From Crassaminicella thermophila (lineage in GTDB: Bacteria > Bacillota > Clostridia > Peptostreptococcales > Thermotaleaceae), in the NCBI RefSeq assembly GCF_008152325.1, contig NZ_CP042243.1, positions 124,001 to 188,000 on the forward strand: a DNA stretch of 64,000 nucleotides. The letters run 5' to 3'. Below are positions 1-64,000 of the stretch, in pieces. The notes under the pieces are model-generated. The model did not search any database. It was not told the DNA's origin and worked only from the letters and a program-made list of their open reading frames with translations. Made by a program: the position numbers and the translations under genes. Every line of letters begins with the position of its first letter. Within the stretch, counting starts at the first letter, position 1.

Positions 1-2
1 TT

Positions 3-1418
3 ATCACTGTAAGCCCTATAAGGAATTTAAAAGATGAAGTGCTAGGTTATGCGGGTATTGCAATAAAGGCAGGATATTTTTCAAATATTGCAAGGGACTT
101 GAAACTGGGAAAAACAGGGTACTATGCCATTGTAGATGCAAACAATATGATTCTTTTCCATCCTAAAAAAGAATTAATCGGTAATAAATCAATTTATGAA
201 ATGACAGAAAAGATTCTTATGAATGTTAATAGAAAAGATATAAATATCGTGGAAAAAACCATATTTAAAAATAATCAATCAAAAGAACTGCAAATATATA
301 AACTGATGAAAAGTAAAAATTGGATTTTGATTGCATCTCTTTCTGAGAAAGAAATGTATGAAAAATCAAAAGAACTTTTGATTTATGTAGCATCCGTAGG
401 GCTTATTGTAATTTTCATTTCAATTATTATGGGTATATATATATCAAATAGAATAGCTGTTCCAATTGTAGCCATAACGAATTACATTAATAAAGCTGCA
501 AATGGAAATTCGAGAATAGAAAAATCTATCTATCAATCGATTCAAAGTTTACGTGAAGAAGAGCTTCTGAATGTAAATAGCGAAAAAGAGCAAAATTCAA
601 GGGATGAGATTCGTAACTTAAAAACATCATTAAAAAATATGAAAGCTTATTTAACATCTATGCTTTATAAGTTTGAATCTGAAAGCAAAGAACTTATAAA
701 AACTTCTCAGGATCTAACAAAGAAAATAGAAGATTTATCATCAAGAACTGCCGATTTTATTTCTATACTTTCCCATGATTTAAAAACATCTATTACCCTG
801 ATTAAAGGTTATGCAAGAGGATTGCATTCTGGGATTATAGAGGATGAAATAACCAAAAGACAGTTTTTAGAAGGGATTATTGGAGGGGTTGAAGATATAG
901 AAAAAATAACCTGTGATATTTTAGATAATGCGTATGAAGCCCAGTGTAGTAAAAAATTCAACAAGAAGAAAATTATGGTTAAAGATTTCACAAAGGAGTT
1001 ATTTCAAGAAGCAAAACAGTATGTAATCAATTCAAACCGAGTATTTGAAGGAGTTTATAAGGTAGATGAAGGGTATTTTTTTATAGAAGCAATAAAAATA
1101 AAAAGAGTATGGAATAATCTATTAAACAATGCGGTGAAGTATTCGGAAGAAGGTAGCAAGATTAATGTGTGTATCTGTGAGGAAGAAAAGAAGGTTCAAT
1201 TTAAAATAGCGGATGAAGGAATTGGAATTGATGAAAATGAGATGAATAATATTTTTGATATGTTCTATAGGGGAGATAATCATGTAAAAAAGGGTTATGG
1301 TCTTGGATTATTTATTTCAAAATCTATTATAGAAGCTCATAATGCAAAGCTTTATGTTAAATCACGATATAAAAAAGGTGCTACATTTTGGTTTTATTTA
1401 GATGTGGAAGATGAATAA
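3..1418 (+). CDS. Sensor histidine kinase, 5' end outside window
   Basis: This is the C-terminal part of a membrane sensor kinase. The frame is open from base 3 with no start, so the true start lies upstream. The first ~110 residues resemble the distal half of an extracellular dCache domain (GKTGYYAIVDANN, then a second pocket-like stretch). One transmembrane helix follows (about bases 375-450), then a HAMP-like linker and a coiled coil. The phospho-acceptor helix contains SHDLKT, with the histidine codon at 774. The ATPase domain has an N box (NNLLNNAVKYS), a G1 box (DEGIGI) and a G2 box (GYGLGLF). No response regulator is seen downstream, so its partner is unknown. The next gene is an APH-family protein about 130 bases away with no obvious terminator between them. 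Confidence 0.88.
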   Translation: MTVSPIRNLKDEVLGYAGIAIKAGYFSNIARDLKLGKTGYYAIVDANNMILFHPKKELIGNKSIYEMTEKILMNVNRKDINIVEKTIFKNNQSKELQIYKLMKSKNWILIASLSEKEMYEKSKELLIYVASVGLIVIFISIIMGIYISNRIAVPIVAITNYINKAANGNSRIEKSIYQSIQSLREEELLNVNSEKEQNSRDEIRNLKTSLKNMKAYLTSMLYKFESESKELIKTSQDLTKKIEDLSSRTADFISILSHDLKTSITLIKGYARGLHSGIIEDEITKRQFLEGIIGGVEDIEKITCDILDNAYEAQCSKKFNKKKIMVKDFTKELFQEAKQYVINSNRVFEGVYKVDEGYFFIEAIKIKRVWNNLLNNAVKYSEEGSKINVCICEEEKKVQFKIADEGIGIDENEMNNIFDMFYRGDNHVKKGYGLGLFISKSIIEAHNAKLYVKSRYKKGATFWFYLDVEDE

Positions 1419-1546
1419 TTTATTCAAAAGGCAAGCCGTTGGTAAGTGAGCATTTGTAATAGCAGTATGCGAATTTTTGATAAGTAGAGGGAATAATATT
1501 TTGTAATCTAAACCTAAGGGCATAATATGATTAGGAGTTGAAATTT

Positions 1547-2473
1547 ATGAATATGGTTATAGATGATGAAGCGAGAAATATTATAAAGGATGTTTTTAAA
1601 CAGAAGATTTCTATAAAACCTGTAGGCAATCATTATTTAGGGCGACATAGGGTCTATCTTGTAACGGATGAAAACAATCAATCTGTTATTTTTAAACTTT
1701 ATCTTAAAAAAAACAGGTGGAATAGAGAAGTGGCAACGTTAAAATTACTTTCAAATAGTAAAATCAAAGTACCAAAATTGATAGATTATGGTAGATGGAA
1801 TGAAAAAGAGTGGATGATTACAGAATATATTCAAGGAAAAATTTTTTCAAAGATAGAAGATGAAGTAGAGGTAAAAAATCAATTGAAAGTATTTAGAGAA
1901 ATGGGAAAAGAATTAGGGAAAATACATAACTTTAAGATCTTCGACTTTTTTGGGAATTGGGATGAAAATGGAAAAAGTCTAGATTATGGAATGGATTATA
2001 AAGAAGTTTTTAAAAGAAGATATTATTCTGTTTTAGAAAAGATTTTTGAAAAAGAACTTCCTCATAGGGAATTGCATAAAAAGGCAGCTCAATATATTGA
2101 AAAAAAATTTTGTGTTATTGAAAATGTTAAGAAAGCTGTATTATGCCATAATGATTTTGATATAAGGAATATAATTTTACGAAAAACAGACGATACTTGG
2201 ATGCTTGCAGGAATTATTGATTTTGAACAGAGTTTTCCGTGGGATAAAGATTTAGATATGGCTTACTTGTATTATAGGATTGCTTCAAAAAATAGAGGAT
2301 ATGAGAAAGCTTTTTTAGAAGGATATAAAGAAGAATCAGTATTAGAAGAAAGCTTTTATGAAAAAATGAAATTTTATTTAATATATATAGGTCTATATAT
2401 ATGCAGTTGGTCGTATGATAGAGCTTTTGACCATTATATGCAAGGAGTAAATATTTTAAAAGTGTTTATGTAA
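1547..2473 (+). CDS. APH-family phosphotransferase (aminoglycoside/choline kinase-like)
   Basis: This 308-residue protein has a small-molecule kinase fold. A Brenner motif, LCHNDFDIRNII (around residue 200), supplies the catalytic Asp and Asn. IIDFEQSFPWDKDLDMAY (around residue 224) supplies the metal-binding Asp. The N-terminal lobe has VIFKLYLKKN and WMITEYIQGK as a plausible nucleotide lobe and hinge. ATG 1547 is preferred because GGAG lies 9 bases upstream; the in-frame TTG at 1538 sits on that site. The stop is 14 bases before the giant multidomain gene, so the two are probably co-transcribed. The family phosphorylates antibiotics, choline, sugars and other alcohols. The substrate here is not known, and the context argues for a metabolic or modification role rather than drug resistance. 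Confidence 0.8.
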   Translation: MNMVIDDEARNIIKDVFKQKISIKPVGNHYLGRHRVYLVTDENNQSVIFKLYLKKNRWNREVATLKLLSNSKIKVPKLIDYGRWNEKEWMITEYIQGKIFSKIEDEVEVKNQLKVFREMGKELGKIHNFKIFDFFGNWDENGKSLDYGMDYKEVFKRRYYSVLEKIFEKELPHRELHKKAAQYIEKKFCVIENVKKAVLCHNDFDIRNIILRKTDDTWMLAGIIDFEQSFPWDKDLDMAYLYYRIASKNRGYEKAFLEGYKEESVLEESFYEKMKFYLIYIGLYICSWSYDRAFDHYMQGVNILKVFM

Positions 2474-2487
2474 AAAGGAGGGCAAAA

Positions 2488-5400
2488 ATGCAAAATGCAT
2501 TAGCAGATAGCTTATATTATAGAATTTTTAATGGATTAAAGGAATCAGATTTTTTAAAATTATTCAAGCTACAAAGAAGATTGATTTTTAATTATATAAA
2601 AGAAGATTCTTTTTTGGAAAAAGTTGATAGAATGGTGCAAAAAAAAGATTACAGTGTTCATGCTGTACTTGATATATGTGAAAACTTGATGAATGCTTTA
2701 GCAGAAGAGAATCCACCAGAGGATTGGTTAAACTATGTTTATCAGTTTGTTCTTAATAAATCTTTTCCAGAAGCAGTTGAAATTAAATTAATAGAAAGGC
2801 TAGAAAGACCTTGTGAGGTATATTTAAAGGTATTGAGGATTGTTTCTGATTTTGAAAGAGAAATTTCAAACAATATGAACAGTATTTATTTTTTAACGGA
2901 AGATGAAGAAAAAGAATTAGAAAATCCTAATGAGTATAGGCTTTTTAAGGAAGCTTTTAGAAATGATTATGTATATGAAATGATGAAACTTAATAAGGAA
3001 GTGATTGGCCATCATACGTTGGATCATGTATGTGGTGTGCATAACCTTGCTCTTTTTATTGGAAGGCAGTTTAAAAAAATAGGGCTTCCTGTAGATTTAG
3101 GTAGAGTTTCTGGTGCAGCGGCAGGACATGATATAGGAAAATTTGGATGCAGGAGAAATGAACAAAAAAGAGCACCTTACTTACACTATTATTATACAGA
3201 TGAATGGTTTAAAAAACATGATATTACATATATTCGCCATATAGCTGTAAATCATTCTACTTGGGATTTGGAGTTAGAAAATTTATCATTAGAATCTCTT
3301 ATTCTGATTTATTGTGATTTTCGTGTAAAAAAGAGAAGGACAAAAGATGGTGCAAAAATGCATATTTATAGCTTAGAAGAATCTTTTCATGTTATCTTAC
3401 AAAAGCTAGATAATGTAGATTATGAAAAAGAGAAAAGATACCATCGTGTTTATGCTAAATTAAAAGATTTCCAAGATTATATGCTTTATTTAGGAATAAA
3501 TTTAGATATAAAAGAAAATAACCAGCAGACTGCTATTCAACCAAAAGGGCCTAAGCATTATTGTTTGATGCAGGGAAAAGAAATTATAGAAAATATAAAA
3601 TATCTATCTATCCATCACAATATTAAACTAATGTACAAGCTAAGGGATGAGTCATCTTTAAATGCTATTTTAGAGAGTGCAAGAAGTGAAATGGAGTTAA
3701 ACCATCTTAGGGGTTATCTTCATGTATTTGAAGAATATTCTACTTATATGACACAAAAGCAAAAAATGATTACTATAAACTTTTTATATGAACAATTGAT
3801 GCATCCTGAAGAAGATATTAGAAAACAATGTGGAGAGCTTATTGGACTTTTGATCGCAAATTTTGATGAAGATTATAGAAAAGAAGTTCCTGAAGATGTT
3901 CATCTAAAGCACTTTGAAATAAGCAGCTATGCGCTTTTAGATAAATATTTGCAGCTGTTAGTTTATCCAGATCCTCAAATTATTCCAATTCATCGTATTT
4001 ATCTAGGCCATAGTATTCGAAATATGATTGAATCATTATTCTCAAATTGCGCAAGAAGTCAGATCAATGCATATATGGAAGTTTTATTAAGATACTATGA
4101 AAAAGATTTTAAAGAAAAAGATATTCAGTTATATTTGCTAGAAACGGCAAAATATGTCCCATTAAACAGCTGTGATAATATATGTTTAGATAAATTTATA
4201 AATTTTATAAAGAAAATGCTAGGTGAAAAAGATACTGATTTAAGACTTTGTGCTCTTGAAACTTTATATCATTTATTAAAAAGATCTTATATAAATAAGG
4301 AAATATGTACATCACTAAAAAGTATATTTTATGAGGAAATAAGTCATTCAGACTTATCTGTGGAAAATTTTTTAAGACAAAAAATTGTTAAATATCTAGG
4401 ATTAGATGAAGATAAGATTATAAAATATAGTAATGATTGGAACATAGACAGAAAAAAAATATCACATATGTTTTTAAGCAATCTAAAGACATCTACTGAA
4501 TCAGTAATAAAAAAAGTACAGATCGATTTTTTGTTACAATATGCAATGGAGCATTTAGATCAAATGGGGCTTTATACAGCAATTCATTATTGTAATATTT
4601 TAAAAGTTAGTTCTAGTGAAAGTGTTAGAAATCATGGAGGAAGAGCATTGCTTTCTCTTTTGCCTCATATACCCTTTGAACAAAGAAATGATGTAGTAAT
4701 TGAGTTGCTTCGAGGTCTTGAAGTTGAGGGGTATCAGTTTGCAAAGTATATACCTGACTATCTAGGAAAACTAATACTTTATTTAAAGCCAATTGAGCTA
4801 GATGAAGTAATAGATGATTTGGTTGAAAAAGTAAAACAAGCAAATCCTCAGATTAATACATTACTTTTGAATACAATAGGAGTGGCTATACAAAACTACT
4901 ATAAATATAAAGATTTATTTGAAGAAGATGAAAAGGAGTATAAGCTTCGTCTTGTTAAAATGCTTGGAGCTTTGCAAAATGGATTAGTACATTATAATGG
5001 ACAGGTAAAACAAGCTGCATTTCGTGTTATAGGAAAAGATATTTTTGGATGCAAATATTTAAATTTAGAGCAAAAAAATGATATTTTTCAGTTAATCGCA
5101 AAAAAATTACTTACATTAATAGGAGAAGAAGAAGAAGATAAGCTTTTGACATTTTTTACGCATGCTGCAGGATTAAATCATATCTACCGATTTATATCCG
5201 ATTATATATTTTATAAGGGAGATATGGATTTAAAAGTTTATGAAAAGGTTGCTTTTTTTCCAGGAACCTTTGATCCATTTTCTTTGGGACACAAGGAGAT
5301 TGCAAAAGAAATTCGTTCACTTGGCTTTGAAGTATATTTATCAGTAGACGAATTTTCATGGTCTAAAAGAGCACAACCTAATTTACTGAGAAGAAACATC

Positions 5401-7371
5401 ATCAAACTATCTATCGCAGATGAATTTGGAATTTATTTATATCCAGAGGATTTATCCACGAATATAGCAAATCATAATGATTTAAGAAAATTAAGAGAAG
5501 CTTTTCCTCATTCTGATGTTCATATTGTTGTTGGAAGTGATGTAGTACTGAATGCATCTGCTTATAAAAAAGAAGCAAATAAAAATTCTATACTTTCTTT
5601 TTCCCATATTATTTTTGAAAGAAAAAGTACATTATCTCTTGATGATGATGATCAAAGAATAGATGAGGCTATAAAAAATATAAAAAATAATGTTATTCGT
5701 TTGTCTCTTCCTCCACAATATGAAGATATTAGTTCTACTCAAATACGTAATTATATTGACCAAAACCGTGATATTTCAGAGCTAATTGATCCAATTGCAC
5801 AGAAATTTATTTATGAAAAAGGATTATATAGAAGAGCACCTCAATACAAAACTTTGATACAGACAAAATCTGTATATGTGGAAATTATTAATCGTTTAAC
5901 AGATGTTTTTTTAGAAAAACTATCAAATCTATCATTTCTGAAATATGAAGAAGCTTATGACAGGCTAAAAGAATTTAGAAAAAAGCTAAATCCAAGAATA
6001 CTTTTATTGCGTTCTATAGAAAAAGATGGAGAAATTCTTGGGTTCTCAGCATTTCATTGGCTTCGTTCAAGTATGATATTTAAAGAATTTAAGGATGAGA
6101 CTATTTCAGAGCATATAAGAAGAAACGGTATTGGAAGAATACTAGTAATAGATGGTATTTTTGTGAATAATAAAAGTGAGTTTGAAAATATTGAACAAAT
6201 GATATTAACAGAAACTCTTTCTTATGCACTTCCAAAGGATTATACTTATGCAGTGTATAAAAATATGCTAAATGGATATCATTCTGAATCAATGGGTGAA
6301 ATATTAAAGTGTCAAGGATTTGAACAAATAGCTTATGATGATAAATCTGTTTTTGTGGTAGATATGACACAGCCATCTACTTTATATTTAGACATAGATA
6401 GCATCATAAAAGAACCTTTTAGAAGCAATATACGTGTGATGAAAACAGTGAAACGATCAAGAAAAAGACTGCAAGAAGCGATTGCAAAGCTTTACCCTGG
6501 AAAGTTGGTTTTGTCTTTTGACAGAAATATGGTTTATGAAAATCTTATTAAGAAAATATGTGATGAAAATGGAGTTTCTACTATTCCTACTAATCCAAGA
6601 AAATTAGGCCCTGCTATGTGTGTACCCTTTGGGGCAATACTAAATGGAGCGATTATACCGAATACAGTAACAAAATCAATGCATACAGAAAAAATTTTTG
6701 ATCCTGATATGAAAAAATTTCGTATAGCTGCTTATCCATACTATTTAAAACTTGAAGATCAAGTCAAAATGATTCGTTCATTTGATAGACCTGTCATATT
6801 GGTTGATGATTTATTAAATAAAGGATACCGAATAAAAGCAATCGATCCTCTTTTTAAAAAAGAAAATATCAAAGTAAAGAAAATACTTGTTGGAATCCTT
6901 TCTGGTAGAGGAAAGGAATTGATGGATATACAAAATCGAAAAGTAGATAGTGCATATTTTATACCAAAGCTTAAGGTATGGTTTAATGAAAGTTTTTTGT
7001 ATCCTTTCATAGGTGGGGACACGATGTGGAGAGGAGAAGATTTAAAAACTAATATAATACCTTCTGTAAATTTAATACTCCCTTATACAGTTCCTACATT
7101 TATTCAAGGTGCATCTAAGGAATCTATTTATAATTTATCATATGTTTGCATTGAAAATGCAATGGATATACTAACCACATTGGAGGAAGAATATCAAAAA
7201 ATACATGAAAGAAGTTTGACGTTAAGGCATTTAGGAGAGGTGTTTATTTCACCTAAGTATCCAGACCATGGAAAAGATATATATTATGATATGAATCTAA
7301 ATCCATCGCACTACCTTAAAAATGACCTAGAGCATCTAAAACGTCTTAAAATGATTATGTTAGATAATTAA
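2488..7371 (+). CDS. Giant multidomain protein: HD domain, helical repeats, NadD-like nucleotidyltransferase, GNAT-like, PRTase-like
   Basis: This 1627-residue soluble protein starts at ATG after AAAGGAGGG. A helical N-terminus is followed by an HD-hydrolase-like region (about 160-345) with GHHTLDH and AAGHDIGKFG. Residues ~390-900 are Leu-rich helical repeats resembling HEAT/armadillo. About 920-1110 is a nucleotidyltransferase of the NadD/cytidylyltransferase fold: PGTFDPFSLGHKE, HIVVGSD and ISSTQIRNYI. The first His of the usual HxGH is Ser (SLGH). About 1150-1295 resembles a GNAT acetyltransferase (RRNGIGRILVIDGIFV). About 1320-1560 carries VILVDDLLNKGYR, like a PRPP loop of phosphoribosyltransferases. 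I know no characterised protein with this architecture. It suggests sequential handling of a nucleotide-like metabolite with the upstream kinase. The domain calls are by eye, and the GNAT and PRTase ones are the least certain. Confidence 0.72.
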   Translation: MQNALADSLYYRIFNGLKESDFLKLFKLQRRLIFNYIKEDSFLEKVDRMVQKKDYSVHAVLDICENLMNALAEENPPEDWLNYVYQFVLNKSFPEAVEIKLIERLERPCEVYLKVLRIVSDFEREISNNMNSIYFLTEDEEKELENPNEYRLFKEAFRNDYVYEMMKLNKEVIGHHTLDHVCGVHNLALFIGRQFKKIGLPVDLGRVSGAAAGHDIGKFGCRRNEQKRAPYLHYYYTDEWFKKHDITYIRHIAVNHSTWDLELENLSLESLILIYCDFRVKKRRTKDGAKMHIYSLEESFHVILQKLDNVDYEKEKRYHRVYAKLKDFQDYMLYLGINLDIKENNQQTAIQPKGPKHYCLMQGKEIIENIKYLSIHHNIKLMYKLRDESSLNAILESARSEMELNHLRGYLHVFEEYSTYMTQKQKMITINFLYEQLMHPEEDIRKQCGELIGLLIANFDEDYRKEVPEDVHLKHFEISSYALLDKYLQLLVYPDPQIIPIHRIYLGHSIRNMIESLFSNCARSQINAYMEVLLRYYEKDFKEKDIQLYLLETAKYVPLNSCDNICLDKFINFIKKMLGEKDTDLRLCALETLYHLLKRSYINKEICTSLKSIFYEEISHSDLSVENFLRQKIVKYLGLDEDKIIKYSNDWNIDRKKISHMFLSNLKTSTESVIKKVQIDFLLQYAMEHLDQMGLYTAIHYCNILKVSSSESVRNHGGRALLSLLPHIPFEQRNDVVIELLRGLEVEGYQFAKYIPDYLGKLILYLKPIELDEVIDDLVEKVKQANPQINTLLLNTIGVAIQNYYKYKDLFEEDEKEYKLRLVKMLGALQNGLVHYNGQVKQAAFRVIGKDIFGCKYLNLEQKNDIFQLIAKKLLTLIGEEEEDKLLTFFTHAAGLNHIYRFISDYIFYKGDMDLKVYEKVAFFPGTFDPFSLGHKEIAKEIRSLGFEVYLSVDEFSWSKRAQPNLLRRNIIKLSIADEFGIYLYPEDLSTNIANHNDLRKLREAFPHSDVHIVVGSDVVLNASAYKKEANKNSILSFSHIIFERKSTLSLDDDDQRIDEAIKNIKNNVIRLSLPPQYEDISSTQIRNYIDQNRDISELIDPIAQKFIYEKGLYRRAPQYKTLIQTKSVYVEIINRLTDVFLEKLSNLSFLKYEEAYDRLKEFRKKLNPRILLLRSIEKDGEILGFSAFHWLRSSMIFKEFKDETISEHIRRNGIGRILVIDGIFVNNKSEFENIEQMILTETLSYALPKDYTYAVYKNMLNGYHSESMGEILKCQGFEQIAYDDKSVFVVDMTQPSTLYLDIDSIIKEPFRSNIRVMKTVKRSRKRLQEAIAKLYPGKLVLSFDRNMVYENLIKKICDENGVSTIPTNPRKLGPAMCVPFGAILNGAIIPNTVTKSMHTEKIFDPDMKKFRIAAYPYYLKLEDQVKMIRSFDRPVILVDDLLNKGYRIKAIDPLFKKENIKVKKILVGILSGRGKELMDIQNRKVDSAYFIPKLKVWFNESFLYPFIGGDTMWRGEDLKTNIIPSVNLILPYTVPTFIQGASKESIYNLSYVCIENAMDILTTLEEEYQKIHERSLTLRHLGEVFISPKYPDHGKDIYYDMNLNPSHYLKNDLEHLKRLKMIMLDN

Positions 7372-7400
7372 ACCTTCTGGATTCAGAAGGTTTAATTTTT
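7368..7400 (+). terminator. Intrinsic terminator after giant gene
   Basis: A perfect 12-bp stem (TTAAACCTTCTG with CAGAAGGTTTAA) has a GATT loop and is followed by a run of T. It overlaps the stop codon of the giant gene. Confidence 0.9.
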
Positions 7401-7470
7401 TCATTGGAAAGGACTATAAAAAGTTATAAAATATTATAGAATTAAAAATTTTATTTTTGGAGGGTTAATA

Positions 7471-8423
7471 ATGGTTGAGGAAAAAAGCATAAATGCATTT
7501 CAAAATGGTGATGAAATTCAAGGCTTTTTTATTTTAAAAAGAATAGAAAGAAAATTATCAGCAAATAATAAAAATTATCTAGATATTACTTTATCTGATA
7601 AAACAGGAGAGATCAATGCAAAGCTGTGGGATTGTGAAGAAGGACAAGAAAATATGTTTCCTGCTAAGAGTTTAATAAAAGTACGTGGGAATGTAAGTGA
7701 ATGGAAAGGAAAATTGCAGCTAAGAATAAACTTAATCAGGTTAGCAAATAAAGAAGATGGAAAAAATATCGAGGATTTTGTACAATCAGCTCCTTTAAGT
7801 GCTGAAGAAATGTTTGATGAGGTTTATACATTTGTTAAAAGAATTAAAAATAAAGATATAAAAAATATTGTAGATACGATTATAATGGAAGCAAAGGAAA
7901 AATTAATGTATTATCCAGCAGCAAAATCCTTGCATCATGCTATACGTTCAGGACTTTTGTATCACATATTGAGAATGTTAAGAACAGGGGAAAAAAACTA
8001 AGCATGGTTTATACAAATATTAATACAGATTTACTCTTTGCTGGTATACTTCTTCATGATATTGAAAAACTAGAAGAATTAGATGCAGATTCTTTAGGAA
8101 TAGCAGAGTATAGTACTCAGGGGCAATTGCTTGGGCATATTAATCTTGCAATAAACAAAATAGGTAAAGTTGGAGAAAAATTAGGTGCAGATAAAGAGGT
8201 TATAATGCTTTTACAACATATGGTATTATCCCATCATTATGAACCTGAATTTGGAAGTCCTAAAAAACCTATGATTCCAGAAGGAGAGCTTTTGCATTAT
8301 ATTGATTTGATTGATGCAAGAATGTATGATATGGAGGATCATTTAAAAAATATTAAAGAAGGAGAATTTACTGAACCTATATGGTCTTTAGATAATAGGA
8401 GATTATATAAACCATTTCTTTAA
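7471..8423 (+). pseudogene. yhaM: YhaM-family 3'-5' exoribonuclease (OB + HD), split by a frameshift
   Basis: Two adjacent frames together make one YhaM/CBF1-like protein. Bases 7471-8001 encode an OB-fold nucleic-acid binding domain (DITLSDKTGEINAKLWD) and the start of the HD domain (SLHHAIRSGLLYH). Bases 8004-8423 continue it with LLFAGILLHDIEK, LLQHMVLSHH and a C-terminus that matches the family. The first frame ends in TAA directly after an A7-C run (7991-7998). A -1 shift there reads smoothly as GEKKLSMVY. The run is the canonical slippery heptamer A-AAA-AAC in the zero frame. Options are a sequencing or assembly error, an inactivating one-base deletion, or -1 frameshifting. The usual HDIGK reads HDIEK here; the His-Asp pair is intact. 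Start ATG 7471 has GGAGGG upstream. Confidence 0.8.
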
Positions 8424-8472
8424 GGAGTTATATTTATTTTTCATTCATAAATTTTATTTTGTCTATACTCTG

Positions 8473-8507
8473 AATAAACCAAACGAATAATGTTTGGTTT
8501 ATTTTTT
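8473..8507 (+). terminator. Intrinsic terminator after yhaM
   Basis: A perfect 12-bp stem (AATAAACCAAAC with GTTTGGTTTATT) has a 7-base loop, followed by TTTTTT. Confidence 0.9.
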
Positions 8508-8591
8508 GTCTATAAAAGTAATAGTATAAGGGACAAGTACATATATATTTAAAGGATAGGGGATAGTAGGAACTTAAAAGGGGTGCTAATA

Positions 8592-9836
8592 TTGATATTT
8601 AAAATATGCAGGGAAGCATTAAAAGAGTATAAACTAGAAAATTTATCCTTTATAGTTCTTTATATTATAACTATTTCTTTTTTTATTGGTAATATTATTT
8701 ATAATTTTCCAGTTTATTCATCATTATTATATTTAATGATTATCATCATAGGAACTATGTTTATAAACAATATTTTTTCTTTAGGTGTTTATATAGGGTT
8801 AAACAGCTTTTTTACTTGTATATGTATTTTTTTAATAAAGAATACATATATTGATAAATTTAAATATTTATTATGTTTTGGTATTGTAATAAGTATTATT
8901 TTTTTAAAGTCATATAAAAGGATTAAATTAGAAAAAGAAGCTATTAGAAGAAAGATATTTGAAAAGACAAAATTCAATGAGCTTTTGGATGCTATTTTGA
9001 TTTTAAAATATAATGGATTAGTTGTAATAGAGTGTAATAAAAAAGCAAATAGACTATTCAACAAAAAAAATGGAATCACAGGCAGGAATATTGAAGAATT
9101 ATTATTAAGTAATATAAGCGACAAAATAGATCAGTCTACATTAAAAGAATATCTAAAAAAAGAAAACAAGGAAATAAACATATTCAACCAAAAATTAAAT
9201 AATATTTGGGTGGACATAACAATAAAAAAGTTCTATGTATTAGAGGAATGTTATGTTCTTGTACGGATTTTAGATGTTAGTCCCCATAAAAAGTATGAAG
9301 AAAAGATTGAATATTTAGCATATCATGATCCACTTACAGATTTGCCAAATAGAAGATATGGAAATAAACAATTACGATTAGGCATAGAAAAAGCTTTGAA
9401 AAATGAAACTATGCTTGGGGCTATGTTTATAGATTTAGATAATTTTAAATTTGTTAATGATAATTGGGGGCATGAGGCAGGAGATGATCTTCTTAAGCAA
9501 GTTGCTATTAGACTTAAAGGGGTTGTTAGAAAAGATGATTTAGCAGCTCGAATTGGAGGGGATGAATTTATGGTTATAATAAATGATATTCACCAAATAG
9601 ATGAGATTTCGCATGTAGCAAATAGAATCATGAATATATTTAAAAAACCTTTTAAAATAAAAGAAAGAGAAATATATATTACAAGCAGTATAGGTATTGC
9701 ATTAGTGCCTGAGCATGGAATGAATATTGAAACACTTTTAAAGAATGCTGATAAGGCCATGTATGTAGCAAAAGAAAGTGGACGCAATACTTATAGAATA
9801 TTTGATTATACATACAATGATGAATTTATCAAATAG
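8592..9836 (+). CDS. Membrane-anchored diguanylate cyclase (GGDEF)
   Basis: This protein makes cyclic di-GMP from two GTP. The N-terminus has several hydrophobic helices (about residues 10-105). A PAS-like sensing region follows (DAILILKYNGLVVIECNKKAN), then a GGDEF domain opening with YHDPLTDLPNRRYG. The active-site signature GGDEF is intact (RIGGDEFMVI, around residue 322), so it is probably catalytically active. TTG 8592 is preferred because AGGGGTG lies 6 to 7 bases upstream; an in-frame GTG at 8583 lies inside that site and is the alternative. It is flanked by terminators, so it is probably monocistronic. Confidence 0.88.
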   Translation: MIFKICREALKEYKLENLSFIVLYIITISFFIGNIIYNFPVYSSLLYLMIIIIGTMFINNIFSLGVYIGLNSFFTCICIFLIKNTYIDKFKYLLCFGIVISIIFLKSYKRIKLEKEAIRRKIFEKTKFNELLDAILILKYNGLVVIECNKKANRLFNKKNGITGRNIEELLLSNISDKIDQSTLKEYLKKENKEINIFNQKLNNIWVDITIKKFYVLEECYVLVRILDVSPHKKYEEKIEYLAYHDPLTDLPNRRYGNKQLRLGIEKALKNETMLGAMFIDLDNFKFVNDNWGHEAGDDLLKQVAIRLKGVVRKDDLAARIGGDEFMVIINDIHQIDEISHVANRIMNIFKKPFKIKEREIYITSSIGIALVPEHGMNIETLLKNADKAMYVAKESGRNTYRIFDYTYNDEFIK

Positions 9837-9859
9837 TATTTATATTTGAGTTTCTAAAT

Positions 9860-10077
9860 TTAGTATGTTAAAATTAAGTTGGTTGACATCGAAAGAGTCA
9901 AACCCTTATGTGTTCTTTTAAATTTTTATAATATTGAATAGACTTTGCACTGATCCTTTGGACAGGGACTAAAAAGATTTATGGATAGGAAATATGCACA
10001 AAAAATAGTTTGTGTTTTTAAATATTTATACCCTTTCTATGTCCGATAACAGGTTCGGTTTTAGAAAGGGTATTTTT
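9860..10077 (+). promoter_or_regulatory. Structured leader with terminator hairpin upstream of panD
   Basis: The 281-base gap before panD holds several potential stems: GGTTGAC pairing with GTCAAACC near 9880-9910, a small stem around 9955-9970, and a strong hairpin ending in T residues at 10028-10077 (ATACCCTTTCT with AGAAAGGGTAT, and CCGA/TCGG inside). The hairpin may simply end upstream transcription. Its position 40 bases before panD also fits an attenuated leader. A 'pan' RNA motif is known upstream of Firmicute panB/C/D genes; I cannot confirm that this is one. Confidence 0.45.
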
Positions 10078-10117
10078 ATGTATGGACACAATAGGGGTGG
10101 ATAAGGAGGAATAACAA

Positions 10118-10501
10118 ATGATGCTAAATATGTTTAAAGGAAAGATTCACAGAGCTACAGTAACAGAAGCAAATCTAAATTATGTAGGAAGTATTACTAT
10201 TGACAAGGCTCTGATGGATGCAGCAGGAATTTTACCAGGAGAAAGAGTTCAGATTGTCAATAATAATAATGGTGCTAGACTAGAAACCTATGTTATTGAA
10301 GGAGAAAGAGATAGTGGTATAATATGTTTAAACGGTGCTGCAGCTAGACTTGTCCAACCAGGGGATACAGTAATTATTATTGCATATTGTTGGATTGATG
10401 AAAAAGAAGTAAGAAGTTTTAAACCACGTGTTGTTTTTGTGGATGAAAATAATAAAATTGTTGAAAAATCAGATAAAGAAGTTCATGGGGATAAAAAATA
10501 G
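10118..10501 (+). CDS. panD: Aspartate 1-decarboxylase
   Basis: This pyruvoyl enzyme makes beta-alanine from L-aspartate for pantothenate and CoA. At 127 residues it has normal length. The self-cleavage site Gly24-Ser25 lies in YVGSITID at the expected residue numbers, so the proenzyme can generate its pyruvoyl group. [21 protein letters not shown] is the typical C-terminal core. The start ATG follows AAGGAGG. It stands alone here, without panB or panC, and is followed by a bidirectional terminator. Confidence 0.96.
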
Positions 10502-10525
10502 GGGACGAGATGTCCCCTATTTTTT
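10493..10525. terminator. Bidirectional terminator between panD and the peroxiredoxin gene
   Basis: A perfect 14-bp stem (AAAAAATAGGGGAC with GTCCCCTATTTTTT) has a 5-base loop. The A/T arms give a T run on both strands. It overlaps the stop codons of both convergent genes. Confidence 0.92.
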
Positions 10526-11189
10526 AGTATTTTCCGACATAATCCCATCCTATCTTTATACCAGGGTCTCCTACATTCCATCCAGCGGGAGCTCCTAAAC
10601 CTGTCTTCCGATTAAATTGTAGTGCCTGTATAATTCTTAATATCTCATCGATATTTCTTCCTACGGGTTGAGGATTTATTATTATAGCTTGAATAGTACC
10701 TTCTGGATCTATAATGAAAGCACCTCGATATGCAAAACCTTCTTTTTCGTTTAATATACCATATTTTTTTGAAACTTCTTGTGTTCTATCGGATAAAAGA
10801 GGATAATTTATTTTTTTTCCTGATGGAGAGGTTTGTGTAAATATCTTATGTGAATAAATACTATCAGTACTAATTGCTAAAACTTCTGTATTTATATTTT
10901 TGAACTTCTTATATCTGTCAGCAACTGCTGCAAGCTCTGTAGGTCAAACAAATGTAAAGTCTGAGCCATAAAAGAATACGACTACCCATTTTCCTCTATA
11001 ATCATGAAGAGAAACTTTTTTTAATTCTTTATTTATAATACCTTCTAAGGTAAAGTCAGGAGCTGGGTCTCCTAGATCAAAATAATCGTAAGGGGTATAT
11101 TTTTTTTTATAGTGATTGATTTCATTATATGGGTAGCTTCTATATTTAGGGAAAGAATTCCCATATTGATAATAAAATGGATTTTTCAT
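10524..11189 (-). CDS. Selenocysteine-containing peroxiredoxin (UGA at residue 82)
   Basis: This thiol peroxidase-like enzyme reduces H2O2 and alkyl peroxides. Conventional translation stops at a TGA (10944-10946). That codon replaces the peroxidatic Cys exactly: SDFTFV-U-PTE matches the family signature FTFVCPTE. Reading through gives 221 residues with intact family sequence ([36 protein letters not shown]) to a TAA at 10524. The usual resolving motif VCPANW reads GAPAGW, so this is a 1-Sec type. I find no cysteine in the whole protein. A small hairpin lies 13 bases after the UGA. A ~35-residue Tyr-rich N-terminal extension precedes the domain. A selenocysteine peroxiredoxin is known from Eubacterium (Peptoclostridium) acidaminophilum. 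The sel genes are not in this window. Confidence 0.9.
10919..10930 (-). promoter_or_regulatory. Candidate bacterial SECIS hairpin
   Basis: In the mRNA of the minus-strand gene, CAGC-AGUU-GCUG begins 13 bases after the UGA. The apical loop starts ~17 bases after the UGA and has G in its second position, as described for bacterial SECIS elements. The stem is only 4 bp by eye, so the prediction rests mainly on position. Confidence 0.55.
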
Positions 11190-11295
11190 AATAAGCCTCC
11201 TTTTCTATGCATTCAATATATAATATGTTTGAAAGAATGATTTTGTTATTGGCAGTATAAGAGACTAAAAATAACTTTATGACCATATGTCCATA

Positions 11296-11324
11296 TTGAA
11301 AGGGAGTAATAAAAGTGATATAAT
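11296..11324 (+). promoter_or_regulatory. Sigma-A promoter of the ribose operon
   Basis: TTGAAA (11296-11301) and TATAAT (11319-11324) are separated by exactly 17 bases. The expected start point lies inside the operator just downstream. Confidence 0.88.
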
Positions 11325-11326
11325 CT

Positions 11327-11355
11327 AGGTAAACGTTTTAGTAAAACGTTTACCT
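11327..11355 (+). promoter_or_regulatory. RbsR operator: 29-bp perfect palindrome with two nested LacI-type sites
   Basis: Two 13-bp arms (AGGTAAACGTTTT and its complement) flank AGT. Each arm contains AAACGTTT, itself a palindrome with the central CG typical of LacI-family sites, centred 13 bp apart. It overlies the transcription start of the operon whose first gene is a LacI-type repressor, so autoregulation relieved by ribose is the natural reading. CcpA could also bind, since the core resembles a cre site. Confidence 0.85.
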
Positions 11356-11373
11356 GAGTGTTGGAGGGAAAGT

Positions 11374-12381
11374 ATGAAAGTTACAATTAAAGATATTGCA
11401 AGGATTGCAGGAGTATCTACAGCTACAGTATCAAAAGTAATGAATCGTAAGGATGAACATATTAGTCAAGCAACAAGGGAAAAAATCTTAAAGATTATGC
11501 AGGAGTACAATTATATTCCAAATACTGCTGCTAGAAGTCTTGTAACCAAAAAGACAAAAACAATAGGGCTAGTTATTCCAGACATAAGAAATCCATTTTT
11601 TCCTGAGCTTGCAAGAGGAGCAGAAGATAAAGCTCATGAAGAAGGGTATAATATTATGTTTTGCAATACAGATGATGATGCAGAAAAAGAAGAAAAGTAT
11701 GTAAGCATGTTAATTGAAAAAATGGTAGACGGAATTATCTTTACTGCATCTTCAAAAAGAAGCAGTGGATTTAATTACCTAAAAAATAATAGAGTACCTA
11801 TTATTTTAGTAGATAGGGATATTGATTTAAAAGGTGTAAAGGGAAAAATAACCGTTGATAACTGTAAGGGGGCATATGACGGAGTAAAGCATTTATTACA
11901 ATGTGGATATAAAAAAGTTATCTTCTTATCAGGACCACTGACCAGTCATCCTTCTATTGAACGGTTAAAGGGATATAAAAAGGCTTTAGAAGAATTTCAT
12001 GTTCCTTATCAAGAAGAATATATATTTGAAGGAACTTATCAAAGAGGATGGGGATATGAAGTTATTAAAAGGTTATTAGAGAAGGAAATAGATTTTGATG
12101 CTTTGTTTTGTGGAAATGATTTGATTGCTATAGAAGCTATAAAAGCATTAAAACAAGCAGGGATAAAAGTACCACAAGAGGTTGGGATTGTTGGATTTGA
12201 TGATATATATATTGCACCGCTTATAAACCCTGAACTTACAACTATAAGACAGCCAAGTTATGAGATGGGATATAAAGCTGTTGACATGTTAATAAAGCTA
12301 TTAGAGAAAAAAGGGAAAAGTCAAGAAAAAGTTATTTTAAATACGGAATTGATCATTAGGAAATCTACTATGCAAAAGTAG
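11374..12381 (+). CDS. rbsR: LacI-family repressor of the ribose operon
   Basis: This 335-residue regulator has an N-terminal helix-turn-helix (VTIKDIARIAGVSTATVSKVMN), a hinge helix (IPNTAARSLVTKKT) and a periplasmic-binding-protein-like sugar domain (GLVIPDIRNPFFPELARGAE, VGIVGFDDIYIAPL). It is the first gene of the cluster, directly after the palindromic operator, and is followed 15 bases later by ribokinase. The ribose specificity is inferred from the neighbours. Confidence 0.92.
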   Translation: MKVTIKDIARIAGVSTATVSKVMNRKDEHISQATREKILKIMQEYNYIPNTAARSLVTKKTKTIGLVIPDIRNPFFPELARGAEDKAHEEGYNIMFCNTDDDAEKEEKYVSMLIEKMVDGIIFTASSKRSSGFNYLKNNRVPIILVDRDIDLKGVKGKITVDNCKGAYDGVKHLLQCGYKKVIFLSGPLTSHPSIERLKGYKKALEEFHVPYQEEYIFEGTYQRGWGYEVIKRLLEKEIDFDALFCGNDLIAIEAIKALKQAGIKVPQEVGIVGFDDIYIAPLINPELTTIRQPSYEMGYKAVDMLIKLLEKKGKSQEKVILNTELIIRKSTMQK

Positions 12382-12396
12382 AAGGAGGCAAGAACT

Positions 12397-13311
12397 ATGA
12401 GGGAGATTGCTGTCATTGGAAGTTTAAATATGGATTTGGTTGGTTGTGTTTCAAATATGCCAAAAGTAGGAGAGACGATTATTGGTGATTCTTTTCAGGA
12501 AATACCAGGAGGGAAAGGAGCCAACCAAGCTGTAGCTATTGCAAGACTTAGTGCAAAAGTGAACATGATAGGAAAAGTAGGGGATGATGGATTTGGCAGA
12601 ACCCTTTTGGAATCATTAAAAAAAGATGGTATAAATATTGATTCGGTTCAAATAGAAGAAAATACACCTACAGGAGTTGCAATGATTACTGTAGATAAAG
12701 AAGGAGATAATGCTATTGTTGTTATTCCTGGAGCAAATTTTAAATTAGAGAAAGAAGATATAGAAAAACATATAGAAGTCATAGAAAAATCAGAAATTGT
12801 ATTGTTACAATTAGAAATACCAGTTGATACAGTAAAATATACCCTAAAAAGGGCAAAAGAATTAGGGAAATATACAATTTTAAACCCAGCTCCAGCTAAA
12901 CTGCTAGATAAAGAAACTATTAAAAATGTAGATTTATTAATCCCAAATGAAACAGAGCTTGAAATATTAGCTCAAATAGAAATAAAAGAGGAAGAAGACA
13001 TCTTAAAGGGAGCAAAGATCCTTATAAAAGAGGGAGTAAAATCCTTAATTGTTACAATGGGAGAAAAAGGGTCTCTTTATGTAGATGAAAATTGTGTGAA
13101 AAAATTTGATTCTCACAAAGTAAATGCAGTAGATACAACAGCAGCAGGAGATAGCTTTATTGGAGGTATTTGTGTTTCTCTTGCAGAAGGAAAAAAAATT
13201 GATGATGCGATAAAGTTTGCTTCAAAGGTGGGTGCCCTTACCGTAACCAAAAAAGGGGCTCAAAGTTCACTACCTTACCTTGAAGAAGTGATGTCGTTTA
13301 AGGAGGCATAA
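12397..13311 (+). CDS. rbsK: Ribokinase
   Basis: This enzyme phosphorylates D-ribose to ribose 5-phosphate with ATP. At 304 residues it is a typical PfkB-family member. GSLNMDLVGCV and PGGKGANQAVAIARL (sugar-binding GGKGAN) are at the N-terminus. AVDTTAAGDSFIGG near residue 250 holds the catalytic Asp and the anion hole. Its start follows AAGGAGG. It ends 2 bases before rbsD, showing tight operon coupling. Confidence 0.96.
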   Translation: MREIAVIGSLNMDLVGCVSNMPKVGETIIGDSFQEIPGGKGANQAVAIARLSAKVNMIGKVGDDGFGRTLLESLKKDGINIDSVQIEENTPTGVAMITVDKEGDNAIVVIPGANFKLEKEDIEKHIEVIEKSEIVLLQLEIPVDTVKYTLKRAKELGKYTILNPAPAKLLDKETIKNVDLLIPNETELEILAQIEIKEEEDILKGAKILIKEGVKSLIVTMGEKGSLYVDENCVKKFDSHKVNAVDTTAAGDSFIGGICVSLAEGKKIDDAIKFASKVGALTVTKKGAQSSLPYLEEVMSFKEA

Positions 13312-13313
13312 AA

Positions 13314-13733
13314 TTGAAAAAGGCAGGTTTAATAAATTCAGAAATATCTTATGCAATAGCAAAAATGGGACATACAGATATGCTCACTATTGCAGATAGC
13401 GGTCTTCCAATTCCAAAGGAGACACAAAGGATTGATTTGGCTTTAAAAAAAGGAATACCTACTTTTTTAGAAACACTAGATACGATTTTTGAAGAACTTA
13501 AAGTAGAAGAAGTAGTGATTGCAAAGGAAATGAAAACAGTAAGTCCTAAATTATATGAAAATTTAATGCAAAAGCTTCAACAAGTAGAAAAAGAAGAAAA
13601 TACAAAGATTCAGATTCAGGAAGTTACTCATGAAACCTTCAAAGATTTAACAAGGCAATCTGTATGTGTGGTTAGAACGGGAGAGTTTACACCTTATGCA
13701 AATATCATCCTAAAAGCAGGTGTTGTATTTTAA
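13314..13733 (+). CDS. rbsD: D-ribose pyranase
   Basis: This enzyme interconverts pyranose and furanose forms of ribose so that ribokinase receives its substrate. The 139-residue protein shows the family hallmarks: KAGLINSEISYAIAKMGHTD, IADSGLPIP and the C-terminal VVRTGEFTPYANIIL. It starts with TTG, spaced correctly from AAGGAGG located in the end of rbsK. Confidence 0.95.
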   Translation: MKKAGLINSEISYAIAKMGHTDMLTIADSGLPIPKETQRIDLALKKGIPTFLETLDTIFEELKVEEVVIAKEMKTVSPKLYENLMQKLQQVEKEENTKIQIQEVTHETFKDLTRQSVCVVRTGEFTPYANIILKAGVVF

Positions 13734-13745
13734 GGAGTGATAGGA

Positions 13746-15242
13746 ATGAAAAAATCTATTTTTCAAATGAAGGGCATTACTAAAGAATTTCCTGGTGTGA
13801 AAGCTTTGGATAATGTAGACTTTAAGATTTATGAAGGAAGGGTAATGGCGCTTTTGGGGGAAAATGGAGCTGGAAAATCTACATTGATGAAAATATTAAG
13901 TGGTGTTTACCAAAAAGATACGGGACAGATCATTTATGAAGGGAAAAACATTCATTTTAAGGGACCAAAGGATGCACAAGAAGAGGGAATAACAATTATC
14001 CACCAGGAACTAAATTTAATTCCTCATTTGACCATTGGGGAAAACATTTTTTTAGGGAGAGAACCTGTAAATGCTTTTAAAAAAATTGATTGGAAAAAAC
14101 TTTATCAGAATGCAGAAAAGTTACTTAAAAAGTTGAAAGTAGAGAAAAGCCCAGAAGAATTGGTTGCTAATTTGAGCATTGGAGAGCAGCAGATGGTTGA
14201 AATTGCTAAAGCTCTGTCTCTAAATGCAAAGATTATTATTATGGATGAGCCTACAGATGCTTTAACCAAAAAAGAAACAGAAAGTCTTTTTCAGGTAATC
14301 AATGAATTAAGAGACGAAGGAAAAAGCATAGTTTATATTTCCCACAGATTAGAAGAAATTTTTCAAATTTGTGATGATGTAACTGTTTTAAGGGACGGGA
14401 AGTTTATTGGAGAAGATGAAGTGAAAAATTTAGATGAAAATAAACTAATCGAGATGATGGTTGGAAGAAAGCTTACTGAACAATTTCCAAGAGTTGATGT
14501 AGAAAAAGGGGAGGTTTCATTAGAAGTAAAAAATTTATCAAATGAATTCATCAAAGATATAAGCTTTTTATTAAGAAAAGGTGAAATTCTTGGAATTGCA
14601 GGGCTTATGGGTTCTGGAAGAACAGAACTTGCCAAAACTATATATGGTGCTTTAAAGAAAGAATCAGGAAAAATTTATATAGAAGGAAAAGAAGTAAAAA
14701 TTACATCTTCTCAGGATGCTTTAAAAGCAGGGATTGCTTATGTATCAGAGGATAGAAAAGGGCAAGGATTAATCCTTGGACTATCTATAAAGGAAAATAT
14801 GAGTATATCTTCATTAAAAGATTTTGAAGGTTATTTTTTCAAAATTAATGGAACAAAAGAAAAAAAATATGTAAAAGACTATATTGATCATATGGCAATC
14901 AAAACACCTAGTGAGAATCAAATAGTTAAAAACTTAAGTGGTGGGAACCAACAGAAAGTATCTATTGCAAAGGGGCTTATGACAAATCCTAAGATTCTAA
15001 TATTAGATGAACCAACAAGAGGCGTAGATGTGGGAGCAAAAAAAGAAATATATGATTTGATTAATAAATTTAAACAAGAAGGAATGAGTATTATTATTAT
15101 TTCTTCAGAGATGCCAGAAATTCTAGGAATGAGTGATAGAATTTTAGTTATGCATAAAGGCAGCATTACAGGAGAATTTGATAAATTTGATGCTTCTCAA
15201 GAAAATATTATGAGATGTGCAGTTGGCATAAAGGGGGCTTAG
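13746..15242 (+). CDS. rbsA: Ribose ABC transporter, ATP-binding protein
   Basis: This is a double-ATPase subunit of a sugar importer. The first domain has Walker [10 protein letters not shown] (around residue 40), signature [16 protein letters not shown] and Walker [12 protein letters not shown]. The second has a degenerate P loop, GLMGSGRTE, as usual for RbsA, the signature [16 protein letters not shown] and [17 protein letters not shown] 13746 has AAGGAG 8 bases upstream, better than the in-frame GTG at 13737, which overlaps that site. Confidence 0.95.
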
Positions 15243-15249
15243 TGTAAGG

Positions 15250-16182
15250 ATGAATAAAAAAATGCTGATGAAATTTAAATCGATTATTGGACTTGTTATT
15301 TTTTCATTGATTATTTCCTTTTTAAGTCCTAGATTTTTAACAGTTTCTAATATATTAAATGTTTTAAGACAAACTTCTATTAATGCAATTATTGCTGCTG
15401 GAATGACTTTTGTTATATTAACAGGAGGCATAGACCTTTCAGTAGGATCTGTTTTAGCTTTCTGTGGGGCAGTATCTGCATATTTCATATCAGCAGGAGT
15501 AAATGTATTTTTAGCTGTTATGGCATCTTTAATAATTGGTGCTTTAGTAGGCCTATTTAGTGGTGTTATGATTAGCAAAGGAAAAGTACAGCCATTTATT
15601 GCAACTCTTGTTACTATGACTGTACTTAGAGGAGCAACATTGGTTTTTACTAATGGAATGCCGATTACACTAGGAAGTGATAAAGGAGCTGAGTTTTTTT
15701 CAAAGATAGGAGGAGGTTATTTTTTAGGAATACCGATTCCAGTATATTTAATGACTCTTGTATTTATAATAGCTTATTACATATTAACACAGACAAGATT
15801 AGGAAGGTATGTCTATGCTTTAGGGGGAAATGAAGAAGCTTCGAAGCTTTCTGGATTGAATGTATCAAAGATTAAATTATCTGTATACGCTATAAGTGGG
15901 ATGCTTGCTGCTGCTGCAGGAATTATTATTACATCAAGACTTTCATCAGCAAATCCAAATGCAGGGGTAGGTTATGAACTAGATGCTATTGCTGCCGTTG
16001 TATTAGGAGGGACAAGCCTTGCAGGAGGCGCTGGAAGTATCCTAGGAACGATTATTGGTGCGCTTATTATAGGAATCTTAAATAATGCTTTAAATCTATT
16101 AAATGTTAGCTCTTATTATCAAATGATAGCAAAAGGGATTGTAATTGCAATTGCTGTATTATCAGATAGAAAAGATAAGTAG
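15250..16182 (+). CDS. rbsC: Ribose ABC transporter, permease
   Basis: This 310-residue polytopic membrane protein starts 7 bases after rbsA. It has roughly 8-10 hydrophobic helices and the BPD_transp_2 family motifs: MTFVILTGGIDLSVGSVLAF, ALGGNEEASKLSGLNV and AAVVLGGTSLAGGAGS. It forms the membrane channel with RbsA and RbsB. Confidence 0.95.
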   Translation: MNKKMLMKFKSIIGLVIFSLIISFLSPRFLTVSNILNVLRQTSINAIIAAGMTFVILTGGIDLSVGSVLAFCGAVSAYFISAGVNVFLAVMASLIIGALVGLFSGVMISKGKVQPFIATLVTMTVLRGATLVFTNGMPITLGSDKGAEFFSKIGGGYFLGIPIPVYLMTLVFIIAYYILTQTRLGRYVYALGGNEEASKLSGLNVSKIKLSVYAISGMLAAAAGIIITSRLSSANPNAGVGYELDAIAAVVLGGTSLAGGAGSILGTIIGALIIGILNNALNLLNVSSYYQMIAKGIVIAIAVLSDRKDK

Positions 16183-16186
16183 TTTG

Positions 16187-16227
16187 AATCTAATCCGAGA
16201 ATTACTTTTTATCATTCTCGGTAGATT
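16187..16227 (+). promoter_or_regulatory. Intercistronic hairpin between rbsC and rbsB
   Basis: CCGAGAAT (16195-16202) pairs with ATTCTCGG (16214-16221). The stem is extended by AATCTA/TAGATT with a 2-base bulge. No T run follows, so it is more likely an mRNA processing or stability element than a terminator. It would allow more binding protein than transporter to be made. Confidence 0.6.
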
Positions 16228-16258
16228 ATAAAAAACATTTTAAAAAGGGGGAACCAAA

Positions 16259-17170
16259 ATGAAAAAAGTATTATCAATTCTTATGGTAGCCATTTTACTA
16301 ATGGGTGTATTGGCAGGTTGTGCAACACAAGAAAAAGCTTCAGAAGCTGAAAAAGAGGGGACAAAGAAGATAGGTCTTGTACTTTCTACATTAAATAATC
16401 CTTTCTTTGTTACATTAAAAGAAGGGGCTGAAGCAAAAGCGAAAGAATTAGGTTATGAAATGATTATTTTAGATTCACAAGATGATCCATCTAAAGAACT
16501 TTCGAATGTAGAAGATTTAATTACAAGAGGGGTTTCTGTAATACTAATTAATCCAACTGATTCCAATACAGTAGGAAATGCCATTAAGTTAGCAAATGAT
16601 GCAAAAATCCCTGTACTTACTTTAGATAGAGGGGCAAATAGCGGAGAAGTAGTTTCTCATATTGCTTCAGATAACGTAGCAGGTGGAAAAATGGCAGGAG
16701 AATATATTGTACAAAAATTAGGTAAAAAAGGAAAAGTAGTTGAATTAGAAGGAATTCCAGGTGCTTCTGCTGCGGTAGATAGAGGTACAGGATTTAATAA
16801 AGCATTAGAAGGTACTAAAATAGAAGTTGTAGCAAAACAAACAGCAAACTTTAACAGAACAGAAGGACTAACAGTTATGGAAAATATTTTACAGGCACAG
16901 CCAGAAATTGATGCAGTTTTTGCTCATAATGATGAAATGGCTTTAGGTGCTTTAAAAGCTATTGAAGGAACAGGAAGAAAAATTATGGTTGTTGGTTTTG
17001 ATGCTACGGATGATGCTGTAGCTGCAGTAAAGGAAGGAAAGCTTGCTGCAACAGTTGCACAACAGCCGGATAAGATTGGTTCACTTGGAGTAGAAACAGC
17101 AGATAAAGTATTAAAAGGAGAGAGTGTAGAGAAGTTTATTCCTGTTGAATTAAGATTAGTAACAGAGTAA
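16259..17170 (+). CDS. rbsB: Ribose-binding lipoprotein of the ABC transporter
   Basis: This 303-residue substrate-binding protein has a lipoprotein signal peptide ending in the lipobox VLAGC (Cys21), so it is tethered to the outer face of the membrane. The mature part is a type I periplasmic-binding fold: [37 protein letters not shown] and [16 protein letters not shown]. It has a strong AAAAGGGGG site of its own. It is the last gene of the operon. Confidence 0.95.
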
Positions 17171-17194
17171 AAGGAAAGAATTTTTCATAGTAAC

Positions 17195-17223
17195 TTTACA
17201 AAGTTGTCATATTGGATTACAAT
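17195..17223 (+). promoter_or_regulatory. Probable promoter of the thiamine operon
   Basis: TTTACA (17195-17200) and TACAAT (17218-17223) are separated by 17 bases, placing a start near 17230, just before the first riboswitch. Confidence 0.6.
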
Positions 17224-17238
17224 GTAATTAATTAAATG

Positions 17239-17324
17239 TTTTGCTAGGGGTGCCTTTTGGCTGAGAAGGAGAAATCCTAACCCTTAAAACCTGATGCAGC
17301 TAGTACTGCCGTAGGGAAGCAAGA
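17239..17324 (+). promoter_or_regulatory. TPP riboswitch 1 (THI element)
   Basis: The conserved cores are present: AGGGGTGC, GGCTGAGAAGG, AACCCTTAAAACCTGATGCA and GCCGTAGGGAAGC. A closing P1 stem (TTGCT/AGCAA) is visible. It senses thiamine pyrophosphate and represses the thi genes through the terminator just downstream. Confidence 0.95.
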
Positions 17325-17345
17325 AACCAAAAATTATTGATTTCT

Positions 17346-17373
17346 AAAAGCTTACCCTAGGGTAAGCTTTTTT
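17346..17373 (+). terminator. Terminator of TPP riboswitch 1
   Basis: The stem AAAAGCTTACC/GGTAAGCTTTT with loop CTAG is followed by T residues. It lies 22 bases after the first THI element. Confidence 0.9.
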
Positions 17374-17396
17374 CAATGGAAAAATTTAATATGATA

Positions 17397-17487
17397 TACA
17401 AGGGGAGCTCATAGGAATGGGCTGAGAAAGAGATGTTATCTCTGACCCTTATAACCTGATTTGGGTAATGCCAACGTAGGGAATATG
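17397..17487 (+). promoter_or_regulatory. TPP riboswitch 2 (THI element)
   Basis: This second complete THI core is in tandem with the first: AGGGGAGC, GGGCTGAGAAAG, TGACCCTTATAACCTGAT and GCCAACGTAGGGAA. The P3 helix differs in sequence and length from copy 1, so it is a diverged copy rather than a recent duplication. Confidence 0.95.
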
Positions 17488-17503
17488 TTTATGATTTTTA
17501 TTT

Positions 17504-17538
17504 AAAAGTGCAAATTCTCTATGAATTTGCACTTTTTT
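17504..17538 (+). terminator. Terminator of TPP riboswitch 2
   Basis: A perfect 14-bp stem (AAAAGTGCAAATTC with its complement) has loop TCTAT, followed by T residues, just before thiS. Confidence 0.92.
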
Positions 17539-17574
17539 AAATTTTGAAAACACCATATGGAAGGAGGGGGGAAT

Positions 17575-17766
17575 TTGCTTATAAATGGTAAAGAAATGGA
17601 TTTTGAAAAAATGTCCATTAGTGAAATGCTTAAAAAGCTAGGTCTGTCTGAGGAGAAAGTAGTGGTGGAAGTAAATTTTGAAATTGTTCCGAAAGAAAAA
17701 TACAAAGAGCATATATTAAACAAAGAAGATCAAGTAGAAATTGTAAGTTTTGTCGGAGGCGGTTGA
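17575..17766 (+). CDS. thiS: Thiamine sulfur carrier protein
   Basis: This 63-residue ubiquitin-fold protein carries sulfur as a C-terminal thiocarboxylate for the thiazole ring. It ends VSFVGGG, with the required terminal Gly-Gly. TTG 17575 is chosen because GGAGGGGGG ends 4 bases upstream; an ATG at 17557 would place that site inside the gene. First gene after the tandem riboswitches. Confidence 0.92.
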   Translation: MLINGKEMDFEKMSISEMLKKLGLSEEKVVVEVNFEIVPKEKYKEHILNKEDQVEIVSFVGGG

Positions 17767-17767
17767 T

Positions 17768-18574
17768 GTGAAAATATTTTTAAATGAAAAACCCTTAATT
17801 GTAAATGAAAAAGCTACAGCTTTTGGAGTAAGAGATTTTGTTAAAAAAGATGCAGATATTGTGGTTTTAAATGGATTTATTATTAAAGAGGATGTACCTT
17901 TAAAGGAAAATGATTGGCTTACACTGATCATAAGAGGGGAAATTCCAAATGAAGATGAGTTAGAAAGTTTACTTGTTGCAAGGCATACACCAGGAGTACA
18001 TGAAAAAGTAAAAAAAGCATGTATAGGAATTGCAGGGCTTGGAGGTCTTGGCTCGAATGTAGCTGTATCCCTTGCAAGGTTAGGGATAGGAAAACTAGTA
18101 TTAGTAGATTTTGATGTGGTAGAACCAAGCAATTTAAACAGGCAACAGTATTTTATAAAGCATATAGGAATGAAGAAAACAGAAGCCTTAAAGGATGTAT
18201 TAAAAAATATTAATCCATTTGTAGAGGTTCAAAGTAAAGATTTGTATCTTGATGAAAATAATATAGTCGATTGCTTTAAAGATGTAGATATGATTGTAGA
18301 AGCTTTTGATGATCCAAAATGCAAAGCAACCTTAGTAAATACGGTGCTATCAAAGCTTCCAGATAAATATATAATAGCTGCTTCAGGAATGGCTGGATAT
18401 TTTTCTAATAATACCATTAAAACAAAGAGAATATTAAACCGTTTGTATATGGTAGGAGATTATACTTCAGAAGCAAAGCCAGGATGTGGCTTGATGGCAC
18501 CTAGGGTTGCTATTGCAGCAAATCATCAGGCAAATACAGTACTTAGAATTATTTTAAATGAATATGAAATTTAG
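17768..18574 (+). CDS. thiF: ThiF-type adenylyltransferase with N-terminal ThiS-like domain
   Basis: This enzyme adenylates the ThiS C-terminus. Residues ~1-65 form a small ThiS-like domain ([12 protein letters not shown] ... [13 protein letters not shown]) lacking a terminal Gly-Gly. After a linker comes the E1-like Rossmann domain: [20 protein letters not shown] (ATP loop) and [17 protein letters not shown]. The start GTG 17768 lies 1 base after the thiS stop and has GGAGG 8 bases upstream. The CxxC zinc motifs of E. coli ThiF are not evident. This fusion is known in clostridia. Confidence 0.9.
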
Positions 18575-18585
18575 GAGATGGTACA

Positions 18586-19362
18586 ATGGATAAGCTGGTT
18601 ATAGGAGGAGTTGAGCTAAAAAGTAGGTTGCTTATTGGGACAGGGAAGTTTTCTAGCAAAAAAATAATACCAGATGTAATCAAAAGCTGTGAAACACAAG
18701 TTGTTACTATGGCTTTAAGAAGAGTAGATCTTAAAGCTAAGGAAGAAAATCTTCTTGAGTATATTCCAAAGGATATTATACTCCTTCCAAACACTTCTGG
18801 TGCAAGAAATGCAGAAGAAGCTGTTAGAATTGCAAGACTTGCAAGAGCTATGGGCTGTGGGAACTGGATTAAAATTGAAGTAATATCCGATAATAAATAC
18901 CTACTTCCGGATAATCAAGAAACTATCAAAGCAACAGAGATTCTAGCAAAGGAAGGATTTGTTGTACTTCCTTATATGAGTCCCGATTTAATGGCTGCCA
19001 AAAGACTTGTAGAGGCAGGAGCTGCTGCAGTGATGCCTTTAGGTGCACCTATAGGAACAAATAGAGGAATCAAAACAAAAGAACTTGTACAAATACTTAT
19101 TGATGAAATTGATCTACCTATTATTGTTGATGCAGGAATTGGCAGACCTTCTGAAGCAGCAGAAGCCATGGAAATGGGAGCTGAAGCAGTTTTAGTAAAT
19201 ACTGCTATTGCTACTGCAAATGATCCTGTTAATATGGCAAAAGCTTTTTCATTTGCAGTAAAAGCTGGAAGGATTGCTTATCTTTCAAAATTAGGACCTA
19301 CAAAACAATATGCCCAAGCATCTTCTCCCCTTACAGGATTTTTGAATGAAGGTGAATTATAA
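18586..19362 (+). CDS. thiG: Thiazole synthase
   Basis: ThiG condenses 1-deoxyxylulose 5-phosphate, dehydroglycine and ThiS thiocarboxylate to the thiazole phosphate. The 258-residue TIM barrel shows [21 protein letters not shown]-like sequence, the Schiff-base Lys in [19 protein letters not shown] and [19 protein letters not shown]. The stop overlaps the thiH start by one base. Confidence 0.97.
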
Positions 19363-20465
19363 TGAGTTTTTACAATTGTTATGAAAAATTTAAAAACTTT
19401 GATTATGATAGTTTTTTTGAAAAAGTTACTGAATCAGATATACTAAGGATTCTTAATAAAAACAAAATAGATCAATATGAATTTTTAGCATTATTATCAC
19501 CAGTAGCAGAAAATTTTTTGGAAGAGATGGCACAAAGAGCTAATATCTTATCTTTACAGCATTTTGGAAAAGCTATTTTATTATTTACACCTATGTATTT
19601 GGCAAATCATTGTATTAATCAATGTGCTTATTGTGGTTATAACATAAACAATAATATAAAAAGAAAAAAGTTGACATTAGAAGAAATAGAAAAGGAAGCA
19701 ATTGCTATAGCATCTACTGGACTTAGGCACATACTTATTTTAACAGGAGAATCTCCAAAGGATACGCCTCTATCTTATATTATAGAAGCAGTAAAAATAT
19801 TAAAGAAATATTTTGATTCTATTGGGATAGAATTGTATCCAATGACAGAGGATGAATACAAAAAGATAATAGAGGCGGGAGTAGATAGTCTTACGATTTA
19901 TCAAGAAGTGTATGATGAAGAAATTTATGATCGTGTGCATATTTCTGGACCTAAAAAAGATTACCATTTTCGATTAGATACCCCAGAGCGTGGATGTATG
20001 GCAAAGATGAGAAATGTAAATATTGGAGCCCTCCTAGGATTGAATGAATGGAGAAGAGAAGCTTTTTTAACAGGACTTCATGCAGACTATTTGCAAAATA
20101 AATATCCAGATGTGGCTATAAGCATATCCCCACCACGCATTCGACCCCATGCAGGGTGTTTTGAAGATGTATATCCTGTAACAGACAAAAATTTGGTTCA
20201 ATACATGCTTGCTTTAAGAATTTTCTTACCATATTTAGGGATTACAATATCAACAAGAGAAAGTGCAGGACTTAGAGATAATTTAATACCTCTAGGGGTA
20301 ACAAAGATGTCTGCAGGAGTAAGCACAGAAGTAGGTGGACATAGCACAGATGATAAAGGTGAAGGGCAGTTTGAAATATCAGATATAAGAAGTGTAGAGG
20401 AAGTAAAAGAGGCTATTTTATCTAAAGGATATCAACCTATTTTTAAGGATTGGATGCATATATAA
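19362..20465 (+). CDS. thiH: 2-iminoacetate (dehydroglycine) synthase, radical SAM
   Basis: ThiH cleaves tyrosine with S-adenosylmethionine to give dehydroglycine for ThiG. The 367-residue protein has the radical-SAM cluster motif [10 protein letters not shown] (CX3CX2C), the SAM-binding LILTGES and [13 protein letters not shown] near the C-terminus. The anaerobic thiH route instead of thiO fits an anaerobe. Its ATG overlaps the thiG stop. Confidence 0.96.
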
Positions 20466-20479
20466 AAGGAGATGAAGTG

Positions 20480-21793
20480 ATGATGTATACAACTCAAATG
20501 GATGCTGCTAAACGTGGTATTATTACAAAAGAAATGGAGATTGTAGCAAAGAAGGAAAATATGGATGTGGAAGTTTTAAGAGGTCTTATTGCACAGGGAA
20601 AGGTAGTAATCCCTGCAAATAAGAATCATAAAGCATTAGATCCAGAAGGAATTGGAGAAGGATTAAGGACAAAAATCAACGTAAATCTAGGGATTTCAAA
20701 AGACTGCTATAATATTGATAAAGAGATGGAAAAAGTAAAAACAGCTCTCGATATGAAGGTTGAAGCTATTATGGATTTAAGCTCCTATGGAAAAACAGAA
20801 GAGTTTAGAAGAAGATTAGTAGAAATGTCCCCTGCAATGATTGGTACAGTTCCTATGTATGATGCAGTAGGATTTTATGATAAGGAATTAAAAGATATTA
20901 CAGCAGAAGAATTCTTAAAGGTAGTACAAAAGCATGCAGAAGATGGCGTAGATTTTGTTACAATTCATGCAGGAATTAATAGACAAACAGCAGAGGTTTT
21001 CAAGAGAAACAAAAGACTTACAAATATTGTTTCAAGGGGAGGCTCTTTGCTTTATGCTTGGATGGAATTAAACAATGAAGAAAATCCATTCTTTAAGTAT
21101 TATGATGAATTATTAGATATCTGTGAGAAATATGATTTAACATTAAGTCTTGGAGATGCTTGTAGACCAGGAAGCATTCATGATGCTACAGATACTAGCC
21201 AAATTCAAGAATTACTTGTACTAGGGGAGTTAACTTTAAGAGCATGGGAGAGAAATGTACAAGTTATAATAGAAGGTCCAGGGCATATGCCAATAAATGA
21301 AATTGCTGCTAATGTACTTATTGAGAAAAAACTTTGTCATGGAGCGCCTTTTTATGTATTAGGGCCAATTGTTACAGATATAGCACCAGGATATGATCAT
21401 ATAACAAGTGCTATTGGTGGAGCATTAGCTGCAAGCCATGGAGTAGATTTCTTATGCTATGTTACACCAGCAGAACACTTAAGATTGCCAAACTTAGAAG
21501 ATATGAAGGAAGGAATTATTGCAGCTAAAATTGCTGCTCATGCTGGAGATTTAGGGAAAAACATTAAAGGAGCAAAAGATAGGGATTATGCTATGAGCAA
21601 AGCAAGACAAGAGCTAAATTGGGAAAAAATGTTTGAACTTGCTATTGATCCTGAAAAGGCCATAAGATATAGAAAAGAATCACAGCCTCAACATGAAGAC
21701 AGCTGCACAATGTGTGGAAAAATGTGTTCCATGAGAAATATGAATAAAGTAATGGAAGGGAAAAATATTAATATACTAAGAGAGGATGACTAG
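20480..21793 (+). CDS. thiC: Phosphomethylpyrimidine synthase
   Basis: This radical-SAM enzyme turns aminoimidazole ribotide into HMP phosphate, the pyrimidine half of thiamine. Core motifs include [34 protein letters not shown] and EGPGHMP. The C-terminal cluster motif [10 protein letters not shown] is CX2CX3C, one residue shorter than the common CX2CX4C, a variant I believe is shared by some clostridial and archaeal members. ATG 20480 has AAAGGAG 8 bases upstream; upstream in-frame codons lie in the end of thiH. Confidence 0.96.
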
Positions 21794-22390
21794 ATGCTTT
21801 TTTTGATTACCAATCGGAAAATTCTAAGAAAAGGTACGTTAGATGAAGTGATTGAAAAAGCAGTATCTGCAAAGGTAGATGCTATCATCTTAAGAGAAAA
21901 GGATTTATGTTATGAAAAGCTTCTTTTAGTAGCAAAAAAAATACAAAAAAAGATACAAGGAAAAAATATTTTATTTATAATTAATAGCAATTTAGAGGTA
22001 GCAAAAGCTATTAATGCTGATGGGTATCACGTAGGGTTTAACGATTTTATAAAAAGAAATTTTAATTGGCAAGGACTTTTAGGTGTTTCTGTTCATAGCC
22101 TAGAAGAAGCTGTTTTTGCACAAAAACAAGGAGCAAGTTATTTACTTGCTAGCCATATATTTGAAACCGATTGTAAGAAGGGATTAGAACCTAAGGGAAT
22201 TGATTTTATTAAAGAGATGAAAAAAAATATAAGCATACCTATTATTGCTTTGGGTGGAATTAAGCCAGAAAATGTGAAACAAGTCCTTTCAGCAGGGGCG
22301 AAAGGTGTTGCTGTTATGTCTTATATTATGGCTTCTATCGACCCATATACATCTGCAAAGAAATTAAAAGATATGATGAGAAAAAGCTGA
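21794..22390 (+). CDS. thiE: Thiamine-phosphate synthase family protein (ThiE/TenI)
   Basis: This 198-residue TIM barrel joins the pyrimidine and thiazole halves to thiamine phosphate. ILREKDL, GYHVGFND, GVSVHSLEEA and IIALGGIKPENV are the family motifs. Residues around HVGFND depart from the ThiE consensus HLGQxD, so a TenI-type role is possible. It is the only candidate in the operon. ATG abuts the thiC stop. thiD and thiM are not in this window. Confidence 0.82.
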   Translation: MLFLITNRKILRKGTLDEVIEKAVSAKVDAIILREKDLCYEKLLLVAKKIQKKIQGKNILFIINSNLEVAKAINADGYHVGFNDFIKRNFNWQGLLGVSVHSLEEAVFAQKQGASYLLASHIFETDCKKGLEPKGIDFIKEMKKNISIPIIALGGIKPENVKQVLSAGAKGVAVMSYIMASIDPYTSAKKLKDMMRKS

Positions 22391-22411
22391 GATTAGCTTT
22401 TTCTTTTTTTT
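22380..22411 (+). terminator. Terminator of the thiamine operon
   Basis: The stem GAAAAAGCT/AGCTTTTTC with a 6-base loop is followed by eight T residues; it begins inside the thiE stop region. Confidence 0.9.
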
Positions 22412-22542
22412 AGAAAAATAGACATTTTGAAATATAAGGAAATTTGTAAGAATTTGCTATAAATCTTGGCAGGAAGTTAGAATGTTTTGTAGAATAGGGT
22501 AATGTGCATAGAGTTTTAAACTATTACTTTAATTAGCAAGGA

Positions 22543-24459
22543 GTGAAAGTTATAGGAGTACAAGAAAATCTAGATAAGATTATACAGAAACCTAAAAGAT
22601 TGAATGATACTTTAAAAGAAATATTTTTTTCAAAAAAAAGTATATGGCTAATGATTGCAGTTATTGTTTTAGTAGGAGTTGAATTTTTTTTCAATATGAT
22701 GGATATGGTTGGTGTTTCTATGACATCTATTCCTTTTAATACGAAATTCTATTTGGTAAATAATTTATTGTTAATAGGTGCTGTTTTTTTAATAGGAAAT
22801 ATGATGAAGCGACTTAAAGAATCTAATGAAAAATTACGAAAGAATCATATGACAAATGATATAAAACAAAAACGCATAGAGGAAGCATTAACAGAAAGTG
22901 AGAAAAGATTACGTCAAATAACAGATAATATGTTAGACCTTATTCATCAGATAAATCATCAGGGAATTATTGAGTATATTAGCCCATCCTGTATAAAAAT
23001 TTTAGGATATGAACCAAAGGATATGATTGGAAAGTACATATTTGATTTTATACATCCAGATGATTTAGATAAAGTAATGGATATATGCGATTATGCAATA
23101 AAAACGGGTATGGGAGATATAGCAGAATATCGTTATAGGCATATTAATGGGAACTATGTATGGATAGAAAGCGTTGGAAAGCCAGTGTTTAATGAGGATG
23201 ATGAATTTATTGGTGCTACAATAGCAGGAAGAGATATTACACAACGAAAAAATGCTGAAAAGGAACTAAGAGAAAGCAAAGAACAATATAAAAGATTAGT
23301 AGAACATTCACCGGATGCTATTGCAATATATAAAAATGGAAAATTTTTATTTGCCAATAAAGCAGCAGCAAAGCTTGTAGGATTAAAAGATCCTAAGGAA
23401 CTGATTGGTAAAAGTATATTTGATTATCTGCATCCTGACTTTCATGAAAAAACATTAGAACGATTAAGACGTGTTGAAGAAAAGAATATACCTACATATT
23501 TTGTAGAAGAAAAAATTATAAGAAATGATAATAAAGTTGTGGATATAGAAAAAGTAGCTATTCCCTTTCCTCATAAAGGAGGGATAGCAGTACAAATTAT
23601 TGCACGTGATATTACCGACCGTAAAAGAGCTGAAGAAAATGAAAGGTTATTAAGAGAAGCAAAAAAATATGATGAATTACGGAATGAATTTTTTGCAAAT
23701 ATTTCTCATGAATTAAGAACACCACTAAATGTAATTTTAGGTACATTACAATTGTTAGATATACACTTAAAAGATACTTGCAATAATCATCTAAATAAGT
23801 ACAAAGATATTATGAAACAAAATTGTAATCGATTATTAAGACTAGTAAACAACTTGATAGATATTACAAAAATAGATACAGGTTTTTTTGAGATAAAGCT
23901 AAAAAATGTAAATATTGTAAGCTTGATTGAAGATATTACTTTATCTGTAGCTGATTATATAGAAAATAAAGGAATAGTTCTTCAATTTGATACAGAAATG
24001 GAAGAAAAGCTGATGGCTTGTGATCCAGATAAAATAGAAAGGATTATTTTAAATCTTCTTTCAAATGCAGTAAAATTTACAGATGTGGGAGGAAATATTA
24101 AAGTTACTATATATGATAGAGACGAGTATATATGCATTAGTGTGAAAGATACAGGAATAGGTATTCCAAAAGAGCAGATTGGTGCAGTTTTTGAAAGATT
24201 TAGGCAGGTCGATAAATCTCTTGCTAGAAATCATGAAGGAAGTGGTATAGGATTATCTTTAGTAAAGTCTTTTGTAGAAATGCATAATGGAAAAATATAT
24301 TTAGAGAGTGAATATGGCGAGGGAAGTGAATTTATAATAGAACTACCTGTTAGAGTATTGCAACAAGAGAACAATGAATTTGAAAATACTCATTCTGTTC
24401 AATGGGGATATATTGAACGAATACAAGTTGAGTTTTCAGATATTTATTCGAAAAAATAA
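22543..24459 (+). CDS. PAS-PAS sensor histidine kinase
   Basis: This membrane sensor kinase of ~638 residues has two hydrophobic helices (about 34-52 and 66-84) with a very short external loop. A PAS domain (~115-235, ITDNMLDLIHQINHQG) and a second (~245-360, LVEHSPDAIAIYKNG) follow, both with PAC-like ends (GRDITQR, ARDITDR). The kinase core has FANISHELRTPLN (phospho-acceptor His), NLLSNAVKFTD, DTGIGIPKE and GSGIGLSLVK. The start is uncertain: GTG 22543 overlaps AAGGAG, and no standard codon lies at ideal spacing. No response regulator is adjacent. It is followed 19 bases later by an FMN enzyme. Confidence 0.88.
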   Translation: MKVIGVQENLDKIIQKPKRLNDTLKEIFFSKKSIWLMIAVIVLVGVEFFFNMMDMVGVSMTSIPFNTKFYLVNNLLLIGAVFLIGNMMKRLKESNEKLRKNHMTNDIKQKRIEEALTESEKRLRQITDNMLDLIHQINHQGIIEYISPSCIKILGYEPKDMIGKYIFDFIHPDDLDKVMDICDYAIKTGMGDIAEYRYRHINGNYVWIESVGKPVFNEDDEFIGATIAGRDITQRKNAEKELRESKEQYKRLVEHSPDAIAIYKNGKFLFANKAAAKLVGLKDPKELIGKSIFDYLHPDFHEKTLERLRRVEEKNIPTYFVEEKIIRNDNKVVDIEKVAIPFPHKGGIAVQIIARDITDRKRAEENERLLREAKKYDELRNEFFANISHELRTPLNVILGTLQLLDIHLKDTCNNHLNKYKDIMKQNCNRLLRLVNNLIDITKIDTGFFEIKLKNVNIVSLIEDITLSVADYIENKGIVLQFDTEMEEKLMACDPDKIERIILNLLSNAVKFTDVGGNIKVTIYDRDEYICISVKDTGIGIPKEQIGAVFERFRQVDKSLARNHEGSGIGLSLVKSFVEMHNGKIYLESEYGEGSEFIIELPVRVLQQENNEFENTHSVQWGYIERIQVEFSDIYSKK

Positions 24460-24478
24460 TTTTTAATAGGAGGTATTT

Positions 24479-25492
24479 ATGAATTACAAAGATATATTAG
24501 AAAATGCAAGGAAGATACCTGATTTTAAATGTAGAGTTTGCCTAGAATGTAATGGAAAGGTATGTAAAGGCGAAATACCTGGAGTAGGAGGAAAAGGATC
24601 GGGATCAGCATTTATACGGAATGTTGAGAAGTTGAAAGAAATAAAATTAAATATGGATACCATTTATTATCCATCTAAAGTAGATACTTCAATAGAACTG
24701 TTTGGAAGGAAATTTAAGTATCCAGTTTTTGCAGCACCGATTGGTGGTTTGATTCCTTGTTATGGGGAAAGACTTACAGACTATGCTTATGCAAAAGCAA
24801 TTATAGAAGGATGTAAAAAAGCAGGTACTATTGGATTTACGGGTGATGGTGTAAAAGATGAATATTTTATGGATCCATTACGTGCCATTGAAGAAAATGA
24901 AAGTCTAGGAATTCCTACTATAAAGCCTTGGACAAAAGAAGAAATACTTCAAAGATTAAGAGCTGCAGAAAGCAAAAATGTTGTAGCAGTAGCCATGGAT
25001 ATAGATGCAGCAGGTCTTGCCATATTAGCTAAAGCAGGAAAACCTGTTAGCCCAAAGCCAGTAGAAGACTTAAAGGAGATTATTGGTGCTACAAAGCTAC
25101 CATTTATCATAAAAGGAGTTATGACTGTAAAGGGTGCTTTAAAAGCTATGGAAGCAGGTGCTTATGGAATTGTTGTTTCGAATCATGGAGGCAGAGTGCT
25201 AGATCATACACCTGCTACAGTGGAAGTGCTTCCTAAAATTGTAGAAGTTGTAAAAGGCAGAATGAAAATATTTATTGATGGAGGTATAAGAAGTGGCCTA
25301 GATGTTTTAAAGGTACTTGCTTTAGGTGCTGATGCTGTTCTCATAGGAAGACCTTATGCAGTTGCTGCTTATGGAGGAGGAGCAGAGGGAGTAGCCCTGT
25401 ATACACAAAAAATAGGAGATGAACTAGTAGAGGCCATGATTATGACTGGATGTAATAACCTACAGGAAATTAATAAAGAAATTATTTTTTAA
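24479..25492 (+). CDS. FMN-dependent alpha-hydroxyacid oxidoreductase
   Basis: This 337-residue protein of the glycolate/lactate oxidase family acts on 2-hydroxy acids with FMN. The core shows YPVFAAPIGG, PFIIKGVMTVKGALKAMEAG (catalytic Lys region), VVSNHGGRVLDH (His and Arg) and FIDGGIRSGLDVLKVLALGA (FMN phosphate). The N-terminus carries a four-cysteine cluster, CRVCLECNGKVC, absent from classic oxidases, which could bind an Fe-S cluster or zinc. In an anaerobe the partner may not be O2. It starts after TAGGAGG. Confidence 0.85.
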   Translation: MNYKDILENARKIPDFKCRVCLECNGKVCKGEIPGVGGKGSGSAFIRNVEKLKEIKLNMDTIYYPSKVDTSIELFGRKFKYPVFAAPIGGLIPCYGERLTDYAYAKAIIEGCKKAGTIGFTGDGVKDEYFMDPLRAIEENESLGIPTIKPWTKEEILQRLRAAESKNVVAVAMDIDAAGLAILAKAGKPVSPKPVEDLKEIIGATKLPFIIKGVMTVKGALKAMEAGAYGIVVSNHGGRVLDHTPATVEVLPKIVEVVKGRMKIFIDGGIRSGLDVLKVLALGADAVLIGRPYAVAAYGGGAEGVALYTQKIGDELVEAMIMTGCNNLQEINKEIIF

Positions 25493-25495
25493 AAT

Positions 25496-25521
25496 AAAAA
25501 CCGCCTTTTTAGGCGGTTTTT
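25496..25521 (+). terminator. Terminator after the FMN enzyme
   Basis: The stem AAAAACCGCC/GGCGGTTTTT has loop TTTTTA. Confidence 0.9.
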
Positions 25522-25624
25522 ATTATTAAATTATATCTTTTAGGTAATAACTAAAAAGAGAATAAGAAAGGAGATTTTAAAAATATGTCGAATACTTAAA
25601 TAGTTATAAAGGGAAATATAATAC

Positions 25625-25656
25625 AATTATAATTAATAAATATTAATTTTATAATT
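25625..25656 (+). repeat. AT-only palindrome upstream of the GGDEF-EAL gene
   Basis: AATTAATA-AA-TATTAATT is a perfect inverted repeat, with outer arms AATTAT/ATAATT. It ends 3 bases before the AAGGAG ribosome binding site of the next gene. It may be a protein-binding operator or a weak leader hairpin. Confidence 0.5.
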
Positions 25657-25671
25657 ATAAGGAGATTAAAA

Positions 25672-27360
25672 ATGAAAAAAAAATTTATTATCTGTTTATT
25701 TTTTGCAATGCTTTTTTCAAATATTTCCTTAGGGGTGATAATGAAAAGCCTTGCTCAGAATAAGATAGATTATATTTTAACCAATAAAGAAAGTGGTATA
25801 TTAGTTTTTTCACTGGGCATCTCCTTTTTCGTAACAGTATTTACGGGTATGATGACATTTAAACTTTTTAATAAGTATGTGATGAATAAAATTTCTATTA
25901 TTAATAATTATTTAAAAAGGATACAAGAAGGAAATTATGAGGATACTATTGGTCTAAATTCATCTGATGAATTAGGACATATTGCTAAAAATATAAACAA
26001 AATAAAAGAAAAAATAAAAAGCAAAGAAGAGGAACTGATTATAAAGCAAGAACAAATTCATTATTTATCATATTATGATACGCTAACAGGATTGCCAAAC
26101 AGAATGTTATTTGAAAAAAATTTATCTAAGATGTTGGAAGAAGCAAGAAAAAATAATGAAAAATTAGCTTTATTATATTTAGATTTAGATAATTTTAAGA
26201 AAGTAAATGATACAATTGGCCATACATTTGGGGACTTGCTACTTAGAAATGTAGGTATATTACTAAAAAAATGTATATGTAAAGAAGGAATAATCACCCG
26301 TATGGGAGGAGATGAATTTGTTGCTATTTTACCAAAAGCAGATAAAAAAAGCGATATAATGAATTGTGTAGAAAAAATTTCAAAATCATTTCAAAATCCT
26401 TGGCTATTAGATGACCGTGAATTTTATATTACTGTTAGTATGGGAATTGCAATTTATCCAGACCATGGAGAAAATGTACATATGCTTTTAAAAAATGCTG
26501 ATACAGCAATGTATGCAGCTAAGAAACAGTGTAAAAAAAGCTATCATTTTTATACATCAGATATGAACATAGAAATGTTAGAAAAATTAGAAATTGAAAA
26601 TAGTTTAAGGCATGCAGTGGAGCGTAATGAGTTTTTGATTTATTATCAGCCTAAAATTAATATAAATAATGAAAATATTTCAGGAGTAGAAGCACTCATT
26701 CGCTGGAAACATCCTAATAAGGGGTTTATCCCTCCAAATGTTTTTATTCCTATAGCAGAAGAAACAGGGCTGATTATTCCTATTGGAGAATGGGTACTAA
26801 AAACTGCATGTAGACAGATTAGAGTATGGCAGGAATTAGGATATACTCCTGTGTATATATCTGTGAATGTTTCTGTAATTCAAATAAAACAACCAAATTT
26901 TGTAGATATGGTTAAGGGGATTATTAAGGAAACAGGAATTAAACCTTATCTTCTTGAATTAGAAATTACTGAAAATGCAATCATGGAGGACTTTGAACTT
27001 ACCAATAAAATATTAGATGATTTAAGAAAACTAGGTATAGTAATATCATTAGATGATTTTGGGAAAGGATATTCTTCTTTGAATTATTTGAAACAATTAG
27101 AAATAAATGTTTTAAAAATTGATAAATCTTTTGTTGATGATATTACTGAAAATAATACGCAACAGGCAATTGTGAAAGCTGTTATTGAGATGGCTCATAG
27201 TATGGATATGTCAGTTGTAGCAGAGGGCGTTGAAACGTGGGAGCAATTTAAATATCTAAAAGACTTACAATGTGATAAAGTACAAGGATATCTTTTTAGT
27301 AGACCTTTACCGTTAATTGAAATGGAAGATATGATGAGAAAAAAGAAAAAAGTGGGGTGA
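25672..27360 (+). CDS. GGDEF-EAL cyclic di-GMP protein, membrane-bound
   Basis: This 562-residue protein has two transmembrane helices (about 3-20 and 43-63) with a short loop between, then a HAMP-like helix pair. The GGDEF domain opens with YYDTLTGLPNRMLFE and has an intact RMGGDEFVAI. The EAL domain keeps its catalytic set: GVEALIRWKHP, LEITENAIMED, SLDDFGKGYSSLNYL, KIDKSFV, VAEGVET and QGYLFSRPL. Both activities look possible, so the net direction cannot be predicted. It starts after AAGGAG. Confidence 0.92.
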   Translation: MKKKFIICLFFAMLFSNISLGVIMKSLAQNKIDYILTNKESGILVFSLGISFFVTVFTGMMTFKLFNKYVMNKISIINNYLKRIQEGNYEDTIGLNSSDELGHIAKNINKIKEKIKSKEEELIIKQEQIHYLSYYDTLTGLPNRMLFEKNLSKMLEEARKNNEKLALLYLDLDNFKKVNDTIGHTFGDLLLRNVGILLKKCICKEGIITRMGGDEFVAILPKADKKSDIMNCVEKISKSFQNPWLLDDREFYITVSMGIAIYPDHGENVHMLLKNADTAMYAAKKQCKKSYHFYTSDMNIEMLEKLEIENSLRHAVERNEFLIYYQPKININNENISGVEALIRWKHPNKGFIPPNVFIPIAEETGLIIPIGEWVLKTACRQIRVWQELGYTPVYISVNVSVIQIKQPNFVDMVKGIIKETGIKPYLLELEITENAIMEDFELTNKILDDLRKLGIVISLDDFGKGYSSLNYLKQLEINVLKIDKSFVDDITENNTQQAIVKAVIEMAHSMDMSVVAEGVETWEQFKYLKDLQCDKVQGYLFSRPLPLIEMEDMMRKKKKVG

Positions 27361-27366
27361 AAAAGT

Positions 27367-27410
27367 CAGACATACATCCTAAATTTAGGATATATGTCTG
27401 ATTTATTTTT
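27367..27410. terminator. Hairpin terminator between convergent genes
   Basis: CAGACATA (27367-27374) pairs with TATGTCTG (27393-27400), and ATCCTA with TAGGAT inside, separated by one mismatch. On the + strand ATTTATTTTT follows. It sits between the GGDEF-EAL stop and the ClC stop. Confidence 0.82.
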
Positions 27411-28749
27411 ATGAATTGTAATGATTATAGAATTTTTTAAGAACTTTGTTTTTTATTTTTAGTTCTTTTACTCGCCCTATTTCACAATTTGTCTGAAGAT
27501 CAACAGAAGGGGATTTATTAATCACAAGGATTTGACTCGGATATACGCTCTTGTGGCCAACCATGAAGTAACTAATTACACAAGGAATAGAAGCATAGGA
27601 AGCAACTTCAATTCCAAATAGCTCCATTGCTATCAGAATTCCTGAAATAGGTGTATTTGTACATGCTGCTACGAAAGCAACCATGCCAATAGCAGAGAAT
27701 AAAGCCATATTTGCATTCATAATTTGTCCCCAAGCATTTCCTGCTGTTGCACCGATATAAAATATAGGGGTTAAAATTCCACCACTTCCTCCAGACCCTA
27801 GTGTGACAGAAGTAGTAAACATTTTAATGAGAAAGGCAACTCCACTTACTGAACTTCCTGAAATACTTTCATTGATTACTTGTGTACCTAAGCCTATATA
27901 ATCCTTGCTTTCTGTTAAATAAACAATCAGTACAAGAATAAGTCCGCCTAAAATTCCTTTGTAAGGCTTATAAATATTTATTTTATGAATAGATTCTTCA
28001 ATGATATTTAAAAGACGAATAAACAACATCGCCAAAGAGCCCATAAAAATACCAAATACAATCATATTCAAAAACATTTTTATCTCATTAGAAGGTGTAA
28101 ATGATATGGCATATTGTAAGTGTGATATGCCTAAAGCTTTATTCACAATACAGCTTACATAAGATGCTATTAAGGAAGGTAAAAGAACAATATAAGAAAA
28201 TTTTCCTACATATAAAACTTCTGCTGCAAAAACTGCTCCTGCAATAGGAGTACCAAAAACTCCAGCAAATCCAGCGCTTATGCCGCATATAACAAATCTT
28301 TTTCTGTCTAGGGTATTGTTAATTTTAAATACATTAGCAAAGAAAGATGCAATACCTGCACCAATTTGAGCACAAGGCCCTTCTTTACCAGCTGATCCTC
28401 CAGAAATAAGCGTAATAAGGGTTGCAAGTAATTTTACAGGAATTACTTTTATATCAATTTTACCATCTTTTTGATGAACAGCTTCTATTACCTTTTCAGT
28501 TCCGTGTCCTTCTGCTTCAGGTGCTAACTTTACAACCAATAGGCTACTTAAAAAGAAAGCAATAGGCATCAGTAAATAATAGCGATTCCATTTCATCATA
28601 TGATGTTCTCCAAAATGAAGAAGTTTTAGAAAAAGTCCAGTGACTGAGCCTACAACAAGTCCAGCAAATATGGCTAGTATAATCCATTTGATAGCACTGC
28701 TTAACATGACAGTCTGTTCAACAAAGTCCATTTTAATTTTTCTTTTCAT
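27409..28749 (-). CDS. ClC-family chloride channel or Cl-/H+ antiporter
   Basis: This 446-residue membrane protein has about 10 or more hydrophobic segments. The ClC selectivity motifs are present: GSAGKEGPCAQIG (the gating Glu of GxEGP), GSGGSGGILTP and an internal Tyr-rich segment. No C-terminal CBS domains are present. Met at 28749 is preferred, with GGGGGTGAT just upstream; the 24 extra residues of the longer frame are hydrophobic but lack a ribosome site. It probably moves Cl- or F- across the cytoplasmic membrane. Confidence 0.9.
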   Translation of the reverse strand: MKRKIKMDFVEQTVMLSSAIKWIILAIFAGLVVGSVTGLFLKLLHFGEHHMMKWNRYYLLMPIAFFLSSLLVVKLAPEAEGHGTEKVIEAVHQKDGKIDIKVIPVKLLATLITLISGGSAGKEGPCAQIGAGIASFFANVFKINNTLDRKRFVICGISAGFAGVFGTPIAGAVFAAEVLYVGKFSYIVLLPSLIASYVSCIVNKALGISHLQYAISFTPSNEIKMFLNMIVFGIFMGSLAMLFIRLLNIIEESIHKINIYKPYKGILGGLILVLIVYLTESKDYIGLGTQVINESISGSSVSGVAFLIKMFTTSVTLGSGGSGGILTPIFYIGATAGNAWGQIMNANMALFSAIGMVAFVAACTNTPISGILIAMELFGIEVASYASIPCVISYFMVGHKSVYPSQILVINKSPSVDLQTNCEIGRVKELKIKNKVLKKFYNHYNS

Positions 28750-29088
28750 AGGATCACCCCCGAATAAGTTAATAAAAGTTATAAAAAAGCCTTTATAAGT
28801 ATATTGTATACAGAGATACAAAAAACATGTTAATAAGTACTATAATAGTATTTATATGAATGAAATTATAAAATTTCCTATTATATATTAATATTTATTG
28901 ATAGTAATGTAAAGAGTAATATGTGTGCAAATTTCAAAAACAATAAAATATTCAAAAAATAAATAATTATCGAACAAAACATATGGTTGGATTTTAGGAA
29001 AAATGAAAAAAAGAGAAGCTGTTCTATCATAACATGTAAAACAATGGTAAAATAAGAATAAAAAGTAATATAGAAAAGAGATGGTGAT

Positions 29089-30480
29089 ATGATTACTCCT
29101 ATTCATTATTTTAGTACCTTTGCAACACTTTTGTTTGTATCTTATTTAGGCTACCATACGACAAAGAAGATAAGCTCATCTCAGGATTTTGCTGTAGGAG
29201 GCAGGAAGCTAAATGGGACTTATGTAGCTGGCAGTATTGTTGCTACTATTGTTGGAGGAGCTTCAACAATAGGTACAGCACAATTGGCTTTTCAAAAGGG
29301 ATTAAACGCTATGTGGTTTACGCTTGGTTCAAGTATAGCCTGTTTATTTTTAGGATTATTTATGGCAGGACCTTTAAGAAGAGCAGAAGTAGATACGGTT
29401 TCTCAATTTTTAGCTAGAACTTATGGTGTATATGCAGGGGTTGCTGCAAGTATTATTACTTCTATTGCTATATTTATGCATATTACAGGGCAAGTACTTT
29501 CAGCAGTAGCCATACTAACTTCTATATTTCATGTAGGAATTATATTGGCAGTGTTTATAACTATCGGGTTAATTATATCTTATATATTCTTTGGAGGATT
29601 TTTAGGTACGAGTATGGTGGGGATTGTAAAATCAGCTTTGTTATATTTTACATTAATCATTAGTGGGATTATCACATATAAATATTTCCATGGAGTAAGC
29701 GGACTTACAAAAGCGTTTCCAAAAGAACCATGGTTTAATTTATTTAGTGATGGGATCTATGCAGGAATTGCACAGGGATTTTCTATGGTTGTTGGGATTA
29801 CATCGACTCAAACCTATTTACAAGCCATGTTTTCAGGAAAAAATGAAAAAGAATCAAGAAAAGGTGCTTATATTTCTGCATTATTGATTCCACCTGTAGG
29901 ATTTATATGCACCTTGATTGGTTTATATATGCGAGCAGCACATCCAGAAATTATGCCAAAAGAAGCTCTTCCTACTTTCATTCTTACATATCTTAATCCC
30001 TGGATTGGCGGAATTACCATTGCAACATTGATTATATCTGTTATTGGTACGGGAGCAGGCTTAACTTTAGGAATCAGTACTATGATGAATCGGGATATTT
30101 ATGTAAAATGTATTAATCCAAAAGCAGGGGATAAAAGGCAATTGTTGGTTTTAAGAATTTCTGTATGCATCATATCTATGTTGACCATGCTTATGGTATT
30201 TAGTAATTTAGATTCTATTATATTAGAGTGGGGATTCTTATCAATGGCTCTAAGGGGAACAACTATATTTATTCCTTTATTAGGGGCACTATATTTTAAA
30301 GAAAAAGTAAGTAAACGTGCAGGTTTTTTAACTATTATAGTTGCACCTATTATTTCAGTATTATGGGGAGTATTTCATATAACCAATATGAACTCTCTAT
30401 ACATTGGTCTAGGGAGTAGTGTTATACTATTAGTAGGAGGGTCTGTTTTCTTTAAGAAAGAAAGTGAGGTATATCATTAA
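29089..30480 (+). CDS. Sodium:solute symporter family transporter
   Basis: This 463-residue membrane protein has about 12 hydrophobic helices. The SSS-family pattern is visible: SSQDFAVGGRKLNGTYVAGSIVATIVGGAST near the N-terminus and GAGLTLGISTMMNRDIY (Na+ site region). The substrate is unknown. It ends 12 bases before an aldehyde dehydrogenase, so the two probably form an uptake-plus-oxidation pair for an amine, carboxylate or aldehyde precursor. Confidence 0.9.
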   Translation: MITPIHYFSTFATLLFVSYLGYHTTKKISSSQDFAVGGRKLNGTYVAGSIVATIVGGASTIGTAQLAFQKGLNAMWFTLGSSIACLFLGLFMAGPLRRAEVDTVSQFLARTYGVYAGVAASIITSIAIFMHITGQVLSAVAILTSIFHVGIILAVFITIGLIISYIFFGGFLGTSMVGIVKSALLYFTLIISGIITYKYFHGVSGLTKAFPKEPWFNLFSDGIYAGIAQGFSMVVGITSTQTYLQAMFSGKNEKESRKGAYISALLIPPVGFICTLIGLYMRAAHPEIMPKEALPTFILTYLNPWIGGITIATLIISVIGTGAGLTLGISTMMNRDIYVKCINPKAGDKRQLLVLRISVCIISMLTMLMVFSNLDSIILEWGFLSMALRGTTIFIPLLGALYFKEKVSKRAGFLTIIVAPIISVLWGVFHITNMNSLYIGLGSSVILLVGGSVFFKKESEVYH

Positions 30481-30492
30481 GGAGGCGAAAAG

Positions 30493-31935
30493 ATGAAGGA
30501 ATACAAATTATATATTAATGGAGAATGGATAGAGGCAGATCAAGAAGAAAAGATTGAAGTAATAAATCCAGCAACAGGTGAGATTGTAGGAACTGTACCT
30601 AATGCTAAGGAAGCAGAAACAAAAAAAGCTATTGATGCAGCCTATAAAGCTTTTGAAGAATGGTCAATATTACCTGCTAATAAACGAGCAAGATATTTAA
30701 ATAAATTATTTCAACTTATGTTAGAAAACCAAAAGGATATTGCGGAAACTTTGACAAAGGAGCAGGGTAAACCACTAAAAGAAGCAATTGGAGAAGTAAG
30801 ATATGCTGCAAGCTATGTAGAGTGGTATGCAGAAGAGGCAAAGAGAAATTATGGAGAAACCATTCCTGCATTTAGAAAGAATACAAAGATTTTGGTGTTA
30901 AGACAACCTGTTGGTGTAGTGGCAGCTATAACTCCTTGGAATTTTCCAGCTGCTATGATTACAAGAAAGATTGCACCTGCTCTTGCTGCTGGTTGTACTG
31001 TAGTGCTAAAGCCTGCAGAACAGACACCGCTTACTGCTATGAAAATAATAGAACTTATAGAAAAAGCAGGGTTTCCAAAGGGTGTTGTTAATATTGTTAC
31101 AGGAGATCCTGTAATAATTGGAAAAACAATTATGGAGGATAATAGAGTAAGAAAAATTGCGTTTACAGGTTCTACAGAGGTAGGAAAAATACTCATGAAA
31201 CAATCAGCAGATACAATAAAGCGTGTATCTTTAGAATTAGGAGGACATGCACCATTTATTGTGTTTGATGATGCAGATTTAGATAAGGCAGTGAAAGGAG
31301 TTTTCGCATCAAAATTATTGAACTGTGGACAAATCTGTATGGCATCGAATCGATTTTATGTACATGAAGATGTTGTAGGGGCCTTTGTTGAAAAATTAAA
31401 AGACAAATTAAAAAGATGCAAAATTGGAAATGGTTTAGAGGAGGATGTAACCATAGGACCTCTTATAGATAAAAATAGCTTTGAAAAGGTATCACGCCAT
31501 GTTCAAGATGCAGTAGAAAAAGGAGCTACAATTGAAGCAGGAGGAGAAGGATTCCATCAAGGAAATAATGAGGATGCGGGATATTTTTATGCTCCTACGA
31601 TTTTATCGAATGTAGGAGAAAATATGTGCGTTATGTATGAGGAGACTTTTGGTCCAGTGATTCCAATTATAACATTTAAAACGGAAGAAGAAGTTATTAA
31701 AGCTTCAAATAATACTAACTATGGACTTGCTGCATATGTATTTACAGAGTCATTATCTCGAGGACTTCGTGTTTCAGAAAAATTAGAATATGGGATTGTG
31801 GGACTAAATGATGGTTCACCATCTGAAGTACAAGCACCTTTTGGAGGATGGAAAGAAAGCGGTATTGGTCGTGAGGGTGGCCATCATGGAATGGATGCTT
31901 TCTTAGAAACAAAATATTTATCCATAGGGCTATAA
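30493..31935 (+). CDS. NAD(P)-dependent aldehyde dehydrogenase (succinate-semialdehyde type)
   Basis: This 480-residue enzyme oxidises an aldehyde to an acid. It shows the conserved TPWNFPAAMITRKIAPALAAG, FTGSTEVGK (cofactor), LELGGHAPFIV (general base Glu), NCGQICMASNR (catalytic Cys near residue 282) and the C-terminal PFGGWKESGIGREGG. These resemble GabD or lactaldehyde dehydrogenases more than acylating enzymes. It starts after AAGGAGG and is coupled to the upstream symporter. Confidence 0.9.
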   Translation: MKEYKLYINGEWIEADQEEKIEVINPATGEIVGTVPNAKEAETKKAIDAAYKAFEEWSILPANKRARYLNKLFQLMLENQKDIAETLTKEQGKPLKEAIGEVRYAASYVEWYAEEAKRNYGETIPAFRKNTKILVLRQPVGVVAAITPWNFPAAMITRKIAPALAAGCTVVLKPAEQTPLTAMKIIELIEKAGFPKGVVNIVTGDPVIIGKTIMEDNRVRKIAFTGSTEVGKILMKQSADTIKRVSLELGGHAPFIVFDDADLDKAVKGVFASKLLNCGQICMASNRFYVHEDVVGAFVEKLKDKLKRCKIGNGLEEDVTIGPLIDKNSFEKVSRHVQDAVEKGATIEAGGEGFHQGNNEDAGYFYAPTILSNVGENMCVMYEETFGPVIPIITFKTEEEVIKASNNTNYGLAAYVFTESLSRGLRVSEKLEYGIVGLNDGSPSEVQAPFGGWKESGIGREGGHHGMDAFLETKYLSIGL

Positions 31936-31950
31936 ATTTAACTTCAAAAT

Positions 31951-32138
31951 GAAATATAAAGACACGTTTATTCCAAGACAACTTTTGAAAAAACTAAACT
32001 TCATTACATGAAAAAATACTAAACCTTCAAAACTCACGTTCGTTCAAACAATGAAGGTTTTTAACGTATTTTTTCATGTAATTTCAGTAAGTTTTTTTAG
32101 CAAAAGTTATCAAAGTCATTCACGTGTCTTTATATTTC
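31951..32138. repeat. MITE-like inverted repeat element, 188 bp
   Basis: Perfect 17-bp terminal inverted repeats (starting GAAATATAAAGACACGT at 31951-31967, and the complement at 32122-32138) bound an element whose inner parts are also an imperfect inverted repeat: ACATGAAAAAATAC on one side and GTATTTTTTCATGT on the other. Its left arm (31964-32049) recurs in inverse orientation at 63694-63778 with about 90% identity. It encodes nothing convincing. It may form a long hairpin acting as a terminator for the upstream gene. Confidence 0.8.
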
Positions 32139-32197
32139 CTTTCTCAAATGTTGATTATTTATACGTGATAAGTCTAAGCGAAAGGAAGATTTTTTAT

Positions 32198-33373
32198 ATG
32201 GATAATATACAGAAACTACTAGAAAGTATTACTAATGAACAATCACTTATCTATTTTGTTTTAAGTAATATTCGAAAAAAAGACAAAGATAGCTTTCATA
32301 AAGTGACCATTCGCCCTATATTATTAAAAGGAGAGCTTGTCTATCAGTTTACATATACATATGAGAAAAAAGTGACTCATGAAAATTTAAATACTAATGA
32401 TATGATTAAAAAAGTAATGATATTATTTGAAAAATTTAAACAGGGACAAGCTTATACGAGTGAAGCAGACTATCAGATTCTAATTAGTAAAAAATTTAAA
32501 GTAAAGATATTAAAAAAACAACCTACAAAGAAAAAAGAAAATTTAGCACATAATAGAAAGAAGAACTATATAATACCTGAAAATGAGCCCAATCCATTTT
32601 TGATCAAATTAGGAGTTATGAATGAAAAAGGAAAGGTGTTGGCTACAAAGTTTGATAAGTTTCGTCAAATAAATCGTTTTTTGGAAATGGTTGCTGATGT
32701 AGTACCTAATTTAAAGAAAAAGGGTATTATAAATATTATTGATTTCGGATGTGGAAAATCTTATTTAACTTTTGCTCTTTATCATTATCTTGTGAATATA
32801 TTAAAGCTTAAAGTGAAAATTATAGGGTTGGATTTAAAAAAAGATGTTATAAATCACTGTAATAAGGTTGCAAAAGATTTAGGATATGATGATTTAACCT
32901 TTATGCTAGGAGATATTGAACATTTTAAAGGGGTAGATAAGGTGGATATGGTAGTAACCCTTCATGCTTGTGATACAGCAACAGATGCTGCATTGATAAA
33001 AGCAATAGAGTGGAATTCAGATGTTATTTTGTCTGTTCCTTGCTGTCAGCATGAGTTATTAAAACAGATACATAATGAAATTATGATACCACTCGAGAAA
33101 CATGGCATTATTAAAGAAAGAATGTCTGCATTAATTACAGATAGCATAAGAGCAAATATATTAGAAATTATGGGTTACTCTACACAGATTTTAGAGTTTA
33201 TTGATCTTGAGCATACACCTAAAAATTTATTAATTAGAGCAATAAGAACAAATAAGATATCTAAAAATGCTATTGAGGAATATAAAAGATTTAAAGCATT
33301 TTGGGGAGTTTCTCCTTATTTTGAAAAGGGGTTAGGAGAAAAATTAGCCAAAAAGCTTAATAATTATTGTTGA
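32198..33373 (+). CDS. SAM-dependent methyltransferase
   Basis: This 391-residue protein has a class I methyltransferase core in its second half. IIDFGCGKSYLTFALYHYL is the SAM-binding motif I, IIGLDLKKDVI is motif II and VVTLHACDTATD follows. SVPCCQHEL adds a Cys pair. The pattern fits the Methyltransf_32/GSTCD-like group, for which the substrate is unknown. ATG 32198 is chosen with AAAGGAAG upstream; the longer open frame runs into the inverted repeat element. A terminator shared with tyrS follows. Confidence 0.8.
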   Translation: MDNIQKLLESITNEQSLIYFVLSNIRKKDKDSFHKVTIRPILLKGELVYQFTYTYEKKVTHENLNTNDMIKKVMILFEKFKQGQAYTSEADYQILISKKFKVKILKKQPTKKKENLAHNRKKNYIIPENEPNPFLIKLGVMNEKGKVLATKFDKFRQINRFLEMVADVVPNLKKKGIINIIDFGCGKSYLTFALYHYLVNILKLKVKIIGLDLKKDVINHCNKVAKDLGYDDLTFMLGDIEHFKGVDKVDMVVTLHACDTATDAALIKAIEWNSDVILSVPCCQHELLKQIHNEIMIPLEKHGIIKERMSALITDSIRANILEIMGYSTQILEFIDLEHTPKNLLIRAIRTNKISKNAIEEYKRFKAFWGVSPYFEKGLGEKLAKKLNNYC

Positions 33374-33420
33374 TAAATTGAATTAATATATAAATTTATC
33401 AACAGTATATACATAAAAAT

Positions 33421-33450
33421 AAAAGCTATCCACAAGGTTGGATAGCTTTT
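33421..33450. terminator. Bidirectional terminator between methyltransferase and tyrS
   Basis: A 12-bp perfect stem (AAAAGCTATCCA with TGGATAGCTTTT) has a 6-base loop. It is A/T flanked, so it works for both convergent genes. Confidence 0.9.
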
Positions 33451-33453
33451 TAT

Positions 33454-34680
33454 CTATACTAATCTTACCTGATGATATACCTTTTTACCTCTTTTTATCA
33501 TTAAAGTACCATCTTTAAAATCTGATTCTTTAATTATAAGCTGAATATCACTTACCTTCTCACCATCGATTGATATACCGCCTTGTTGAATCAAACGACG
33601 TCCCTCACTTCGAGATGGGATTAAGTTTGTTTTTGAAAGTAATGTCATAATGTTCATTCCTTCTGCAAATTCAGAATGTGGAATTTCTGTAAAAGGCACA
33701 TTTTCACTTGCAGGTCCTTTTCCAAATAGTGCTCTTGCAGCTTCTTGTGCTTTTTTTGCTTCTTCTTCACCATGAACTAATTTGGTTACTTCAAAGGCTA
33801 AAATTTCTTTTGCTTTATTGATTTCTGCGCCTTCTAAGCTTCCAAGTCTTCTTACTTCATCCATTGGTAGGAATGTAAGAAGAGATAAGCATCTTTCAAC
33901 GTCTGCATCATTAACATTTCTCCAGTATTGATAAAAGTCATATGGAGATGTTTTTTCAGGATCAAGCCAAATAGCTCCTGATTCTGTTTTGCCCATTTTT
34001 TTACCTTCACTTGTGGTAAGAAGTGTGAAAGTCATACCATAAGCGGGTTTGCTTTCTACTCTTCGAATAAGGTCAACACCGCCAAGAATATTAGACCATT
34101 GGTCATCTCCACCTAATTGCATCTTACATCCATATTTTCTGTGTAATTCTAAAAAGTCATAAGACTGCATAATCATATAGTTAAATTCAAGGAATGATAA
34201 ACCTTTTTCCATACGGCTTTTAAAACATTCTGCTGTAAGCATTCTATTTACAGAGAAGTGCTTTCCAATTTCTCTTAAGAAAGGAATATATTCTAAGTTC
34301 ATTAACCAATCTGCATTATTTACCATAATTGCTTTTCCTTCTGAGAAATCTAGGAATTTTGAAAGTTGCTTTTTAAAGCACTCTGCATTGTGATTGATGG
34401 TTTCTGGGGTCATCATTTTTCGCATATCTGTCTTGCCTGTAGGATCTCCAACCATTGCTGTACCACCACCGATTAATACAATAGGTCTATGTCCAGCTTT
34501 TTGCATGTGCATCATAGTAATCGCTTGAAGAAAGTGTCCTACATGTAAACTATCAGCAGTAGGGTCAAAACCAATATAGAATGTAACAGATTCTTTTCCA
34601 AGAAGCTCTCGAATTTCATCTTCATGGGTAGTCTGTTGGATAAAACCACGTTCTTTTAGTACATCAAAAACATTGCTCAC
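33454..34680 (-). CDS. tyrS: Tyrosyl-tRNA synthetase
   Basis: This 408-residue class Ic enzyme charges tRNA-Tyr. The ATP motifs are HVGH (residues 46-49, in [16 protein letters not shown]) and KMGKT in [26 protein letters not shown] forms the tyrosine pocket, and an S4 RNA-binding domain is at the C-terminus ([18 protein letters not shown]). The KMGKT and Q-L-G-G-D-D-Q-W pattern is of the TyrZ-like type. GTG start with AAAGGAGG upstream. It is controlled by the T-box leader that precedes it. Confidence 0.97.
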
Positions 34681-34701
34681 TTTAAAACCTCCTTTATTTT
34701 T

Positions 34702-34935
34702 ATAAAAAATAAAGGGCTTATCTCATCATAAGGACGAGAAAGCCCGTGGTACCACCTTAATTCGCATAAAGCCTCAATCCACGATAACGAGTGGGAACCG
34801 TCGAAGTTTTTGGCTTCGAAACTCCAGAGTGTAATTCATCTTGCCATGTACTGTAGACTTTTCACCAGCCAGTCTACTCTCTTTTTTGTAACCATGGGGA
34901 CTACTAGGCTCTTTCAACGTCTTTCTATATAACTA
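34702..34935 (-). promoter_or_regulatory. Tyrosine T-box leader of tyrS
   Basis: Reading the minus strand, the conserved T-box AAGGTGGTACCACGGG lies at 34743-34758, followed by the competing terminator (GGGCTTTCTCG ... GAGATAAGCCC, then a T run, 34702-34745). Stem I carries the AGTAGT motif, and a specifier loop reads GAAT-TAC-ACTC with the Tyr codon TAC at 34831-34833. Uncharged tRNA-Tyr should favour the antiterminator and tyrS expression. Confidence 0.95.
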
Positions 34936-34990
34936 TTTTATCCTATATTAACATAAATATGAGGGTTATTACAAGGTGATGAAAAATTTT

Positions 34991-36061
34991 TTATGCAAGG
35001 AAATTTAATGGAATTAAACCAATTGACACACCGACTACATAAAGAATAAACAATCCATAAACAATAGCCATTATTGATGCATCTTTTTTGCTTACGCCAT
35101 CTTTTTTAAGAAGTAAACCTGCTGTAGTAAGCATTGATAGTAATAAGAAACCAAAGATTATAATATTTTCACCAAAGCTTACTGGAATTTCTTTTCCTGC
35201 TATAATCATAGGAAATCCTAAGCATATACAAATGTCAAATATATTTGATCCTACTGCATTAGATACTGCACCATCTGCATCTCCCAGTCTTGCAGATTTT
35301 ACAGATAAAAGTGTATCTGGAATAGAAGTACAAGCAGCTAGTATGATTACTGAAACAAGTACGGTTGGTATATTGAAAGTATTAGAGATTACTATTGCTG
35401 ATTGTACAATTGCATCACAGCTAATCCAAAGCAGTCCAATAGAGATTGCAATTACAGTAAATATTTTTGAATAAGGCATATCGATAAAATCTTCATCTTC
35501 ACCTTCTTCTTCAAGTTCGTGCTTTAATTCTGCTGTTGCAGCAATTTGCTCGCCTAATGTAAGATTTTTTCTATATTTTTTTGTTTGAAGATAGAGAGTT
35601 ATAATATACCCTGCATAGATACAGATTAAGATAATCCCTGAAATAGGTGTAAACTTTCCTAAATATGTTGTAGCGACTAATGTCAAAATACTAATAGTGT
35701 AAAAACACATATCTCGGTAAACCCCTGAACGATCAGCTTTTAACTTATCAGTTCCTTGATAAGCAAATATTGATAACATAGGGATAAGCAAGATGTTAAA
35801 TATTCCTGAACCAGCAATCGTAGGAACACCTACATCAGCAAATTCTTTATACACTATTACAGCAATCATAGCTGTTGAAAACTCTGGAAAGGATGAGGCA
35901 ATCGCATCGAAGGTTGCACCTCTTACAGAGTTTGGTATATTCAGTTTTAATCCCAATACATGTAAAACATCACCTAACTTATCTGATGCTTGATTGATTA
36001 CCCAGGCCATAACAAATAACATGACAAGAGCAATCCAAATATTACTAATCCAACTAAACAA
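34991..36061 (-). CDS. CaCA-superfamily Na+/Ca2+ (cation) exchanger-like membrane protein
   Basis: This ~356-residue polytopic protein has two homologous halves of roughly five helices. Each has an alpha-repeat-like motif: RGATFDAIASSFPEFSTAM in the first, and ILAACTSIPDTLLSVKSARLGDADGAVSNAVGSNIFDICICLG in the second (shown here in part: TSIPDTLLS and NAVGSNIFDI). An acidic loop (HELEEEGEDEDFID) lies between. TTG 36061 has GGAGGG 7 bases upstream, better than the ATG at 36109. It is divergent from the TerD cluster, whose proteins bind Ca2+. Confidence 0.82.
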   Translation of the reverse strand: MFSWISNIWIALVMLFVMAWVINQASDKLGDVLHVLGLKLNIPNSVRGATFDAIASSFPEFSTAMIAVIVYKEFADVGVPTIAGSGIFNILLIPMLSIFAYQGTDKLKADRSGVYRDMCFYTISILTLVATTYLGKFTPISGIILICIYAGYIITLYLQTKKYRKNLTLGEQIAATAELKHELEEEGEDEDFIDMPYSKIFTVIAISIGLLWISCDAIVQSAIVISNTFNIPTVLVSVIILAACTSIPDTLLSVKSARLGDADGAVSNAVGSNIFDICICLGFPMIIAGKEIPVSFGENIIIFGFLLLSMLTTAGLLLKKDGVSKKDASIMAIVYGLFILYVVGVSIGLIPLNFLA

Positions 36062-36293
36062 ACAATATCCCTCCTCGATAATATTGAGTTTGCATAAAAT
36101 GATTGTCATACATTACATTTTATCAGTTTGTATCCGGTTTCACAACTACATATTTCTTTTTTCAAATGTTGATGTTGTTTGTCTGAGGTATATTTTTTGT
36201 AAATTTGAAAAAAACTTTATAAATAGGAGGAATTTAGACGTAAAAAAAGAATTATTGAAAAATAGACAAGAATATAATTAGGGAGGTATTATG

Positions 36294-36872
36294 ATGGCAA
36301 TTAGTTTACAAAAGGGTCAAAAAGTTGATTTGACAAAAACAAACCCTGGTCTTACAAAAGTATTGGTAGGATTAGGCTGGGATACAAACAAATATGATGG
36401 AGGACATGATTTTGATTTAGATGCGGCTGTTTTTATGCTAGGAGAGAATGGAAAAGTTACAAGCGAAAAAGATTTCATCTTTTATAATAATTTAAAGGAT
36501 GCAGCAGAATCTGTAGTTCATCTTGGAGACAACTTAACAGGTGAAGGAGAAGGAGATGACGAGCAAGTTAAGATTGATTTAGCAAAAGTACCTAGCAATA
36601 TACATAAGCTTGCTTTTACTGTAACTATTCATCAAGCTGCTGAAAGAAATCAAAATTTTGGACAAGTTTCGAATGCTTTTATTCGTATCCTAAATGAAGC
36701 AACTGGTGAAGAATTAATTCGATATGATCTTGGAGAAGATTTTAGTATTGAAACAGCTGTTGTTGTAGGAGAATTGTATCGTCATAATGGAGAATGGAAG
36801 TTTAATGCAGTTGGTAGTGGTTTCCAAGGAGGATTAGCTGCCCTTTGTACAAGCTTTGGAATAAATATTTAA
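36294..36872 (+). CDS. TerD-family stress protein 1
   Basis: This 192-residue beta-sandwich protein belongs to the tellurite/stress TerD family. It shows the full pattern: [35 protein letters not shown] and the acidic Ca2+-binding loop [14 protein letters not shown]. It ends with [24 protein letters not shown] 36294 aligns with the starts of the two sister genes; ATG 36291 just before is equally well placed after GGGAGGT. First gene of the Ter cluster. The precise function of TerD is unresolved; it is linked to metal and oxidative stress. Confidence 0.95.
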
Positions 36873-36935
36873 TAAAATCAAATCTAGAAAGGGAGAGCTA
36901 TTTTAGGCTCTGCCTTTTTTATAGGAGTGATAAGC

Positions 36936-37616
36936 TTGAATTATCAAATACTTTATAAAGAGGCTTTTCCATTAGTTGAGATAAAATTGCAAAAAGGAGA
37001 AATGATAAAGGCAGAATCAGGAGCCATGGTATCCATGTCTAGTACAATAGATGTAGAAGGACGTGTAGAGGGAGGTTTTATGAAAGGGTTAGGGAGGATG
37101 TTTGCAGGAGAAAAATTTTTCTTTCAAACCCTTATAGCAAGTCGTGGAGCAGGAGAGGTTTTATTAGCACCATCTGCTCTTGGTGGAGTTGTAGATATAG
37201 AACTGGATGGTTCTTATGGTTTATGTGTACAAAAAGATGGTTTCTTGGCAGCTACACAAAACATTGAAGTATCAACTCAGATGCAAAATTTAACAAAAGG
37301 TTTATTTTCAGGGGAAGGCTTTTTCATTGTCAGAATAAGTGGAAGAGGTACTGTTTTTGTAAATTCTCTTGGAGCGATCCATGCAATAAATATTCCTGAT
37401 CAAGAAGAAGTAATTATTGATAATAGTCATTTAGTAGCATGGCCGGAATATATGCAGTATAGTATTGAGAAAGCATCAAAGGGATGGATCTCAAGCTTTA
37501 CTTCTGGAGAAGGGTTGGTTTGCAGATTTAGAGGGCCTGGAACAGTGCTTATTCAAAGTAGAAATCCTAGTGGATTTGGTTCATGGGTTCGGCAATTTAT
37601 TCCTTCTTCCAAATAA
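36936..37616 (+). CDS. AIM24/TIGR00266-family protein
   Basis: This 226-residue beta-helical protein has the family signature AESGAMVSMSSTIDVEGRVEGG, then GEVLLAPSALGGVVDIEL and SGEGLVCRFRGPGTVLIQSRN. The function is unknown, but the family commonly sits within Ter/stress operons, as here between terD copies 1 and 2. TTG 36936 is preferred with TAGGAG 8 bases upstream; the in-frame GTG at 36927 overlaps that site. Confidence 0.9.
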   Translation: MNYQILYKEAFPLVEIKLQKGEMIKAESGAMVSMSSTIDVEGRVEGGFMKGLGRMFAGEKFFFQTLIASRGAGEVLLAPSALGGVVDIELDGSYGLCVQKDGFLAATQNIEVSTQMQNLTKGLFSGEGFFIVRISGRGTVFVNSLGAIHAINIPDQEEVIIDNSHLVAWPEYMQYSIEKASKGWISSFTSGEGLVCRFRGPGTVLIQSRNPSGFGSWVRQFIPSSK

Positions 37617-37730
37617 ATAAAGGTTTTAGCAGGATTTTTAAAAAAAAGTTAGAATTAGTAATATTATGTAGAAAATTTCCTGTTTTCAATTTGATAATAA
37701 GGGAACTTTGTTATTGAGGGAGGAAAAATC

Positions 37731-38345
37731 ATGGCAATCAATTTACAAAAGGGGCAAAGGATTGATTTAACAAAGGGAAATGCTGGACTATCGAGAATTA
37801 TGGTTGGACTTGGATGGGATCCTGTTGAGAAAAGTAGTGGAGGAGGTTTCCTATCAAGCTTCTTTGGTGGAGGCAGCAATAATGCAGATATTGACTGTGA
37901 TGCATCAGTGCTTATGTTAGATGGTAATGGAAAATTAGCTAAAAAACAAGATCTTATCTATTTTGGGAATTTAAGAAGTGCTTGTGGTAGTGTTGTGCAT
38001 ACAGGAGACAATCTTACAGGCGAGGGAGAAGGAGATGACGAGCAAATTATTGTAGAGCTTGGGCTTGTTCCTTCAAATATTCACAAGTTAGTATTTGTGG
38101 TAAATATTTATGACTGTATAAGACGCAAGCAGGATTTTGGATTGATCCAAAATGCATATATTCGTATTGTAAATAGTGCAAATATGCAAGAGTTGATTCG
38201 ATACAATTTATCAGACAATTATGCAGGCAAAACAACTTTGATTGTAGGAGAGATTTATCGTTATAATGGAGAATGGAAGTTTGCTGCTATTGGTGAAGGA
38301 ACTCAAGATGCTTCACTGAGCGAGATCGTAAAAAAATATACATAA
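37731..38345 (+). CDS. TerD-family stress protein 2, with glycine-rich insertion
   Basis: This 204-residue TerD homologue carries an insertion (SSGGGFLSSFFGGGSNN, around residues 35-52) between the GLGWDP strand and the DIDCDASV acidic strand. The Ca2+ loop [14 protein letters not shown] is intact. The C-terminus ends differently from copies 1 and 3 (IGEGTQDASLSEIV instead of [12 protein letters not shown]). It is probably a TerX/YceC-like paralogue with a changed partner surface. Good GGGAGG site. Confidence 0.93.
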   Translation: MAINLQKGQRIDLTKGNAGLSRIMVGLGWDPVEKSSGGGFLSSFFGGGSNNADIDCDASVLMLDGNGKLAKKQDLIYFGNLRSACGSVVHTGDNLTGEGEGDDEQIIVELGLVPSNIHKLVFVVNIYDCIRRKQDFGLIQNAYIRIVNSANMQELIRYNLSDNYAGKTTLIVGEIYRYNGEWKFAAIGEGTQDASLSEIVKKYT

Positions 38346-38379
38346 ATAATATAAGGAAATAGCAGAGGGGGAAGTATAT

Positions 38380-38961
38380 ATGGCTATTAACTTAACTAAA
38401 GGACAAAGAATTGATTTAACAAAAACTAACCCAAATCTTAAAAAAATTATTGTAGGACTTGGTTGGGATACAAATAAATATGCAGGTGGATATGATTTTG
38501 ACTTAGATGCTTCAGCATTTTTAGCTGGAGAAGATGGAAAAGTAAAATATGACCAAGACTTTGTTTTCTATAACAACCTAGAAGGTGGAAATGGTTCAGT
38601 TATTCATACAGGAGACAATAGAACAGGTGAAGGAGATGGGGATGATGAGCAAATAAAAATCGAATTTGACAAAGTCCCATCTCACGTACATACAATTGGT
38701 ATTGCGGTTACAATTCATGATGCAGTACAAAGAAACCAAAACTTTGGACAAGTATCTAATGCATATGTTCGTGTTATAAACGAAGAAACAAACGAAGAAA
38801 TACTTCGTTATGACTTAGGAGAAGAATTCTCTGTTGAAACAGCCCTTGTTGTTTGTGAGATTTATCGCCACAATGGAGAATGGAAATTTAAAGCAATTGG
38901 TAGCGGATTCCAGGGAGGACTGGCTGCGCTTTGTAGAAATTATGGACTTCAAGTAGACTAG
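38380..38961 (+). CDS. TerD-family stress protein 3
   Basis: This 193-residue TerD homologue is close to copy 1: [35 protein letters not shown], the Ca2+ loop [14 protein letters not shown] (one variant Arg) and [12 protein letters not shown]. It is the last of the TerD group and is followed by a strong terminator. Confidence 0.95.
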
Positions 38962-38967
38962 GAAAAA

Positions 38968-39008
38968 TAAACCCAAAGCGTTTATAAAGCGTTTTGGGTT
39001 TATTTTTA
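38968..39008 (+). terminator. Terminator after the terD genes
   Basis: ATAAACCCAAA pairs with TTTGGGTTTAT, enclosing GCG and CGC stems, followed by TTTTTATTTT. It separates the terD group from the biosynthetic module. Confidence 0.88.
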
Positions 39009-39118
39009 TTTTGTAAATACTTTTTTAAAATTTTTATTTTGTTTTATAAGTTTTCTTGATAAAATTTTAATAAGCATAAATTGGAATGAATCTTTCAAAA
39101 AGATAAAGGAGATATACG

Positions 39119-40309
39119 ATGAGGTATTTTAATTATTTAACTCCTGAAGAAATAGAATCTATTTTTTATTCTCCTCCCCAGAACTTTAGTAGAGATAGCT
39201 CAAAGGATTTGCTTGCTTATACATTGGGTGCAACTTTATATATGCCTGCTACAAAGGAAAATATTGCAGAAGATATTATAACTAAGAAGAATGCAGGAAT
39301 AATGTCTATGGTTATCTGTTTAGAAGATGCTATTGGAGATTACGCAATTATAGAGGCAGAAAAATATGTATGTAGGCATTTTAACAAATTATCTTTGGCA
39401 ATAAAAAATGGGGAGATAGATGATCAAAATATTCCCCTTATTTTTTTAAGAGTAAGGAATAAAGAGCAGATGTTAAGCATGGCTGACCAAATAGGAGAAG
39501 ATATAAAATTACTAACAGGATTTGTGTTTCCAAAGTTCTCTTATGAAAATGGAGCAGGTTTTTTCGAAGCCTTAAAGAAGATAAATACTATATTAGGAAA
39601 AAAGCTATATGGTATGCCTATTTTTGAAACAGCGGATATAATCTATAAGGAAACAAGAATGCAGTCATTAGGTAAAATAAGGAATGTATTAGATGACTAT
39701 AATGAATTGGTACTCAATATACGAGTGGGAGCAACGGATTTTTCTAGTCTGTTTGGAATTAGGCGAGGTTATGATATGACTATTTATAATATAGCTGTTA
39801 TTCGGGATTGCATTGCAGATATATTAAATTGTTTTGCAAGAGAAGGTAGTCAGTATGTTATATCAGCTCCAGTTTGGGAATATTTTTCAAGTGGGGATAG
39901 AGTATTAAAGCCTCAATTACGCAGGAGTCCATTTGAAGATATTTATGGTTCAGAAGGAATTGAAATTAGGAAGGAGCTTTTAGATGCTTATTTAGATGGT
40001 CTTATTCAAGAAGTACTTTTAGATAAAGCAAATGGATTTATTGGAAAGACTATTATTCATCCAAGCCACATCACACCTGTACAGTCTCTATATGTAGTAA
40101 GCCATGAAGAATATATGGATGCATCTAGTATTATAGAAAATAACGATGGCAGTATTGGTGTTATGAAAAGCCAGTATAAAAATAAAATGAATGAAATAAA
40201 ACCACATTTAAATTGGGCAAAAAAAATTATGATAAAATCAAAAATATATGGGGTGTATCATGAAAGACAAAACTTTACCAGTTTACTTACCAAAAAAGTA
40301 TACGTATAA
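39119..40309 (+). CDS. CitE-like (HpcH/HpaI family) C-C lyase of the Ter module
   Basis: This 396-residue TIM-barrel lyase resembles citrate lyase beta subunits. SMVICLEDAIGD holds the metal-binding Glu and Asp, IFLRVRNKEQM follows, GMPIFETADI and NIRVGATDFSSLFGIRRG line the barrel, and KTIIHPSHI matches the terminal strand. In published genomic analysis of Ter systems, CitE-like genes occur with PRTases and HAD phosphatases in a predicted nucleoside-like metabolite pathway. It overlaps the next gene by 50 bases, so the two are translationally coupled. Confidence 0.85.
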   Translation: MRYFNYLTPEEIESIFYSPPQNFSRDSSKDLLAYTLGATLYMPATKENIAEDIITKKNAGIMSMVICLEDAIGDYAIIEAEKYVCRHFNKLSLAIKNGEIDDQNIPLIFLRVRNKEQMLSMADQIGEDIKLLTGFVFPKFSYENGAGFFEALKKINTILGKKLYGMPIFETADIIYKETRMQSLGKIRNVLDDYNELVLNIRVGATDFSSLFGIRRGYDMTIYNIAVIRDCIADILNCFAREGSQYVISAPVWEYFSSGDRVLKPQLRRSPFEDIYGSEGIEIRKELLDAYLDGLIQEVLLDKANGFIGKTIIHPSHITPVQSLYVVSHEEYMDASSIIENNDGSIGVMKSQYKNKMNEIKPHLNWAKKIMIKSKIYGVYHERQNFTSLLTKKVYV

Positions 40310-42743
40310 TATATTAAAAGATTTATGTGTAACAGTAAATATTACAAAAAATCATTACAATATTCCAATAGAAAGCTTGTTTTTAATGGCTGCAAGAAAA
40401 AATAAAAAAAGAGGATTTTTATTTGTAAGTAAATTACTTGGAAAACATATTCCTGTTTTTCCTCATGCTTCACTTTTAACTGGAGTGGCTTTAGCAAGAG
40501 AATATATGAAAGAGGTTTATGGAGAAAATACTTTTCTTACAAAAGATATAATAGATGGGTTGATTAATCAAGAAGATAGCAAATACATTTATGAAAGAAT
40601 TAAAGAACAATATATAGAGTTGCCAGAACAAACTATATTTATTGGCTTTGCAGAAACAGCTACTGCATTAGGGCATTCTGTGTATGATGCTTTTTCTAAA
40701 AATGCAACATATATACATACTACGAGGGAAAATATAATAAACCTTGATTCCGTTATTAATTTTGAAGAAGAACATTCTCATGCAACGACGCATAGACTTT
40801 ACCTGCTAGATAAAGAGTTATTATCATCGAAAGCTCCTGTTGTATTGGTAGATGATGAGATTACGACAGGAAAAACAGCAATCAATATTATAAAAGCAAT
40901 TCATAAAGCTTATCCAAGAAAGGAATATGCTATTGTATCTATACTTGATTGGCGTACTGATGAGGATAAAAAAAGATATGAAGAATTAGAAAAAAGTTTA
41001 GGAATAAAAGTGCACACTGTTTCACTTATTTCAGGTTCTATTGAAGTAGAAGGAAAACCGATTACAGATATAGAAGCTAATGATAAAAAAACAGTAAAAA
41101 ATAATATAAATCCAGTAATAAATATTTATAAATTACAAGAAAAAGAAGTATTTTTTAAAAGTATATTATTTTCTTCTAAAAATACATTAGGACAGATAAA
41201 TGCAAGCCCTTATTTGAAAGAAACAGCTAGATTTGGGATTACAAGCAAAGATCGTGATTATATAGATAGAGAATGTAAAAGAATAGGAAATATTTTAGCT
41301 AATATGAGAAAAGGAAAAAATACGCTCTGTCTTGGAACCGGAGAGTTTATGTATATACCTATGAAAATTGCTGCATATATGGGAGAAGGAGTAAAATATC
41401 ATTCTTCTACTCGAAGTCCTATTCATCCATATGATAAAGCTTTGTATGGAGTAAAAAATGCATTTTCGTTTGAGAGCTTTGATGATCCTTCTGTAATGAA
41501 TTATCTTTACAATATTCCTTATGGATATTATGATGATCTTTTTTTATTTTTAGAAAGAGAAGTAGAAAAAGAGAGATTAAATCCTTTAATAAAAGTGCTT
41601 AATCAGTTAGGAATTTATAATATAACTATTATTATATGTTCACATTATAACATTTCTAATCCTTCAATAATGGGAAGCTATGACAAAGAAGATGTGACTT
41701 TTCTTTTAAAGGATATTAGCAATGTAATGGAAGAGAGAGGAACGAAAGAGCGTGAAGAAGCAATACAAAAGGGAGTACACTATTCAGAAATGCTTCCTAT
41801 AGAATATAAGCCTTCTTCAGAATATATAGATTTATTCTATACATCATTAAAGGAATCGGCAAAAAAATTAGCAACAGCAGTAGGTGTTGTAGCTGAAAAG
41901 ATACTAAGGAATAGAGGATATGACATTGTTATTGCATCACTAGCTAGAGCAGGTACGCCTATAGGTATATTGATCAAGCGCTATATAGCTTATAAATACA
42001 ATATTAATGTTTTTCATTATAGTATTTCTATAATAAGAGGAAAAGGAATAGATGAAAACGCTATAAAATATATTCTAAAAAATCATCCAAACAAGGAAAT
42101 TCAATTTGTAGATGGTTGGACAGGAAAAGGAGCTATTACAAAAGTACTTCATAAAGCTTGTAAAGATTTTCAAGAAAAATACGGTATTTATTTAAATGAT
42201 GATTTGGCAGTACTTGCAGATCCAGGCTGTTGTGTATCTACTTTTGGCACAAGAGAGGATTTTTTAATTGCTAGTGCATGTTTAAATGCTACAGTTTCAG
42301 GGTTAGTTAGCCGAACAGTACATCGAAAAGATTTGATAGGGCCTAATGATTTTCATGGTGCAAAATATTATAAAGAATTAGAAGAAGAAGATGTATCAAA
42401 ATTTTTTATAGATACAATTACAAATGAATTTCAAAATGTAGAAGAAGACATAAATAAACAAGTTAAAATATCTTCTGATCCTACATGGGCAGGACTGAAG
42501 GATATTGAAAAAATTCAAAAGGAATTTAAAATAGAAGATATAAACTTGATAAAACCTGGTATTGGAGAAACTACAAGAGTGTTACTTAGAAGAGTTCCAT
42601 GGAAGATTCTTGTAAAGAAGAAAGAAAATCCAAACTTAAAACACATTTTGCTTTTAGCAAAAGAAAAATGTGTTCCTGTTGAAATATATTCAAGTATGAC
42701 TTATGAATGTTGTGGATTAATAAAACCTTTAAAGGGGAAATAG
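40260..42743 (+). CDS. Fused PRTase_2 - TRSP - PRTase_1 (StiP) - PELOTA protein of the Ter module
   Basis: This 827-residue protein joins what are often two genes. Residues ~30-270 form a phosphoribosyltransferase with PRPP motif VVLVDDEITTGKT (around 195). About 300-410 is the TRSP domain, named for SSTRSPI (around 382). About 500-720 is the second PRTase-like (StiP/PRTase_1) domain with IASLARAGTPIG and FVDGWTGKGAI (around 616). About 738-827 is a PELOTA-type RNA-binding domain (LLLAKEKCVPVEIYSSMTYECCG). ATG 40260 is inside the CitE-like gene, after GGGGTG. It is predicted to make a PRPP-derived, nucleoside-like product; the RNA-binding tail hints at action on RNA. Confidence 0.85.
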   Translation: MKDKTLPVYLPKKYTYNILKDLCVTVNITKNHYNIPIESLFLMAARKNKKRGFLFVSKLLGKHIPVFPHASLLTGVALAREYMKEVYGENTFLTKDIIDGLINQEDSKYIYERIKEQYIELPEQTIFIGFAETATALGHSVYDAFSKNATYIHTTRENIINLDSVINFEEEHSHATTHRLYLLDKELLSSKAPVVLVDDEITTGKTAINIIKAIHKAYPRKEYAIVSILDWRTDEDKKRYEELEKSLGIKVHTVSLISGSIEVEGKPITDIEANDKKTVKNNINPVINIYKLQEKEVFFKSILFSSKNTLGQINASPYLKETARFGITSKDRDYIDRECKRIGNILANMRKGKNTLCLGTGEFMYIPMKIAAYMGEGVKYHSSTRSPIHPYDKALYGVKNAFSFESFDDPSVMNYLYNIPYGYYDDLFLFLEREVEKERLNPLIKVLNQLGIYNITIIICSHYNISNPSIMGSYDKEDVTFLLKDISNVMEERGTKEREEAIQKGVHYSEMLPIEYKPSSEYIDLFYTSLKESAKKLATAVGVVAEKILRNRGYDIVIASLARAGTPIGILIKRYIAYKYNINVFHYSISIIRGKGIDENAIKYILKNHPNKEIQFVDGWTGKGAITKVLHKACKDFQEKYGIYLNDDLAVLADPGCCVSTFGTREDFLIASACLNATVSGLVSRTVHRKDLIGPNDFHGAKYYKELEEEDVSKFFIDTITNEFQNVEEDINKQVKISSDPTWAGLKDIEKIQKEFKIEDINLIKPGIGETTRVLLRRVPWKILVKKKENPNLKHILLLAKEKCVPVEIYSSMTYECCGLIKPLKGK

Positions 42744-42746
42744 ATA

Positions 42747-43550
42747 ATGATATTTGCAAGCGACTTAGATCGAACGTTGATATATTCAAAAAAATTTGTT
42801 TCAAATGATGAAGGGATAAAATTAATAGAAACAAAGGGAAAAGAAGAAATATCCTTTATGACTAAAAAAGCAATAAAAAGACTTAAAAAGCTTTCTGAAG
42901 AAATATTATTTATACCTGTTACAACCCGTACTATAGAACAATATAGAAGAATCTCTCTCTTTCAAGAAGAGATTCGCCCAAAGTATGCAATTGTCAGCAA
43001 TGGTGGAAATATACTCATTAATGGGGAAATAGATTATGAGTGGAACAATATTATACAGAAAAAAATAAAAGAAGAATGTATATCTTTTAAAGAGGTAGAA
43101 TCAAAGTTTGAAGAGATTGAATCAAATCAATGGGTAATCAATAGAAAAGTTGCGGATAATTTGTTTAGTTATTGCATAATACATCCAGAGTATGTACCGG
43201 AAGTATTATATTCTTTTATAGATTGGATGGAAGATAATAATTGGAAAGTATCTTTACAAGGAAGAAAACTATACTTTGTTCCCTGTTGTGTATGCAAATG
43301 GGAGGCTACTCAATATATAAAGATGCGTGAAAATATAGATTTTGTAGCTTCAGCAGGAGATTCACTTTTAGATTTACCAATGTTAAAGATGGCTGACTAT
43401 GCAGTAGTGCCTCCCCATGGAGAAATATATAAAAAATATGAGCGAACCTATGAAACAATACAAAATATAACATTTACAGAAAAAGAAGGGATTTTTGCAG
43501 CAGAAGAAATATTAGAAAAAATATATGGATTAATAAAACAACCAGTATAA
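42747..43550 (+). CDS. HAD-superfamily phosphatase (Cof/SPP-like) of the Ter module
   Basis: This 267-residue hydrolase has HAD motif I FASDLDRTLI (nucleophile Asp), motif II PVTTRT, and motif IV SAGDSLLDLPML. The C2-type cap (residues ~90-190) contains a Cys-Lys stretch near the active site (CCVCKWEA). It starts 3 bases after the PRTase fusion and ends the module, fitting removal of phosphate from the pathway product. Confidence 0.88.
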   Translation: MIFASDLDRTLIYSKKFVSNDEGIKLIETKGKEEISFMTKKAIKRLKKLSEEILFIPVTTRTIEQYRRISLFQEEIRPKYAIVSNGGNILINGEIDYEWNNIIQKKIKEECISFKEVESKFEEIESNQWVINRKVADNLFSYCIIHPEYVPEVLYSFIDWMEDNNWKVSLQGRKLYFVPCCVCKWEATQYIKMRENIDFVASAGDSLLDLPMLKMADYAVVPPHGEIYKKYERTYETIQNITFTEKEGIFAAEEILEKIYGLIKQPV

Positions 43551-43570
43551 ATATACAGGAAAATAAATGA

Positions 43571-43608
43571 AAAAACAAAAAAGTATAAACTGCTTTTTTG
43601 TTTTTTTT
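43571..43608 (+). terminator. Terminator of the Ter biosynthetic module
   Basis: The stem AAAAACAAAAAAG/CTTTTTTGTTTTT with a 9-base loop is followed by further T residues. The rest of the gap to the next gene (to 43841) is AT-rich with a TATAAT at 43780; I see nothing else there. Confidence 0.82.
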
Positions 43609-43841
43609 CTGAAAATTATAGTTGCTTTTACAATTGTTAGCATTTAAAATGGTAAATAGACAGAAAAGATTTTGGAAAATATAGATAAAAATGCAAAAAA
43701 TTAATTTTTAACAAGGAATTTATAAAATTTTGTTGAATGTATATAAGTGCTTTATGCGTTTAGGATAACGTTTAACCTGTATAATGAAACCGGTTTACAT
43801 GATTAGAGGCTATTGTATGCAAAAAAAGGAGATGAAGTAAA

Positions 43842-45836
43842 ATGGAGAAAAAAACCAAAAATCGAAAAGGGATACGTTTTAGATTAACAGTAATATTTAC
43901 TCTACTTATTGCTTTATCATTATTTACATTAGGGGCAACTTCTTTTTTCAAATCAGTAAATGTAACGGAAAGTAAATTAAAGGATTCATCTCTTCAATTA
44001 GTTAAGGAGCTTAATGTATCAATTACAAACTATTTAGATGGTATTGAAAAATTTGTTTGTGTGCTAGCAAATTCACAGGTTAAGAAAATTCGTTCAAATC
44101 CAGAAGCAATCGATGAAATAATGAATGAGTTTGAAACTTTTAAAAATTCCCATAAGGATATAAAGTACATATATATAGGAACAAAAGACAAAAAGATATA
44201 TCCTAAGCCTAGTAAGAGTTATGATCCTACCCAAAGACCTTGGTACAAGAAGGCTATTCAAGCAAAAAAATTGATATGGACTAAGCCGTATAAAGACATA
44301 AGCACTGGAGAATATGTGATTTCAGCAGCTATTCCTGTTTATGATAAAAATAATGAGCTCATAGGTGTATTAGCAGCAGATATAGCTTTAAAAACCTTAG
44401 AAGAGATGATTGATGGAACGAAAATAGGAAAAAAAGGATATCCATTTGTGCTAGATGAAAATGGAAAGGTTATCTTTCATAAAAATAAGGAACTAATAGG
44501 AAAGGTATTACCTGTTGAAAAAATTATTAAATCAATAGAAACAAAGAAAGAAGATATTGTTAATTATAAATGGGAAGAAGATGGAGAGGTTTATGAAAAG
44601 TTTGTTGTATATAGTACTTTGGAAAAACTAAACTGGAAAGTAATGGGCAATATGTATGTAAATGAAATAGAGGAAGAAACTTCAGGAATTTTAAAAAATA
44701 CTTTAACTGTAGGAGCCGTATCTTTACTTATTGTTGTTTTAATTACATATTTATTTGCTACATCCTTAACCAATCCGATTAAGGAGCTTGTTTATGATAT
44801 GGAAAGGGTGAAAGAAGGAGATCTTTCTGTAAGATGTAATGTAAAAAATAAAGATGAAATAGGCCAACTTAGTGAAAATTTTAATATTATGGTAGAAGAA
44901 TTAGGAAAGCTTGTAGGAAAAATGAAAGATGTATCGATAGAAGTTACTTCATCTGCACAAAATTTAGCAGCTACTACGGAAGTAAGCAGTGCATCAGCTG
45001 AAGAGGTAGCAGCAGCAGTTGAAGCAATAGCCAAAGGAGCAGCAGATCAGGCAGTTGATGCAGAAAAGGGAGCAAACCTTACTTTGAAGTTATCAAGCAA
45101 ATTTGACCAATTAGAGGGAGACTTTGATCACATAAGAAAGTCTGCTGAAGATGTGATGGCAACTAGTGAAGCAAGTGTTGATGTTGTAAATGAATTAAAA
45201 GAAAAGACAGAATTAAACAATGAAGGAACAGAAAAAATTGAAGAAGCAATTATTGACTTAGATCATCGCATACAAGATATAGGAAATATATTAGAAACAA
45301 TTGATGCTATTGCCGATCAAACAAACTTGTTAGCGCTTAATGCTTCTATTGAGGCAGCAAGAGCAGGAGAAGCAGGAAGAGGATTTACAGTAGTTGCAGA
45401 ACAGATCAGAAAACTTTCTGAAGAATCGAGAATTTCATCTGATGAAATAAAACAAATTATTACAAATGTACAAAAAGAAAGTGAACATACGGTAGAGATA
45501 ATGAAAGAATTAAAAGAAAGATCCCTTGGTCAATCTGAATCTGTTGAAAAAGTACATGGATCTTTTGAACAAATTGAAACAGCAGTACACAGTATCACAG
45601 AAAAGATTGAATCTATTAGTAAATTTGTCAACCAAATTAATAATGAGAAGGAGTTAATAGTTAAAGCAATAGAAAATATTTCTGCTGTATCCGAAGAGAC
45701 AGCCTCTTCATCAGAAGAAGTAAATGCTTCAATGCAGCAGCAGGCAATGATAGTAGAAGAAATTGCAACAGCAGCAGATAAGCTAGATGATTTAGCAGTA
45801 AAACTTAATAGTGAGATTAGTAGATTTAAAGTATAA
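43842..45836 (+). CDS. Methyl-accepting chemotaxis protein with dCache sensor
   Basis: This 664-residue receptor has transmembrane helices at about 14-34 and 286-306, bounding an external dCache domain with the amino-acid/amine-type motif [22 protein letters not shown]-like sequence (short form RPWYKKA). A HAMP domain follows (~307-360) and a long coiled-coil signalling domain. The conserved tip [18 protein letters not shown] binds CheA and CheW. No C-terminal CheR-binding pentapeptide is seen. It is a monocistronic unit between terminators. Confidence 0.95.
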
Positions 45837-45845
45837 AAATGTATG

Positions 45846-45882
45846 AAAACGAGATAAGGCTTAGGCTTTGTCTCGTTTTTTG
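45846..45882 (+). terminator. Terminator after the chemotaxis receptor
   Basis: AAAACGAGA pairs with TCTCGTTTT around a 16-base partly paired loop, followed by TTT. Confidence 0.85.
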
Positions 45883-46040
45883 CTTCTTTTAAAATATATA
45901 AAAGTTGGAAATGAATAAAGGAGAAAAAGGAATATGTGGAGAATATAGGAAATTGATTTTACTAATCTATATATAGTTGCTATTTGCATTATATACATAT
46001 TTCATGAATGAAAAAAGCGTAAGGGGTGTATATAAATCAA

Positions 46041-46991
46041 ATGAGTAAAGTAGGGAATGAACTGAAGATGTTGATGATCCTTCAAAGTAGAGGAAAGATG
46101 AAAGCAAAAGACTTAGCAAGAGAAATAGAAGTCAGCGAAAGAGAAATAAGAAGGTATAAAGATGATCTAATACAGGCAGGTATATATATCGAATCAGATG
46201 CAGGGAAATATGGAGGATACTCTATTGGAAATGATAGTTATCTTTTATGTCTAAATTTTACGGATCAAGAATATATGGCATTGCTTATGATAAATGAAGA
46301 ACTTAAAAAATCAAATCATTTGGTATTAAAGGATTACAATACAGCTATAGATAAGATAAATATAGTACACAAAAAGAAAATGCATAATTTATCTAACAGT
46401 TATAACTATATGCTTAAAGGAGCTATAGCCAATATAAATTTTCAAAAGGAAAGAAAAAAACTTATCGATATCCATGCAGCTATACTTACAAAGAATAAAG
46501 TAAATATAAAATATACTTCTTTAACTTCAGGACAAACAGAAAGAGTTGTATGGCCATATGCTACATTTCAGTATAAAGGAGATATGTATTTTACAGGATA
46601 TTGTGAAAGAAGAAAAGCAACTATATATTTTAAATTATGTAGAGTAAATAAATATAGTGTTTTAGAAGAAAAGTTTGAAATGGACAAGCCATTTGATTTA
46701 GAAGAATATATGAAAAACTGCTTTGGGATTTTTAAAGATCAAGCAATACAAGTAAAATTAAAAATTCATTATCCAATGTCACAAATAGTAAAAGAAAAAA
46801 TTTGGGTTGAAAATCAAAAGATTATTGAAAATGAAGAAGATAAATCCATAATATTTGAAGCAATGATGGAAGGATTAGAGGAAATAAAAAGTTGGATATT
46901 AAGTATGGGAGGAAGTGTAGAGGTTATTGAGCCAAAGATGTTAATAGAAGAAATAAAAAAAGAAATAGAAAAGATGAAAAGTATTTATTAA
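46041..46991 (+). CDS. HTH-WYL transcriptional regulator at the head of the cas operon
   Basis: This ~316-residue regulator has an N-terminal winged helix-turn-helix (GKMKAKDLAREIEVSEREIRRYKDDL) and a central WYL domain (YTSLTSGQTERVVWPYATFQYKGDMYFTGYCERR). A WCX-like C-terminal region follows (FEAMMEGLEEIKSWILSMGG). WYL proteins often control CRISPR or phage-defence genes and sense nucleic-acid or nucleotide ligands. ATG 46041 is used; the longer GTG at 46026 overlaps the AAGGGG site and cannot be ruled out. It lies 63 bases before cas6, same strand. Confidence 0.85.
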   Translation: MSKVGNELKMLMILQSRGKMKAKDLAREIEVSEREIRRYKDDLIQAGIYIESDAGKYGGYSIGNDSYLLCLNFTDQEYMALLMINEELKKSNHLVLKDYNTAIDKINIVHKKKMHNLSNSYNYMLKGAIANINFQKERKKLIDIHAAILTKNKVNIKYTSLTSGQTERVVWPYATFQYKGDMYFTGYCERRKATIYFKLCRVNKYSVLEEKFEMDKPFDLEEYMKNCFGIFKDQAIQVKLKIHYPMSQIVKEKIWVENQKIIENEEDKSIIFEAMMEGLEEIKSWILSMGGSVEVIEPKMLIEEIKKEIEKMKSIY

Positions 46992-47054
46992 AAATTTTAT
47001 TACTACCAATATATGTCCATGTTTGAAATTATAATAAAAAATGGAGGTGAGATT

Positions 47055-47789
47055 GTGCGATTAAAATGTGAGTATAAAACTAAAGAGATACCAGTTGGAT
47101 ACAATATGTTATTAGTAAGTCTGATCAAAGAAGCATTAAAAAAATCTGATGAAAATTATTTCAATAAATTATATAAATACGATGAAAATATAGCAAATAA
47201 ACGGAGTAAAAATTTTACTTTTGCAGCTTATATTAAAAATTATGAGAGAGCAGAAGAAATATTCAAAGTAAATGATCGAGTAATACTTAATATAAGTTCT
47301 CCAGATTTAGAATTTATGATTAATTTGTATAATGGATTATTGAAATTATCTAAATTTCAATATAAAACATTTGAATTATACAAGTTAAAAATTGATTTAA
47401 TCAAAGAAAAGAAACTAGCAACTAATGAAGTGATTTTCAAAACTCTATCACCTATATGCATAAAAAATAAAAACAATTATTTTATGAAAATAGAAGATGA
47501 TAAATATATTGATGAACTGAATTACATAGCAAATTTAGTACTTAAAAACTATAGAGGTGAAGGATTAAGAGAGAATCTAATGTTTATGCCATTAGACATG
47601 AAGAAGGTAGTAGTAAAAGAAGAAATAAGAGGTTTTAAAAGTAAAACAAATAGGAAATATCTATATGTAAATTCCTATAGTGGAACTTTTAAAATGAAAG
47701 GGAATGTAAAAGATTTGGAAGATTTGTATGCCTTAGGGGTTGGATTTAAGAGGAATCAGGGGTTTGGAATGATTGAAGTTATAGGGTAG
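47055..47789 (+). CDS. cas6: CRISPR pre-crRNA endoribonuclease Cas6
   Basis: This 244-residue RAMP protein cuts the repeat RNA into crRNAs. The C-terminal glycine-rich loop GVGFKRNQGFGMIEVIG is the Cas6 signature. GTG 47055 is chosen with GGAGGTGA about 5 bases upstream; the longer frame begins 42 bases earlier without a site. It is the first gene of the Cascade set. Confidence 0.92.
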   Translation: MRLKCEYKTKEIPVGYNMLLVSLIKEALKKSDENYFNKLYKYDENIANKRSKNFTFAAYIKNYERAEEIFKVNDRVILNISSPDLEFMINLYNGLLKLSKFQYKTFELYKLKIDLIKEKKLATNEVIFKTLSPICIKNKNNYFMKIEDDKYIDELNYIANLVLKNYRGEGLRENLMFMPLDMKKVVVKEEIRGFKSKTNRKYLYVNSYSGTFKMKGNVKDLEDLYALGVGFKRNQGFGMIEVIG

Positions 47790-47792
47790 GGG

Positions 47793-49485
47793 GTGAAGAC
47801 GATTAATAAAATTAGATTAGAACTTGCGGATTGGTTATATAATGCTGGAATTGTAGGAGTTGCAAACATACTAGATGCTAATGATGTTGCATATAAAAGA
47901 GGAATCAATTATATAGAATTTGAAGAAACAGCATTAGAAAATTTCGAGGAGAAGTATTTTAAGTATTTTATTGATAAATACAAGAAATTTACTTCATGGT
48001 ATAACATAGTGAAATATGAGGATGTAATATTGAATTTTAAAGAAGAAAATGTAGACGAAGAATATTTAGAAAATATAAATAAGCAAATAGATTATGTCAA
48101 AGAAAAGCTAAAAAGCGCTAGTTATAAAAGTGCATATGTAATTATTCAAAATAAAGAAAAGGATTTATTAAAAGAAGAAAAGCAACTGAACAAAATAAAG
48201 AAAAATAAAAAACAAAAAGTTGAGGATGTATTACCTAATATTAAAGAGCAATTAAATAGAATGCAACAAATTATTGAGTATTTGAAAACAGATGAGGTTG
48301 CAAAGATTATACTTGCTAAAAATATTATTTATGATATAATAGCAAAATTTTGGTCAGATGTTAGTTTTTTAAATAAAAATAATAATAAAAAAAATATGTA
48401 TGAAGAATACAGGATATATTTTGTTGATGGGACATTACAATATATAGAAAAGATAATAGAGAAAGCTAAGTATAAGTGTTTTGTGTGTGATAGGAAAATA
48501 TCCAAGTTATCAAAGCCAGTATCGTACGATTTAACATGGATTAATAAAATGGGTGTAGATATGTCTAGAAAAACTTCTCATTTTTGGGACTTAAGTGGAG
48601 ATACTTTTATATGCCCAATATGTAATTTTGTATATTCTTGTATTCCAGCAGGATTTACAGTAATTAAAGGGCAGGGATTATTTATTAATCAGAATTCAAG
48701 TATAAATAATTTGATTGCAGTTAATAAACATGCATTAGAACGTAATACTACGTTTGAAGAGTTAGAAGATGCAAGTTATTTTAGTATAGTTGAAAATATT
48801 AATCAGAATAAGGTTGAGCAATTGGATAAAGAAATTGAGAATATACAGATCATTAAATTGGATTCTACTAATGTAGTTAGACCCTATACTTTTAATATTT
48901 TATCTAAAGACAAGTTAAAGGTAATGAATGGAAATAAAAAGATGTTACAATCAATGATTAAAGTCAAAGTTAAAGTAGGTACTAAAGAGTATTTAAACTT
49001 ATACAAAGAAGTGGTTACAAGATTATATGAAGGTAAGAATCAATTTGATTTAATTAATCAACTATTTCATCTTAGATTAGATAAAAAATTTAATAAGCTA
49101 CATTTTATTGATATGATTATAAAAATCAACAACAATTTTATAGGAGGGAGAGAGAAGAAAAAAATGGTACATCATAAAGTTATTAATGATTGTAAAGGAT
49201 TTGGACTAGATTTGAGAATATCTTATGTTAACAAAAAAGCAGAAAATAAGTTAAATGGGATTAGCTATAGATTATTAAATGCCTTAAAGACAAAAAATAC
49301 ATCAAAATTTATGGATACTTTATTAAATGCATATATGTATCTAAATAAGCAAGTTCCAACTATCTTTATTGAGGGTTTAAAAGATACTGATAAATTTCAG
49401 ACACTTGGATATGCTTTCTTATTAGGATTACAGGGAGAAGAAATGAAAGAAAATAAAAAAGATGATATTAAGGAGGATATGATAA

Positions 49486-49493
<8 letters not shown>
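47793..49493 (+). CDS. cas8b1: Type I-B Cascade large subunit Cas8b1/Cst1 (CXXC-CXXC)
   Basis: This 566-residue large subunit of the Tneap-type interference complex is expected to recognise the PAM. It has two Cys pairs, CFVC (around residue 229) and CPIC (around 273), which give the Cst1 family its CXXC-CXXC name and probably bind zinc. A Lys-rich coiled coil precedes them. GTG 47793 overlaps a GGGGTG run; an ATT start at 47802 would be better spaced but is non-standard. It overlaps cas7 by 8 bases. Confidence 0.9.
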
Positions 49494-51184
<1,691 letters not shown>

Positions 51185-51204
51185 CAATGAGGAAGGTGAA
51201 ATAT

Positions 51205-53499
51205 ATGAAGAATCCTTTTTTAGCAAAAACAGAAAATAAGGAAACTATCATTGAACACACAGAAAAACTGTTAGAAAGAATGGAAGCATTAAAACATATT
51301 TATTCGAATATTAAAAACTTAGATTGGAATATATTAGAGTTAGCTTGTTTATATCATGATTTAGGAAAAATGAATACAAAATTTCAAAATAAATTAATAA
51401 GAAAATTAAGAAGGGTTAAGGAATATACGGATGAATTTCCTGAGGATTTACAAGATGAATTTACGAATATGGAAGAGATTCCTCATGGTTATTTAAGTCC
51501 TGCATTTTTACCCAAAGATGAGTTAAAGAAAAAATTTAGTGATGATGAGCTGAGAATACTATATCAAAGTATATATTTTCATCATTCAAGAAAAAAATTA
51601 GAGAATCATAATGAACTAAAGAGAATAGTAAATGAAGATTTAAATAAATATATTCAGGATTTTAAGTTTGATAGAATTAAAAGTATAGAAAAATTAAATG
51701 AATCATTTATTAGATATATAAAAAGAAGAATACCAGACCAATATGATACCCCTGAAACTATTCGTCAATACATTATGACAAAAGGGCTTTTAAACAAAAT
51801 AGATTATGCAGCTAGTGGTGGAATCCCTATTGAAGTTAAGAATGAGAATTTATTCGAGAAAACAAATACATATTTAAGTAGTGGAGGATTTAAACCTAAT
51901 GAATTGCAAGAATATATGATAGAAAATCAAGATAAAAATAATGTAATTATTGCTTCTACAGGAATTGGAAAAACAGAAGCATCTTTGTTTTGGATTGGTA
52001 ATAATAAAGGATTTTTTACACTTCCTTTAAAAGTATCTATAAATGCAATATATGATAGAGTAGTTGATAAAATAAAATTTGGTAAAGAAAATACTGGATT
52101 ATTGCACTCAGAGACTTCATCAGAATACTTAAAGAGAAATAATAATGAGCTAGATATTGAGTATTATGATCAGACAAAACAGCTATCGTTACCGTTAACA
52201 ATCTGCACATTAGATCAATTAGTAGATTTTATATTTAAATACGAAGGATATGAATTGAAGCTTGCTACTCTTAGTTATTCAAAATTGATTATAGATGAAA
52301 TACAGATGTATTCACCAGAATTAGTAGCGTTTTTAATAGTAGCATTAAAGTATATTACTGAATTAGGTGGTAAATTTAGTATTGTAACAGCTACATTACC
52401 TCCAATTTTTTTAGATTTTATGAAAGAGCAAAATATTGTATTTAATCAGCCATTACCTTTTTATAAAAAGATTGATGGAAAAGTACAATTACGACATAAA
52501 TTAAAAGTGTTTGAGGAAGATATAAATACGGATCATATAAAGAAAAATTATAAAAATAAAAAAGTATTAATTATTGTAAATACAGTAAAAAAGGCTCAAG
52601 AAATTTATAAAAAGCTAAAGTTAGATTTAGATAATGAAACAGAAATAAAGCTTTTCCATAGTAGATTTATTAAAAAGGATAGAAGTAAAAAAGAAAATAT
52701 GATTTTAGATATGGGAAAATTGGAAATTAAAAGAACTGGTATATGGATTACAACACAAGTTGTTGAAGCAAGTTTGGATATAGATTTTGATGTATTATAT
52801 ACAGAACTTTCGGATATAGCAGGATTATTGCAAAGAATGGGTAGAGTGTATAGAAACAGAGATTTAAAAGAGGGACTTGTGAATATATATGTCTATGTAG
52901 GAAAGGATAAATTTCCTTCAGGAATAGGTAGTGGAGATCAATCAATCATAGATAAAGATATTTTTGAGCTGTCAAAACAAGCAATATTAACATATGTAGG
53001 AGATGAGATGAATGGAAAAGAAATAGATGAAAAAGTAAAAATGGAATTGGTAAAACAAGTTTATTCAAAAGAAAGACTTGTAGAGAGTAACTATTACAAA
53101 AAAATAAAGGAAACTATTAAGCATGTGATGGATATTAAAGCTTATGAGTTTATGAAAAAAGAAGTTAATTTAAGAAACATTGAAAATCAAATAGTAATAC
53201 CTAAGAATATTTATGAAGAAAATAAGGAGTTTATACAAAATAACCTGCATACTATTCAAGAAACATCAGATTACAATAAAAAATTAATAGCCAAGAATGA
53301 AATTAAAGAATTTACAATGAGTATACCAAAGTACCAATATGATGAAGCAAAAAGAAACGGTTATATACAAGGAGATTTTATAGAATTAGATAAATATAAT
53401 AAAATACCTATTATCTCATATCCATATAGTTTTGAAAAAGGGTTGACTAGGCCACAAAAAAAGTTAGATGAATTTGATGAAGATTTACAATTTATTTAA
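51205..53499 (+). CDS. cas3: CRISPR helicase-nuclease Cas3
   Basis: This 764-residue protein unwinds and degrades target DNA. The N-terminal HD nuclease shows LACLYHDLGKMNTKFQ and YFHHSR. The helicase has Walker A ASTGIGKTEASLFW (around residue 252), the DExH-box variant IIDEIQM (around 360), TATLPP, QVVEASLDIDFD and LLQRMGRVYRNR. All key motifs look intact. ATG 51205 has GGAAGGTGA 6 to 7 bases upstream; an earlier in-frame ATG at 51187 has none. Confidence 0.95.
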   Translation: MKNPFLAKTENKETIIEHTEKLLERMEALKHIYSNIKNLDWNILELACLYHDLGKMNTKFQNKLIRKLRRVKEYTDEFPEDLQDEFTNMEEIPHGYLSPAFLPKDELKKKFSDDELRILYQSIYFHHSRKKLENHNELKRIVNEDLNKYIQDFKFDRIKSIEKLNESFIRYIKRRIPDQYDTPETIRQYIMTKGLLNKIDYAASGGIPIEVKNENLFEKTNTYLSSGGFKPNELQEYMIENQDKNNVIIASTGIGKTEASLFWIGNNKGFFTLPLKVSINAIYDRVVDKIKFGKENTGLLHSETSSEYLKRNNNELDIEYYDQTKQLSLPLTICTLDQLVDFIFKYEGYELKLATLSYSKLIIDEIQMYSPELVAFLIVALKYITELGGKFSIVTATLPPIFLDFMKEQNIVFNQPLPFYKKIDGKVQLRHKLKVFEEDINTDHIKKNYKNKKVLIIVNTVKKAQEIYKKLKLDLDNETEIKLFHSRFIKKDRSKKENMILDMGKLEIKRTGIWITTQVVEASLDIDFDVLYTELSDIAGLLQRMGRVYRNRDLKEGLVNIYVYVGKDKFPSGIGSGDQSIIDKDIFELSKQAILTYVGDEMNGKEIDEKVKMELVKQVYSKERLVESNYYKKIKETIKHVMDIKAYEFMKKEVNLRNIENQIVIPKNIYEENKEFIQNNLHTIQETSDYNKKLIAKNEIKEFTMSIPKYQYDEAKRNGYIQGDFIELDKYNKIPIISYPYSFEKGLTRPQKKLDEFDEDLQFI

Positions 53500-53515
53500 A
53501 AGTTAAGGTGATACA

Positions 53516-54037
53516 ATGAACTTTGAATTCGAAAAATTTAAAACACAAGGGGTAAAGGTTAACTACTATTATGTATGCAAACGAAAACTATGGTTATTTT
53601 CAAAAGGAATAACCATGGAAGATAATAGTGATCGTGTTTTGAGTGGAAAGCTTGTACATGAAAACTCCTATCCAAGACAGAAGAATAAAGAAATACTGAT
53701 AGATAATATTTTTAAAATTGATATCTTTGATAAAGAATATGTAAGAGAAGTAAAAATTAGCAGTAAAATGTCTTTATCAGACAAGATGCAGCTTATGTAT
53801 TATCTATATTACCTGAACCAACTGGGGATACAGAAAAAGGGAGTTATCAACTATGTAAAAGAAAAGAAGCAAGAGATTATAGAATTAACAGAAGATATGA
53901 AAAAAGAAATTGAAAAAGTACTTGTAGATATAAAAGATATTATAGAAAATAAAACTCCTCTTAAAGCAATTAACCTACCTTATTGTAAAAAGTGTGCTTA
54001 CTATGAGTTTTGTTATGTAAAGGAGGAGGAAGAATAA
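53516..54037 (+). CDS. cas4: CRISPR adaptation exonuclease Cas4
   Basis: This 173-residue PD-(D/E)XK nuclease with Fe-S cluster trims prespacers. YVCKRKLWLFSKG supplies the first Cys, EVKISSKM the catalytic Glu-x-Lys, DKMQLMYYLYYL the following helix, and LPYCKKCAYYEFCY the C-terminal three Cys. Its stop overlaps the cas1 start (TAATG). Confidence 0.92.
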   Translation: MNFEFEKFKTQGVKVNYYYVCKRKLWLFSKGITMEDNSDRVLSGKLVHENSYPRQKNKEILIDNIFKIDIFDKEYVREVKISSKMSLSDKMQLMYYLYYLNQLGIQKKGVINYVKEKKQEIIELTEDMKKEIEKVLVDIKDIIENKTPLKAINLPYCKKCAYYEFCYVKEEEE

Positions 54038-55010
54038 TGGGAAGAGATTATTATATTTTTAGCAATGGGAGATTAAAAAGAAAAGATAATACTTTATATT
54101 TTATTGATAGTGGGGAAGTGAAAAGATCACTGCCCGTTGAACAAATAGATAGATTACATTTATATGGTGAAATTGATTTAAATTCGAAACTTTTGAATTA
54201 CCTAGCAAAATATGGATTATTGTTAAACTTCTATAACTATTATGGATATTATTCAGGAACCTATTATCCAAGAACTAAAAAAGTATCGGGATTTTTAATT
54301 GTAAAGCAAGCAGAGCACTACAGTGATCATACAAAAAGAATGTATTTGGCAAAATGTTTTGTAGATAGTGCAGCTCATCATATATTAAGAAATTTGAGAA
54401 GATATAAGGAGAGTTTATTAATGCGATAGAAAACGAAAGAAAAAACATAAATCCAGCACAAAGAATAGATGAATTAATGGGCGTGGAAGGAAGAATTAGA
54501 AATATATATTACCAAGCATTCAATAATATTTTGAGAGATGATTTTAAGATAGAGAGAAGAGAAAAAAGACCTCCTACTGATCCGATAAATGCGCTAATTT
54601 CTTTTGGAAATAGTCTTATGTATACAACGGTTATAGGGGAAATTTATCAAACCCAATTAGATCCTACAATCAGCTATTTGCATGAACCATCTACAAAAAG
54701 ATTTTCTCTAAGCTTAGATATATCAGAAATTTTTAAGCCTTTGATTATTGATTCTATTATATTTAATATGATTAATAATAGAATGATAAAATTAGAGGAT
54801 TTTGATATTCAAGAAGGAATATGTTTTCTAAATGAACAAGGTAAGAAAAAATTTATCAAAGAATATGAAAGAAAATTAGCTACTACAATAAAACATAGGA
54901 AGTTAAATAGAAAGGTTTCTTATAAAGGTTTGATTAAACTGGAATGTTATAAAATGATAAAGTATTTTATAGAAGATGAAATATATTTTCCTTTAAGGGC
55001 ATGGTGGTAG
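54037..55010 (+). pseudogene. cas1: CRISPR integrase Cas1, interrupted by a frameshift
   Basis: Two frames give one Cas1 of about 324 residues. The first part starts MGRDYYIFSNGRLKRKDNTL and runs to LRNLRRYKE, then stops at TAG 54427. The second continues in the -1 frame as FINAIENERKN, then ELMGVEGRIRNIYYQAFN (catalytic Glu helix), SFGNSLMYTTVIGE, DPTISYLHEPSTKR (His) and SLDISEIFKPLI (Asp). The shift must fall between 54408 and 54429; one missing base, for example in the TTT at 54414-54416, explains it. No good slippery heptamer is present, so it is a mutation or a sequencing error. If real, spacer acquisition is lost. Confidence 0.88.
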
Positions 55011-55012
55011 AC

Positions 55013-55279
55013 ATGTTTGTTATTGTAACTTATGATATAGTAGAACCAAGGGTAATTAATAAAGTAAGAAAGATTCTTAAAAAATATCTTATATGGACAC
55101 AAAATTCTGTTTTTGAAGGAAAGATTACACAAGGAAAATTGCATCAATGTCTTTCAGAAATAGGAAAAGTAGTTGACAAAAGTGAAGATTCCATATATGT
55201 ATATAGAGTAGGAAATCACAGAAATGTGACTAAAGATGTTATTGGGCAAGAAAAAAGTTTTGACGAGTTATTTTTGTAA
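55013..55279 (+). CDS. cas2: CRISPR adaptation protein Cas2
   Basis: This 88-residue ferredoxin-fold protein pairs with Cas1 in spacer integration. MFVIVTYDIVEPRVINKVRKIL with the conserved Asp, and TQNSVFEGKI are typical. ATG 55013 follows the cas1 stop by 2 bases; an upstream in-frame GTG lies within cas1. Confidence 0.94.
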   Translation: MFVIVTYDIVEPRVINKVRKILKKYLIWTQNSVFEGKITQGKLHQCLSEIGKVVDKSEDSIYVYRVGNHRNVTKDVIGQEKSFDELFL

Positions 55280-55463
55280 TTGCAGTGAACCTATTTTTAA
55301 ATCAATCTTATCTCAGGTATTGATAATACTTGTCTAGAAGTATATTGAAAAACAATATCATTTGCACGACTGAAGGTTTACTGCAAGAAGGTATATTTAC
55401 AAGATTTCAATACTTGCTTTAATTATAGTAAAAGCAAGGGATATAAGCATGCATTAAAAGTGG
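55280..55463 (+). promoter_or_regulatory. CRISPR leader with inverted repeat and hairpin
   Basis: This AT-rich gap lies between cas2 and the first repeat. It holds a 13-bp inverted repeat with one mismatch (TTGCAGTGAACCT at 55280-55292, AGGTTTACTGCAA at 55374-55386) and a hairpin, CTTGCTTT/AAAGCAAG, at 55413-55438. It probably contains the crRNA promoter and integration anchoring sites. Confidence 0.75.
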
Positions 55464-56591
55464 ATTTATCTTAACTATGTGGTATGTAAATATAGGTTCG
55501 GTAAAAATTTTAAATGCAAATGAAAGATTTATCTTAACTATGTGGTATGTAAATTTAAAAAACTCAATGATTTCATCAAGGCTCTCTGACTCATTTATCT
55601 TAACTATGTGGTATGTAAATTTAAGCTTGGTAAAGGAGCTAGTATTCTCTTATCAGTATTTATCTTAACTATGTGGTATGTAAATTAAACTTTAAATTTT
55701 TCAGCAAAACTGTTCCTACCTATTTATCTTAACTATGTGGTATGTAAATAATAGCTCCCTCAATTCTTTAAGTGTCAATTTATCCATTTATCTTAACTAT
55801 GTGGTATGTAAATTTTTATCAGCTACTTTTGTAACTGCTTCATTAGCAGATTTATCTTAACTATGTGGTATGTAAATGGTAATTATGAAGTTATTTTAAA
55901 ACCTGTGAGTACTATTTATCTTAACTATGTGGTATGTAAATTTAAGGAAAATATACAAGATTTAAAAACTGCAAATGATTTATCTTAACTATGTGGTATG
56001 TAAATAAAAAATCACCAAGCAGACTATCATCTGTACCGCTGATTTATCTTAACTATGTGGTATGTAAATATTTTAGGTTCAAATTCAATTGTAAATGGAA
56101 AATATATTTATCTTAACTATGTGGTATGTAAATTGAAATATAAACGCTATACCTACAAGAAATCCGAATATTTATCTTAACTATGTGGTATGTAAATACT
56201 TTTCGAAATGAAAAATTGATTCAACTATTGCATGGGATTTATCTTAACTATGTGGTATGTAAATAGACAAACATTTCTTAGAGAAGCAGCATCCATCCCC
56301 GATTTATCTTAACTATGTGGTATGTAAATAATAGAAAATATCTAATCCTATACCACTAAAAATAAGATTTATCTTAACTATGTGGTATGTAAATGCATAG
56401 AGCTTAAGCGTATCTTCTAAATTCATGTTAGATTTATCTTAACTATGTGGTATGTAAATTGTGATAGTGTTGAACAATTAAATCATACTTTCTTGATTTA
56501 TCTTAACTATGTGGTATGTAAATTATTTTCCAGCTTCATATTGACCTAGTTTAACTCTTTCGATTTATCTTAACTATGTGGGAGTTTAAAT
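55464..56591 (+). CRISPR. CRISPR array, 18 repeats of 28 bp, 17 spacers
   Basis: The repeat begins ATTTATCTTAACT and ends GTGGTATGTAAAT. Copies start at 55464, 55527, 55593, 55658, 55722, 55786, 55850, 55914, 55978, 56042, 56106, 56170, 56237, 56302, 56367, 56432, 56496 and 56563. Copies 1-17 are identical. The last (from 56563) is degenerate in its 3' half (GGGAGTTTAAAT), marking the leader-distal end. Spacers are 35-39 bp, mostly 36, and all differ. A preceding G is shared by many copies, so the repeat could be taken as 29 bp. The 8-base 3' end ATGTAAAT should be the crRNA 5' handle. Confidence 0.98.
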
Positions 56592-56658
56592 ATAGAACTA
56601 CCAATGCTATACTATTATTATGATGTAGGATCATCTAAAAAACTAGAAAGGAAATAAA

Positions 56659-57204
56659 ATGGATAAAATAAAAGTTTTAAAAAATTATATAAACACAAAA
56701 AATATTGATTTTATGCAGGAAATATCCCCTAAAGAATTGCTTGTATCACAAAAGGTAAGAGATGCTTGTATCAAAAATAAATGTGGTCAGTATAATAATA
56801 ATTTTATGTGTCCACCTTATGTAGGGGAGATAGAAGATTTTTTAAAAAAATTGGAGGGATATACAAAAGGTTTTCTTATATTTGTAAAGGACAAGATAGA
56901 TGACCCATCAGATTTAAACCAGTTTTATAAATCTGCTACAATCCTTCATGAGATTATGTTAGATATTGAAAAGAAAGGAAAAGAACTAGGATTTCATAAA
57001 GCATTTGCCTTGATAGGAGGGAATTGTAGACTATGTGATGTATGTAATGCTAAATTAGGAAAAGATAACTGCATAAATCCAAAAATGGCAAGACCTTCTT
57101 TAGAAGCAGTTGGTATTGATGTGATTCATACTTGTAGTCAAAAGGGGATTACTATAGAATTTAGAAAAGACGAAGTTATTTGGGTTGGACTTTTGTTAGT
57201 ATAA
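56659..57204 (+). CDS. DUF2284 cysteine-rich putative metal-binding protein
   Basis: This 181-residue protein has ten or so Cys in a ferredoxin-like arrangement: CIKNKCGQYNNNFMCPPYVG near the N-terminus, and GGNCRLCDVCNAKLGKDNC with a later HTC. The CPPY and CRLCDVC patterns match DUF2284, predicted to bind a metal or Fe-S cluster. The function is unknown. It follows the CRISPR array but is not a known cas gene; it is more likely a chance neighbour. Confidence 0.85.
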   Translation: MDKIKVLKNYINTKNIDFMQEISPKELLVSQKVRDACIKNKCGQYNNNFMCPPYVGEIEDFLKKLEGYTKGFLIFVKDKIDDPSDLNQFYKSATILHEIMLDIEKKGKELGFHKAFALIGGNCRLCDVCNAKLGKDNCINPKMARPSLEAVGIDVIHTCSQKGITIEFRKDEVIWVGLLLV

Positions 57205-57231
57205 AAGGGACAGTATATCTGTCCCTAGTTT
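57203..57231. terminator. Hairpin terminator between DUF2284 gene and aroF
   Basis: AGGGACAG pairs with CTGTCCCT around TATAT (57206-57226). Short T runs flank it on both strands, so it can serve both convergent transcripts. Confidence 0.75.
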
Positions 57232-58001
57232 ATTTCTTCAAAAAGTTCTTTATATTGTTCTATCGTTAAAGATTGATGTCCATCACTCAAAGCTTTTTCT
57301 GGATTTGGATGGACTTCGATCATAAGGCCATCAGCACCACAGGCTAGGGCTGCTTTAGACATTGGCTTTATCAGCTCTCGAATGCCTGTTCCATGGCTTG
57401 GATCTACTATGACAGGAAGGCCTGTTTCATTTTTCATTATTGGAACTACACTTAAATCTAAGGTATTTCTCGTATAGGTTTCAAAGGTTCGTATACCTCT
57501 TTCACAGAGTATTATATTGGTATTTCCATAGGCTGCAATATATTCTGCTGCCATCATCCATTCTCTTACAGTAGCACTCATACCTCTTTTTAAGAGAATA
57601 GGCTTGTCTATATTTCCTAAAGTTTTTAGGAGAGAATAATTGTACATGTTTCTAGAACCGATTTGGATAATATCAGCATATTCAAGGACTATATCCAAAT
57701 TTTTTTCATCCATAAGCTCTGTGATGATAGGGATTTCTGCTTGATTTCCTGCTTCTTTTAAATATTTTAAACCTTCTATTTCAAGTCCTTGAAAATCATA
57801 AGGACTCGTTCTTGGTTTGAATACGCCTCCACGTAAAATATGAACCCCTATTTTCTTTAATGCAAGGGCTGTTTCTAAAATTTGTTCTCTTGATTCTACA
57901 GAACATGGTCCAGCAATAAATATAGGGGGATTGTTTCCACCTATTTTTAGATTTCCAACAGAAACTACTATTTCTTTTCCTGTTAATATTTGTTTATTCA
58001 T
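57225..58001 (-). CDS. aroF: DAHP synthase (3-deoxy-7-phosphoheptulonate synthase), core-only type
   Basis: This enzyme joins phosphoenolpyruvate and erythrose 4-phosphate in the first step of the shikimate pathway. Motifs include [55 protein letters not shown] and VDPSHGTG. At 258 residues it is the bare TIM barrel without the N-terminal ferredoxin-like or C-terminal chorismate mutase regulatory domains, so feedback inhibition is not expected. Met 58001 is used, overlapping the end of folK. Shikimate gives chorismate, the substrate of PabAB upstream in the same operon. Confidence 0.93.
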
Positions 58002-58476
58002 TTTTAATCTTCCTAACTTCTTCTCCTTTAAGATTTTTGATAATATCTTCAATTTTTTTATTATTGATCACAAGATCTTTTGCAATTTCATAAAGGGGGA
58101 CCATAACAAATGCTCGTTCACACATTCTAGGATGAGGCACAGTTAATTTTTCATCATCAGAAGTAAAACCTTCATATAAAAGTATATCTACATCTATAGT
58201 TCTTGGACCCCATCGGATTAGTCTTTCTCTTTTTAGTTTTTGCTCAATATCATTACAATATGCTAACAATGCATAAGGATCTAGAGATGTATTAATCTCA
58301 ACTACAATGTTTAAAAACCAATCTTGATCTGTATATCCTACAGGAGCTGTTTCATAGTAGGAGGATATAGCGGACACATGGATTTGAGGATGATTTTTTA
58401 GGAGTTTAATTGTATTTTGAATATTTTCTTTTTTATTTCCCATATTGCCGCCTATACCAAGATATGCTCTACTCAT
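57994..58476 (-). CDS. folK: HPPK (6-hydroxymethyl-dihydropterin pyrophosphokinase)
   Basis: This enzyme pyrophosphorylates hydroxymethyldihydropterin with ATP. The 160-residue protein shows [52 protein letters not shown] and [16 protein letters not shown]. It overlaps folB by 8 bases and aroF by 8 bases. Confidence 0.96.
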
Positions 58477-58834
58477 TTTGCTTTCTCCTTATCTCTACAC
58501 CAAAATAATCAAATATGCCCTTCACAGGGGCTTCAGGTTTTCGGATGGTGATATGGATTTCTTTTACTAATGAAAATTGTTCCAAAATTTCCTTTGCAAT
58601 GTTTTCAGCTAAAGCTTCTATGAGATTGAATTTTTTGTTTTCTACAATATTTTTTACAACTTCATAGGCTTCTCCATAGTGAACTGTGTGGGCAACGCAA
58701 TCAGTATTTCCTGCTTTTTTTAGATCTAAATACAGATCTATATCAACAAAGAATTTTTGACCAATTATATTTTCTTCGGGCATGGCTCCATGATAACCAT
58801 AGAAGCTTAAGTTTTTCATTATTATTTTATCCAT
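58469..58834 (-). CDS. folB: Dihydroneopterin aldolase
   Basis: This 121-residue enzyme cleaves dihydroneopterin to hydroxymethyldihydropterin. KNLSFYGYHGAMPEE (catalytic region), CVAHTVHYGEAYEVV, LIEALAEN and VRKPEAPV-like TIRKPEAPVKG are recognisable. It overlaps both folP and folK, so translation is coupled. Confidence 0.95.
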   Translation of the reverse strand: MDKIIMKNLSFYGYHGAMPEENIIGQKFFVDIDLYLDLKKAGNTDCVAHTVHYGEAYEVVKNIVENKKFNLIEALAENIAKEILEQFSLVKEIHITIRKPEAPVKGIFDYFGVEIRRKQNE

Positions 58835-59688
58835 GGTTTTGTTCCTCTTACGATGGCATCTGCTACCATAATAGCTCTTAGGTTTTCTGTGATGTCATGA
58901 ACTCTTAAAATATCCATGCCCTGCATAATGCCGATTACAGATGTAGCAATGGTTCCTTCAATCCTTTCATTTGGAGGCAAATCAAGGATTTTTCCGATCA
59001 TAGATTTTCTTGATGTACCTAAAAGAATAGGAAAGCCCATATCATTGAATTCATCAAGTCTTGACATAACATGGATGTTTTGTTCTGGTGTTTTTCCAAA
59101 GCCAATACCTGGGTCTAGTATGATGTTTTCTTTCTTAATACCACTAGATAATGCAATTTCAATAGATTTTTTTAGGAATTCTTTTATGCTTTGAATAATA
59201 TCTTTTTTATATTCTGTTGTATTTTGATTGTGCATAATACAAACAGGAACATTATATTTTGCAACAACCTTTGCCATATTCATATCTTTCTGAAGTCCCC
59301 ACACGTCATTGATCATATGAGCACCTGCATTTAAGACTGCTTCAGCAACTGCTGCCTTTGATGTGTCTACAGAGATTGGAACATTTAATTCTTTTACGAG
59401 TCTTTCTACTACTGGTAATACTCTTTTTATTTCTTCTTCAACAGAAATTTCTTGATGTCCTGGTCTTGTAGATTCTCCACCTATGTCTATGATATCTGCT
59501 CCTTGTGCAGCCATTTCCTTTGCATGAAGAATCGCTTTATCTAAATGGATAAATTTTCCTCCGTCTGAAAATGAATCAGGTGTTACATTTAAAATTCCCA
59601 TGATATAAGTTTTACTTCCTAGGTTTAATGTATATTCACCGCATTTTATGGTTACTTTTCGTGAAAAATCATATTTTGTATTTTTCAT
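58822..59688 (-). CDS. folP: Dihydropteroate synthase
   Basis: This enzyme condenses p-aminobenzoate with the pterin pyrophosphate and is the sulfonamide target. The 288-residue TIM barrel shows MGILNVTPDSFSDGGK, GADIIDIGGESTRPGH, ISVDTSKAAVAEAVLNAGA, ILDPGIGFGKTPEQN and LLGTSRKSMIG. ATG 59688 is used because GGGGGAAA lies just upstream; the longer frame adds 25 residues without a site. Confidence 0.96.
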   Translation of the reverse strand: MKNTKYDFSRKVTIKCGEYTLNLGSKTYIMGILNVTPDSFSDGGKFIHLDKAILHAKEMAAQGADIIDIGGESTRPGHQEISVEEEIKRVLPVVERLVKELNVPISVDTSKAAVAEAVLNAGAHMINDVWGLQKDMNMAKVVAKYNVPVCIMHNQNTTEYKKDIIQSIKEFLKKSIEIALSSGIKKENIILDPGIGFGKTPEQNIHVMSRLDEFNDMGFPILLGTSRKSMIGKILDLPPNERIEGTIATSVIGIMQGMDILRVHDITENLRAIMVADAIVRGTKPWIK

Positions 59689-59710
59689 AATAATTTCCCC
59701 CTGAAAATTA

Positions 59711-60271
59711 CTAGAATTTAATGAGTGCCATTGCTTCTGATCTTGCTTTTGCATCTCTTTCAAATAATCCTCGTACAGCAGAGGTGATAGTCTTTGAACC
59801 TGGTTTTTTTACACCTCTCATCGTCATGCACATATGTTCTGCTTCTACTACGACTATGACACCATAAGGATCAAGTTTTTCAACTAATGCTTCTGCAATA
59901 GATGAAGTAAGTCTTTCTTGAAGCTGAGGTCTTTTGGCAACAGTTTCTACTACTCTTGCTAGTTTGCTTAGCCCTGTAAGTCTTCCATTTTTAGGAAGAT
60001 ACCCTACATGAGCTTTTCCAAAGAATGGAACAAAATGGTGTTCGCACATTGAGTAAAAAGGAATGTCTTTAACTAAAACTAATTCTTCGTGTTTTTCTTC
60101 TTGGAAAAATATTTCTAAGTGTTTTTTTGGATCTTCATTGAGTCCTGAAAAAATTTCTTCATACATTTTTGCAATTCTTTTAGGAGTATCTTTTAAGCCT
60201 TCACGGTTTGGATCTTCACCAATGGCTTCTAATATTTCTCTTATGGCTTTTTCTATTCTTGCTTTGTCCAT
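59711..60271 (-). CDS. folE: GTP cyclohydrolase I
   Basis: This enzyme converts GTP to dihydroneopterin triphosphate, the first step of folate synthesis. The 186-residue protein has [16 protein letters not shown], zinc ligands in [20 protein letters not shown], and [12 protein letters not shown]. It lies 22 bases upstream of folP. Confidence 0.97.
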
Positions 60272-60296
60272 TTGGATTCCTCTTTTCTTTTGAATT

Positions 60297-61112
60297 TTAT
60301 TGATGATAGTATAAATTATAAAAACTTTTTTGCAATAATTTTGTCACATAGTTTTTACTTAAATCAAATACTTTATTCTCAAGTTGTGATACAGGCATAA
60401 TATCCATTAAAGAATTTGTTAAAAAGATTTCATCTGCATTAAAAAGATCTGCCTTATTAAATGTACCAATCTTTAGGTTTAAATTCAGCTTATATATTAG
60501 ATCAATGATCTTATTTCTCATAATTCCTGGCAAAATACCACACTCAGTAGCAGGTGTATATAGTATATTGTTTTTTATAAAGAATATATTGGTATAGGTG
60601 CCTTCACTGATTTTATTTAATACATTTAGAAAAATTGCTTCATCATATCCATTTTCTTTGGCTTTTTGCTTTTCAAGTATATTTTCTAGATAATTGTTTG
60701 ATTTTATATAAGTTAACTTTGAATAAGGATTTTTTTTTGTATCTGCAAAGCATATATGAAAGCCTTTTTTATATTTTTCTTCTGTATATATATTTTCTCT
60801 AGTAAAGAGTAATAAATTATATTGATCTTTGTTTTTTGCATAAAGAATTTTCAATGCACCAAATACCATACTATTGGAATTTATTAAGTTATAGCAATAT
60901 TTTTGTATTTTCTTTAAATCATAGTCTAGCTTAATGTTTAGTTCTTTGCAACCTTTTTTCAATCTTTCTAAATGTTCATCTATAAAAAAAATTTTACCAC
61001 AATGAATTTTTAAGGTTTCAAATATTCCATATCCATATAAAAATGCTTCACTTTCTGGGGAAATACAAGTTTCTTTTGATTTTATTAACGTTCCATTAAA
61101 TGAAATACACAT
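60297..61112 (-). CDS. pabC: 4-amino-4-deoxychorismate lyase (PLP, class IV)
   Basis: This enzyme releases p-aminobenzoate and pyruvate from aminodeoxychorismate. The 271-residue protein resembles the branched-chain aminotransferase fold: [26 protein letters not shown] (PLP Lys), [23 protein letters not shown] and [15 protein letters not shown]. It follows pabB by 17 bases, which supports PabC over a D-amino-acid aminotransferase. Confidence 0.93.
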
Positions 61113-61129
61113 AGAATCACTTCCATTTA

Positions 61130-62500
61130 TTAGCTTTCTAATGCTTTTATGAGTGCTTTTGCTTTGTGAAGGGTTTCTTCATATTCTAGCTCTGCATCTG
61201 AGTCCCAAACAATACCCCCACCTACTTGGAAGTAGGCTTTTTGATTTTTACACAAAATGGTGCGAATGACAATGTTTAAATCTGTATCTCCATTAAAGCC
61301 TATATAGCCGATAGAACCAGTATAGATGTTTCTTTGGGTTGGTTCTAGTTCATCAATTATTTCCATAGATCGTATTTTAGGAGCTCCAGTGATTGATCCG
61401 CCTGGGAAGGTTGCTTTGATGCAGTCTATTACATCGCAATCATCCTTCATTTTTCCTATAATTGTAGAAACCAGATGGTATACGGTTGCATATTCTTCTA
61501 AATGGAATAGTTCTGTAACTTCTACTGTACCAGTTTTTGAAACCTTGCCTAGATCGTTTCTTTCTAAGTCTACAATCATTAAAAGCTCTGCTTTATCCTT
61601 TTCACTTGAAAGTAGTTCTTCTCTATTTTTTATATCCTCTGTAGGTGTTTTTCCTCTAGGGCGAGTTCCTTTAATAGGTCTTGTTTCAATTATTCTATTT
61701 TTTATTTGAATAAATCTTTCTGGAGAACTGCTTACAATTTGTCCTTCTCCAAAATCAATATAGCTTGCAAAGGGTGCAGGATTTATTTCCCTAAGCTTTG
61801 CATAAAGCTCAAATGGTGTAATCTGAAGATCGCACTCAAATCGTTGAGTCATATTTGCTTGATAGATATCTCCTGCTTTTATATAGCTTTTTATTTTATT
61901 GATTGCTTTTATATAATCTTCTTTTTTAAAATTTGATTTTAAGTTTATAGGTTTATTGTTTTTTGGAATTTTAATATTTACACCTTTTTCTTCTCCAGCT
62001 TTAATAGTATTTATTATTTTTTGGATAGTTTCTTCTTCTGGAGATTTTATGCCTAAGGCGGAAGCAAATACTTCTTCTTTTTGGTGATCAATGATTATGA
62101 TACCGTCATAGAGGCCGATATAACAATCAGGTATATTTACATCATCTACTGCATGTCTAGGTAATTTTTCTATATGATGGCATAAATCATAGCCTAAGTA
62201 TCCAACAGCACCACCGATGAAAGGAAGGTCTGTTTTATAATCCATCTTGTAGGAAGATAATATTTCCCTTAATTTTTCTAAGGGATCTCCATTAAGAACT
62301 GTGGTTTTACCATTTTCACAAATATCTATTTTATTATTTTTGCTTTTGAATATTAAAAAAGGATTAGATCCTATAAAGGAATATTTTCCAAGTTTATTCG
62401 GGTCCATGCCGCTGTCTAAAAAGAAGCTATAAGGTTCATTTTTAAAAAGTGTATATAACTCAAAGCTATTTAGAGATGTATTTATCTTTTTAATCAACAT
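61130..62500 (-). CDS. pabB: Aminodeoxychorismate synthase component I
   Basis: This enzyme turns chorismate plus ammonia into aminodeoxychorismate. Of 456 residues, the C-terminal half has the chorismate-binding pattern: GDIYQANMTQRFE, ETRPIKGTRPRG, MIVDLERNDLGKV, TFPGGSITGAPKIRSMEIIDELE and GSIGYIGFNGD. The PIKGT residues favour PabB over TrpE, whose usual motif is PIAGT. ATG 62500 overlaps the end of pabA by 11 bases. Confidence 0.95.
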   Translation of the reverse strand: MLIKKINTSLNSFELYTLFKNEPYSFFLDSGMDPNKLGKYSFIGSNPFLIFKSKNNKIDICENGKTTVLNGDPLEKLREILSSYKMDYKTDLPFIGGAVGYLGYDLCHHIEKLPRHAVDDVNIPDCYIGLYDGIIIIDHQKEEVFASALGIKSPEEETIQKIINTIKAGEEKGVNIKIPKNNKPINLKSNFKKEDYIKAINKIKSYIKAGDIYQANMTQRFECDLQITPFELYAKLREINPAPFASYIDFGEGQIVSSSPERFIQIKNRIIETRPIKGTRPRGKTPTEDIKNREELLSSEKDKAELLMIVDLERNDLGKVSKTGTVEVTELFHLEEYATVYHLVSTIIGKMKDDCDVIDCIKATFPGGSITGAPKIRSMEIIDELEPTQRNIYTGSIGYIGFNGDTDLNIVIRTILCKNQKAYFQVGGGIVWDSDAELEYEETLHKAKALIKALES

Positions 62501-63089
62501 TTTTACACCTACTTGTCCATTTTTTTGCTTCAATTAAGAAGTTTTCTAAAATTTCCATTCCTTTTTCTGTTAATATTGCTTCTGGATGGAATTGAACCCC
62601 TTCTATTAGGTATTCTTTATGCTTAATGCCCATGATTTCTCCTTGAAAAGTTTTTGCTGTTATTTCAAAACAATCAGGTAAAGATTCTTTTTCTACGACA
62701 AGAGAGTGATACCTTGTTACTTTTAAAGGATTTGGAAGATCTTTAAAAACTCCTTTATTTTCATGTTTTATAGGATGTACTTTTCCATGAACTGGTTCTT
62801 TTGCTTTTATTATGTTTCCGCCAAATACTTGTCCAATGGTCTGATGTCCAAGGCATATTCCAAGAATAGGAATTTTTCCTTTAAAAGTGGTTACTACATC
62901 TTTGCAGATCCCTGCTTCATTAGGAGTACAAGGCCCAGGAGATAAAACAATCATATAAGGATTTAACTTTTCTATTTTTTCTAAAGTTATGCAGTCATTT
63001 CTATATACCAATACATCTTCACTTAAACATTCTAGATATTGTACTAGATTGTAAGTAAAGGAGTCATAATTATCGATCATTAAAATCAA
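62490..63089 (-). CDS. pabA: Aminodeoxychorismate synthase, glutaminase subunit
   Basis: This class I glutamine amidotransferase supplies ammonia to PabB. IDNYDSFTYNLVQYL, LSPGPCTPNEAGI, GICLGHQTIGQVFGG (nucleophile Cys), RYHSLVVE and EGVQFHPEAILTEKG (His-Glu) are intact. TTG 63089 lies 8 bases after AAGGAG; an in-frame GTG at 63098 overlaps that site. With no trp genes nearby, a folate role is favoured; dual use with TrpE cannot be excluded. Confidence 0.95.
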   Translation of the reverse strand: MILMIDNYDSFTYNLVQYLECLSEDVLVYRNDCITLEKIEKLNPYMIVLSPGPCTPNEAGICKDVVTTFKGKIPILGICLGHQTIGQVFGGNIIKAKEPVHGKVHPIKHENKGVFKDLPNPLKVTRYHSLVVEKESLPDCFEITAKTFQGEIMGIKHKEYLIEGVQFHPEAILTEKGMEILENFLIEAKKWTSRCKNVD

Positions 63090-63122
63090 AAAAAACACTC
63101 CTTCCTGTGCCAGATCGTTTAT

Positions 63123-63602
63123 TTAATAATCAATCTTAGGATTACCTCCATTTAAAAAGCGTTTACATTGATTTATTACAAGACACTCACTACAAGGACG
63201 AGAAATCTTATCGCTTTTATAAAGTATTTTGTCTAAAGGAGGATTTTGCTTGTTATATTTGCGGTGATTTCTTATGGCACTATATATAAGATCTTTTTCT
63301 TCTTTAATATACCCACTTTCTTTTAGTATTTCAGATGCAAGGTCTGCACTTGCACTAGCATGATCTATTCCTTGAAGATATTCTTTCCACCTGCCTATAT
63401 CATGAAGAAGGGCAGCTGCATAAATGACTTCTTTTTTTATAGAAAGATTTTCTTCTAATGCTAGTATATATGAAACTCTAGCAACATCAATTGCATGACG
63501 AAGATCATGGTGGCAGAATATACGATTTTTTTCTGCTTGTGCATTTCGGTTTAAGTAATCAATATACTTGGGATTATGAAGTATTTTATTTACTCTTTCC
63601 AT
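63123..63602 (-). CDS. HD-domain phosphohydrolase at the head of the folate operon
   Basis: This 159-residue HD protein has HHDLRHAIDVARV, AALLHDIGRWKEY and IRNHRKYN (metal ligands), then a C-terminal Cys cluster, CSECLVINQC, which may bind a metal. ATG 63602 has GGGAG 7 bases upstream. Its stop is about 34 bases before pabA on the same strand. Since this operon has no other candidate to remove phosphates from dihydroneopterin triphosphate, a role there is possible but unproven; HD proteins of this size act on many nucleotides. Confidence 0.82.
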   Translation of the reverse strand: MERVNKILHNPKYIDYLNRNAQAEKNRIFCHHDLRHAIDVARVSYILALEENLSIKKEVIYAAALLHDIGRWKEYLQGIDHASASADLASEILKESGYIKEEKDLIYSAIRNHRKYNKQNPPLDKILYKSDKISRPCSECLVINQCKRFLNGGNPKIDY

Positions 63603-63693
63603 CAAAATTCTCCCTTTATTTTATATAAAAATAAATATAAAGATAAACAATTCTATAATGAAATCCGAGATTTCCGTTGCTAAAAAAAACTTA

Positions 63694-63778
63694 GTTTGAA
63701 CGAATGTGAGTTTTGAAGGTTTAGTATTCTTTCATGTAATGAAGTTTAGTTTTTTCAAAAGTTATCTGGAATGAACGT
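63694..63778. repeat. Solo inverted copy of the repeat at 31.95 kb
   Basis: This 85-bp segment is about 90% identical to the reverse complement of 31964-32049 (for example GTTTGAACGAA, GAGTTTTGAAGGTTTAGTAT and CATGTAATGAAGTTTAGTTT). The other arm is absent here. The surrounding region, 63606-64000, has no gene I can support; it is AT-rich, and the final 60 bases may lead into a feature beyond the window. Confidence 0.82.
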
Positions 63779-64000
63779 TTTTTTATTTTTCTTCTTAAAA
63801 TTGTTTATCTATATTAAAATTATAAATACTTATCGTCTTTTTTTCGTCAACGATTTATTTATTTTATTATATAGGCTGCATGTGATTCTATCAACATAGG
63901 AAATACTGTATAAGGAAAGAGAGATTGATAAAAAATATGAGAAAAGAATTTGATTTATTTGAATAATTTAAGAGGTGTTAGGTCGGAATGTAAGAATTTT

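Follow-up and report, generated by a model that had tools for sequence, protein, structure and literature searches.

A five-domain protein with HD, HEAT-type, NadD-like, GNAT-fold and PRTase-like parts in Crassaminicella thermophila, and its partner genes

NadR is an NMN adenylyltransferase combined with a ribosylnicotinamide kinase. In most mycoplasmas, NadD is fused to the HD hydrolase YqeK, and in many Gram-positive bacteria the two are clustered (PMC9426524). The HD part of the fusion has been proposed to remove the mistakes of NadD and so to proofread NAD synthesis (PMC9426524). The YqeK–NadD fusion is the nearest precedent for HD and NadD on one chain.

Here, we describe a protein from Crassaminicella thermophila in which these two kinds of domain are part of a longer chain, with the order HD, HEAT solenoid, NadD-like nucleotidyltransferase, GNAT fold and PRTase-like end. 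It is encoded in a 64,000-nucleotide stretch of DNA (assembly GCF_008152325.1, contig NZ_CP042243.1, positions 124,001 to 188,000 of the forward strand), which we refer to as the window. None of the parts is new in kind, nor is the combination of HD with NadD; what is new, to our knowledge, is the assembly of all five, together with the partner genes and the two modes of partnering described below. A literature search of limited extent found no description of such a protein or gene set.

Build and conservation of the five-domain protein

The analysis started from a prediction, made from the letters of the window, that a single frame encodes a 1627-residue multidomain protein. This frame does run from an ATG to a stop without interruption (Table 1), and it contains all four motifs that had been quoted, GHDIGK at residues 213–218, GTFDPFSLGH at 926–935, ISSTQIR at 1081–1087 and VILVDDLLNKGYR at 1436–1448. 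Since the window protein on its own passes the Pfam cut-off only for CTP_transf_like, we tested the domain claims on homologues with a lax limit of E up to 1. Under this limit, Pfam HD was matched in 29/35 homologues (best E 1e-7), Pribosyltran in 21/35 (best E 7.6e-5) and HEAT in 14/19, with every unrelated family in the same scans staying at or below 3/35 and 3/19, respectively.

Two trivial origins of this build were rejected. A chance combination does not agree with the full-length homologues that carry the same motifs in many genomes, or with key residues that are invariant or nearly so in 59–61 copies. An assembly fusion does not agree with a second full-length copy in the same genome (C1:1211184-1216085), which is 57% identical to the window copy. 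Because full-length relatives occur in many genomes, the build is that of an old conserved protein and no accident of one assembly. The terminator-like stem-loop at the end of the gene has its position as sole support, 2 such sites being present in 9.9 kb vs 2.1 expected from shuffles. Further downstream, at 7471-8423 (+), the exoribonuclease YhaM appears as two ORFs that correspond to the two halves of PRK13480, OB (7471-8001) and HD (8004-8423), through either a natural split or a frameshift.

Table 1. Features of the five-domain gene and its upstream neighbour (positions in the window).
Feature	Position	Strand	Basis
APH/choline-kinase-fold small-molecule kinase, 308 aa from ATG	1547-2473	+	Pfam APH E 1.7e-18 (scan run from TTG at 1538)
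Five-domain protein	2488-7371	+	Single uninterrupted frame of 1627 aa from an ATG
Residues 1-139, N-terminal helical region, weakly conserved	2488-2904	+	
Residues 140-345, HD phosphohydrolase domain	2905-3522	+	Pfam HD in homologues, invariant residues
GHDIGK motif	3124-3141	+	
Residues 380-910, HEAT-type helical solenoid	3625-5217	+	Model, structure matches, Pfam HEAT
Residues 915-1116, NadD-like nucleotidyltransferase domain	5230-5835	+	Pfam, NCBIfam, PDB profile, hhalign, conservation
GTFDPFSLGH motif (HxGH position)	5263-5292	+	
ISSTQIR motif	5728-5748	+	
Residues 1127-1295, GNAT-fold domain without acetyl-CoA loop (pseudo-GNAT)	5866-6372	+	
Residues 1310-1627, PRTase-like domain and conserved C-terminal extension	6415-7368	+	Pribosyltran matches
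VILVDDLLNKGYR, PRPP-loop-like motif	6793-6831	+	
Terminator-like 14-pair stem-loop with T run	7366-7397	+	At end of the five-domain gene

The HD domain that had been proposed from GHDIGK is borne out by the homologue matches and by its metal residues, H180, H214, D215 and D277, which are kept in 59/59 of the copies reaching this region; the window copy itself scores 18.4 for Pfam HD vs a cut-off of 22. The domain has a family signature around NHSTWDLELE. Comparison with the YqeK-like protein of the same genome gave an hhalign Prob of 7.4 with a single-sequence template, which has low power, and no YqeK model was found among the NCBIfam matches of the window protein at E up to 0.1.

The long helical repeats that follow, also part of the original prediction, turned out to form a HEAT-type solenoid. 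The predicted model of residues 1–915 has a mean pLDDT of 84.6 and is a helical solenoid that resembles karyopherins, SF3B1 and PP2A-A in a structure search (Z up to 14.7), although helical repeats may reach Z of about 13 from their arrangement alone. The top row combines Z 14.7 with an rmsd of 13.6, and SF3B1 was found at Z 14.3 with an rmsd of 4.0 over 237 residues.

For the nucleotidyltransferase part, the expected NadD/cytidylyltransferase fold also held. We found a Pfam nucleotidyltransferase match in 19/19 homologues, and hhalign aligned the domain over its full length with the NadD of the same genome, whose gene was named by eye from motifs (Prob 97.2, E 3e-11, 181 columns). Among NCBIfam models, NadD (1.4e-11) precedes CoaD (1e-4) for the window protein, and the best score, 44.2 bits, misses the NadD equivalog cut-off of 150. 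PDB profile searches likewise put NadD/NMNAT and the uncharacterised structure 3h05 ahead of CoaD, whereas in a single-sequence PDB search NadD/NMNAT and CoaD were both insignificant, with CoaD slightly ahead. The motifs are [ST]x[GS]H, DEFSWSK (an extra family signature), a GSD and NASAY region, and ISSTxIR. At the first His position of HxGH, we found S in 49/61 copies, T in 12/61 and never H, while the second His (H935) is present in 61/61. Within ISSTxIR, S1082 is kept in 59/61, S1083 in 60/61 and R1087 in 60/61, and position 1084 is T or S in 55/61. D1018 is kept in 60/61 and Tyr1026 in 61/61, the latter aligning with a Trp of the genome's own NadD that we take to stack on nicotinate. Ser in place of the first His may, as originally suggested, signal a changed substrate, yet the NCBIfam and PDB profile searches favour NadD/NMNAT over CoaD.

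The GNAT-like stretch also holds, as a fold. This part of the C-terminal model is confident (block pLDDT 75–91 for model residues 231–390), and model residues 223–391 match GNAT chains with Z up to 13.2 (rmsd 2.5–3.1 over 153–154 residues). The R/Q-x-x-G-x-G/A acetyl-CoA loop after the fourth strand is missing: within residues 1200–1262, the pattern occurs in 1/61 copies, the window copy, where it lies before the strand instead of after it. To judge by these residues, the GNAT part probably does not acetylate.

The PRTase-like end is the least certain domain, because its structure is poorly predicted and its sequence compares weakly with those of genuine PRTases. What stands of the prediction here is the Pribosyltran match in homologues, which fell to 2/19 in a full-length scan and amounts to 11.3 bits vs a cut-off of 26.3 for the window copy. 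In the PRPP loop, D1440 (60/61), D1441 (57/61) and G1446 (60/61) are conserved, but the loop lacks the Thr/Ser-Gly-x-Thr/Ser of type I PRTases, position 1445 being K in 48/61 and position 1448 R in 60/61. A working PRTase is therefore doubtful, since the phosphate-binding Thr/Ser are missing. Block pLDDT in this part is 22–75, mostly below 60, and a profile search of the PDB gave just a weak match to an HPRT loop (E 0.17). No specific relative was found among 11 PRTase-like proteins of the same genome and one PyrE (hhalign Prob 0.3–7.9), a comparison of low power with single-sequence templates in which a control NadD gave Prob 0.1 and the genome's ten clear PRTases stayed below Prob 8.

In the C-terminal model, the nucleotidyltransferase and PRTase-like parts are both of low confidence. 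The VIA lists were filled by GNAT chains for the C-terminal model and by the HEAT part for the N-terminal model, and thus the PRTase, nucleotidyltransferase and HD folds were barely probed by structure. No unrelated fold emerged for residues 920–1110, and loss of active residues in most homologues did not occur. None was assigned to residues 1320–1560 either, but there the predicted structure is poor.

Distribution and partner genes

We found relatives of the protein, 32–73% identical, of the same build and most of them full length, in 13/16 genomes of the family, 29/341 of the class and 8/398 of the phylum, all counts including the C. thermophila genome itself. A scan with six peptide patterns over one genome per species (84,980 species) confirmed 8 loci, 7 labelled as Clostridia or their members and 1 as a delta proteobacterium; the copy with the latter label groups with a Clostridia MAG in the tree. 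No copy was detected in the phage records or viral contigs searched. A phage or plasmid element was rejected as its setting, the sole "plasmid" match being a 2.63 Mb Acetoanaerobium record that is probably a chromosome. This record (NZ_CP154629.1, locus L062), titled plasmid pTPELB2 and chromosome-like in size, bears the three-gene operon described below.

In a FastTree phylogeny of 58 copies, the window copy belongs to a five-genome clade beside copies that have genes 2 and 1 (see below), and the clade of the other paralogue repeats these five genomes in identical order. These mirrored paralogue clades within one family, together with a constant metabolic gene order, suggest vertical inheritance. 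In eight homologue pairs, dN/dS (NG86) was below 0.25 for each computable domain and up to 0.40 for the N-terminal 139 residues; the window gene is in none of these pairs, two of which lie inside its clade. As dS exceeds 1 in three pairs and the calculation failed for GNAT and PRT in one pair, these values are rough.

Two redox genes accompany the five-domain gene. A first comparison of flanks found genes 2 and 1 adjoining in 22/28 copies. In the larger set, gene 2, of the LDH/MDH fold, starts no more than 300 bases 3' of the five-domain gene in 49/63 copies, and gene 1, with a C-terminal FMN_red domain, is visible behind it in 40/49; for the other 9/49, the available sequence reaches at most about 1.5 kb downstream. 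In 3/63 copies, the contig ends too early to judge gene 2. The remaining 11/63 copies, without an adjoining gene 2, are 1) the window copy and its four orthologues, 2) one whose genome carries genes 2 and 1 on a different contig, 3) two with gene 2 about 5.4–5.7 kb downstream and 4) three second copies whose genome has another copy with an adjoining gene 2.

The search for co-occurring genes that the original prediction had proposed links these redox genes, as well as a kinase family, to the five-domain gene. In the phylum draw, the five-domain gene, gene 2 and gene 1 each occur in 8/398 genomes, the same 8, and none was found in the other 390 (E up to 1e-20). Because profile rows were taken from beside the five-domain gene, the profiles of genes 2 and 1 are biased in the 7/8 genomes that gave rows; kinship was ignored, and the statistics are not independent. 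The unbiased part is the absence from 390 genomes and the presence in genome G341. Within the family, gene 2 is found in 12/16 genomes, and the one genome with the five-domain gene alone is 68% complete, its contig ending 240 bases past that gene.

Both partners have invariant residues. In gene 2, R206, D238, R280 and H304 are invariant in 17/17 and align with the catalytic segments of LDH, in which we presume the corresponding residues to play their usual roles, and the Rossmann GxGDVG region is kept. Gene 1 matches FMN_red at E 7.4e-20 and has four Cys invariant in 17/17, which may hold an iron-sulfur cluster. A fusion of gene 2 to the five-domain gene, raised by open frames of more than 2070 aa in genomes G675 and G618, was rejected: in G675, the five-domain gene stops at TGA and the ATG of gene 2 follows 20-odd bases on in the same frame, and G618 was judged from ORF coordinates only. 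At one locus (L049, genome G011), gene 2 was matched in two pieces in different frames, a frameshift that is either real or a sequencing error.

No riboswitch was found at the operon head in 14 loci at Rfam gathering scores, or near the five-domain gene in the window. Elsewhere in the window, RNA elements include a pan motif at 9880-9975 (+) shortly 5' of panD (10118-10501), a tandem pair of TPP riboswitch aptamers at 17236-17500 (+) and a T-box leader at 34727-34926 (−).

The copy in the window is a second paralogue, which lacks genes 2 and 1 and has a different neighbour. A small-molecule kinase gene ends 14 nt 5' of it, with GGAGG in the gap, and its product is also matched by the models for choline kinase and fructosamine kinase. 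Of the eight second copies that we found to lack gene 2, 7/8 adjoin a kinase of one tight family (40–65% identical to the window kinase), four upstream on the same strand and three divergent. The solo copy of genome G006 has no adjoining kinase, and none was found elsewhere in that genome at E up to 1e-6. The kinase family (E up to 1e-25) occurs in 8/341 genomes of the class, all among the 29 with the five-domain gene, and lies beside a copy of it in four and elsewhere in four. The chance of such an overlap is 1e-9, or 2.4e-5 without the four genomes that fed the kinase profile (4/4 within 25/337), kinship being ignored in both values. In genome G433 (L132 917-7369), the kinase gene sits between pyrD and pyrE, overlapping pyrE by 4 bases per ORF coordinates, an isolated instance that would hint at a substrate of nucleoside type.

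Taken together, these findings show a shared build, conserved residues, a recurrent gene order and co-occurrence of the five-domain gene with its partners.

Possible functions in dinucleotide metabolism

The genome holds separate CoaD, RibF and NadD genes, with a YqeK-like gene directly behind NadD (all named by eye). Plain NAD synthesis thus does not need the five-domain protein, which, next to these genes, is an extra nucleotidyltransferase-plus-HD device. Its layout and two redox neighbours suggest a so far unknown step in vitamin-like cofactor metabolism, and the synthesis or salvage of a modified nucleotide, as originally predicted, fits the partner genes. From the conserved sites and neighbours, we infer its catalysis, substrate and direction, and the role of each partner, as follows.

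We tentatively favour, as a possibility somewhat short of an even one, that the protein makes or edits an NAD-like dinucleotide, working like NadD–YqeK fusions or NadR. Its core would be the domain that resembles NMN/NaMN adenylyltransferases, sharing its chain with a metal-dependent HD phosphohydrolase to which it is coupled. The former would join a mononucleotide to a nucleotidyl group, yielding an NAD-like dinucleotide, and the latter would cleave wrong or used products, as proposed for YqeK with NadD. The HEAT solenoid would carry the domains, the GNAT fold may have been kept as a structural or binding module, and the PRTase-derived domain may bind, or may once have used, PRPP or ribose phosphate. 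Where genes 2 and 1 follow, which is the more frequent arrangement, their products (a protein of the 2-hydroxyacid-dehydrogenase fold and the flavoprotein with four Cys, respectively) would either use this dinucleotide or help to make it; for the window paralogue, the neighbouring APH-type kinase would provide a phosphorylated substrate. Since a dehydrogenase and a flavoprotein are the constant partners, the simplest joint reading would be that one set of genes covers the making, checking and use of an NAD-like dinucleotide. In a bolder version, which we regard as rather speculative, the three genes, optionally joined by the kinase, would make and use a dinucleotide redox cofactor other than NAD. 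The five-domain protein would build it, genes 2 and 1 would encode its dedicated oxidoreductases, and HD would keep this cofactor and NAD apart. Several points speak against the favoured reading, namely the change of HxGH to [ST]x[GS]H, the altered PRPP loop, the separate NadD and YqeK-like genes and the low-power comparison that showed no specific tie of the HD domain to YqeK. Genes 2 and 1 could as well serve a fermentation step.

The redox partners in the same operon also fit a quality-control function. The five-domain protein would then remove or re-make damaged or mis-made NAD(H)-type dinucleotides like NadD–YqeK in a minimal Mycoplasma, with gene 2 and the flavoprotein as repair oxidoreductases, and the pairing of HD with NadD does have a published, proposed proofreading role (PMC9426524). 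We nevertheless consider this unlikely, as the genome also has a NadD–YqeK pair, the low-power comparison above saw no specific relation of the HD domain to YqeK, and a patchy spread (8/398) is odd for a general repair need. We are similarly doubtful of a nucleotide-sensing scaffold, whose domains would bind NAD-, PRPP- and CoA-type ligands while the HEAT solenoid signals to genes 2 and 1 or the kinase, with little or no catalysis. The missing GNAT loop, a PRPP loop altered in nearly all copies and the length of the solenoid agree with such a role, but invariant HD metal residues and nearly invariant nucleotidyltransferase residues go beyond the needs of ligand binding, and purifying selection acts on all domains.

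The kinase raises yet another reading, the activation of a phosphometabolite other than NAD, in which an alcohol or sugar would first be phosphorylated by the kinase and the resulting phosphate then converted to a CDP- or ADP-linked compound by the nucleotidyltransferase; LicA and LicC are the model for such a pairing of kinase and nucleotidyl activation. Although the kinase family adjoins 7/8 solo second copies and the window kinase has matches to choline kinase and fructosamine kinase models, NadD is the best NCBIfam match of the nucleotidyltransferase, most genomes with the five-domain protein have no such kinase (8/341 vs 29/341) and the position between pyrD and pyrE in G433 hints at a nucleoside-like substrate instead, which makes this distinctly improbable. 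Finally, some large multidomain defence proteins contain HD and nucleotidyltransferase parts, and the protein could be an anti-phage or conflict protein built from repurposed nucleotide domains. We give this hardly any credence: searches of PADLOC and PHROGs at E up to 0.1 gave no match, no copy was seen in the phage records or viral contigs searched, and the mirrored paralogue clades and constant gene order noted above speak for vertical inheritance.

A large protein in which two sites for handling nucleotides seem intact, and which has constant redox partners, is kept across scattered Clostridia-type genomes. Its co-occurrence with these partners defines a testable pathway, a set of three or four genes with a product that could be found by metabolomics. 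Should this product be an NAD-like cofactor, new or edited, as in the reading that we tentatively favour, it would have a bearing on the separation of redox pools in anaerobes.

Comparison with described systems

Individual parts of the protein differ from their known counterparts to various degrees. The GNAT part shares the predicted fold of GNAT acetyltransferases but not their acetyl-CoA pyrophosphate loop. With type I PRTases (PF00156), the C-terminal end shares a hydrophobic strand, a DD pair and a G rightly placed in the PRPP loop, the Thr/Ser of which are here mostly K and R. Another large protein that mixes a PRTase with other domains is encoded in the window at 40248-42743 (+), where a gene for PRTase_2/TRSP/StiP/PELOTA_1 overlaps a C-C_Bond_Lyase gene (39119-40309, +); all models score far over their cut-offs, and we take the pair to be of the tellurite-stress (Ter) type, a link that the description of the StiP model also makes. 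Its other domains are not those of the five-domain protein, and the PRPP loop alone aligns between the two (Prob 6.2, 22 columns).

The likeness to NadR lies in an NMNAT-type domain working with a kinase, found in the window as neighbouring genes. Unlike in NadR, the window kinase is of the APH type and encoded separately, and HD, HEAT, GNAT and PRTase-like parts are added. NadD–YqeK (PMC9426524) resembles the five-domain protein in uniting an HD phosphohydrolase and a NadD-fold domain in one chain. In contrast, the HD domain of the five-domain protein lies about 570 residues before the nucleotidyltransferase, three more domains are present, and the protein has constant redox partner genes and coexists with a NadD–YqeK gene pair.

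Follow-up and report, generated by a model that had tools for sequence, protein, structure and literature searches.

In a 64,000-nucleotide stretch of Crassaminicella thermophila DNA (the window), a single open reading frame joins the two phosphoribosyltransferase (PRTase) proteins of the Ter biosynthetic module, and the encoded chain is predicted to be a two-site PRPP-dependent ribosylating enzyme whose product would be dephosphorylated by a neighbouring HAD phosphatase to give a nucleoside-like TerD ligand, a reading to which we assign a probability of roughly 0.58. The ribosylation model is backed by the predicted folds of PRTase_2 and StiP, by their conserved loops and by intact HAD motifs. 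A shared pathway is backed by recurrent fusion and by gene company, as 93 of the 103 StiP loci also carry lyase, PRTase_2 and HAD genes and 95 have TerD on the DNA retrieved around them, several of the deviating loci being cut by a contig end. Against such a pathway stand two loci, L053 and L117, which hold StiP-PELOTA and HAD with neither PRTase_2 nor lyase detected; they represent either a reduced module or incomplete assembly.

The first-pass annotation had described a lyase, a four-domain fusion and a HAD phosphatase that overlap or nearly overlap, and open reading frames together with Pfam matches confirm this arrangement at 39119-43550. The locus and its surroundings contain the following features.

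34991-36109, minus strand: Na/Ca-type (CaCA) exchanger adjoining the ter genes
36291-36872, plus strand: first TerD family protein (Pfam)
36927-37616, plus strand: AIM24/TIGR00266 family protein (Pfam)
37731-38345, plus strand: second TerD family protein (Pfam)
38380-38961, plus strand: third TerD family protein (Pfam)
38963-39007, plus strand: terminator-like stem of 20 pairs, after the third terD and before the lyase gene
39119-40309, plus strand: CitE/HpcH-like TIM-barrel C-C bond lyase, 396 aa (Pfam PF15617, C-C_Bond_Lyase, E 1e-124)
40248-42743, plus strand: fused PRTase_2-TRSP-StiP-PELOTA_1 open reading frame, 831 aa, all four Pfam domains in one open frame
40377-41036, plus strand: PRTase_2 domain, predicted adenine-PRTase-like fold, aa 44-263 (Pfam E 3e-73)
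40851-40877, plus strand: canonical PRPP loop DDEITTGKT, aa 202-210
41220-41600, plus strand: TRSP domain, aa 325-451 (Pfam E 1e-42)
41673-42419, plus strand: StiP domain (formerly PRTase_1), predicted type I PRTase fold, aa 476-724 (Pfam PF11202, E 6e-109)
42111-42131, plus strand: PRPP-type loop DGWTGKG of StiP, aa 622-628
42486-42725, plus strand: PELOTA_1 domain, L7Ae/YbxF-like, aa 747-826 (Pfam E 4e-36)
42552-42578, plus strand: K-turn-type motif KPGIGETTR, aa 769-777
42747-43550, plus strand: HAD-IIB (Cof/SPP-like) phosphatase, 267 aa (Pfam Hydrolase_3, E 2e-7)

The lyase and fusion frames overlap by 62 nt, or by 50 nt if the fusion starts at the ATG at 40260. The latter start, giving a protein of 827 aa, appears likelier from the sequence since GGGGTG precedes that ATG. 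A gap of 3 nt separates the fusion from the HAD gene, whose ribosome site sits within the 3' end of the fusion. Such close spacing makes joint translation of lyase, fusion and HAD probable. Upstream of the lyase the gene order is terD, AIM24, terD, terD. The module had been called Ter-linked, and this holds insofar as three terD genes adjoin it; as one transcript the linkage probably does not hold, because the strong terminator-like stem at 38963-39007 parts terD from the lyase, so that ter and biosynthetic genes would form two adjacent units. In Klebsiella, ter and biosynthetic genes likewise form two transcription units (PMC8115787). No convincing promoter element common to the regions upstream of terD and of the lyase was found in this AT-rich DNA. 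A stretch of some 70 nt in front of the first terD gene (36185-36252) is 87% identical in a Marinisporobacter genome (L050) and might be a conserved promoter or leader. A PADLOC search gave no match of weight.

AlphaFold2 models of StiP-PELOTA and of the whole fusion chain gave PRTase folds and an L7Ae-like PELOTA domain at mean pLDDT values of about 94-96; the whole chain reached a pLDDT of 94.1 and a pTM of 0.88. A fold held in common with an enzyme is in itself no demonstration of its activity. The PRTase_2 model resembles adenine PRTase (APRT), with a VIA Z of about 10.7 and a Foldseek E of 4e-6 to E. coli APRT (2dy0), and the PRPP loop [D/E]DE..TG.T is kept in 100 of 100 loci, as scored by two patterns each of which misses one locus that the other catches. 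By modelled fold and DD..TG.T loop, PRTase_2 thus classes as a type I phosphoribosyltransferase. The TRSP domain that follows lacks a PRPP loop, and its model has a helix and strand order like that of a PRTase core. Its profile matched that of PRTase_2 with P 0.0012-0.0014 (control families 0.06-0.83), more weakly with another alignment (P 0.0084), and the likeness falls on the GFAETATALG...HTTRE part of PRTase_2. A profile comparison of TRSP with StiP gave no match and the TRSP profile found no meaningful match among PDB sequences. TRSP is possibly a degenerate PRTase-like repeat, for which these values are suggestive only.

According to its model, StiP is also a relative of the type I PRTase fold. 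In the AlphaFold2 model of StiP-PELOTA (pLDDT 95.8), VIA placed StiP closest to PyrR and HPRT (Z about 8-10) and to CriT of the capsule polymerase Bcs3 (Z 10.1 over 215 aligned residues, a tied top match). A PDB sequence search with the fused protein alone returned nothing, PDB profile searches returned weak PRTase and L7Ae matches only, and a viral fold library returned mainly generic PRTases. The predicted folds, APRT-like for PRTase_2 and PyrR/HPRT-like for StiP, agree with the earlier proposal that two PRTases are joined here. The StiP loop differs from the canonical form: DGW.G[KR]G is found in 103 of 103 StiP loci and carries one acid where the canonical PRPP loop has two (DG for DD). 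An RAG or RGG loop is likewise kept in all 103 loci, and loop 1 (SLARAG) is acid-free. That proposal was to fall if PRPP-binding residues were degenerate in both PRTase domains across the family, and this is not what was found, PRTase_2 being canonical in 100 of 100 loci and the StiP loop non-canonical but conserved in 103 of 103.

Having lost the second acid of its PRPP loop, StiP could be non-catalytic. Uracil PRTases work with a DP-type loop, so the loss of the second acid is no proof of inactivity. If StiP were indeed inactive, it might be a PyrR-like fold that binds RNA or senses nucleotides and regulates the module through PELOTA, leaving PRTase_2 as the sole catalytic transferase. PyrR, an RNA-binding regulator, is among the best structural matches, the loop reads DG for DD, and a domain of RNA-binding type is attached. 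However, the loop and its neighbouring residues are conserved over phyla and phages, as suits an active site, and PyrR itself keeps UPRTase activity; we therefore consider a purely regulatory StiP rather improbable.

A very different function is implied by the current Pfam name of PF11202 and by plasmid annotations, which call StiP a cysteine protease. Cys678 is kept in 81 of 86 aligned StiP members, which is what this label has in its favour. Nevertheless, the invariant catalytic cysteine of such a protease class is lacking, as Ile or His takes its place in 5 of the 86: Ile in the plasmid-encoded members from Klebsiella and Rhizobium, in phage ME3 and in one viral contig, and His in the divergent L039. 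Plasmid proteins with the cysteine replaced are still annotated as 'cysteine protease StiP'. The predicted model is moreover a PRTase fold with PRPP-type loops, and the same Pfam number or family is called PRTase_1, its earlier Pfam name, elsewhere (PMC13109261, PMC5571608). A protease is, in our judgement, very unlikely.

The PELOTA domain had been described as RNA-binding, a claim that now gains a K-turn-type motif and a predicted L7Ae-like fold, RNA binding itself keeping the rank of a prediction. The PELOTA model matched YbxF in its complex with the SAM-I riboswitch (3v7e) with a VIA Z of 8.5, and its profile found L7Ae, eL8 and Snu13 in the PDB, all at E 0.05 or weaker. All 86 aligned rows share K769, E774, R777 and R782, and K....E..R occurs in 102 of 102 PELOTA loci, one match (KKTIDEFNR) lying perhaps outside the motif site. 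PELOTA_1 thus has the modelled fold and the KxGxxETT[KR]-type signature of L7Ae/Nhp2 and YbxF kink-turn binders, differing from the Asn-Glu pair of L7Ae in that Asn is replaced by Gly, and an E. coli PELOTA_1 has already been modelled with K-turn RNA (PMC5571608). With this motif and fold, RNA stays a candidate substrate or regulator.

If RNA were the substrate, StiP-PELOTA would ribosylate K-turn RNA from PRPP, or both PRTases would act on an RNA-bound acceptor, HAD would dephosphorylate the product and the module would mark RNA. Ribosylation of RNA has a precedent in yeast Rit1, which ribosylates tRNA. PELOTA_1 retains the signature and fold and, with few exceptions among the loci and also in phages, comes attached to StiP, the modelled E. 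coli complex is in keeping with this scheme, and PRPP-dependent O-ribosylation followed by dephosphorylation is known from CriT and CrpP (PMC10299916). On the other hand, no RNA family was found by Rfam within the Ter locus, RNA binding may merely be regulatory, and PRTase_2 resembles a nucleobase PRTase. Overall, RNA as the substrate seems unlikely. A more specific form, in which StiP-PELOTA is a kink-turn-recognising PRPP-dependent RNA ribosyltransferase, Ter marks RNA under stress or phage attack, no free nucleoside is made, and PRTase_2-TRSP holds a further degenerate PRTase repeat, appears more doubtful still.

Conserved residues also mark the remaining two enzymes. In the lyase, E69 D70, E170, R202, D207 and R215 are invariant in 29 family rows. 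The HAD phosphatase has its HAD-IIB class motifs intact (DxD, T/R, K and GDS..D), and D[LI]D.[TS] occurs in all 99 loci where the HAD gene was found.

The same four-domain frame recurs in a Marinisporobacter MAG (L050; 69% identical) and in Alkaliphilus, Pelosinus, Paenibacillus, Lysinibacillus and Streptomyces. Both PRTase genes occur in 100 loci, as a fusion in 18 and as separate genes in 82 (with the window added, 19 of 101 are fused), and all fusions have one junction and one domain order. Fused loci comprise the clade of the window (Marinisporobacter, Alkaliphilus and genome G404), Pelosinus, two Paenibacillus and one Lysinibacillus, and in Streptomycetaceae every locus where both PRTase genes were found is fused. 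In split loci the PRTase_2-TRSP and StiP genes mostly abut or overlap, so that loss of a stop codon, with frame adjustment where needed, suffices for fusing. The tree requires 6 changes between the fused and split states, at least 3 of them forced by well-supported branches. A single origin of the fusion was rejected (p-AU 4e-53; the fused group had been named after the first tree was viewed). Judged from these sequences, the fusion arose more than once and is recurrent; since a count of changes is blind to gain versus loss, re-splitting of fused genes is also possible. That adjacent and overlapping genes are the rule in relatives might suggest an assembly or frameshift artefact in the fused frame, but independent assemblies from several groups share the open frame and linkers similar to that of the window are seen in L050, L051 and L044, so that an artefact can practically be dismissed. 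The survey of split and fused forms thus bears out the initial view that fusion strengthens the functional linkage. Fusion points to selection for stoichiometry or proximity and does not itself demonstrate channelling.

In a phylum-wide sample, the StiP family was present in 10 of 199 genomes, only that of the window being fused; in a class-level sample, 11 of 391 genomes carried it above the family cut-off, with one additional fused case (G404) in the same order. The StiP family is accessory. The 103 StiP-bearing loci examined for gene order include 80 from a scan of public genomes that are the query's closest relatives and so form a biased sample. A distant variant (L039, 4369-7288) has a StiP 26% identical in which His replaces the cysteine, with PRTase_2 and HAD present and no recognised lyase or TRSP.

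Lyase, PRTase_2-TRSP, PRTase_1/StiP-PELOTA and HAD genes that adjoin terD genes are the parts of the biosynthetic module of the Ter stress-response cluster, which many bacteria carry; for this module Anantharaman, Iyer and Aravind predicted a nucleoside-like metabolite in 2012, as their work is summarized in PMC8115787 and PMC7824862; these accounts agree with what the first-pass annotation had said of the module. All these parts occur together here with linkage to TerD and, unlike in the usual module, both PRTase proteins form one chain. In the window's genome TerC gave no match and ATPgrasp_Ter matched a single frame, of 1062 aa and CarB length. We keep the assignment to the Ter module because the ATP-grasp Ter component and TerC are optional and present in some systems only. 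The module itself is thus of a known, ordinary kind, the useful parts being its fused form and the fold assigned to StiP, and fused architectures may already be part of the 2012 survey.

Klebsiella and other enterobacterial plasmids carry the same domains divergently beside terZABCDE. In the regions examined their PRTase proteins are split, with an extra gene between PRTase_2-TRSP and StiP, and the Klebsiella region has an ATP-grasp gene. The Ter cluster of the Acinetobacter jumbo phage ME3, which has been credited with a relatively complete Ter set, likewise has PRTase_2, HAD, StiP-PELOTA and TerD (PMC7824862) and differs in being split, phage-borne and with HAD between the PRTases. Neighbours of this cluster (L002, 2849-12880) include annotated genes for a macro-domain (Appr-1-p) protein and for NAD synthetase, a hint of a link to NAD or ADP-ribose metabolism. 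The Hib capsule polymerase Bcs3 offers a precedent for the proposed pathway in combining a PRTase-fold transferase with a HAD phosphatase, the CriT domain using PRPP and CrpP acting next within one machine, and it differs in that its product is a capsule polymer and that CriT carries one acid in loop 1 (D680) and the other in loop 3 (E818) (PMC10299916), the former without counterpart in StiP.

Near the locus, a CaCA exchanger also lies close to terD in L046, L050 and L066, and this Na/Ca-type exchanger may substitute for TerC. A TelA gene is located elsewhere in the genome (C1, 2789027-2790013). A CRISPR-Cas locus adjoins the Ter island at 46026-50388, where a gene for a WYL regulator precedes those for Cas6, for a Cas_CXXC_CXXC protein and for a protein of DevR/Cas7 type. 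The window further contains tandem TPP riboswitches (17236-17334 and 17391-17500) and a T-box leader (34727-34926, minus strand) before a tyrosyl-tRNA-synthetase-like gene (33454-34680).

In the proposed pathway, the CitE-like lyase would make or trim a small carbon-acid precursor, PRTase_2 would use PRPP to place ribose 5-phosphate on a base-like acceptor, and the second PRTase-fold site, in StiP, would act on the PRTase_2 product or add a second ribose 5-phosphate. HAD would take off the 5'-phosphate to leave a nucleoside-like ligand for TerD proteins, and PELOTA may bind kink-turn-type RNA as a regulator, scaffold or acceptor. The gene order, the fusion with its recurrence and the conserved motifs are observed and the PRTase folds are predicted; we infer every catalytic step and the order of steps, as well as channelling, the product, the role of RNA and signalling through TerD, channelling and chemistry on RNA being speculation. 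To our knowledge, no activity of any family member has been measured. Tellurite resistance in E. coli needs no more than terZ-F (PMC8115787), which makes a different role for the biosynthetic genes probable. Iyer and colleagues proposed that TerB/TerD sense a signal derived from nucleotides in defence against phages and xenobiotics (PMC7824862), and our evidence agrees with a PRPP-based pathway that ends in dephosphorylation.

Relatives of the Ter module, whose nucleoside-like product has been a prediction since 2012, occur in 2567 PLSDB plasmid records, mostly enterobacterial, and in Acinetobacter phage ME3. As StiP is predicted to have a PRTase fold, the name 'cysteine protease StiP', shown on the majority of the listed plasmid records, is misleading to experimenters, and a PRPP assay would be apt before a protease assay. 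The natural single-chain version found here would allow a simple reconstitution, so that the chemistry of the family becomes testable on one polypeptide.
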